From Klebsiella pneumoniae (lineage in GTDB: Bacteria; Pseudomonadota; Gammaproteobacteria; Burkholderiales; UBA3065), in contig CAMDGF010000014.1 in assembly GCA_945897555.1 (NCBI GenBank), forward strand, positions 1 to 37,876: a stretch of DNA of 37,876 nucleotides, in the 5' to 3' direction. This document shows, in pieces, positions 1 through 37,876 of the stretch. Numbering within the stretch: position 1 is the first letter of the stretch; each line of letters opens with the position of its first letter. The translations under genes and the position numbers were made by a program. The notes under the pieces were generated by a model. It made no database searches and had not been told where the DNA came from. It was given only the letters and a program-made list of their open reading frames with translations.

Positions 1-332
1 CGAAAGTGTTGGGGCGGCCCACTGCCTCCGGGCGTACGGGGCGGCCCACTGCCTCCGGTGGTGACTTTCCTCGCTCCTCTCGCTGCGCTCGGAAGTCGCT
101 TCGGAAAGACCACCGGACGGGGGCCGCCCGTTGACGGTTTGCGGTGCTCCGCTGAGCGCCGCTGGCGGGGCGCATCGGGAAAGCTCTTCGCTGCGACCTC
201 CGAGCGCCAGCGAGCGGGAGCGAGAAGAGTCGACCCGAGAAGGGCCCGCTCACCACCGGACGGAAAGCCCCGCCCACCACCCCGATGGAAGACCCGCCCA
301 CCACCAGTTCGATCGAACGCGGCGCCGGAGTG
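1..332. repeat. Non-coding repeat-rich left edge
   Basis: No convincing gene is seen in this stretch, which lies downstream of dnaE2. It holds a 21-bp direct repeat (11-31 and 38-58, GGGGCGGCCCACTGCCTCCGG, period 27). A long imperfect hairpin has arms at 55-70 and 103-116 that differ by a 2-nt bulge. A second inverted repeat has arms at 184-192 (CTCTTCGCT) and 219-229 (AGCGAGAAGAG). A degenerate 24-nt tandem repeat starts at 251, 275 and 299, each copy beginning CACCACC. The 12-mer ACCACCGGACGG occurs at 109-120 and again at 252-263. Open frames across it look like GC-driven noise, with Arg/Pro/Ala-rich translations and no recognisable domain. It could be a decayed intergenic repeat cluster or part of a longer array continuing to the left. 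Confidence 0.6.
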
Positions 333-3300
333 TCAGTGGAAATCTCGTGTTGCCACCACCAGCCCGCCAAGGCGCTCGCTCAGGTCGGTGAGGCGACCGG
401 CGAGCACGTGCAGCAGCGGCCCGGCGCGCTCGACGGTGCCGGTCACGCCGAGCAACCGGGCGTGCAGCAACGGTGCGCGCTGCTGCTCGGCGGTGCTGGC
501 GCGGACGATGACGTTGGCGGTGCCGGTCTCGTCCTCGAGGGTGACAAAGACGACACCACTGGCCGTGCCGGGCCGCTGCCGGCAGGTGACCAGGCCGGCC
601 ACGCGACAGACCGCTCCCGAGCGTGCGTGCAACAGGTCAGCGGCGGTGCCCCAGCGGCCACGCTGCAAGCCGGGCCGCAGCAACGCCAGCGGGTGGCGGC
701 CCAGGTTGACGCCCGTGTGGTGATAGCTGGCGACGATCTCGCTGCCTTCGGTGGGTGGTGGCAGCAGCGGCACCTGGCGGTCGCCGGGCGGCGCGAACAG
801 GGCCGTAGGCGCCTCCACGCCAGCCACCAGCCAGCGCGCGTGGTGGCGGTCGCGGCTGAGGCCGGCCAGCGCCCCGGCGGCGGCCAAGGCGCCAAGGTCG
901 CGGCGGTCGAGCGCGGCGCGTTGCGCCAGATCATCGACACTGGCGAAGGCCGCCGCTGCGCGTGCGGCCACCAGGCGATCGGCAGCCTCCACGGTCAGCC
1001 CGTGTACGCGGTTGAGCCCGAGCCGCAGCGCTGGCTGTGCAGCATCCGGCGGCTCGAGGCTGCAGCGCGTATCGCTTACCTGCACATCGACCGGCAGCAC
1101 GGTGACACCCTGCCGCTGCGCGGCATCGACGATCTGCGCTGGGCTGTAGAAGCCGAGCGGTTGGCTGTCGAGCAGCGCCGCAGCAAACACTGCGGGATGG
1201 TGGCACTTGAGCCAAGCCGAGGCATAGACCAGCAGCGCGAAGCTCGCCGCGTGGCTCTCGGGGAAGCCATAGCTGCCAAACCCCTTGATCTGCTCGAACA
1301 GGCGGTCGGCAAAGCCCGGGTCGTAACCGCGCTGGGCCATGCCCGCCTTCAGGCGCTGTTCGAAGTGGCCCAGCCCACCGCGCGCCTTCCACGCCGCCAT
1401 CGCCCGGCGCAGCTGATCGGCCTCGCCGGCGGTGAATCCGGCTGCCACCATGGCCAGCTGCATCACCTGCTCCTGAAAGATCGGCACGCCAAGGGTGCGT
1501 TCGAGCACGTGCTGCACGTCTGGCGACGGGTAGCTCACCCGCTCCAGCCCCTGCTTGCGGCGCAGGTAAGGGTGCACCATGCCACCCTGGATCGGCCCCG
1601 GGCGGACGATCGCCACCTCGATGACGAGATCGTAGAAGGTCGCCGGCTTGAGGCGCGGCAGCATGTTCATCTGCGCTCGCGATTCGACCTGGAACACGCC
1701 GAGACTCTCGCCCCGCTGCAACATGGCATAGGTGGCCGGGTCCTCCGGCGGGATGCTGTGCAGCGCCGGCTCGCGGCCGCGCCAGTCCGGGTGGGCGCGG
1801 AGCAGGTCGAGGCCGCGCCGCAGCGCCGAGAGCATGCCCAACGCCAGCACGTCGACCTTGAGCAGACCGAGCGCCTCGAGGTCGTCCTTGTCCCACTGGA
1901 TCACCGAGCGCCCGGGCATGCGCGCGTTCTCCACCGGCACCAGCTCGTGCAGCGGCCCGCGCGAGATGACGAAGCCACCGACGTGCTGCGAAAGGTGCCG
2001 CGGCAGGCCGATGAGTCGCCCAGCGATGCGCAACCACAGGCCGACCCGTTGGTCAGCGGCGTCCAGCCCGGCCTCGGCGACCGCCTCTGCCGGCACCAGG
2101 TCGTGGTCCCAGCGCGCCAGTCCGGCGCAAACGCGGTCCACTGCAGCGGCGTCGATGCCGAGCGCGCGCCCAGCGTCGCGCAGGGCGCTGCGGCGGCGGT
2201 AGCGGATCACGGTAGCGGCCAATGCCGCCCTGTCCCGGCCGTACTTGTCGTAGATATAAGCGATGACCTCGTCACGCCGCTGATGCTCAAAATCGACGTC
2301 GATGTCGGGCGGCTCGTCGCGCTCCTTCGAGATGAAGCGCTCGAACAGCAGATTGCCGCGTGTCGGGTCGACGGCGGTGATGCCGAGGCAATAGCAGACC
2401 GCCGAATTGGCCGCCGAGCCGCGACCCTGGCAGAGGATGCCGCGGCCGCGCGCGAAGCGGACGATGTCCTCGACGGTGAGAAAGAAGTGGGCGTAGCCGA
2501 GCTCACTGATGAGGCGCAGTTCGGCCTCGACCTGATGGCGGATGGTGTGGATGGCCTTGCAAGCAGATGGGATGCCCAAAGAGGGCTCACCGGGCGTGGG
2601 GCTTTTATCCGCATGCGCATTTGTCTCCGTGACCTTTGCCGACAAGACGCCGGTCAAGACGGGGCCGGACACGACCAAAGGCACGCCGAAACGCTCAGCA
2701 AAACCCGCCTCGGTCAGCGCGCGCAGATGCCCATCCGCAGTCAACCCCGCGGGCACCAGCTCCTCCGGGTATTCGTAGCGCAGGCTGCCGGGGTCGAAGC
2801 TGCACAGCCCGGCGATGCGCACGCTCTCCGCCAGCCATGCCACCGGGAACAGGCCGGCCAAGCGCTCACGGCGGCGCAGGTGGCGCTCAGCATTGGGTTC
2901 GAGCGCAAAGCCGGCCTCGTCGACACGACAACCGATGCGGATGGCGGTGAGGGTGTCGTGCAGCGGCTTGTCGCGGCGCTCGAGCATGGCGACATCACCG
3001 ATGGCTACGCGCGGCATGCCGAGCCGCTCACCCAGCGCGTCCCACTGCGGCAGCCAATCCACCTCGTCGGCCCATAGCAGGCGCCGAACTCCGAGCCAGA
3101 CGCGCCCCGGCATCTGCCGCGCCAGCGGCGCAGCGGCCTCGCCCAGCACCGGCGTGTCGGCAAAGACGACCGTCAGGCAACCCGGTGCACCGTCCTCGAG
3201 ATCGGCCCACGCGATGCTGTGGCTGTCCTTGTCGCCGGCCATGCGTACGCGACTGATGAGCCGGCACAACGAAGCGTAGCCGACGCGGTCTTGCGCCAGC

Positions 3301-3539
3301 AGCACCAGGTGCAACTCGTCTGCCAACACGAAGCGCGCACCGGTGACGAGCGGTAGACCCACCGCACGTGCCGCCTGCCAGGCGCGCACCACACCGCCGA
3401 CCGAGCAGAGGTCGGTGAGCGCCAATGCGCTGTAGCCGAACTCGCGGGCACGTTGCACGAGTTCGGCCGGCTGCGCGCTACCGCGCAGGAAACTGAAGGC
3501 CGAGGCAGAGACCAGCTCGGCATAGGCGGGTGCTGTCAT
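333..3539 (-). CDS. dnaE2: Error-prone DNA polymerase DnaE2 (ImuC)
   Basis: 1068-aa C-family DNA polymerase of the DnaE2/ImuC type, the SOS-induced translesion relative of the Pol III alpha subunit. The N-terminal PHP region (about 1-260) begins YAEL, typical of the family, and shows FSFLRG. The polymerase core carries GRGSAANSAVCYCLG (residues 372-386) and the catalytic acidic motif PDIDVDFEH (411-419). The protein ends ATRDFH, a familiar DnaE2 terminus. The usual PHP histidine after YAEL is Val here, so the PHP metal site looks degenerate. About 40 extra residues (roughly 286-327) separate the PHP region from the core. The ATG at 3539 is kept because family members start just before YAEL. 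No Shine-Dalgarno sequence is visible, and the start codon lies inside a LexA box. imuA and imuB, the usual upstream partners, are absent: the upstream neighbour is divergent mobB. Confidence 0.96.
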   Translation of the reverse strand: MTAPAYAELVSASAFSFLRGSAQPAELVQRAREFGYSALALTDLCSVGGVVRAWQAARAVGLPLVTGARFVLADELHLVLLAQDRVGYASLCRLISRVRMAGDKDSHSIAWADLEDGAPGCLTVVFADTPVLGEAAAPLARQMPGRVWLGVRRLLWADEVDWLPQWDALGERLGMPRVAIGDVAMLERRDKPLHDTLTAIRIGCRVDEAGFALEPNAERHLRRRERLAGLFPVAWLAESVRIAGLCSFDPGSLRYEYPEELVPAGLTADGHLRALTEAGFAERFGVPLVVSGPVLTGVLSAKVTETNAHADKSPTPGEPSLGIPSACKAIHTIRHQVEAELRLISELGYAHFFLTVEDIVRFARGRGILCQGRGSAANSAVCYCLGITAVDPTRGNLLFERFISKERDEPPDIDVDFEHQRRDEVIAYIYDKYGRDRAALAATVIRYRRRSALRDAGRALGIDAAAVDRVCAGLARWDHDLVPAEAVAEAGLDAADQRVGLWLRIAGRLIGLPRHLSQHVGGFVISRGPLHELVPVENARMPGRSVIQWDKDDLEALGLLKVDVLALGMLSALRRGLDLLRAHPDWRGREPALHSIPPEDPATYAMLQRGESLGVFQVESRAQMNMLPRLKPATFYDLVIEVAIVRPGPIQGGMVHPYLRRKQGLERVSYPSPDVQHVLERTLGVPIFQEQVMQLAMVAAGFTAGEADQLRRAMAAWKARGGLGHFEQRLKAGMAQRGYDPGFADRLFEQIKGFGSYGFPESHAASFALLVYASAWLKCHHPAVFAAALLDSQPLGFYSPAQIVDAAQRQGVTVLPVDVQVSDTRCSLEPPDAAQPALRLGLNRVHGLTVEAADRLVAARAAAAFASVDDLAQRAALDRRDLGALAAAGALAGLSRDRHHARWLVAGVEAPTALFAPPGDRQVPLLPPPTEGSEIVASYHHTGVNLGRHPLALLRPGLQRGRWGTAADLLHARSGAVCRVAGLVTCRQRPGTASGVVFVTLEDETGTANVIVRASTAEQQRAPLLHARLLGVTGTVERAGPLLHVLAGRLTDLSERLGGLVVATRDFH

Positions 3540-3550
3540 TTAATACAGTA
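3531..3550. promoter_or_regulatory. LexA (SOS) operator over dnaE2 start
   Basis: Read on the minus strand the site is TACTGTATTAAATGACAGCA, which fits the proteobacterial LexA consensus CTGT-N8-ACAG exactly (core 3533-3548) and also matches most flanking positions. The dnaE2 ATG (3539-3537) lies inside it. A good -10 hexamer, TATACT (minus strand 3553-3548), overlaps its upstream end, so LexA binding should occlude the promoter. Spacing from this -10 would place the transcript start at or next to the A of the ATG. The divergent mobB start is only 15 bp beyond the box. Confidence 0.9.
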
Positions 3551-3564
3551 TAGGCCCTGCTACC

Positions 3565-4092
3565 ATGTCGTTCATGACCCATGTGCCCGTGTTCGGCTTC
3601 GCCGGCTTCTCGGGCAGCGGCAAGACCACGCTCATCGAGCGAGTCATCCCGCTGCTGGTAGCGCGCGGCCTGCGCGTGTCGCTGGTCAAGCACGCCCATC
3701 ACGACTTCGACATCGACAAGCCGGGCAAGGACAGCCACCGTCACCGGCAGGCGGGCGCAACCGAGGTGCTGGTGAGCGGCGGCAAGCGCTGGGCACTGAT
3801 GCATGAGCTGCGCGACGAGGCGGAGCCGGGCCTCGCCGAGCTGCTGACCCACCTTTGTGCCTGCGATCTGGTCCTCGTTGAGGGCTTCAAGCACGACGCC
3901 ATCCCCAAGCTTGAGGTTCATCGACCGTCGCTCGGGCACCCGCTGCTGGCAGCGCAGGACCCGCAAATCGTCGGTATCGCCTGCGATGCGCCGGTGGATT
4001 CAACGCTGCCCCAGGTCGAGCTCAACGCGCCGCAGGCGGTGGCCGACTTCGTCGTCGCCGCCGCCCACGGCTCGCCCACGCTCACCGCCTGA
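3565..4092 (+). CDS. mobB: Molybdopterin-guanine dinucleotide biosynthesis protein B
   Basis: 175-aa P-loop GTP-binding protein that assists MobA in converting molybdopterin to the guanine dinucleotide cofactor used by DMSO-reductase-family enzymes. The Walker A motif GFSGSGKTTLIE lies near the N-terminus, followed by the family signatures LVKHAHHDFDIDKPGKDSHRHRQAG (split here as LVKHAHHDFDID and KPGKDSHRHRQAG) and LVEGFKHDAIPKLEVHR. An alternative ATG nine bases downstream (3574) cannot be excluded, and neither start has a clear ribosome-binding site. It heads a compact molybdopterin group with moaD (5-bp gap) and moaE. It is divergent from dnaE2 and shares a 25-bp intergenic region that contains most of the LexA box. 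Confidence 0.95.
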   Translation: MSFMTHVPVFGFAGFSGSGKTTLIERVIPLLVARGLRVSLVKHAHHDFDIDKPGKDSHRHRQAGATEVLVSGGKRWALMHELRDEAEPGLAELLTHLCACDLVLVEGFKHDAIPKLEVHRPSLGHPLLAAQDPQIVGIACDAPVDSTLPQVELNAPQAVADFVVAAAHGSPTLTA

Positions 4093-4097
4093 AGCGC

Positions 4098-4349
4098 ATG
4101 CCCACCCTGCTCTATTTCGCCCGCCTGCGCGAGACCTTCGGTGTCGAACGTGAGGATGCGCCCCTGCCCTCGCCGGCGACGGTGGCCGGTCTGCTCGATG
4201 CACTCCGCGCACGCGGCGGCCCGTGGGCACTGGAATTGGCGCCCGGGCGCGCCTACCGTGTGGCGGTGAACCAGCGCATCGCCAACGCCGATACGCTGAT
4301 CGCCGCCGCCGACGAAGTGGCCCTCTTTCCGCCGGTCACTGGCGGCTGA
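4098..4349 (+). CDS. moaD: Molybdopterin synthase small subunit MoaD
   Basis: 83-aa ubiquitin-fold sulfur carrier. The C-terminus reads VALFPPVTGG, and the terminal Gly-Gly is the site that a MoeB-type enzyme adenylates and that is then thiocarboxylated. The carboxylate sulfur is passed to precursor Z inside the MoaD2-MoaE2 complex to form the dithiolene of molybdopterin. The N-terminus LLYFARLRETFG is typical of MoaD. It starts 5 bp after the mobB stop and ends 2 bp before the moaE start, which indicates co-translation with its partner. A candidate activating enzyme is encoded at 32775-33542. Confidence 0.95.
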   Translation: MPTLLYFARLRETFGVEREDAPLPSPATVAGLLDALRARGGPWALELAPGRAYRVAVNQRIANADTLIAAADEVALFPPVTGG

Positions 4350-4351
4350 AG

Positions 4352-4864
4352 ATGAACGACGGATCTGTCACCCCCCACCCAGCCGACCGCATCCACGTGC
4401 AGGTGGAAACCTTTGACATCGGTGCCGAGCACGCGCGCATTGCTGCACTGGATCAAGGCATCGGCGCCATCACCAGCTTTACTGGTCTGATGCGCAACCA
4501 CAACGAGGGCGATGCAGTGCTTGCAATGACGCTCGAGCACTACCCAGGCATGACCGAATCGGCACTTGTGGAAATTGTCACAGCCGCCCGCGCGCGCTGG
4601 GCACTGCAAGCGGTGACCGTGGTCCATCGTATCGGGAGGCTGGTTCCGGGCGAGCCGATCGTCTTGGTACTGGCTGCCTCAGCGCATCGTGAAGAGGCCT
4701 TCGCCGCCTGCGGATTCATCATGGACTACCTCAAGACCCGCGCACCGTTCTGGAAGAAGGAAGAGACGCCCGTCGGCAGCCGCTGGGTCGAGGCACGCGC
4801 CAGTGACGATGTGGCGGCGGCACGCTGGTCAGAAGACCCCGAACGGGACGGGAACACCGTCTGA
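4352..4864 (+). CDS. moaE: Molybdopterin synthase catalytic subunit MoaE
   Basis: 170-aa large subunit of molybdopterin synthase, which converts cyclic pyranopterin monophosphate to molybdopterin using the MoaD thiocarboxylate. Family blocks are clear: MRNHNEGDAV, LEHYPGMTE, HRIGRL, and MDYLKTRAPFWKKE with Lys128 and Lys135 spaced as the two active-site lysines of E. coli MoaE. The ATG at 4352 is chosen over a longer in-frame extension back to 4223 because that extension is simply moaD read in another frame and this start follows the moaD stop by 2 bp. The stop codon overlaps the next gene's ATG (TGATG). Confidence 0.95.
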   Translation: MNDGSVTPHPADRIHVQVETFDIGAEHARIAALDQGIGAITSFTGLMRNHNEGDAVLAMTLEHYPGMTESALVEIVTAARARWALQAVTVVHRIGRLVPGEPIVLVLAASAHREEAFAACGFIMDYLKTRAPFWKKEETPVGSRWVEARASDDVAAARWSEDPERDGNTV

Positions 4865-5418
4865 TGGGCATGTTCGACTGGATCATCCGCGCTGGCATCC
4901 AGGACGCCAGCGCCCAGTTGCTGCCAACTCGCATCGAGCTGCCGGCCGTCGATCGCGCATGGGTCGTCGAGTGGCGACCGGGCGCGGCGGCGGTGCTTGA
5001 ACATGCGCGGGCCGATGGCCGCATCACGCTGGGCCACCCGCGGGCGCTCGAAGCCATCGGCAGCTTGCAACACTGGCTCAAGGCCGAGGCCCGACGGCAT
5101 CTGCCCGACTGGCTGGCATTGGTGGCCAAAGACACCGGCCATCGTTACAACCGGGTCAGCGTGCGCTTACAGCGCGGCCGCTGGGGCAGCTGCAGCAACA
5201 GCGGCACCATCAGCCTCAACGCAAAGCTGCTGATGCTGCCACCCGATGCGGTGCGCTACGTACTGGTGCACGAGCTCTGCCACACGCTGCACATGAACCA
5301 TTCACCCGCGTTCTGGGCCGAAGTGACGCGCCACCAACCCGACTGGCGCCAGCAGACGCGGCAGATCCGCGCACTGCAGCGAGAGCTTCCCGTGTGGACG
5401 CGCGTTCGGACCAACTGA
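4864..5418 (+). CDS. YgjP-like zinc metallopeptidase (DUF45/M48 type)
   Basis: 184-aa protein of the YgjP/DUF45 family of zincin-like peptidases. The zinc motif HELCH (HExxH) sits in LVHELCHTLHMNHSPAFW, preceded by the family block RGRWGSCSNSGTISLNAKL. The third ligand is expected to be supplied by the following His-rich segment. No signal peptide is seen, so it is probably cytoplasmic. The substrate is unknown; in bacteria this family is often linked to restriction or toxin loci, but here it simply follows moaE with a one-base overlap (TGATG). The overlap suggests co-translation rather than a proven role in cofactor synthesis. Confidence 0.88.
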   Translation: MGMFDWIIRAGIQDASAQLLPTRIELPAVDRAWVVEWRPGAAAVLEHARADGRITLGHPRALEAIGSLQHWLKAEARRHLPDWLALVAKDTGHRYNRVSVRLQRGRWGSCSNSGTISLNAKLLMLPPDAVRYVLVHELCHTLHMNHSPAFWAEVTRHQPDWRQQTRQIRALQRELPVWTRVRTN

Positions 5419-5500
5419 CCAGCCCCACCCGGTCGGCTTCGGCCCGCCCCCCAGACCACGCTCACGCCGCCAAGGCCCCATGCGGCTCAACCGTGGCCGC

Positions 5501-6274
5501 TCAGACTGCGGGACCGATCTCCGCCCACACCGGCGCGTGATCCGATGGCCGCTCGTGCTTGCGCGGCGCCGTGTCGATGCCAGCCGCCGTGCATCGCGAT
5601 GCCAGCGCCGGACTGAGCAGCACGTGATCGATGCGCAGACCGAGGTTGCGGCGAAAGCCACCTTGACGGTAATCCCACCAGGAGAAGGTCGCCGGCGGCT
5701 GTTCGAACAGGCGGTAGCTGTCGATCAGACCGAGCGCCTGAAAGCCGCGAAAAGCGGCACGCTCAGGCTCCGAGCAGAGCACCTGCCCCGCCCACAGTGC
5801 CGGGTCGTGGACGTCACGATCCTCGGGAGCGATGTTGTAATCACCTAAGAGAGCCAGCGGGGCATGAGTGCACACTTCGCCCTTGAGCCAATCATGCAGC
5901 GCTTCAAGCCAGGCCAGCTTGTAGGCGTACTTTTCACTGCCGACGGCCTGACCATTGGGCATGTAGGCGCAGATCACGCGCACACCGTTCACCGTGCCGG
6001 CGATCAGCCGCTTCTGCTCGTCGGCGAACCCGGGGATGCCCATCTGCACATCGTCAATGGCGTGCGGGCTGACGATGGCGACGCCGTTATAGGTCTTCTG
6101 GCCGGCATGAGCGACCTGCCAGCCGCCCTCGCGGAAGGCCTCGACCGGGAAGTTGGCGTCCTCGAGCTTGGTCTCCTGCAGGCACAGTGCATCCGGCTTG
6201 TGCTGGCCGAGCCAGTCGAGGACCTGATCCAGCCTCACCTTGAGTGAGTTCACATTCCATGCTGCAAGCTTCAT
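5501..6274 (-). CDS. xthA: Exodeoxyribonuclease III
   Basis: 257-aa AP endonuclease / 3'-5' exonuclease of the ExoIII family, acting in base-excision repair at abasic sites and blocked 3' ends. Diagnostic blocks in order: WNVNSL near the N-terminus, [10 protein letters not shown] (catalytic Glu), [19 protein letters not shown] (catalytic Asp/Asn), and a C-terminal RIDHVL plus SDHAPVWAE (catalytic Asp-His). The length is normal for the family. It is convergent with the YgjP-like gene, with 82 bp between, and lies downstream of prlC on the same strand with a 74-bp gap. A GC-rich inverted repeat in that gap (GGCGCG at 6327, CGCGCC at 6341) has no U-tract. Confidence 0.96.
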
Positions 6275-6348
6275 GCCTCGACAGGCCTCTCGATCAATCG
6301 CGACGCAGCGGATCGCACGGCCACCCGGCGCGGGTCACGCCGCGCCCG

Positions 6349-8385
6349 TCATGCCTGGCCGGTCATGCCGTTGTGCCGCAACAAGGGCTCAAGACTCGGC
6401 TCGCGGCCGCGGAAGGCCTTGAACGACTCGATGGCCGGGCGCGAACCGCCCACCGCGAGGATCTCGCGCCAGAAGCGCTGACCCACCTCGGCGTTGAGCC
6501 CGCCGGCCTCCTCGAACGCCGCATAGGCATCGGCCGACAGCACCTCGGCCCACTTGTAGCTGTAGTAGCCCGCCGCGTAGCCACCCGCAAAGATGTGGCT
6601 GAAGTTGTTGGGAAAGCGATTGAACTCAGGCGGATGCACCACCGCCACCTCGGCGCGGATCTCGCGCAGGATGTCCATCGCGCTGCGGCCCGGCGTCTCG
6701 CCATGCAGCTGCATGTCGAACAGCGCGAACTCGATCTGGCGCAGGGTCATCATGCCGCTCTGGAAGTTCTTGGCGGCGACCATCTTGTCGTAGAGCACGC
6801 GCGGCAGTGGTTCGCCCGTCTCGACATGCGCGGTCATGCCCTGCAACACCCCCCACTCCCAGCAGAAGTTCTCCATGAACTGGCTTGGCAGTTCCACGGC
6901 ATCCCACTCCACACCATGGATGCCCGACACGCCGAGGTCCTCGACTTGCGTGAGCAGGTGGTGCAAGCCGTGGCCGAACTCGTGGAACAGCGTGATGACC
7001 TCGTCGTGCGTGAACAGCGCCGGCTTGCCATCGACTGGGCCGGAGAAGTTGCAGGTGAGGTAGGTCACCGGCGTCTGGATGCCGGGGCCGGCACGACGCC
7101 GCGAGATGGCGTCGTCCATCCAGGCGCCACCGCGCTTGCTCGGCCGCGCGTACAAGTCCAGATAGAACTGGCCGACGAGCGTGCCATCGCGATCGGTGAG
7201 CTTATAGAAGCGCACGTCCGGGTGCCACACCGGTGCGGTGTCTGGCATCACGAACAAGCCGTAGAGCCCCTCGATCACGCCAAACAATCCCTCCAGAACC
7301 TTGTGCTCGGGGAAGTACTGCTTGATCTCCTGGTCGGAGAACGCATAGCGCGCCACGCGCAGCTTCTCGGCGGCGTAGGCCACGTCCCACGCCTCGATGG
7401 CATCGATGCCCAGCGAGGCAGCCGCGAATTCGCGCAGCTCATCCATGTCGCGCTCGCCGTAGGGCTTGGCGCGGGCCGCCAGGTCGCGCAGAAAGCCCGC
7501 CACCTGCGCCGGGCTCTCGGCCATCTTGGGCTCGAGCGAGACCTCGGCGTAGTTGCCGAAGCCGAGCAGCTGCGCCTCCTCGTGACGCAGCGCGACGATG
7601 CGACGGATGAGGTCGGTGTTGTCCCACTCGGGCTTGCCGAACTCGCTCGCGCGGGTGGCGTAGGCGCGGTAGATGGTGGCGCGCAGCTCGCGGTTGTCGG
7701 CGTACTGCATCACTGGGAGGTAGCTCGGCGCATGCAGCGTGATCTTGTAGCCCGGCTTGCCGTCACGCTCGGCGGCGGCGCGCGCGGCGCTGATCACGTC
7801 ATCCGGCAGGCCGGCCAGTTGCGCCGCGTCTTCGGTGAACCAGCCGAAGTCGTTGGTGGCATCGAGCAGGTTCTCCTCGAACTTGGCCGAGAGACTCGCC
7901 AGCTCTTCCTGGATGGCGGCAAAACGCGTCTTCTGGTCGGCGGGCAACTCGGCGCCGCCCAAGCGAAAGTCGCGCAACTCGTTCTCGAGGATCTTGCGGC
8001 GCGGCGGCGTGAGGCGCGCCCACTCGGGGCCCTCACGCATCGCCTTGTAGCGCTGGTGCAGGCGCTCGTCCTGGCCAAGGCTGGCGTAGAACGCGCTGAC
8101 CTTGGGCAGTACGGCGTTGTAGGCCTCGCGCAGCTCAGGGCTGTTCATCACGGCGTTCAAGTGCGCCACCACACCCCAGCTGCGGCCCAGTCGCTCGAGT
8201 GCTTCTTCCATCGGTTCGACCAGGTTCTGCCAGGTCGGCGACTCGACCTTGGCGGCTGCCTCCACCGCCGTGCGCGATTCATCCAGCAGCGCCTCTACCG
8301 CGGGCACAACGTGCGCGTGGGTGATGAGGTCGAACGCCGGCAGGCCACGGGGGTGACGGAGGGGGTTGCTGTCTGTCTGGCTCAT
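6349..8385 (-). CDS. prlC: Oligopeptidase A (M3 metallopeptidase)
   Basis: 678-aa cytoplasmic zinc peptidase of family M3A, which degrades oligopeptides including released signal peptides. The zinc motif HEFGH (His468, Glu469, His472) lies in TLFHEFGHGLHHLL, followed by the third-ligand region GVEWDAVELPSQFMENF. The conserved block FAGGYAAGYYSYKWAEVL lies near the C-terminus. The N-terminus MSQTDSNPLRHPRGLPAFD resembles E. coli OpdA, as does the length (about 680 aa). It is divergent from the gamma carbonic anhydrase gene, with a 167-bp spacer, and may be co-transcribed with xthA downstream. Confidence 0.97.
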   Translation of the reverse strand: MSQTDSNPLRHPRGLPAFDLITHAHVVPAVEALLDESRTAVEAAAKVESPTWQNLVEPMEEALERLGRSWGVVAHLNAVMNSPELREAYNAVLPKVSAFYASLGQDERLHQRYKAMREGPEWARLTPPRRKILENELRDFRLGGAELPADQKTRFAAIQEELASLSAKFEENLLDATNDFGWFTEDAAQLAGLPDDVISAARAAAERDGKPGYKITLHAPSYLPVMQYADNRELRATIYRAYATRASEFGKPEWDNTDLIRRIVALRHEEAQLLGFGNYAEVSLEPKMAESPAQVAGFLRDLAARAKPYGERDMDELREFAAASLGIDAIEAWDVAYAAEKLRVARYAFSDQEIKQYFPEHKVLEGLFGVIEGLYGLFVMPDTAPVWHPDVRFYKLTDRDGTLVGQFYLDLYARPSKRGGAWMDDAISRRRAGPGIQTPVTYLTCNFSGPVDGKPALFTHDEVITLFHEFGHGLHHLLTQVEDLGVSGIHGVEWDAVELPSQFMENFCWEWGVLQGMTAHVETGEPLPRVLYDKMVAAKNFQSGMMTLRQIEFALFDMQLHGETPGRSAMDILREIRAEVAVVHPPEFNRFPNNFSHIFAGGYAAGYYSYKWAEVLSADAYAAFEEAGGLNAEVGQRFWREILAVGGSRPAIESFKAFRGREPSLEPLLRHNGMTGQA

Positions 8386-8514
8386 TGAGGTTTCCGTTGG
8401 GAGGTGGGGCGGCTGCGGGTCCGGGTCGGACGCGGGCCGGCAGACTCAGAGACTCGCAGCTTGGAGCCGGTCGACTGCCGGGCGTTCCGCAAAGTGTTTG
8501 CTGCACTGCCGCAT

Positions 8515-8538
8515 TATACTTGCAAGCCTCTAGAGGCT
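8515..8538 (+). promoter_or_regulatory. Candidate -10 box and 14-bp palindrome before gamma-CA gene
   Basis: The 167-bp spacer between prlC and the carbonic anhydrase gene contains a -10-like TATACT (8515-8520) with no good -35. A perfect 14-bp palindrome AGCCTCTAGAGGCT (8525-8538) falls where transcription would start. It is symmetrical enough to be a repressor operator, but no known family is recognised. The ribosome-binding site GAGG (8545-8548) and ATG (8553) follow. Confidence 0.4.
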
Positions 8539-8552
8539 CCCTGCGAGGATTC

Positions 8553-9098
8553 ATGAGTTCGGCCCCAGGCATCCGGTCATTCGAGCAGCACACGCCGCGC
8601 ATCGATGGCCGCGCCTGGATCGATGCCAGCGCGGTGGTCATCGGCCAGGTCGAGATCGGCCCGGACGTCTCGGTGTGGTGCAACTCAGTGATCCGTGGCG
8701 ACGTGAACCGCGTGCGCATCGGCGCCGGCAGTAACATCCAGGATCTCTGCATGCTGCATGTGAGCACACCCAACCCACCCCGCAAGCCAGACGGCGCGCA
8801 GCTGAACATCGGCGAGCGTGTGTCGGTGGGCCACCAGTGCATCCTGCACGGCTGCACCCTGCACGACGAGGTGCTGATCGGCATGGGCAGCCTCATCATG
8901 GACCACGCCGAGGTACAGTCGCACGTCATCGTCGGCGCTGGCAGCCTGGTGCCGGAGGGCAAGGTGCTGGAGAGCGGACACCTCTACATGGGCCGCCCGG
9001 CCAAGCTGATGCGCACCCTCACCGCCGAGGAGATGGCTTACTTCCCGCTGCTGGCCGCGCACTACATCAAGCTGGCACGCCGCCACGCCGGAGCTTGA
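8553..9098 (+). CDS. Gamma-class carbonic anhydrase family protein
   Basis: 181-aa left-handed beta-helix (hexapeptide-repeat) protein of the gamma carbonic anhydrase / YrdA / PaaY family. Zinc-ligand positions are present: His in LCMLHVS, and two His in VGHQCILHGCTLHD. The hexapeptide register runs through VVIGQVEIGPDVSVWCNSV and IGAGSNIQDL. The ATG at 8553 is chosen because it has GAGG 5 bases upstream and matches the usual N-terminus; the frame is open further upstream without family similarity. Whether it hydrates CO2 or has another role is not decidable from sequence. It is convergent with amt, with only 3 bp between the two stop codons. Confidence 0.92.
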   Translation: MSSAPGIRSFEQHTPRIDGRAWIDASAVVIGQVEIGPDVSVWCNSVIRGDVNRVRIGAGSNIQDLCMLHVSTPNPPRKPDGAQLNIGERVSVGHQCILHGCTLHDEVLIGMGSLIMDHAEVQSHVIVGAGSLVPEGKVLESGHLYMGRPAKLMRTLTAEEMAYFPLLAAHYIKLARRHAGA

Positions 9099-9101
9099 GA
9101 C

Positions 9102-10304
9102 CTACCAGCTCGACTCACGGTCGGGGGAGGCACTGATCTTGTGGATGGTGAGGTCGGCACCCTCGTATTCCTGCTCGGCGTCGAGGCGCAGCGGTGTGAT
9201 GGCACGGATCGCGCCGTACACCAACACGCCACCGCCCAGCGCCACCGCCACACCCGCCAGCGTGCCGAGCAGTTGTGGAACCAGCGCCACGCCACCCAGC
9301 CCGCCGAGCGCGACGCTGCCGAAGATGCCCGCGGCGATGCCGCCCCAAGCGCCACACAGGCCATGCAGCGGCCACACGCCAAGCACATCATCGATCTTCC
9401 AGCGGTTCTGCGTGAGCGTGAACAAGTAGACGAAGAGGAAGCCGGCGAACACCCCGGTGGCCAACGCGCCCACCGGGTGCATCACATCGGAGCCGGCGCA
9501 CACCGCCACCAGGCCGGCGAGTGGCCCGTTGTGCACAAAGCCCGGGTCGTTGCGGCCGGCCACCAATGCCGCCAGCGTGCCACCCACCATGGCCATCAGC
9601 GAGTTGAGCGCCACCAGGCCGTTGACCACGTCGAGCTTCTGCGCGCTCATGACGTTGAAGCCGAACCAGCCCACCGAGAGGATCCATGCTCCGAGCGCAA
9701 GGAACGGGATGGACGACGGCGGGTGCGCTGCCATGCCACCGTCACGGTTGTAGCGGCCGCGCCGCGGCCCGAGCAGCAGCACCGCACCCAACGCGATCCA
9801 GCCACCTACCGCATGCACCACCACACTGCCGGCGAAGTCATGGAACGGCACACCGTACTGAGCCTCAAGCCACTCCTGAAGGCCAAGGTTGCCATTCCAG
9901 ACGATGCCCTCGAAGAACGGGTAGACGAGGCCGACGATGATCGCCGTGGCTGCAAGCTGCGGGCCAAAACGCGCACGCTCAGCGATGCCGCCCGACACGA
10001 TCGCCGGGATCGCCGCGGCAAAGGTGAGCAGGAAAAAGAACTTGACGAGGTCGTAACCGCCACCTGCCGCGAGCGTCTCGGCCCCCACCATGAATCCCAC
10101 CCCGTAGGCCACGCCGTAACCCAGAAAGAAATAGGCGATGGTGGAGACGGAGAAATCGACCAGGATCTTGACCAGCGCGTTGACCTGGTTCTTCTTTCGC
10201 ACTGTGCCGACCTCGAGAAAAGCGAAGCCTGCGTGCATGGCCAGCACCATGATGGCGCCGAGCAAGATAAAGAGGACGTCGGAGGAGGTCTTGAACGATT
10301 CCAT
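9102..10304 (-). CDS. amt: Ammonium transporter (Amt family)
   Basis: 400-aa inner-membrane ammonium channel with about 11 hydrophobic segments. Family blocks seen: HAGFAFLEVGTVRKKNQVN, IPAIVSGGIAERARFG, DFAGSVVVHAVGG with the first pore His, and DVLGVWPLHGLCGAWGG with the second. No cleavable signal peptide is evident. The ATG at 10304 (MESFKTSSDVLF) is chosen; a 31-residue upstream extension starting at 10397 is Pro/Arg-rich, lies across the sigma-54 promoter, and is rejected. Unlike the common arrangement, no PII gene (glnK/glnB) adjoins it in the window. Expression is likely nitrogen-controlled through the upstream sigma-54/NtrC sites. Confidence 0.95.
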   Translation of the reverse strand: MESFKTSSDVLFILLGAIMVLAMHAGFAFLEVGTVRKKNQVNALVKILVDFSVSTIAYFFLGYGVAYGVGFMVGAETLAAGGGYDLVKFFFLLTFAAAIPAIVSGGIAERARFGPQLAATAIIVGLVYPFFEGIVWNGNLGLQEWLEAQYGVPFHDFAGSVVVHAVGGWIALGAVLLLGPRRGRYNRDGGMAAHPPSSIPFLALGAWILSVGWFGFNVMSAQKLDVVNGLVALNSLMAMVGGTLAALVAGRNDPGFVHNGPLAGLVAVCAGSDVMHPVGALATGVFAGFLFVYLFTLTQNRWKIDDVLGVWPLHGLCGAWGGIAAGIFGSVALGGLGGVALVPQLLGTLAGVAVALGGGVLVYGAIRAITPLRLDAEQEYEGADLTIHKISASPDRESSW

Positions 10305-10378
10305 AGGGTTTGGATTTCTTGAGTGAGCTCTTGCAGGAGCGGAGTCGAACGGGAAACAAATTGGGGGCGGGACGACCC

Positions 10379-10394
10379 AGCAAGAAGCGCGCCA
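10379..10394 (-). promoter_or_regulatory. Sigma-54 (-24/-12) promoter of amt
   Basis: The minus strand reads TGGCGCGCTTCTTGCT, matching the sigma-54 consensus TGGCACG-N4-TTGCW at all but one position. The GG and GC dinucleotides are separated by exactly 10 bases. The -12 C is at 10380, which puts the transcript start near 10368 and gives a 5' leader of about 64 nt before the amt ATG. Its position before an ammonium transporter makes a chance match unlikely. Confidence 0.82.
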
Positions 10395-10493
10395 CAAGAG
10401 CGCCCCAGCTCACCGCGCTGGTGCAACGCTCTGTGCAAATAAGGGCTTAGGCGCACCAAAACGTATCAGCGCCGCCTCCCCAACGGGCCTGCT

Positions 10494-10510
10494 TGCGCCA
10501 ATTTGGTGCA
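10494..10510. promoter_or_regulatory. NtrC-like enhancer site upstream of amt
   Basis: TGCGCCAATTTGGTGCA is an almost perfect match to the dyad TGCACC-N5-GGTGCA bound by NtrC. It is centred about 134 bp upstream of the predicted sigma-54 start site of amt, a usual enhancer distance. Further half-sites are GGTGCA at 10535-10540 (30 bp away, about three helical turns), GGTGCA at 10420-10425, and GCACC at 10452-10456. The region 10305-10607 otherwise holds no gene. The sites also lie about 100 bp upstream of the divergent hydrolase gene. Confidence 0.7.
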
Positions 10511-10607
10511 AATTGAGCCCTCTCGCCTCGCCTTGGTGCACTTTTGCCCTGCAGGGGCGCCTGCGCTTGCTCCACACCTTTCAGCGCGGCTGGCTTAGCA
10601 TCGACCC

Positions 10608-11252
10608 ATGCTCGAGTTCGAGATCATCCCGGTCACGCCGTTCGCGCAGAACACTACGCTGGTCTGGTGTGGCCGAACGCACGCAGCCGCCTTCATCGAC
10701 CCCGGCGGTGAGGTCGACCGCCTGCTGGCCGCCGTGCAGGCGCGTGAGCTCGACTTGCAGGCGGTCTGGCTCACGCACGGCCATCTCGATCACTGCGGTG
10801 GCTCGCTGGAACTGCGTGAACGCACCGGTGTGCCGATCATCGGGCCGCAGCGCGAAGATGCATTCTGGATCGACGCCATGGCGCAGCAGGCGCAGATATT
10901 CGGCTTCGGCAGCCCGCGCGCCTTCGCCCCCGATCGCTGGCTCGACGACGGCGACACGGTGACACTGGGGGACCTGACGTTCGAGGTCTACCACACCCCG
11001 GGCCACACCCCAGGCCATGTCGTCTTCTTCAACCGGCAGGCCGGCTGGGCGCAAGTGGGTGATGTGCTGTTCCGTGGCTCGATCGGGCGCACCGATTTCC
11101 CCCGCGGCAACCACGCTCAACTGCTGGCATCGATCCGCGAGAAGCTGTGGCCGCTGGGCCGCGAGGTGGCTTTTGTGCCAGGCCACGGCCCGATGTCGAC
11201 GTTCGGTGACGAACGCGACGAGAACCCTTTTGTTGCTGACGGACAGCGCTAG
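10608..11252 (+). CDS. MBL-fold hydrolase (YcbL / glyoxalase-II-like)
   Basis: 214-aa metallo-beta-lactamase-fold enzyme. The metal motif THGHLDHCGG (HxHxDH) is followed by HTPGHTPGHVVFF, GDVLFRGSIGRTDFP (bridging Asp) and VPGHGP, giving a full binuclear metal set. The overall pattern is that of the YcbL / type-II glyoxalase-like subgroup, which hydrolyses thioesters such as S-lactoylglutathione, rather than of true beta-lactamases. The N-terminus LEFEIIPVTPFAQNTTLVW is typical of the subgroup. It is divergent from amt and convergent with the ferredoxin gene; physiological substrate not determinable. Confidence 0.9.
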   Translation: MLEFEIIPVTPFAQNTTLVWCGRTHAAAFIDPGGEVDRLLAAVQARELDLQAVWLTHGHLDHCGGSLELRERTGVPIIGPQREDAFWIDAMAQQAQIFGFGSPRAFAPDRWLDDGDTVTLGDLTFEVYHTPGHTPGHVVFFNRQAGWAQVGDVLFRGSIGRTDFPRGNHAQLLASIREKLWPLGREVAFVPGHGPMSTFGDERDENPFVADGQR

Positions 11253-11265
11253 CAGCCCCGACGGC

Positions 11266-11292
11266 GACGCGCGGTGGCGTCAGCCACGCGTC
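11266..11292. terminator. Hairpin between convergent hydrolase and ferredoxin genes
   Basis: Inverted repeat with arms GACGCG (11266-11271) and CGCGTC (11287-11292) plus an inner TGGC/GCCA pairing and a small bulge, in the 62-bp gap between convergent stop codons. It could end transcription from both sides, but no U-tract follows on either strand, so intrinsic terminator function is uncertain. Confidence 0.35.
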
Positions 11293-11314
11293 ACACTACG
11301 GCCGCTGACGAGGC

Positions 11315-11602
<288 letters not shown>

Positions 11603-11653
11603 CTATGACGCATACGTTACAAATGCGCGTCGAAGCGAGGGTCGCATCGATCG

Positions 11654-12744
<1,091 letters not shown>

Positions 12745-12764
<20 letters not shown>

Positions 12765-14049
12765 CTGCCACGATCACCGTTGCCATGCGCGACGGATCGA
12801 CCCGCCGGCGGAAAGCATCGCGGATCTGCTCGATGGTCACCGCATCGATGGCACGCGTGAAATCGTCGATGTAGGTGAGCGGCAGTCGATAGAAAGCGAC
12901 CATGGCCACGTAATCGAGGATCTTCTTGTTGTTCTCGACCCGCAGCGGGAAGCCGTCGATGAGGTTCGACTTGGCCGCCTTGAGTTCCGCGCTGGTCGGC
13001 CCCCCGGCGACAAAACGTGAAAGCGTGTCGCGCACCACGGCGAGCGCCTCACCGGCGTTTTCCCGCTTGGTCTGCAGACCGATCATGAAGGGGCCATAGG
13101 CCAGTCGCGGGAGGAAATAGCTGTAGACGCTGTAGGCCAGACCGCGCTTCTGGCGGACCTCGTCGGTCATCCGCGAGACAAAGCCACCGCCACCGAGAAT
13201 GTAGTTGCCGACGAACAGCGGGAAATAGTCGGGGTCGCCGCGCCGCATGCCAGGCTGCCCGACCTGGATGTGCGCTTGGGTGGCCGGATGCGCGATGCGG
13301 ATCTCGCTGGCCGCCGCCAGTGGCGCCACCGGCTCGAGTTCGGCCGGGTCCGGCTCGCCGCGCGGCAAGCCCGCCGTGAGCCGCTCGGCGAGGGCCTCCG
13401 CAGTGGCACGGTCGACGTCGCCGACCATCACCAACACCGCACCACCGACCCGGTAGCGCTCACGGTAGTACGCCACCAGGTCGTCGCGCGTGACGCTGGC
13501 CACCGACGCCGGGTCGGCGTCGCGCGCATACGGATGCTGGCCGAACACGGCGGTGCTGAAGGCCCGCTCCGCCAAGGTCTCGGGCTTCGTCTCGGCCTCC
13601 TTGAGACCGCTGATGGTGCGTGCCTTCTCGCGCTCAAGGATGGCGTCCGGGAACTGCGGCGTGGCCAGCAAGGTTGCCAGCAGACCGACGGCGGTATCCC
13701 GCTCGGCTGAGCTGCTCAAAGTCCGCAGGCTGAATCCGGCGAGGTCATCATCGACGGTCGGCGTAAGTTGCGCACCGGTGTCGGCGAGCCGGTCGGAGAT
13801 CTGCTGCTCGCTCAGATCGGCTGTGCCTGCCGAAAAAAGGTGTGAGGTGAGGCGCGCTGTACCGGCTGGTCGCCCGCCCTCCCATGCATGGCCCGCGCGG
13901 AACTGGACACTGATGTCGAGCATCGGCAGAGCGTGGTTCTCAACCAGGTAGACGCGCGCACCGGCGCTGGTCTGCCAGTGTTGGATGGGCAGACCCGCGT
14001 GGGCCAGGTGGGTGAGCAGCAGGGCGCACAGAGCGAAGAGCAGACGCAT
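12745..14049 (-). CDS. M16-family peptidase-like protein without HxxEH
   Basis: 434-aa protein with a Sec signal peptide (MRLLFALCALLLTHLAHA), so probably periplasmic. It has two M16 (pitrilysin/processing-peptidase) domains, but the HxxEH zinc motif is replaced by a segment around TARLTSHLFSAGT, so this subunit should be inactive by itself. The second half keeps the RQKRGLAYSVYSYF block (Arg/Tyr substrate-binding pair) and a Gly-rich loop ILGGGGFVSRM. Together with the HxxEH-bearing gene just upstream it probably forms a heterodimeric peptidase, as in mitochondrial processing peptidase. The ATG at 14049 is preferred over an in-frame TTG at 14079 because AGGA precedes it and the signal peptide begins there. 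Confidence 0.9.
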
Positions 14050-14087
14050 GGGGTTCCTGGGGGTTTCGGTGTCGTTCAAAGCGAGGA

Positions 14088-15485
14088 TCAGTGCCGGACG
14101 CCGCTGGGCGGGCGCTTGGGCCGCGCATCGGCGCTCATCGGCTGCGGGTCGAGCACCGCCACAGTGAGGGTGTCGTCGAGCAGAAGCTCTCTTGCCACCT
14201 GCTGAACCTGCTCGGCCGTGACCTCCCGCATGCGCTCCAGCAGGACCGCTTCGGTGCGGTAGCCGAGGCCGGCCGATTCGAGTTGGCCGATCATGCCCGC
14301 CTGATGGCTGATGCTGTCGCGAGCGAACACCTGTGAGGCGATGACCTGGGTCCGTGCGCGCACCAGCTCCTCCGGACGGATGCCCTCCTGGGCGATCAGC
14401 CGGATCTGGTCACGGAAGGCCGACTCGAGGTCTTCCACCGTATGCCCCGGGGCCGGCGCCCCGCCCATCATGAATAGGCTGGGGCCACGGCCGATGCCGT
14501 CGTAGCCGGCGTCGATCTCGACAGCGATGCGCTGCTCGCGCACCAGACGGGTGTGCAGACGTGCGCCAGGGTAGCCATGGAGCACACCGGAGAGGACATC
14601 GAGTGCGTAAGGCACCCACTCCCGCTCGGGATCGGTGAGGGTCGGAGCGCGCCAGGCCATGGTCAGCGTCGGCTCCTCGGCAACCGCCTTGACCCGCACC
14701 CGGCGGATGCCGTTTTGCGGTGGTTCAGTCTGCGGCTTGCGCGCTTGCAGCAGCGACGGTTTGAGCGGGCCAAAGAACTTCTCGGCCAGCTTGAAGACGG
14801 CCTCTGGCTCGACGTCGCCCACCACCACGAGCGTGGCGTTGTTGGGGGCATACCAGCGCTTGTACCAGGCGCGCACGTCATCGACGGTGAGGTTCCGGAG
14901 GTCGTCCATGTAACCGATCACGGGGAGGCGGTAGGGATGGGCCTGCAGGGCAGTGCCGACCAGCGTCTCGTAAACGAGGCTGCCCGGTTGATCCTCGATA
15001 CGCCAGCGCCGCTCCTCCATGACCACCTGGATCTCCTTCTTGAACTCTGCCTCGTCGAGGATCAGGTTGCGCATGCGGTCGGCTTCGAGTTCGAGCACCA
15101 GCGGCAGATGGCGCGCCGCAAGCTGCTGGTGGTAGACGGTGTGATCACGGCTGGTGAACGCATTCTCCTTGCCACCCGCGGCAGCCACGCGGCGCGAGAA
15201 CTCGCCGCTCGGCACCTTCTTGGTGCCCTTGAACATCATGTGCTCGAGAACATGTGAGATACCGGTGATGCCGTTGGTCTCGTCGACACTACCGATGCGA
15301 TACCAGACCTGGCTGAGCACCACCGGCGCCCGGCGATCTGGCCGGACAATGACCTTCATGCCATTGCGCAGGGTGATCTCCCGTGTGTCGGGGGCGGCGG
15401 TTGCGGGAGGCACAGCGCCGATGGCGGTGGCGAGGAACAAGACGAGCGCGAGGCACGTCGGCATGAGCGGCATCCGGCTGGGCAT
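14088..15485 (-). CDS. M16-family zinc peptidase (HxxEH subunit)
   Basis: 465-aa pitrilysin-family peptidase with an N-terminal signal peptide (MPTCLALVLFLATAIGAVPPATA), hence periplasmic. The inverted zinc motif HVLEH lies in GISHVLEHMMFKGTKKVPSGEFSR (read in parts), with the downstream catalytic Glu region KEIQVVMEERRWR. The C-terminal domain has RLHTRLVREQRIA but a less complete Arg/Tyr block than its partner. It is first in a minus-strand operon: M16(HxxEH), M16(inactive), rsmD, coaD and possibly the ferredoxin gene. Such catalytic plus non-catalytic pairs are frequent in Proteobacteria. It is divergent from ftsY with a 53-bp spacer. Confidence 0.93.
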   Translation of the reverse strand: MPSRMPLMPTCLALVLFLATAIGAVPPATAAPDTREITLRNGMKVIVRPDRRAPVVLSQVWYRIGSVDETNGITGISHVLEHMMFKGTKKVPSGEFSRRVAAAGGKENAFTSRDHTVYHQQLAARHLPLVLELEADRMRNLILDEAEFKKEIQVVMEERRWRIEDQPGSLVYETLVGTALQAHPYRLPVIGYMDDLRNLTVDDVRAWYKRWYAPNNATLVVVGDVEPEAVFKLAEKFFGPLKPSLLQARKPQTEPPQNGIRRVRVKAVAEEPTLTMAWRAPTLTDPEREWVPYALDVLSGVLHGYPGARLHTRLVREQRIAVEIDAGYDGIGRGPSLFMMGGAPAPGHTVEDLESAFRDQIRLIAQEGIRPEELVRARTQVIASQVFARDSISHQAGMIGQLESAGLGYRTEAVLLERMREVTAEQVQQVARELLLDDTLTVAVLDPQPMSADARPKRPPSGVRH

Positions 15486-15495
15486 GGTGGAGAGC

Positions 15496-15501
15496 TACAA
15501 T
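15496..15501 (+). promoter_or_regulatory. Candidate -10 box of ftsY
   Basis: TACAAT (five of six consensus positions) lies 37 bp before the ftsY ATG in the divergent 53-bp spacer. No good -35 hexamer is visible at 16-18 bp; that region is already inside the opposite gene. The predicted leader is about 31 nt. Confidence 0.4.
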
Positions 15502-15538
15502 CCGATGATCTGACGAGTCCCCTCCGACCCCCCCGCGC

Positions 15539-16525
15539 ATGGTTAGTTTCTTTGGCAAGTCTTCTGCACCGCCAGCCCCGGGGGCTGTCGACACCGCGCC
15601 GGCGCCCGCCACGGGCGGTTGGCGCGACCGCCTGCGCGCTGGACTGAGCCGCGTCAGCGGTGCGCTGGGCGAAGCGCTCGGCAGTGTGGTGCATGGCCGC
15701 AGGACGATCGACAGCACGGTCTACGACGACCTCGAAGCCGCGCTGTTGGCCGCCGATGTCGGCATCGGTGCCACGCAGGACTTGCTCGAGGCGCTGCGCA
15801 AGACGGTGGCGCGCGATGCGCTGCAGGACGTCGACGCGCTGCGCGAAGCGCTGCGCGACGCTCTGCTGCAGCGCCTGCAGGTGCTCGAGCAGCCACTCGA
15901 CACCTCGGCGCACCGGCCCTTCATCGTCATGGTCGCCGGTGTCAACGGCAGCGGCAAGACCACCTCCATCGGCAAGTTGGCACGCTGGTTCCAGACCCAA
16001 GGCAAAAAGCCCTTGCTGGCTGCAGGCGACACCTTTCGCGCCGCCGCGCGCGAGCAGCTCAAGATCTGGGGCCAGCGCAACGGCATCGACGTCATCGCGC
16101 AGGACAGTGGCGACCCGGCCGCAGTGGTGTTCGACGCCATCAACGCCGGCCGGGCGCGCGGCGCTGACGTGGTGATCGCCGACACCGCCGGCCGCCTGCC
16201 GACGCAGCTGCACCTGATGGACGAACTGGCCAAGGTGCGGCGCGTCATCGCCAAAGCTGACGCCAGCGGGCCGCACGAGGTGCTGCTGGTGATCGATGCC
16301 CACATCGGCCAGAACTCGCTGGCGCAGATCGCCGCTTTCGATAAAGCGGTCGGCGTGACCGGACTGGTGGTGACCAAGCTCGATGGCACCGCCAAGGCTG
16401 GCGTCCTCGTGGCCCTGGCCTGCAGCGCACGACCGCTGCCCGTGCGCTTCATCGGTGTCGGCGAAGGGCTGGACGATCTGCAACCCTTCTCCGCGCGGGA
16501 TTTTGTCGAGGCCCTCCTGCCATGA
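15539..16525 (+). CDS. ftsY: Signal recognition particle receptor FtsY
   Basis: 328-aa SRP-family GTPase that docks ribosome-SRP complexes at the membrane translocon. A short Ala/Pro-rich N-terminal region is followed by the N domain (about 45-115) and the G domain with GVNGSGKTT (P-loop), [40 protein letters not shown] and [14 protein letters not shown]. Two motif departures stand out: DAHIGQN where DATTGQN-like sequence is usual, and [10 protein letters not shown] instead of [10 protein letters not shown]. The stop codon overlaps the ftsE start by 4 bp, the classic ftsYEX arrangement. Confidence 0.97.
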
Positions 16526-17211
16526 TCAGCCTGCAAGGCGTGAGCAAGCGCTATCCCGGTGGGAGCGATGTGCTGGCCGGCGTCGACCTGCAGATCGCCG
16601 GTGGAGAGATGGTGGTGCTACTGGGTCCGTCGGGTGCCGGCAAGAGCACGCTGCTCAAACTGATGGGCGGCATCGAGGGGCCTTCGGCCGGCGCCGTGGA
16701 GATCTTTGGCCAGGACACGGCGCGGCTCGACCCCGGCCGGCTGGCCTTGGTGCGCCAACAGATCGGCCTCATCTTCGAAGATTTCAAGCTGCTCAGCGAC
16801 CGCAGCGCGCTGGAGAATGTGGTCTTGCCGCTCGAGATCGCCGGCTATGCCCTCGCCGAGGCACGGCGCCGAGGCCGCGCCGCACTCGAAAAGGTGGGGC
16901 TCGGCGCGCGCGAGAAGATGCGGCCGGCAAGCTTGTCGGGTGGCGAACAGCAACGTCTGTGCATCGCTCGCGCCGTGGTGTCGCGGCCGGCGCTGATCCT
17001 CGCCGACGAGCCCACCGGAAACCTCGACGCCGGGCAGGCAGCAAGCATCGCCGATATGCTGCGCGCCTTTCATGCGGTGGGCACCACCGTGGTGGTGGCC
17101 ACCCACGATCCGGTGTTCCGCGACCGCCTGCAGGGCCGTGCGCTACACGTCGAGGGCGGCGCCGTGCGCGGCATCGAAACCTCGATCGCTCGCCGTGGGG
17201 AAGTGCGATGA
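16522..17211 (+). CDS. ftsE: Cell-division ATP-binding protein FtsE
   Basis: 229-aa ABC ATPase that works with FtsX at the septum; ATP hydrolysis is relayed through FtsX to periplasmic activators of cell-wall hydrolases. Walker [18 protein letters not shown]-loop region around [11 protein letters not shown], signature [14 protein letters not shown], Walker [14 protein letters not shown] and the H-loop VVATHD are all intact. Length is normal. It overlaps ftsY by 4 bp and ftsX by 4 bp (ATGA), so the three are translationally coupled. Confidence 0.97.
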
Positions 17212-18125
17212 GTGCGCCAGGGGTGTGGCTGCGTGCTTATGGCAACGCCGGCCTGCAACTTCTGCGCGAGCCGGTGGCGAGCCTGTTCAACCTGGTGGCA
17301 CTGGCCTGCGCGTCGGGTTTGGCACTCGCTGCTGTCGTCTGGCTGGGCGAGACCAGCCTTGGCATCGGTGACACCGAAGGCCGCAACCTGTCGCCCCAGG
17401 TCACGCTGGTGCTGCGTGGCAATGTCACCGAAGCCTCGCGGGAGGCGCTCGAGAAGACCCTGCGCAGCGCGCCGGGCGTGAGGGATGTCCGCTTCATCGG
17501 CCGCGATGCTGCGCTACGGCGTCTGGCCAAGGACCTCGGCGATGACCGGCTGCTCGATGGGCTTGGCAAGAACCCACTGCCGGACGCACTGGTGGTCACG
17601 CTGGCATCAGGCCTCTCTGAGGCCCGTACCAACGCGCTGGTGACTGGATGGCGCTCGCGGGTCGAAGTGGAGGAGATTCTCGCCGACCGTGAACTGACCG
17701 AGCGTCTGCAACGCATTGCCGGGACCGCCCGGCTGCTTGCGCAAGCGATCGTTGCGCTGCTGCTCGTGAGTGGTGCGGTGGTGGTTTTCAACACCATACG
17801 CCTGCAGTTGGCTGGTCGGCAGCAGGAGATCGAACTGATCCGCCTGCTCGGCGCGCCAGCGGCTTTTGTGCGGCGTCCCTTCGTCGCCCGCGGCACCTTG
17901 CTGGCGTTCACCGGGGCCGCGCTTGGCTGGGGCCTGGCCGAGACCATGGTGCACCTCGTCCACGGCTGGATCGGGCCGCTCACCGCTGCTTGGACACTGC
18001 CCCCACCGCCGGCCGCAGTGCCCCTGCCGACCGGCCTTGGTGCCCTGCTGGTGGCGTTGCTACTGGGCTGGCTCACCGCCTGGCTGGGTGTGGCGCGCCA
18101 TCTGTCGGCGACCGACCGCCGCTAG
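17208..18125 (+). CDS. ftsX: Cell-division protein FtsX
   Basis: 305-aa inner-membrane partner of FtsE. A first transmembrane segment at about 24-45 (LFNLVALACASGLALAAVVW) is followed by a periplasmic domain of about 120 residues (QVTLVLRGNVTEASREALEK onward) and three C-terminal membrane segments, the type-VII ABC topology expected of FtsX. The periplasmic loop is the part that in E. coli contacts EnvC, which is encoded at 29791-31062 here. The start ATG overlaps the ftsE stop. A spacer of about 150 bp separates it from rpoH. Confidence 0.94.
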   Translation: MSAPGVWLRAYGNAGLQLLREPVASLFNLVALACASGLALAAVVWLGETSLGIGDTEGRNLSPQVTLVLRGNVTEASREALEKTLRSAPGVRDVRFIGRDAALRRLAKDLGDDRLLDGLGKNPLPDALVVTLASGLSEARTNALVTGWRSRVEVEEILADRELTERLQRIAGTARLLAQAIVALLLVSGAVVVFNTIRLQLAGRQQEIELIRLLGAPAAFVRRPFVARGTLLAFTGAALGWGLAETMVHLVHGWIGPLTAAWTLPPPPAAVPLPTGLGALLVALLLGWLTAWLGVARHLSATDRR

Positions 18126-18194
18126 CAGTCTTCGCACCGGAGCTGATCGTAGTCAGGGGTCACGGAACCCGCAGCGTGTAGGCTCGTCCATGAC

Positions 18195-18221
18195 TTAGCA
18201 CTCGCCCCCAGAGAGTGCTAA
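18195..18221. promoter_or_regulatory. CIRCE element (HrcA operator) upstream of rpoH
   Basis: The arms TTAGCACTC (18195-18203) and GAGTGCTAA (18213-18221) are separated by exactly 9 bases, a perfect match to the CIRCE consensus bound by the heat-shock repressor HrcA. It lies 60 bp before the rpoH ATG and 70 bp after the ftsX stop. A promoter-like pair TTAGCA (18195-18200) and TAAATT (18219-18224) with an 18-bp spacer would fall on the arms themselves, so HrcA could block polymerase directly. No hrcA gene is in the window. Confidence 0.95.
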
Positions 18222-18280
18222 ATTCTCAATCTGGATGCGCCGCCTGCCGGTCGCCCCCACGAGTACGCAAGGAGATGCCG

Positions 18281-19147
18281 ATGCAAGCCACTCTGCCGAT
18301 GCCGATGCCCGGTGCGCTGGGTAGTTTCGACGCTTATGTAGCGACGGTGAACCACCTACCGATGCTGAGCGCAGATGACGAGACCCGCCTGGCGCGTGCC
18401 TTGCGCGACCACAACGATCTGGAAGCGGCCCGCCAACTGGTGTTGTCGCACCTGCGCGTGGTGGTCAGCGTAGCTCGCAACTACGCGGGCTACGGCCTGC
18501 CACAACCCGACCTTGTGCAAGAGGGCAACATCGGCCTGATGAAGGCGGTGCGCCGGTTCGATCCCGAGCGCGGCGTACGTCTGGTGTCGTTCGCTTTGCA
18601 CTGGATCCGCGCCGAGATGCATGAATACATCCTTCGCAACTGGCGCCTGGTCAAAGTGGCCACCACTAAGGCGCAGCGCAAGTTGTTCTTCAATCTGCGC
18701 AGCCTCAAGACCGACCACCGCGCAGTCACCGGTGCCGACGCCGAAATCATTGCGCAGCAGCTGGGAGTGCGCCCCGAGGACGTCCTAGACATGGACCTGC
18801 GGCTGAGCGGTGGTGATGTCCAGCTCGACCCCAGCGACGACGCCGACGATACGCTGCACGCGCCGATCCGCTACCTGGCCGACGACTCCAGCAGCCCGGA
18901 TGCGCTGATCGACACCGCCCGCCGCGACCACTTGGCTGGTGAGGGCCTGCAGGGCGCGCTCGCCACCCTCGATGCGCGGAGCCGGCGCATCGTAGAGTCC
19001 CGTTGGCTGAGCGACGACGGCGGCCCGACACTGCATGCGCTCGCCGCCGAGTACGGCGTATCAGCCGAACGCATCCGTCAGATCGAGGTGCAGGCACTCA
19101 AGCGGCTGCGCACCGCGCTCGAGGCGCAGGGCAACGCCCCAGACTGA
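18281..19147 (+). CDS. rpoH: RNA polymerase heat-shock sigma factor (sigma-32)
   Basis: 288-aa group-3 sigma factor directing transcription of chaperone and protease genes. Region 2 is clear (LPQPDLVQEGNIGLMKAVRRFDPERG, LVSFALHWIRAEMHEYILRNWRLVK, read in parts), followed by the RpoH box QRKLFFNLRSLK that distinguishes sigma-32 from other sigma factors. Region 4.2 (TLHALAAEYGVSAERIRQIEVQALKRLR) closes the protein. The ATG at 18281 is chosen because AAGGAG (18269-18274) sits 6 bases upstream; an ATG at 18275 would have no spacing. It is preceded by a perfect CIRCE element and is convergent with the SCO1-like gene, with 4 bp between stops. Confidence 0.97.
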   Translation: MQATLPMPMPGALGSFDAYVATVNHLPMLSADDETRLARALRDHNDLEAARQLVLSHLRVVVSVARNYAGYGLPQPDLVQEGNIGLMKAVRRFDPERGVRLVSFALHWIRAEMHEYILRNWRLVKVATTKAQRKLFFNLRSLKTDHRAVTGADAEIIAQQLGVRPEDVLDMDLRLSGGDVQLDPSDDADDTLHAPIRYLADDSSSPDALIDTARRDHLAGEGLQGALATLDARSRRIVESRWLSDDGGPTLHALAAEYGVSAERIRQIEVQALKRLRTALEAQGNAPD

Positions 19148-19151
19148 CGAC

Positions 19152-19748
19152 CTAGCTGCCGTCGAGCAGGCTGCGCAGGTCGGCAGCCAGCTTTTGCGGC
19201 CCGATGCCGTAGCCCGCGAACAAGCGGATGCGGCCATCGGCGTCGTAGAGATAGCTGCCAGCGGTATGGTCGAGGGTGTAGTTGGCCCCCTCGCCCACCT
19301 TTCTGGCGACGATCCGGTATTCCTTGACGACGGCATCCGTGGCTGCGCGATCGCCGCGCAAGCCGACAAAGCCCGGGTCGAAGCCAGGTACATACCTCGA
19401 CAGCAGCTCTTGCGTGTCGCGCTCCGGGTCGAGCGTGGCGAACAACACTTGCACGCGATCCGCGTCGGCCCCAAGCAGCCTGAGTGCGGCAGCCGCCTCG
19501 CCCATGGTGGTGGGGCAGACGTCCGGGCAGAAGGTGTAGCCAAAGAACAGCAGCACCACCTTGCCGCGGTAGTCGACGAGTGCGCGATCCTGCCCGGTGT
19601 GGTCGGTGAGCTTGAAATCGCGAGCGAATGTCGCACCGGTGATGTCGGTGGCGTTGAAGACCCTTGCTTGCGGCGTACACGCCGATAAGGCCGGCAGAAG
19701 CAGACAGAGCAGGAACCGGCACACGACACGACTGATATGGCTGGACAT
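19152..19748 (-). CDS. SCO1/SenC-family copper-binding lipoprotein
   Basis: 198-aa thioredoxin-fold protein with a lipoprotein signal (lipobox LSAC after a hydrophobic run LLCLLLPA), so anchored to the membrane and facing the periplasm. The copper/redox motif is FCPDVCP (CxxxC), and the third ligand is the His in NYTLDHTAGSYLYD. Such proteins deliver copper to the CuA site of cytochrome c oxidase or act as thiol oxidoreductases. The ATG at 19748 has an upstream AGG; an in-frame ATG 15 bases earlier has none. No oxidase gene is nearby. It lies 59 bp downstream of bioD on the same strand. Confidence 0.93.
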   Translation of the reverse strand: MSSHISRVVCRFLLCLLLPALSACTPQARVFNATDITGATFARDFKLTDHTGQDRALVDYRGKVVLLFFGYTFCPDVCPTTMGEAAAALRLLGADADRVQVLFATLDPERDTQELLSRYVPGFDPGFVGLRGDRAATDAVVKEYRIVARKVGEGANYTLDHTAGSYLYDADGRIRLFAGYGIGPQKLAADLRSLLDGS

Positions 19749-19807
19749 CGGCGCCTGAGGCATTCGTGGGGAACGACGAGAGTCTAGACGGTGCCGTTGC
19801 GGCGTGC

Positions 19808-20572
19808 TCAGGCCGACGCGCGATCGGCGAGCAGCGGCGGGATGCGTATGGCCAAGCTGCCGGGATCCGGGTCCGGTGACCAGCGGAAATCGGCGAGCAG
19901 TGGCGCCTTGAGGCGCAGCTGCAGCGTCTCGCGGTTCTCTTCGGCACGGGCAAACGCCGGATCGATGGCATTGGCGACCCAACCTGCCAGCGTCAGGCCG
20001 CGCGCAGCGATGGCCTCGGCAGTGAGCAGGGCGTGGTTGAGACAGCCCAGCCGCATGCCCACCACCAGCACCACGGGCAGGCCCAACAGCACTGCCAGAT
20101 CGGCGAGCGTGTGCTGGCCATCGACCGGCACCATGAAGCCGCCGGCGCCCTCGACCAAGAGCGGGCCGTGCCGCGCCATTTGCTCGGCCTGATGCAAGAG
20201 ACGATCGAGCTTGATCGGCCGGGCCGACTCGGCCGCGGCGACATGGGGCGCGATCGCCGGTTCATAACGGCACGGCGAGACCTCGTCCTGCGTCAGCGGG
20301 CGCCCGCTGGCGGCAATGAGCCGACGCGTGTCGTCGTGGACGAGGCCACCGGAGCCCACCTCGCTGCCGCTGGCGACCGGCTTGAAAGGCACCGGCGCGA
20401 GGCCGGCAGCGCGCATGGCATGGATCAGCGCGCAGGCAACGAGTGTCTTGCCAACCCCGGTATCGGTGCCCACCACAAAACAACCCCCGTGGGGGGCGCA
20501 GAAGCCCCCAACAGCGTCCGTACGCAGCACCGGCCCGGTGGACGCGGTGTCCGGCCCGGCGGTTGCGCTCAT
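19808..20572 (-). CDS. bioD: Dethiobiotin synthetase
   Basis: 254-aa ATP-dependent carboxylase closing the ureido ring of dethiobiotin from 7,8-diaminopelargonate and CO2. P-loop GTDTGVGKT, substrate Lys in FKPVASG, and LLVEGAGGFMVPV are all visible. About 30 residues precede the P-loop, longer than usual. The ATG at 20572 overlaps the bioC stop (ATGA), so the gene is coupled to bioC. It is the last gene of the bio operon. A stretch of repeated G/C runs at 20470-20500 encodes the GGFCAPHGGC segment before the P-loop. Confidence 0.95.
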   Translation of the reverse strand: MSATAGPDTASTGPVLRTDAVGGFCAPHGGCFVVGTDTGVGKTLVACALIHAMRAAGLAPVPFKPVASGSEVGSGGLVHDDTRRLIAASGRPLTQDEVSPCRYEPAIAPHVAAAESARPIKLDRLLHQAEQMARHGPLLVEGAGGFMVPVDGQHTLADLAVLLGLPVVLVVGMRLGCLNHALLTAEAIAARGLTLAGWVANAIDPAFARAEENRETLQLRLKAPLLADFRWSPDPDPGSLAIRIPPLLADRASA

Positions 20573-21432
20573 GCCGACCGCGGGCGCTCGCGGAACTGCA
20601 CCACCGAGACCCCAGGGGAGCGCACCGCCGACGGCTTCCAAGCGTGCCCGTAGACGGTCTCATAGGTGGCTGGCAGGCGGCCATCGGCGCGACGAAAACC
20701 CTCGTAGCGCTCGCGCGCTCTGGCCCAGCGACCGCGCCCGCCGAGCCCCCGACTGCGCCCACCCTGCAGGTGCGTGGCGCCGATGGCGCGCAGATCACCC
20801 ACCACGCCTTCGAGGTCGGCGTAGGTCAATTGGAGGCGCTCCATGTCGATCACCGGGTCGGCATACCGCAGGCGGACCAGTGCATCGCCGATGTCGTGCA
20901 TGTCGACAAAACGGTTGACGGCGCTGTGGCGCTCACCGGCAAAGGCATGGCGCAACTCCATGAGCGTATCGGGCCCGAAGCTGCTGAACATGATCAGTCC
21001 ACCCGGGCGCAACACACGCCAGACCTCGGCCAGCGCCGGTTCGGGATCGGGGAGCCACTGCAGCATGAGGTTGCTCCAGACGAGGTCGACGCTGGCATCG
21101 GCCAGCGGCAGGGCAGTGGCCTCGGCGCACACCAAGCCGGCGGTGGGTCGGCCGATCAGCCGCCGCAAAAAAGTGTCACGGGCCGCGGCGGTGCGCAGCA
21201 TCGGCAACGCCAGATCGATGCCAAAGAGGCGAGCGCCGCTGTAGCGCCGACCCAGCGGCCCCAACCAGGCGCCGGTGCCACAACCGAGGTCGAGGATGCC
21301 AGACGGGTCCAGCCGGATGTAGTCGAGACGCTCCAGCATGCGGCCGCCGATCTCGCGCTGCAGCACCGCGGCCGCGTCGTAGCTGCGTGCAGCGCGCCCA
21401 AAAGCGCGCCGCACGCCAGCCGTGTCAGACAT
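20569..21432 (-). CDS. bioC: Malonyl-[acyl-carrier protein] O-methyltransferase
   Basis: 287-aa SAM-dependent methyltransferase that methylates malonyl-ACP (or -CoA) so that fatty-acid synthase can build the pimeloyl chain. Motif I ILDLGCGTGAWL is followed by FGIDLALPML, SNLMLQWLPDPEPALAEVWRVLRPGG (in parts) and FSSFGPDTLMEL, all typical of BioC. The start at 21432 lies inside the end of bioH (8-bp overlap), and the stop overlaps bioD by 4 bp. The C-terminal part is Arg/Gly-rich (GGRSRGLGGRGRWARARERY), as often seen in betaproteobacterial BioC. Confidence 0.95.
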   Translation of the reverse strand: MSDTAGVRRAFGRAARSYDAAAVLQREIGGRMLERLDYIRLDPSGILDLGCGTGAWLGPLGRRYSGARLFGIDLALPMLRTAAARDTFLRRLIGRPTAGLVCAEATALPLADASVDLVWSNLMLQWLPDPEPALAEVWRVLRPGGLIMFSSFGPDTLMELRHAFAGERHSAVNRFVDMHDIGDALVRLRYADPVIDMERLQLTYADLEGVVGDLRAIGATHLQGGRSRGLGGRGRWARARERYEGFRRADGRLPATYETVYGHAWKPSAVRSPGVSVVQFRERPRSA

Positions 21433-22165
21433 CGCGATCGTCGCCGTAAGCGTCGACCAGCAGCGCAAAGGCTTCCGGCCGGGCGAGGAAAGGCACGTGC
21501 GAGGCGTCATCCCAGCGCGTCAAGCAGCCACGCGGCAGGTGGTTGGCGAGCCACTCGCCCACCTCCACCGGCACGATGCGGTCAAGGCCACCGTGCACCA
21601 CATCGACGGGGCAGTTGAGGTCGGGGATCTGCGCCCGGAAATCGGCCTCGGCGAGCGTGCGCAGGCCCGCGCGCAGAAAGCCTTGGTGCTGCATCGCGAC
21701 GCGCCCGGCCTCACGCAACAACTCGCCGGCGGCTGGCGAGGTCTCGCGGCCGCTCATGACACCCAGCGCTGCAAAGCGCTTGAGCGTCTCGCGCGGATCC
21801 TGCTCAAAGAACTGGGTGAAGGTGTCGAGCTCGTGTCGCGCCATGCCATGGCTCCAGCCGTCGCGACGCAGGAAGCTCGGCGTAGTGGCGGTCAGCACCA
21901 GACGCCGCACCTGCTCGGGCGCCGCCAAGGCCCAAGCCTGCGCATAGATGCCACCCAAGGACCAGCCACAGACCGCGACCGGCCCGGGAAAGCGCTCACG
22001 CAGGGCGGCGACCATGTTGTCGAGGCCGGCGTCGGGTGCCAGTTCAAATAGGTCGGGCGTCTGCACATGGTGTGTGCGCGTGAGTCGCTCGACGACCGGG
22101 CGCCAGACCACGGAACTACTCCCCCAGCCATGCAAAAAGACCCAGGTGGGCAAGGCGTTAGCCAT
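21425..22165 (-). CDS. bioH: Pimeloyl-[ACP] methyl ester carboxylesterase
   Basis: 246-aa alpha/beta-hydrolase that removes the methyl group from pimeloyl-ACP methyl ester, ending the chain-building phase of biotin synthesis. HGWG oxyanion block near residue 12; nucleophile Ser69 in CGWSLGGIY; likely Asp in HGGLDRIVP and His in WDDASHVPFL. Assignment as BioH rather than a generic hydrolase rests on position between bioF and bioC plus the sequence pattern. It overlaps bioF by 8 bp and bioC by 8 bp. Confidence 0.93.
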   Translation of the reverse strand: MANALPTWVFLHGWGSSSVVWRPVVERLTRTHHVQTPDLFELAPDAGLDNMVAALRERFPGPVAVCGWSLGGIYAQAWALAAPEQVRRLVLTATTPSFLRRDGWSHGMARHELDTFTQFFEQDPRETLKRFAALGVMSGRETSPAAGELLREAGRVAMQHQGFLRAGLRTLAEADFRAQIPDLNCPVDVVHGGLDRIVPVEVGEWLANHLPRGCLTRWDDASHVPFLARPEAFALLVDAYGDDRDV

Positions 22166-23405
22166 TACAGAACAGCTCCTTCAATGCAGTGATGAGTCGA
22201 TCGATGTCTTGCTTGCAGTGCCCTGCAGACAGACTCGCGCGCAGCCGCGCGGTTCCAGCGGGGACGGTAGGCGGGCGGATGGCCGGCACCCACAGGCCTG
22301 CACGACGCAGCGACGCCATGGCCGCCACGGCCCGCGTGTCGTCACCCAACAGCACCGGCACGATGGGCGTGGCCGGCAGTTCGGCCGACAGTGGAACCGC
22401 CTCAGCCGTCAAAAGTCCGGCACCTGCGCCGCCCAGCGCCTGCCGCACTTCGATGGCATTGGCCAGCAACGACCGCCGCCGGGCGGCGCAATCGTCATCG
22501 GCGAGACGCTCCATGGCAACGAGCGCAGCCTCGGCCAGCAACGGTGGCAAGGCAGTGGTGTAGATGTACGAGCGGCCGCGCTGCAAGACCGCTTCGATGA
22601 CCGGGGCAGCACCCAGGAGCAAGGCGCCTGCCACACCAGCAGCCTTGCCCAAGGTGACCATGAGGATGACCCGCTGATCGGCCATCCCGGCAGCGAACAC
22701 CTCAGCCGCAAAGGCCGCCTCGTGCAGCGTGCCGCGCCCACCGCCCAGCACACCGAAGCCGTGCGCGTCGTCGACCAGCAGCATGGCGTCAAAGCTGCGG
22801 CACAGTCCGAGCAGGCGATCGATGCGGGCGATGTCACCGTCCATGCTGAATACGGCGTCTGTGAGCACCCACTTCTGCGGCGCATCGTCGGTTGCGAGCC
22901 ACTGCTCGAGCTGGTCAAGATCCGCATGGCGGAAGCGACGCAGGCGTGCCCCGGACAGCCGCGCCGCATCGTTGAGGCAGGCGTGATTGAGCCGATCGGC
23001 GTAGAGCGTGGCACCGCGCCCGGCGAGCGCGGTGACCGCAGCAAGGTTGGCCATGTAGCCGCTCGAGAACAGCAGCGCCTGTTCAAAGCCGAGCCATGCC
23101 GCCGCCCGCGCCTCGACCGCCTCATGGGCGCGGGTGTGGCCACTCAAAAGGTGGGACGCGGTACCGCCCACGCCCCAGCGGCCGATGCCTGCACTGGCCG
23201 CCGCGCGCAATGCCGGGTCGCCAGCGAGGCCGAGGTAATCGTTGCCGGCAAAATTGAGCAGCGTCTCGCCGGCCACATGCACCGACACCCCGTCGATGGC
23301 ATCCACGGTGACACGCTGGCGGAGGCTGGCGGTCGGCGGCGGCGCTGTGGCCGCACGCAACCAATCCGGCAGCCGAGCCTGTGGCGGAAGGTCAGTGACC
23401 TGCAT
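22158..23405 (-). CDS. bioF: 8-amino-7-oxononanoate synthase
   Basis: 415-aa PLP-dependent alpha-oxoamine synthase condensing pimeloyl thioester with L-alanine. Blocks: [13 protein letters not shown] near residue 55, [29 protein letters not shown] (PLP-contacting Asp/His) and [13 protein letters not shown] with the Schiff-base Lys. Somewhat longer than E. coli BioF (384 aa), mainly at the N-terminus. It overlaps the end of bioB by 14 bp and the start of bioH by 8 bp. bioA, which acts next in the pathway, is missing from the operon. Confidence 0.95.
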
Positions 23406-24396
23406 CGAGGGTCATGCCGAGGCGCGCAAAGAGTTCACGGTCAAGGTCGGCTTGCGGGTTGGAGGTGGTCAACAGACGGTCACCGTAGAACACCGAGTTG
23501 GCACCGGCAAGAAAACAGAGCGCCTGCATCTCATCGCTCATCTGCTCGCGGCCAGCCGACAGACGCACCCGGCTGCGCGGCATGGTGATGCGTGCGGCGG
23601 CCACCGTGCGCACGAACTCGAACGGATCGAGCGCATCAAGCCCGGCCAAGGGCGTGCCCTCGACGCGCACCAGATTGTTGATCGGCACCGATTCCGGCTG
23701 CGGGTCGAGCGCGGCCAACTGGCTGATGAGGCCAGCGCGCTGGGCACGGCTCTCCCCCATGCCGAGAATGCCGCCGCAGCACACATGGATGCCGGCCTCG
23801 CGGACGCGCTCGAGGGTGTCGAGTCGGTCCTGATAGTCGCGGGTGGTGATCACCTCGCCGTAGAACTCGGGCGCGGTGTCGAGATTGTGGTTGTAGTAAT
23901 CGAGGCCGGCTGCCCGCAGCCGCTCGGCCTGGCCCTCGCGCAGCATGCCCAGTGTGACGCAGGTCTCAAGGCCGAGATCGGCCACTGCGCGCACCATCTC
24001 GGTCACTTGGTCGATGTCGCGATCCTTCGGGCTGCGCCATGCTGCACCCATGCAAAAACGTGTAGCACCAGCGGCGCGGGCGGCCGTGGCCGCGGCCACC
24101 ACCTCGGTCAGCGGCATCAGCGGCGTGGCCTCGACACCACCGTGGTAGCGCGCCGCTTGGGGGCAGTAGCCGCAATCTTCGGGGCAGCCACCGGTCTTGA
24201 TCGACAGCAGTTGCGAGAGTTGAACGCTGTTGGCATCGAAGTGTTGGCGGTGCACCGTCTGCGCCCGATAGAGCAGGTCGGCGAACGGCAGGTCGAGCAG
24301 ACCCAGCACTGCCTCCCGGGTCCAAACAGTACCCGCCACGCCTGAGCTCGAGGGAAGGCTGACATCGGGGGCAAGGGCATCGAAGACAGTGTTCAT
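23392..24396 (-). CDS. bioB: Biotin synthase
   Basis: 334-aa radical-SAM enzyme inserting sulfur into dethiobiotin. The radical-SAM cysteines are Cys71, Cys75 and Cys78 in [16 protein letters not shown]; the second [2Fe-2S] cluster ligands are represented downstream ([18 protein letters not shown]) together with YYNHNLDT and [12 protein letters not shown]. It is first in the bioB-F-H-C-D operon. A candidate promoter (TTGACA-N17-GACACT) lies 31-59 bp upstream, inside the comF side of the divergent region. Confidence 0.97.
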
Positions 24397-24426
24397 GGGA
24401 GGCGAGCGAATGGCGGTTGGAGGCGG

Positions 24427-24455
24427 AGTGTCGGCATGGGCTCGGGCAATGTCAA
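24427..24455 (-). promoter_or_regulatory. Candidate sigma-70 promoter of bioB
   Basis: On the minus strand a perfect -35 TTGACA (24455-24450) is followed after exactly 17 bp by GACACT (24432-24427), which matches only three -10 positions. Transcription would begin near 24420, about 25 nt before the bioB ATG. No BirA-type operator (TTGTAAACC arms) or BioR-type site is visible. Confidence 0.4.
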
Positions 24456-25144
24456 TCTCATCGTCGCTGGGTCAGACGATCTGCTCAATCATTGAGCAAT
24501 CTGGGTTGGCTGGCGAGTGCATGCTGTGCGGCGCAGCGAGTGAGGCCGCACTCTGTCCGCCCTGCATCGCCGATCTGCCACAGCAGACACCAGCGGACGA
24601 GACCCTAGCTGTGGCGATACCCGCAGCGGGCGAGCCCTCGCGGGCAGACTGCGTTGCTGCGCCACATGTCGTAGCGCATGCGCTATGGCGCTATGCGGAC
24701 CCGGCTGATCGCGTGGTGCTGGGTTTCAAGTATGGCGGCCATGCCGGTGTGGCCAGGCTGTGGGCGCAGCAGGTGGCCGCGCACCTTCCGCGGGTGGATG
24801 CGGTCGTCCCCATGCCTATGCATCCTTTGCGCTTGGCTGAGCGCGGCGAGAACCCGGCCGAGGTGATGGCGCGTGAACTGTGCCGAAAGCTGCCGGCTCG
24901 TCCCCGCCTGTTGCGGGCCATCAAGACACGCCCGACCGCGCGGCAGCAGGGTCTTGACCGCGCTGGTCGGCTTGCCAATGTGGCCGGTGCTTACCGCTTC
25001 GAAACGGGGCTCGATGGCCAGCGCGTGCTGCTGGTAGACGACGTGCTCACCACTGGCGCCAGTCTGCTCGAACTGGCCAAGGCGGCGCGTGCGGCGGGTG
25101 CGGCTTCGGTGGCCGCTGCAGCCATGGCACGTGCCAGCCACTGA
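24449..25144 (+). CDS. comF: ComF-family phosphoribosyltransferase-like protein
   Basis: About 231-aa ComF-family protein, related to type-I phosphoribosyltransferases and needed for DNA uptake in competent bacteria. An N-terminal zinc-ribbon appears as [16 protein letters not shown] (two CxxC pairs). The PRTase PRPP loop [17 protein letters not shown] is near the C-terminus, with [19 protein letters not shown] and [18 protein letters not shown] before it. The start is uncertain: ATG 24449 is given, but TTG 24506, just after a 17-bp palindrome, would still include all the zinc cysteines. Neither has a strong ribosome-binding site. It is divergent from bioB. Confidence 0.88.
24482..24498. promoter_or_regulatory. 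17-bp perfect palindrome between bioB and comF
   Basis: TGCTCAAT-C-ATTGAGCA, two perfect 8-bp arms around a single base. It lies about 27 bp upstream of the candidate bioB -35 and inside or just before the comF coding start, depending on which comF start is used. It looks like an operator for a dimeric regulator, but I do not recognise the family. Confidence 0.5.
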
Positions 25145-25184
25145 GCGCCACAGCGACGTGGCATCAAGCCTTAACATCCGCGCC

Positions 25185-25649
25185 ATGTTCCACCTCATCC
25201 TGTTCGAGCCCGAGATCCCGCCGAACACCGGCAATCTCATTCGGCTGTGCGCCAATACCGGCACGCAGTTGCACCTGGTCGAGCCGCTCGGCTTCCGGCT
25301 GGACGACCGCGACCTCAAGCGTGCCGGACTCGACTATCACGAGTGGTCGACGCTCAAGGTGCACGCCGATTGGCTGGCTTGCCAGGCAGCTCTGGCGGGG
25401 TCACGCATCTTTGCGGCCAGCACCCGCAATTCGATGCGTTACGATTCGGTGGTCTATCGAGCCGGGGATGCTTTCCTGCTCGGACCCGAATCGCGCGGCC
25501 TGCCCGACCGGGTGCTCGCAACCTTTGCGCCGTCACAACGCATCCGCATCCCCATGCGGGCCGGCCAGCGCAGCCTGAATCTCGCCAACTCGGGCGCTGT
25601 GCTGGTCTACGAGGCCTGGCGACAGAACGGTTTTGACGAGGGCCTCTAG
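25185..25649 (+). CDS. trmL: tRNA (cytidine(34)-2'-O)-methyltransferase
   Basis: 154-aa SPOUT-class (trefoil-knot) methyltransferase that 2'-O-methylates the wobble base of tRNA-Leu isoacceptors. Family blocks: LFEPEIPPNTGNLIRLCANTG at the N-terminus (in parts LFEPEIPPNTGN, LIRLCANTG), KRAGLDYHEW, LLGPESRGLP and IPMRAGQRSLNLANSGAVL, the last two forming the SAM-binding knot. The ATG at 25185 gives the usual N-terminus; the frame is open further back into comF. It is 40 bp downstream of comF on the same strand and convergent with gpsA. Confidence 0.95.
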   Translation: MFHLILFEPEIPPNTGNLIRLCANTGTQLHLVEPLGFRLDDRDLKRAGLDYHEWSTLKVHADWLACQAALAGSRIFAASTRNSMRYDSVVYRAGDAFLLGPESRGLPDRVLATFAPSQRIRIPMRAGQRSLNLANSGAVLVYEAWRQNGFDEGL

Positions 25650-25670
25650 GGGCAGCCGCGACCCACCGCG

Positions 25671-25695
25671 AGCCACACCCTGGCGACGCGTGGCT
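25671..25695. terminator. Weak hairpin between convergent trmL and gpsA
   Basis: Arms AGCCAC (25671-25676) and GTGGCT (25690-25695) with a 13-nt loop, in the 44-bp gap between convergent stop codons; the right arm overlaps the gpsA stop. No U-tract, so terminator function is doubtful. Confidence 0.25.
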
Positions 25696-26713
25696 AGGTG
25701 CCGAACTCAGCACGCGGCTCCCGCGCCAGCAGTGCCATCACCGCCTGCTGCGCCGGCACCTGCTCGAACAACACGCTGTGGACCGCCTCGGCGATAGGCA
25801 GGTCGACGCCGAGCTCGCGACCCAATTGCACCACCGCCTGCGCCGACTTGACGCCCTCGGCCACCTGCCCGAGCGCCGCCGAGGCCACCGCGACGGTCTC
25901 GCCCCCGCCCACCGCAAGACCGAGCCGGCGGTTGCGTGACAGGTCGGAAGTGGTGGTGAGGATCAGGTCACCCAGGCCGGCCAAGCCGTAGAAGGTCTGC
26001 GGCTGCCCGCCCAGTGCCAGACCGAGGCGCGCGATCTCGGCGAGTCCGCGGGTCACCAGCGCTGCGCGGGCGTTGTGGCCGAAGCCCAAGGCGTCACTCA
26101 CGCCAGCAGCGATGGCGATGACGTTCTTGACAGCCCCACCGACCTCGACACCGATACGGTCATCGCTGGCGTAGACGCGCAAACGCGGCGTATGCACCGC
26201 CTCGACCTGAGCGCGTGCCGCCTCAAGCCGGGCGCCGGAGAGTGTGAGCGCCGTTGGCAAGCCGCGCCCCACCTCGGCCGCAAAACTCGGCCCTGAGACC
26301 ACGAAGACCGGATGCCCGGGCAACTCAGTCTCGACCACGCGGTGCGGCAGTTCACCGGTCGCCAGTTCGAACCCTTTGCAGAGCAGAAAGACCGCAGCTC
26401 CGGGCGCCAGACAGGCAGCCGGATCGCGCAATCTGCGGCAGGTCTCGCGCACTGCATTGACTGGCACTGCCAGCGCCACCCGCGGCGCCCCGGCCAACGC
26501 GGTGGCAAGGTCAGACGTGACCTGGACCGGTGCCGGCAAGGTGACTCCGGGCAGCAGGCGCTGATTCTCACGCGCGGACTGCATGGCGACAGCCTGCGCG
26601 GGATCGCGGCACCAGAGACGGACCGTGCCGCGCGCCGACAGCGCCACTGCCATCGCAGTGCCCCAGGCTCCACCACCCAGCACTGCGAAGGTGGGGGCCG
26701 ACACGGTGGTCAT
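25694..26713 (-). CDS. gpsA: Glycerol-3-phosphate dehydrogenase [NAD(P)+]
   Basis: 339-aa enzyme reducing dihydroxyacetone phosphate to sn-glycerol-3-phosphate for phospholipid synthesis. The Rossmann motif AVLGGGAWGTAMA is at the N-terminus, followed by LLCKGFE, VSGPSFAAEVGRGLPTALT, the catalytic-Lys block GGAVKNVIAIAAG and FYGLAGLGDLILTTTSDLSRNR. The ATG at 26713 is preferred; an in-frame GTG at 26749 directly after secB, with AAGGA close upstream, is a real alternative and would add 12 residues. It follows secB as the next gene, the usual secB-gpsA order. Confidence 0.95.
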   Translation of the reverse strand: MTTVSAPTFAVLGGGAWGTAMAVALSARGTVRLWCRDPAQAVAMQSARENQRLLPGVTLPAPVQVTSDLATALAGAPRVALAVPVNAVRETCRRLRDPAACLAPGAAVFLLCKGFELATGELPHRVVETELPGHPVFVVSGPSFAAEVGRGLPTALTLSGARLEAARAQVEAVHTPRLRVYASDDRIGVEVGGAVKNVIAIAAGVSDALGFGHNARAALVTRGLAEIARLGLALGGQPQTFYGLAGLGDLILTTTSDLSRNRRLGLAVGGGETVAVASAALGQVAEGVKSAQAVVQLGRELGVDLPIAEAVHSVLFEQVPAQQAVMALLAREPRAEFGT

Positions 26714-26759
26714 GGCAGTCGGCTTGTCAGCGGCACCGGACTGCCCCACGGGTCCTTGC

Positions 26760-27248
26760 TTACTGGACCTGCTGTTGCTGCTTGGCAGCCTGCTGCTGCG
26801 CGTAGAGCGCCTCGAAGTTCACCGGATTGAGCAGCACCGGCAGGAAGCCGGCACGCGTCACGGTGGTCGAGATGGTCTCGCGGGCGTAGGGAAAGAGGAT
26901 GTTCGGGCAGGCGATCATGAGGATCGGCTGCAGTTGATCATCGGGCACGCCGGTGACACCGAACACGCCAGCTTGGGCCACTTCGACGAGGAACACCGTC
27001 TTCTCGCCAGCCTTGGCGGTAACGGTGACCTTGAGCGACACGTCGTACATGTTGTCGCCGAGCGAGTTGACGTTGGTCTGCAGCTCGATGCCGATCTGCG
27101 GCGGCTCGCGGTCGAGGAAGATCTGCGGCGCGTTGGGCACCTCGAGCGAGAGGTCCTTCACGTAGAGCTTCTCGATCGCGAACTGCGGACCGCTGGATTG
27201 CGTGGCCTCTGCGGTCTGTTCGGGGGCGGGGGTGTTCTTTTCAGCCAT
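26760..27248 (-). CDS. secB: Protein-export chaperone SecB
   Basis: 162-aa tetrameric cytosolic chaperone that holds preproteins unfolded and passes them to SecA. Conserved segments: FAIEKLYVKDLSLEVPNAP, VEVAQAGVFGVTGVPDDQL (SecA/substrate groove) and CPNILFPYARETISTTVTRAGF followed by LNPVNFEALYAQ. The tail is Gln-rich (QQQAAKQQQQVQ). The ATG at 27248 has GGAG about 8 bases upstream; a nine-residue extension is rejected. Lies between grxC (105-bp gap) and gpsA on the same strand. Confidence 0.97.
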   Translation of the reverse strand: MAEKNTPAPEQTAEATQSSGPQFAIEKLYVKDLSLEVPNAPQIFLDREPPQIGIELQTNVNSLGDNMYDVSLKVTVTAKAGEKTVFLVEVAQAGVFGVTGVPDDQLQPILMIACPNILFPYARETISTTVTRAGFLPVLLNPVNFEALYAQQQAAKQQQQVQ

Positions 27249-27263
27249 CGGGATGCTCCGGAT

Positions 27264-27350
27264 CGTCGTGTGCACGACGGAAAGGGTTGTCGGGGGCGCT
27301 ACAAAGCGCCGAATTGTAGCCGATGGCCGCCGATCCGCCGAGACCGGCGG
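27264..27350 (-). other. Hairpin-rich grxC-secB intergenic region
   Basis: Three perfect inverted repeats sit in 105 bp. CCGCCG-AGAC-CGGCGG (27335-27350) lies just after the grxC stop and may end that transcript, though it lacks a U-tract. GGCGCT-ACAA-AGCGCC (27295-27310) and CGTCGTG-TG-CACGACG (27264-27279) lie in the presumed secB leader. A -10-like TACAAT on the minus strand (27318-27313) would start the secB transcript near 27306, within the second hairpin. Confidence 0.5.
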
Positions 27351-27353
27351 CGG

Positions 27354-27623
27354 TCAGCCGGGAGGAAGGGCGAGCAGGGCCGCGAGGCGGCCAGCCACGT
27401 CGAGCGCGCGGAGATCGTCGTAGCCGCCCACGTGTGTATCGCCGATGTAGATCTGCGGCACGGTGCGCCGGCCGGTGCGCGCCATCATCTCCATGCGGCG
27501 CTCGGGCTCGAGGTCGACACGCACGAAATCGATGTCGGCGATGCCGCGCGCACGCAGCAGCTGCTCGGCACGCACGCAGTAAGGACAGCTGGCGGTGGTG
27601 TACATCTGCACCCGGGCACTCAT
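27354..27623 (-). CDS. grxC: Glutaredoxin 3
   Basis: 89-aa glutaredoxin with the dithiol active site CPYC in YTTASCPYCVRAE, the cis-Pro block TVPQIYIGDTHVGGYDDL that binds glutathione, and normal length. It reduces protein and small-molecule disulfides using glutathione. The ATG at 27623 follows the rhodanese stop by 7 bp, so the two are co-transcribed. This rhodanese-grxC-secB order is a common proteobacterial arrangement. Confidence 0.95.
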   Translation of the reverse strand: MSARVQMYTTASCPYCVRAEQLLRARGIADIDFVRVDLEPERRMEMMARTGRRTVPQIYIGDTHVGGYDDLRALDVAGRLAALLALPPG

Positions 27624-27630
27624 CGGCGGC

Positions 27631-28041
27631 TCATGAGCGTACCGGCAGGCCGGCCTCGCGCCAGGCGCCCATGCCGCCGGCCAGCAGGTAGAGGCGCTGA
27701 CTACCCGACTCGCGGAGACGACGGCCAGCCGCCACGGCGGCCGCATGGCCATCGCATACCAACACCAGTGGCCGCCCAGCGACCTTGCCGAGCCGCGACG
27801 CGGCCTCGCCCAGCTGCGCGGCCGGCAGGTTGACGGCACCGGTGATGTGCCCGCGCGCGAACACCTCGGTGCTGCGCAGGTCGACCACAGCTGCGTTCTC
27901 GCGGTTGATGAGTTGCACCGTCTGCGCCGGCGTGAGCCGGGGCATGCCGGCAAGGCGCTCGCCAACGATGTCCCATAGCAGCGCGCCAGCGGCGAGCAGC
28001 GCGATGGCGACCAGCATCCAGTTGTCGACGAGGAAATCCAT
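27631..28041 (-). CDS. Membrane-anchored rhodanese-domain protein
   Basis: 136-aa protein with one N-terminal transmembrane segment (WMLVAIALLAAGALLW) and a single rhodanese domain. The active-site loop LVLVCDGHAAAVAAGRRL retains the catalytic Cys, consistent with persulfide transfer; AVVDLRSTEVFARGHITGAVNLP is the typical domain start. The ATG at 28041 has AGGA 6 bases upstream. It belongs to the YibN-like group found beside grxC and secB. The physiological sulfur acceptor is unknown. It is divergent from gpmI. Confidence 0.92.
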   Translation of the reverse strand: MDFLVDNWMLVAIALLAAGALLWDIVGERLAGMPRLTPAQTVQLINRENAAVVDLRSTEVFARGHITGAVNLPAAQLGEAASRLGKVAGRPLVLVCDGHAAAVAAGRRLRESGSQRLYLLAGGMGAWREAGLPVRS

Positions 28042-28178
28042 GAACGTCCTGTAGAGATCGGCCGTGTGCCAGCCGAGCCATCCGGCAGCCGACCGTATCG
28101 GCTGCGGTGGTACCATCGGTTGGTGTTTTGCAGACGCCAGCCCCGCACGGATCACCGCGCCAGAACCAGCCCAAGCTG

Positions 28179-29771
28179 ATGATACCGGAAAGGTCCGCCA
28201 CCCCCCGCAGCAGCGTCACGCCGGCCCTGCTGATCATCCTCGACGGCTTCGGCTGCCGCGAGGCGCGCGACCACAACGCGGTGGCACTCGCTCGCACCCC
28301 CTACATCGACCGTCTCTTCGGCACCTGGCCACACACCCGCATCGAAGCCTCCGAGGGCCATGTCGGACTGCCAGCCGGGCAGATGGGCAACAGTGAGGTC
28401 GGTCACATGAACATCGGTTCGGGTCGCATCGTCTACCAAGACGTCACCCGCATCGACCATGAGATCGCCACCGGCGAATTCGACCGCAACCCGGCCCTCG
28501 TTGCCGCGGTGGATCGTGCCGCCGACACCGGCAAGGCACTGCACCTTTTGGCGCTGGTGTCGGATGGCGGGGTACACGCCAGCGAGCAGCATCTGCAGGC
28601 GATGCTGCGCATGGCTGCCGCACGCGGCATCGACAAGCTCTATGTGCACGCCATCGCCGACGGCCGCGATACGCCGCCGCAGAGCGCTCACCTGTACCTT
28701 GACCGACTGGAGGCGTTCTGCCGGCAGACCGGCCGCGGCCGCGTGGTCTCACTCATCGGCCGCTACTTCGCCATGGACCGCGACCGCCGCTGGAAGCGCG
28801 TCGAGCGGGCCTGGCGTCTGTTTGTGCGTGGCGAGGGCGACTTCACCGCCGCCAATACCAACGAGGCGCTGGATGCCGCTTACGCTCGCGGCGAGACCGA
28901 CGAGTTCATCCAGCCCACGCTGATCGTGCCGCCTGGCGGCGAGCCGGTGCGCATGCAGGATGGCGATGTGGTGGTGTTCCTCAACTTCCGTTCGGACCGT
29001 GCGCGGGAACTCACACGGGTGCTGGCGACGCCCGACTTCGCCGAGTTCGAGCGCCCCGGGCAGCCCACCCTGGGGCAGTTCGTCTGCATGACACGCTACG
29101 ACGAATCGCTCGACCTGCCGGTGGCCTACCCGCCGCAGACGCTGTGCAACGGGCTCGGCGAATACCTCTCCGGCCTCGGGCTGGCGCAGTTCCGCATCGC
29201 CGAGACCGAGAAATATGCGCACGTGACGTATTTCTTCAATGGTGGCAACGAGCAACCCTTCGCCCACGAGGTGCGCCAGCTGGTGCCCAGCCCTCAGGTC
29301 GACACCTACGACCTGCAACCGGAGATGAGCGCGCCGGCGGTGACCGATGCGCTGATCGACGCCATCGAGTCGCGGCGCTATCAGCTGCTGGTGTGCAACT
29401 TCGCCAACGGCGACATGGTTGGCCACACCGGCAACCTCGAGGCGGCGGTGCGCGCAGTGGAGGCACTGGATGCCTGCCTGGCGCGCGTCATCCCCACCAT
29501 GCTCGCCTGCGGTGGCGAAGTGTTGCTCACCGCCGACCACGGCAACGCCGAGGACATGTTCGACGAGACCTCGGGGCAGCCGCACACCGCGCATACCCTC
29601 AACCCGGTGCCGCTGGTCTACATGGGGCGCCCGGCACGCATGATCGGTGGCGGCCGTCTGGCCGATATCGCGCCCACCCTGCTGGCCATGATGGGCCTGC
29701 CGCAACCTGCCGAGATGACTGGCCGACCGCTGATCGACTTCGACTCGGCGGTGCCCTGGAGCAGCCGCTGA
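28179..29771 (+). CDS. gpmI: 2,3-bisphosphoglycerate-independent phosphoglycerate mutase
   Basis: 530-aa Mn-dependent enzyme of the alkaline-phosphatase superfamily interconverting 3- and 2-phosphoglycerate. LLIILDGFG (metal Asp22) is followed by MGNSEVGHMNIGSGRIVYQD with the phosphoserine Ser72, then SDGGVHA, DGRDTPPQ, FNFRSDRARE-like FLNFRSDRARELT, VCNFANGDMVGHTG and TADHGNAEDM. About 15-20 residues longer than usual. The start ATG at 28179 gives the shortest family-like N-terminus. It leads the rightward group gpmI-envC-ctpA. Confidence 0.96.
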   Translation: MIPERSATPRSSVTPALLIILDGFGCREARDHNAVALARTPYIDRLFGTWPHTRIEASEGHVGLPAGQMGNSEVGHMNIGSGRIVYQDVTRIDHEIATGEFDRNPALVAAVDRAADTGKALHLLALVSDGGVHASEQHLQAMLRMAAARGIDKLYVHAIADGRDTPPQSAHLYLDRLEAFCRQTGRGRVVSLIGRYFAMDRDRRWKRVERAWRLFVRGEGDFTAANTNEALDAAYARGETDEFIQPTLIVPPGGEPVRMQDGDVVVFLNFRSDRARELTRVLATPDFAEFERPGQPTLGQFVCMTRYDESLDLPVAYPPQTLCNGLGEYLSGLGLAQFRIAETEKYAHVTYFFNGGNEQPFAHEVRQLVPSPQVDTYDLQPEMSAPAVTDALIDAIESRRYQLLVCNFANGDMVGHTGNLEAAVRAVEALDACLARVIPTMLACGGEVLLTADHGNAEDMFDETSGQPHTAHTLNPVPLVYMGRPARMIGGGRLADIAPTLLAMMGLPQPAEMTGRPLIDFDSAVPWSSR

Positions 29772-29790
29772 TGCAACGGCCGCCGACACC

Positions 29791-31062
29791 GTGACCTCGC
29801 CGCCCCGACCGGCCAAACGCCGGCTCCTCCCGCTACAGCGCCAGGCGCAAGGGGTTCTGTTGGGCTGCCTGCTGGCCCTCGCGGTGCCGACAGCCGCAAA
29901 CCCGGCGGCCAAGTCCGCCGCGCCCAAGGAAGACCTCGCTTCGGTTCGCGAGCAGATCGAGTCTTTGCAGAGATCGCTGGAGGAGGCGGAGGGCTCGCGC
30001 GCTGAGGTGACCGACGCACTGCGCGAGTCGGAACAGGCGATCTCGGCCACACAGCGTCGGCTGAATCAGCTCGAGAACGAGCGCAGGCGCATCAACCAGC
30101 GGCTCGACGCGCTCAGCCGCGAGGCCGACGCCGCCCAGGCGCAGATCGACGCACAGCGTGAGCGCATCGCCAACCTGCTGCAGCGCCAATACGAACGCGG
30201 CGATGACGACGCGCTGCGGCTCATGCTCAAAGGCAGCAACCCTGCGGAGATGCAGCGCGACCTGTTGGCTTACCGGCGCATCCTGGAGGCACGCAAACAA
30301 CAGATCGATCGCCTCGAGGGCCAACTGCAACGGCTGGTGGAACTGCGCAAAGAGATGGACGAGAGGCGCGTCGAGCTGCAATCGGTGCAGCGCGAGGAGC
30401 AGGTCCAGGCGAAGCAGCTCCTGCAGCAAAAGACGCAGTACGCGAAGGATCTCTCCAAGCTTGGCAAGGACATCGAGGCACGGCGACGCCAGATCGCGAC
30501 ACTCAAGCGCGACGAGGCACGCCTCACCCAACTGATCGAACGGCTGGCAGCGCTCAAGCCGCCGCCACCGCGACCTGCCAAGCCCAAGGTGCCGGGCGCC
30601 GACGGCAAGAAGGGGCCAGCCCCCCTCGCCAACGAAGCCGTGCCAGAGCGCGGTTTTCAGGGCGATTTTGCGGCGCTCCGCGGACGCTTGCGGCTGCCGG
30701 TACGCGGCGATGTGGTGAACCGCTTCGGCAGCCCTCGCGCCGACACCGGCCTGGCGTGGAAGGGCCTGCTCATCCGCGCCGACGAGGGCGCACCGGTTCT
30801 GGCAGTGGCGCCGGGCCGGGTCGCTTATGCCGACTGGCTGCGCGGCTTCGGTAACCTCATCATCATCGATCACGGCGACGGCTACATGAGCCTCTACGGC
30901 TACAACGAGAGCCTGCTCAAGCAACCCGGCGAGACCGTGTCCTCAGGCGATGCCGTGGCACGTGTGGGCAACTCGGGAGGCGGCAGCGACGGCACGGCGC
31001 TGTACTTCGAGTTGCGCAAGGCCGGCGCACCGATCGACCCGTTGGCATGGGTGGCCCGGTGA
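29791..31062 (+). CDS. envC: EnvC-like murein hydrolase activator (degenerate LytM)
   Basis: 423-aa protein: signal-like N-terminus (LLGCLLALAVPTAA), a long coiled coil from about 45 to 260 (LASVREQIESLQRSLEEAE onward), a Pro/Lys-rich linker, and a C-terminal M23/LytM domain. Catalytic positions are missing: the first HxxxD is replaced by WKGLLIRA and HLHFE by ALYFEL, as in E. coli EnvC, which activates the amidases AmiA/AmiB instead of cutting peptidoglycan. LRGFGNLIIIDHGDGYMSLYGYN closely follows EnvC. The GTG at 29791 is used as start because no ATG lies in frame before the signal. FtsEX, the expected partner, is at 16522-18125. Confidence 0.92.
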   Translation: MTSPPRPAKRRLLPLQRQAQGVLLGCLLALAVPTAANPAAKSAAPKEDLASVREQIESLQRSLEEAEGSRAEVTDALRESEQAISATQRRLNQLENERRRINQRLDALSREADAAQAQIDAQRERIANLLQRQYERGDDDALRLMLKGSNPAEMQRDLLAYRRILEARKQQIDRLEGQLQRLVELRKEMDERRVELQSVQREEQVQAKQLLQQKTQYAKDLSKLGKDIEARRRQIATLKRDEARLTQLIERLAALKPPPPRPAKPKVPGADGKKGPAPLANEAVPERGFQGDFAALRGRLRLPVRGDVVNRFGSPRADTGLAWKGLLIRADEGAPVLAVAPGRVAYADWLRGFGNLIIIDHGDGYMSLYGYNESLLKQPGETVSSGDAVARVGNSGGGSDGTALYFELRKAGAPIDPLAWVAR

Positions 31063-31173
31063 GCGCAGGACCCCTACGAAACGCAGCGCGCTGCAACCTT
31101 CTTCGCAATGGCCCCTCAAAGCGCTGCCATACAATGACCGCACCGGCTCAGCCGGTCACACCACCGGAGACTC

Positions 31174-32589
31174 ATGACAATGCGTGATCGCATCTCCCAA
31201 CTGGGGCTGCTAGCCCTCGGCGCCATCGTCGGCGTCGCGCTCAGCCTCAATTTCTCGGCAGAAGCCAACAAAGCGCCGGCGGCTCCGCTGCCGATCGACG
31301 AGCTGCGCGCATTCACCGAGGTCTTCGGCCGCATCAAGAGCGACTACGTCGAGCCTGTGGACGACAAAAAGCTCATCAACGAGGCCATCAACGGCATGCT
31401 GCAGGGTCTCGATCCGCACTCGGCCTACCTCGACCCGGACAGCTTCAAGGATCTGCAGGCGGGCACCCAAGGTGAGTTTGGCGGCCTCGGCATCGAGGTC
31501 GGTATGGAAGACGGCTTCGTCAAGGTGGTGTCGCCGATCGAGGACTCCCCCGCCTCGCGCGCCGGCCTCAAGCCGGGCGACCTCATCATCAAGCTCGACG
31601 ACACGCCGGTGAAGGGCATGAGCATCAACGATGCGGTCAAACGCATGCGCGGCAAGCCCGACACCGACATCACCATCACCATCCTGCGCAAGGGCGAACC
31701 CAAGCCTTTCCCGGTCAAGCTCACGCGCGCGGTGATCAAGACGCAGAGCGTCAAGGCCAAGCTGCTGGAGCCGGGTTATGGCTTTATCCGCATCACGCAG
31801 TTCCAAGAGCACACCGGCGAAGATCTGGCCAAGTCCATTCGCAAGCTCTACACCGAGAACAAGGCCGATCTCAAGGGCTTGGTGCTCGACCTGCGCAACG
31901 ACCCGGGTGGCCTGCTCAACGCCGCAGTGGGTGTATCGGGTGCCTTCCTGCCCAAGAACAGCCTAGTCGTCTACACCGACGGCCGGACCGATGATTCCAA
32001 GATGAAGCTCTACAGCGTTCCGGAGAGCTACGTCCGCGGCGGGGCCGACTACCTGGCCGACTTGCCAGCCGGCATCAAGAACGTGCCGATGGTGGTGCTC
32101 ATCAATGCGGGCTCGGCTTCGGCGTCGGAGATCGTGGCCGGCGCCCTGCAAGACCACAAGCGCGCTGCAGTGATGGGCACGCAGAGCTTTGGCAAGGGTT
32201 CGGTGCAGACCATTCTGCCGCTGGGCAGCAACAGCGCCATCAAGCTCACCACCGCGCGCTATTTCACGCCGAACGGCCGCTCGATCCAGGCCAAGGGCAT
32301 CACGCCGGATATCCTCGTCGACGACCCTGCCGGCGAAGGCTCCGGGCGTGTGCGCGAGGCCGATCTTCAACGCCACCTCGGCAATCCCAACGGCGAGGAG
32401 GAGAAGAAGTCGGAGCCCGCCAAGCCCACCGAAGCCGCCAAGCCGTCTGACCCGGCCAAGCCCGCGGCACCGGCCAACCCGCTCGGACAGCCGCCAGCGC
32501 AGGCTCCGGTCGAGTTCGGCTCGCCGGGGGATACGCTCACCAGTCAGGCGGTCAACCTGCTGAAGGGCGTCGCCATCATCAAGCCTTGA
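31174..32589 (+). CDS. ctpA: Carboxyl-terminal processing protease (S41)
   Basis: 471-aa periplasmic serine protease. N-terminal signal/anchor (LGLLALGAIVGVALSLNF), a PDZ domain at about 90-180 (GEFGGLGIEVGMEDGFVKV through PGDLIIKLDD), then the S41 core with LRNDPGGLL and the catalytic pair Ser316 in GSASASE and Lys341 in SFGKGSVQT, 25 residues apart as in E. coli Prc. The C-terminus carries a low-complexity Lys/Pro/Ala segment with repeated PAKP-type units (about 410-445). Follows envC after 111 bp, a widespread pairing. A strong terminator lies 151 bp after the stop. Confidence 0.95.
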   Translation: MTMRDRISQLGLLALGAIVGVALSLNFSAEANKAPAAPLPIDELRAFTEVFGRIKSDYVEPVDDKKLINEAINGMLQGLDPHSAYLDPDSFKDLQAGTQGEFGGLGIEVGMEDGFVKVVSPIEDSPASRAGLKPGDLIIKLDDTPVKGMSINDAVKRMRGKPDTDITITILRKGEPKPFPVKLTRAVIKTQSVKAKLLEPGYGFIRITQFQEHTGEDLAKSIRKLYTENKADLKGLVLDLRNDPGGLLNAAVGVSGAFLPKNSLVVYTDGRTDDSKMKLYSVPESYVRGGADYLADLPAGIKNVPMVVLINAGSASASEIVAGALQDHKRAAVMGTQSFGKGSVQTILPLGSNSAIKLTTARYFTPNGRSIQAKGITPDILVDDPAGEGSGRVREADLQRHLGNPNGEEEKKSEPAKPTEAAKPSDPAKPAAPANPLGQPPAQAPVEFGSPGDTLTSQAVNLLKGVAIIKP

Positions 32590-32616
32590 CGGAGCGTTGA
32601 AAAAACCACTGCGGTA

Positions 32617-32703
32617 GTCATCTGCTGCGTCGCTCGGTGCTCGCTTCCTCGCCTACCCTCGGGTATGTCTCGGGCGCTGCGCGCCACCTGTCTCGCAGCT
32701 GAC
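32617..32703. repeat. REP-like nested hairpins downstream of ctpA
   Basis: The 185-bp ctpA-moeB gap holds an imperfect long inverted repeat: outer arms around GTCA(TCT)GCTGCG at 32617-32629 and CGCAGCTGAC at 32694-32703. Inside are TACCC-TC-GGGTA (32654-32665) and GGCGC-TGC-GCGCC (32673-32685). The size and architecture resemble repetitive extragenic palindromes. No second copy is seen in the window. It could alternatively be the body of a small RNA ending at the 32741 terminator. Confidence 0.45.
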
Positions 32704-32740
32704 CATCCTCGCCAAGTTTCTCGGGAACGTGATGTACTAA

Positions 32741-32766
32741 GGGCCGGAGCCGATCCGGCCCTTTTT
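32741..32766 (+). terminator. Rho-independent terminator
   Basis: A perfect 8-bp GC-rich stem GGGCCGGA (32741-32748) / TCCGGCCC (32754-32761) with a 5-nt loop, followed at once by TTTTT. This is the best intrinsic terminator in the window and should end the gpmI-envC-ctpA transcript. It sits only 8 bp before the next gene's ATG. Confidence 0.9.
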
Positions 32767-32774
32767 ATTTGACG

Positions 32775-33542
32775 ATGGACGACGCGCAACTCACTCGTTA
32801 CAGCCGCCACATCCTGCTCGACGAGCTCGGCGTCGAGGCGCAGGCCGCATGGCAGCGCGCGACCGCCCTCATCGTCGGGCTGGGCGGGCTCGGCTCGCCG
32901 GCCGCGCTCTATCTGGCCAGCGCCGGCATCGGGCGGCTGATGCTGGCCGATGGCGACACGGTGGACGCCACCAACCTGCAACGGCAGATCGTCCACCGCG
33001 AGGCGTCGATCGGGCGCACCAAAGTGGAGTCGGCGGCGGAGACGCTGCGCGCGCTCAACCCGGATGTGGGCATCGAGTGCATCGGTGAGCGGCTGGCCGG
33101 CGACGCGCTGGCCGCCGCAGTAGCTCGCGCGGATGTGGTGCTCGACTGCAGCGACAACTTTGCCACCCGCTACGCCCTCAACGCCGCCTGTGCCGCAGCC
33201 CGCAAGGCGCTGGTGAGTGGCTCGGGCGTGGGCTTTGACGGGCAACTGGCAGTGTTCGACTTCCGCCATGCCGACGGCCCTTGTTACCGGTGCCTGTTCC
33301 CCGAGGATCTGCAAGCTGAGGAGACGCGCTGCGCGGTGATGGGCGTGTTCGCGCCGCTGGTGGGGGTGGTGGGCACGCTGCAGGCCGGCGAGGTGCTCAA
33401 GCTGCTGGCAGGTGCGGGGCGGACCTTGCACGGCAGGCTGCTGCTGGTGAACGCGCTGAATCTCGAGTTGCGCACGCTCGAGCTGCCTGCCGACCCTGAA
33501 TGCCCGGTGTGCCGGTCGCGCGCCGGCAGCAGACCCATCTAG
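32775..33542 (+). CDS. moeB: MoeB/ThiF-type sulfur-carrier adenylyltransferase
   Basis: 255-aa E1-like enzyme that adenylates the C-terminal Gly-Gly of a ubiquitin-fold sulfur carrier (MoaD or ThiS). The N-terminus LTRYSRHILL and nucleotide loop IVGLGGLGSPAALYLASAGIG (in parts) are followed by DGDTVDATNLQRQIVH, the metal site CYRCLFPE with CPVCRSRA (two CxxC pairs), and RCAVMGVFAPLVGVVG. MoeB and ThiF cannot be firmly separated by sequence; synteny after ctpA favours the moeB label. The ATG at 32775 is chosen (an in-frame TTG is 6 bp earlier). There is no ribosome-binding site: the preceding bases are the terminator U-tract. Confidence 0.9.
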   Translation: MDDAQLTRYSRHILLDELGVEAQAAWQRATALIVGLGGLGSPAALYLASAGIGRLMLADGDTVDATNLQRQIVHREASIGRTKVESAAETLRALNPDVGIECIGERLAGDALAAAVARADVVLDCSDNFATRYALNAACAAARKALVSGSGVGFDGQLAVFDFRHADGPCYRCLFPEDLQAEETRCAVMGVFAPLVGVVGTLQAGEVLKLLAGAGRTLHGRLLLVNALNLELRTLELPADPECPVCRSRAGSRPI

Positions 33543-33553
33543 GCCACCGGGAG

Positions 33554-33565
33554 CCTAGGCCTAGG
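33554..33565. other. 12-bp palindrome between convergent moeB and slmA
   Basis: CCTAGGCCTAGG, perfectly palindromic, spans the slmA stop codon in the 18-bp gap between the convergent genes. No U-tract. It may be chance or part of a bidirectional stop signal. Confidence 0.25.
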
Positions 33566-34118
33566 CCAGCAGCATGGGCGCCACGCGCGCCCAGCCATCG
33601 AGCGGGTCGCGGCTGAAGCCAGAGCGGACCAGCTGCTGCCAGCGGCCCAGCACGAAGCAGACCAGCGCGTTGGCGCGTTCGCCGCTGTCGCTGGCGCCGG
33701 GGCGGGCCATGCGCAGCGACTGCCGCAGGCTGGCCTCGAGCCGATCGAGCAGCTGGTTGACGCGCTGCTGCAGGCGCGGATCCTCATGCAGCAAGGCATC
33801 GCCGATGAGGATGCGCGCCATGCCGCGGTTGCGGCTGGCAAAGCCCAGCAGCAAGGCGATGATCTGCTCGACCTGACGGTCTGCGGAGTGCTCAGCCTGC
33901 ACCTTGTTGACGAGGCTGAACAGGGTGGCCTCGATGAACTCGATGAGCCCTTCGTACATGCGCGCCTTGCTCGGGAAGTGGCGATAGAGGGCGGCCTCGG
34001 ACACCTCGAGCCGGCTGGCGAGCGCGGCGGTGGTGATCTTGCCGCTGTCAGGCGCCTCCAGCATATTGGCCAGCGCCTGCAGGATCTCTTCGCGGCGTTG
34101 TCCCGCTTGTCTGACCAT
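33561..34118 (-). CDS. slmA: Nucleoid occlusion factor SlmA (TetR family)
   Basis: 185-aa TetR-fold DNA-binding protein. The N-terminal helix-turn-helix region ITTAALASRLEVSEAALYRHFPSKARMYEGLIEFIE (in parts) is very close to E. coli SlmA, as are LLLGFASRNRGMARIL and RVNQLLDRLEASLRQSLR. SlmA binds dispersed chromosomal sites and blocks FtsZ polymerisation over unsegregated DNA. Slightly shorter than the E. coli protein (198 aa). It is 11 bp downstream of argB, so probably in the same transcript, a common proteobacterial neighbourhood. Confidence 0.94.
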   Translation of the reverse strand: MVRQAGQRREEILQALANMLEAPDSGKITTAALASRLEVSEAALYRHFPSKARMYEGLIEFIEATLFSLVNKVQAEHSADRQVEQIIALLLGFASRNRGMARILIGDALLHEDPRLQQRVNQLLDRLEASLRQSLRMARPGASDSGERANALVCFVLGRWQQLVRSGFSRDPLDGWARVAPMLLA

Positions 34119-34129
34119 GCGCCGCGACC

Positions 34130-35014
<885 letters not shown>

Positions 35015-35024
35015 CTACGGACGG

Positions 35025-35717
35025 TCAAAAGACAAAAGCGCTGCGACGCGGCGCATTGTCGAGCGCGGGCATGCTGGTCTCGAAGAGGTGGGCGTGGGTC
35101 ACAGCATCGGCCCGACGGGTGTAGAGCCGCGCGTGCATGGCCGGGCCCTCGCCGACCACCGCGAACAAGCGGCCACCGTCTTTGAGTTGCTGCAGCCAGG
35201 CGTCCGGCACGAACGGCACCGAACCGGTGAGGACGATAGCGTCCCAGTTGTCGGCGGCGGCATCCAGCGCGGCAATGCCGCAGCCCTTGTGCACTTCGAC
35301 GTGCTCTACACCATGGTTGACGATGGCGTTGCGCGCGCGACGCGCCAGCTCGCCGTGGATCTCGTAACTGGTCACATGCGCGCCGGCGCCGGCCATCAGC
35401 GCAGCGAGGTAGCCGGAGCCACTGCCGACCTCGAGCACATGCTCGCCCGCTTGCAACTGCAGCGCCTGCAAGCAGCGGCCCTCGACACGCGGCGGCCACA
35501 TGAACTGGTCGAAGCCCAAAGGCACCTCGGTGTCAACAAAGGCGAGCTTTTGGTAGCGGATGGGCACGTAGCGCTCGCGTGGCGTCGCCCCCAGCAGATC
35601 GAGCACGCGGGTGTCGAGCACATCCCAAGGGCGGATCTGCTGCTCGATCATGTTGAAGCGGGCCTGCTCGATGGGGGAGCGCTTGGGCACGTCGGGGGTG
35701 AGTTCGGCGGGCTGCAT
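35025..35717 (-). CDS. Protein-L-isoaspartate O-methyltransferase-like protein
   Basis: 230-aa Rossmann methyltransferase of the PCMT family, which methylates isoaspartyl residues in aged proteins as a repair step. N-terminus ARFNMIEQQIRPWDVLD and FVDTEVPLGFDQFMWPP match the betaproteobacterial branch; SAM motif I is HVLEVGSGSGYLAALMA. The canonical PIMT active-site segment after PLGF is altered (PLGFDQFMWPPR instead of the usual PxGxGQTIS-type), so true isoaspartyl activity is uncertain. It is divergent from thiC and leads the pcm-argB-slmA group. Confidence 0.85.
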   Translation of the reverse strand: MQPAELTPDVPKRSPIEQARFNMIEQQIRPWDVLDTRVLDLLGATPRERYVPIRYQKLAFVDTEVPLGFDQFMWPPRVEGRCLQALQLQAGEHVLEVGSGSGYLAALMAGAGAHVTSYEIHGELARRARNAIVNHGVEHVEVHKGCGIAALDAAADNWDAIVLTGSVPFVPDAWLQQLKDGGRLFAVVGEGPAMHARLYTRRADAVTHAHLFETSMPALDNAPRRSAFVF

Positions 35718-35825
35718 AGGCGTCTCGTTGGGTCTGCCGCGGATCGACCGCGTGATGGAGTGAGTCTACACCGGGCGAGCGGCTTGCATCTTGCGCGGGT
35801 GTGACATACCTTGGGCTCATCACCA

Positions 35826-37876
<2,051 letters not shown>

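Follow-up and report, generated by a model that had tools for sequence, protein, structure and literature searches.

A CIRCE element conserved before rpoH predicts HrcA control of the heat-shock sigma factor across a bacterial order

In E. coli, rpoH, which encodes the heat-shock sigma factor sigma-32, is controlled chiefly by translation and protein stability. The repressor HrcA, whose operator is the CIRCE dyad, is modulated by GroE in Bacillus subtilis and Chlamydia (as stated in PMC9959188), and RpoH and HrcA of Agrobacterium are described as having independent roles, to judge by the title of a paper in the reference list of PMC11764788. A CIRCE at rpoH itself was predicted in 2004 in Geobacter sulfurreducens, where a perfect copy lies at −51 of the gene (PMC545781, Table 8). 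Among its references is a 2003 survey by Permina and Gelfand of beta-, gamma- and epsilonproteobacteria, in which rpoH of betaproteobacteria may already appear. In Bordetella bronchiseptica, the sigma-E-type factor SigE transcribes rpoH (fam) in vitro (PMC3490749). Here we compare with these systems the rpoH locus of a window of 37,876 nucleotides, the whole stretch of DNA that was analysed, and the corresponding loci of related genomes.

The CIRCE dyad at rpoH and its association with hrcA

The product of the window's rpoH gene exceeds the TIGR02392 equivalog cut-off of 323.1 bits (Table 1). Upstream of it lies a 27 bp dyad reading TTAGCACTC GCCCCCAGA GAGTGCTAA, a full match to the CIRCE consensus; in shuffled windows no such match is expected. 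The initial annotation had reported a mismatch-free TTAGCACTC-N9-GAGTGCTAA element 60 bp before rpoH; its coordinates and perfect match were verified, and the gap from the element to the ATG at 18281 measured 59 bp.

Table 1. Coordinates of rpoH, its neighbours and the predicted regulatory elements in the window
Feature	Coordinates	Strand	Basis and details
ftsE-like ATP-binding gene	16522..17211	+	named by gene order, no library search
ftsX-like gene	17208..18125	+	directly 5' of rpoH; gene order ftsE-ftsX-rpoH and sequence reading, no library search
Sigma-E-type promoter (inferred)	18164..18191	+	GGAACCC 18164-18170, N16, TCCAT 18187-18191; just 5' of CIRCE
CIRCE, predicted HrcA operator	18195..18221	.	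perfect dyad; one of the genome's two sites
Sigma-70 promoter (inferred)	18195..18224	+	−35 TTAGCA 18195-18200, spacer 18, extended −10 TGC-TAAATT, hexamer 18219-18224
rpoH ribosome-binding site	18269..18274	+	AAGGAG, 7 bp before ATG; read from sequence
rpoH, sigma-32 heat-shock sigma factor, 288 aa	18281..19147	+	TIGR02392, 379.8 bits

The source genome of the window's contig (1.81 Mb, 98.5% complete) has a single hrcA gene (PF01628, 207 bits; TIGR00331, 319 bits against a cut-off of 197), flanked by ORFs that read as ferrochelatase and NAD kinase. A search of the whole genome with up to three mismatches returned exactly two CIRCE sites, the one at rpoH and a second, perfect one before groES-groEL, and none near hrcA itself; the presence of hrcA accords with the initial reading. 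Each of four other genomes of the genus likewise has one hrcA and a pair of CIRCE sites, again before rpoH and groESL. Across the five congeneric genomes, the arms of both elements are constant, bar one mismatch at one groESL site, and the N9 spacer varies freely, which is the pattern expected from selection on a protein-binding dyad. We regard the window's CIRCE as very likely to be a genuine HrcA operator on the rpoH transcription start region, a judgement held jointly with that on the whole mechanism proposed below.

To cover the order, 120 genomes of at least 90% completeness were drawn evenly; 118 gave an RpoH match, and upstream DNA was read at 118 rpoH loci of 117 genomes, with G161 excluded (rpoH at a contig edge) and G128 contributing two rpoH genes. 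Searching hrcA in the same 120 genomes revealed a CIRCE with at most four mismatches at 106/106 rpoH loci of hrcA-positive genomes (no mismatch in 44, one in 39, two in 19, three or four in 4) versus 0/12 loci of genomes without intact hrcA, the gene being absent in 11 cases and reduced to a stop-containing fragment in G164. Conservation in relatives, on which the initial annotation had let its interpretation depend, therefore holds for the genus (5/5 genomes) and for all hrcA-positive genomes with a readable locus. The Fisher p of 1e-16 for this association is inflated and overstates independence, because the sampled genomes share kinship. Losses of hrcA are spread over seven families, three of which (f3, f23 and f33) contain both states, with concordant CIRCE status. 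In most of the hrcA-positive genomes examined, the rpoH element is one of only two CIRCE sites; L086 (G003) is a groESL site and was left out of the 106-locus rpoH counts.

When RpoH relatives were sought in named genomes, all betaproteobacterial loci with upstream sequence to examine proved to have CIRCE before rpoH, as did many gammaproteobacteria; the Enterobacterales, Vibrio and Haemophilus sampled had neither CIRCE before rpoH nor hrcA. Across the mixed set, hrcA was present in 38/42 genomes with CIRCE versus 7/37 without. The four CIRCE-positive genomes lacking an hrcA match (L030, L056, L061 and L083) are all MAGs and are not taken as true exceptions, because such assemblies may be incomplete, and two of the seven hrcA-positive, CIRCE-negative genomes (L036 and L055) have a variant dyad. 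Judged from these genome sequences, CIRCE on rpoH is the rule in the order, occurs also in many gammaproteobacteria and is not peculiar to the source genome.

Several individual loci depart from this pattern or elaborate on it. In G115 (L153), where hrcA has been lost, the dyad has decayed to five mismatches (ATAGCACAC-N9-CGGTGATAA); its congeners G158 and G198 retain both hrcA and CIRCE. The G115 locus still has the sigma-E −35 and the sigma-70 −10 elements described below, a snapshot of a circuit under dismantling. At rpoH of the Xanthomonas group and similar genomes (L047, 2425-2451; L072, 2421-2447; L036, ~2420-2450; L055), hrcA is present and the dyad is a symmetric CIRCE variant, TTAGCAGTC-N9-GACTGCTAA or near, which suggests that HrcA has changed in step with its operator. 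In L137 (G192), in which hrcA was undetected, another perfect dyad, CAGGCACT-N9-AGTGCCTG, occupies the place of CIRCE 70-140 bases before rpoH, with the sigma-E promoter kept; this dyad may be a CIRCE in decay or may serve a different regulator as its operator. Pseudoalteromonas (L070 / G077) has a perfect CIRCE at rpoH and a weak sole HrcA match (E 1.2e-11), and seems to possess a divergent HrcA that retains the canonical operator. Finally, each of the two rpoH genes of G128 (L181 and L189) has its own CIRCE and GGAACTT promoter.

Promoter elements at the dyad

The initial annotation had also noted promoter-like hexamers on the CIRCE arms (Table 1), an observation that gained backing when the 106 rpoH sites were aligned on the dyad and compared with 21 groESL sites as control. 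At rpoH, the 5' arm supplies a −35 hexamer of the form TTRGCA (TTAGCA or TTGGCA), and 18 bp on, the 3' arm begins a −10 hexamer of the TAANNT type (TAAAAT, TAATAT, TAACAT, TAGAAT or similar). The final T of this −10 (T29) is found at 104/106 rpoH loci versus 1/21 groESL loci. Position A2 of the left arm has changed to G, towards TTGACA, in 37/106 rpoH loci, and its mirror in the right arm, T24, which is the first T of the −10, is invariant in all 106; this unequal drift of the arms fits the prediction of a sigma-70 promoter in the dyad. A generic sigma-70 scan of 18050-18300 called no promoter, because the −35 and −10 are each weak, and it was the cross-genome alignment that decided. At groESL the dyad is instead placed after a sigma-32 promoter, with CTTGA at −29 in 15/21 sites versus 1/106 at rpoH.

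A second, sigma-E-type promoter is predicted to overlap or adjoin the dyad. In the window, GGAACCC-N16-TCCAT taken alone is borderline, being equalled or beaten in 5% of shuffles; throughout the genus (5/5 genomes), GGAACC followed at identical spacing by TCCAA, TCGAA or TCCAT lies directly 5' of CIRCE. Across the order, GGAACTT is most frequent 16 bp 5' of the dyad, with TCTNA following after N16; in this common register, the TC of the sigma-E −10 forms the end of the 5' arm and its TNA the start of the spacer. The spacer T and A of TCTNA occur jointly in 57/106 rpoH sites versus 0/21 groESL sites, and their occurrence is correlated with that of the −35 (p 1e-4). A sigma-E score independent of CIRCE exceeded shuffles at 76/106 rpoH loci, in 38/44 families, and at 0/21 groESL sites, the latter set being the fairer control because shuffling destroys the dyad. 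On the strength of these alignments, the operator is predicted to overlap or abut a promoter at rpoH.

The register is not uniform. In family f48 it is shifted, with the sigma-E −10 further inside the spacer. In f16 (L203/L204; G144, G185) GGGAACC, a possible sigma-E −35, stands within the CIRCE spacer, with TCTAT or TCCTG ~16-17 bp on, a borderline match that possibly represents a candidate sigma-E promoter which has switched sides relative to the dyad. The source genome encodes RpoE (TIGR02939, 333.5 bits; cut-off 236), and the ORFs after rpoE read as rseA, rseB and mucD(-like), named by reading without a search. Several hrcA-less enterobacteria retain the sigma-E promoter without CIRCE.

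Proposed control of rpoH and competing explanations

Computation established the site itself, the way it depends on hrcA from genome to genome, and a promoter geometry that is conserved. On this basis we propose the following mechanism. In the unstressed cell, HrcA on the dyad would bar RNA polymerase from rpoH by occluding the sigma-70 promoter, which has the dyad arms as its −35 and −10, as well as the adjoining sigma-E promoter; in the window's genus, it would block the latter just past the start. Once misfolded proteins occupy GroE, HrcA would become inactive and rpoH and groESL would be derepressed together, upon which newly made sigma-32 would drive chaperone genes, groESL among them. 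Envelope stress, signalled via sigma-E, would raise rpoH only within the limit set by HrcA. If HrcA excludes polymerase from both rpoH promoters and titration of GroE relieves this exclusion, HrcA would therefore stand above sigma-32.

We consider this mechanism as a whole, from the HrcA operator on rpoH through occlusion of both promoters to GroE-linked relief, to be highly probable, with binding, repression, feedback and hierarchy as its predicted parts. The hierarchy of HrcA and sigma-32 proposed in the initial annotation is thereby supported, HrcA repression of rpoH itself being predicted from the sequence. Points against the mechanism are the dominance of translation and protein stability in E. 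coli, the borderline score of the window's own sigma-E motif, and the independent roles described for RpoH and HrcA in Agrobacterium. With distinctly less assurance, we lean towards a broader reading: throughout the order and in some gammaproteobacteria, HrcA may gate the sigma-E promoter of rpoH in addition to a basal promoter, such that the cytoplasmic folding state reported by GroE and HrcA would decide whether envelope stress triggers the sigma-32 response, and loss of HrcA, for example in enterobacteria, may have left P3 alone.

The competing explanation that survives best, which we find possible though doubtful, holds that HrcA does bind and repress, yet does no more than turn down a basal sigma-70 promoter, the RpoH level being set mainly by translation and degradation and the hierarchy being minor. 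Transcriptional control of rpoH could be a minor term because in E. coli translation and protein stability play the main part, and the dyad coincides with the sigma-70 promoter, possibly its sole target. Against this, the operator is found in every hrcA-positive genome of the order that was examined, mostly as one of two sites, and such retention argues for a sizeable benefit. Moreover, the rpoH leader and early coding region fold no better than shuffles (z −0.61), although a thermosensor may be present all the same, and an Rfam search returned no thermosensor and no other RNA family.

In some groE transcripts, CIRCE can act as an RNA hairpin, and the rpoH dyad might likewise serve mainly as a hairpin in the 5' leader that tunes mRNA stability up or down. 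On folding, its RNA gives a 9-bp hairpin, and for the window's genus, transcription from the sigma-E promoter would start near the beginning of the dyad, so that the RNA would include it. Yet the −10 of the sigma-70 promoter uses the 3' arm, making an RNA role unlikely because the sigma-70 transcript would begin past the dyad; in the common register, the sigma-E transcript would start within the dyad and the hairpin would not form. CIRCE presence also tracks hrcA perfectly, which an RNA role would not predict, and we give this explanation very little credence. Least probable of all is that the dyad is a relic or chance likeness and HrcA acts on groESL alone: our literature search turned up no experiment in the group that proves HrcA action at rpoH, but shuffled windows are not expected to contain the element, its arms are perfect in five congeners while the spacer drifts, and it is decayed or absent after hrcA loss.

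Should HrcA indeed repress rpoH through both promoters, two classical heat-shock systems would operate in series order-wide, HrcA above sigma-32, unlike the separate scheme usually taught, and one short element would integrate housekeeping transcription, envelope stress and chaperonin load. The overlap of CIRCE with two promoter types leads to a clear, testable prediction about the onset of the heat-shock response. The natural losses of hrcA make the dismantling of the circuit testable as well and hint at the origin of the E. coli rpoH promoter.

Comparison with known systems

Geobacter sulfurreducens resembles the present case in having an rpoH CIRCE alongside an hrcA gene and a CIRCE on groESL (PMC545781). 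It belongs to another class, however, and its CIRCE sites extend to hrcA-grpE-dnaKJ, as opposed to groESL and rpoH only in the source genome; there the rpoH site was a lone prediction, and its overlap with a promoter was not analysed (PMC545781). Bordetella bronchiseptica shares with the present case a sigma-E-type factor acting on a betaproteobacterial rpoH, but HrcA is unmentioned in PMC3490749. CIRCE before rpoH was thus already known as a prediction; what we did not find described, in a partial search of the literature on CIRCE with HrcA or rpoE and rpoH that returned no description of sigma-E overlap, are its lineage-wide dependence on hrcA and the overlap of promoter and operator.

With the established repression of groESL, the locus has repressor family and operator in common, and the source genome carries a groESL CIRCE too. 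The arrangement differs: the groESL dyad follows a sigma-32 promoter, whereas at rpoH it appears to be merged with a sigma-70 promoter and linked to one of the sigma-E type. The sigma-E-dependent P3 promoter of E. coli rpoH shares with the motif predicted across the order the −35, the −10 and the 16-bp spacing, as seen in Lelliottia (GGAACTTGTGGATAAAATCACGGTCTGA), whose enterobacterial sigma-E promoter before rpoH we take to be equivalent to P3. The sampled enterobacteria, however, have neither hrcA nor CIRCE, whereas here the corresponding promoter is predicted to overlap or abut an HrcA operator.
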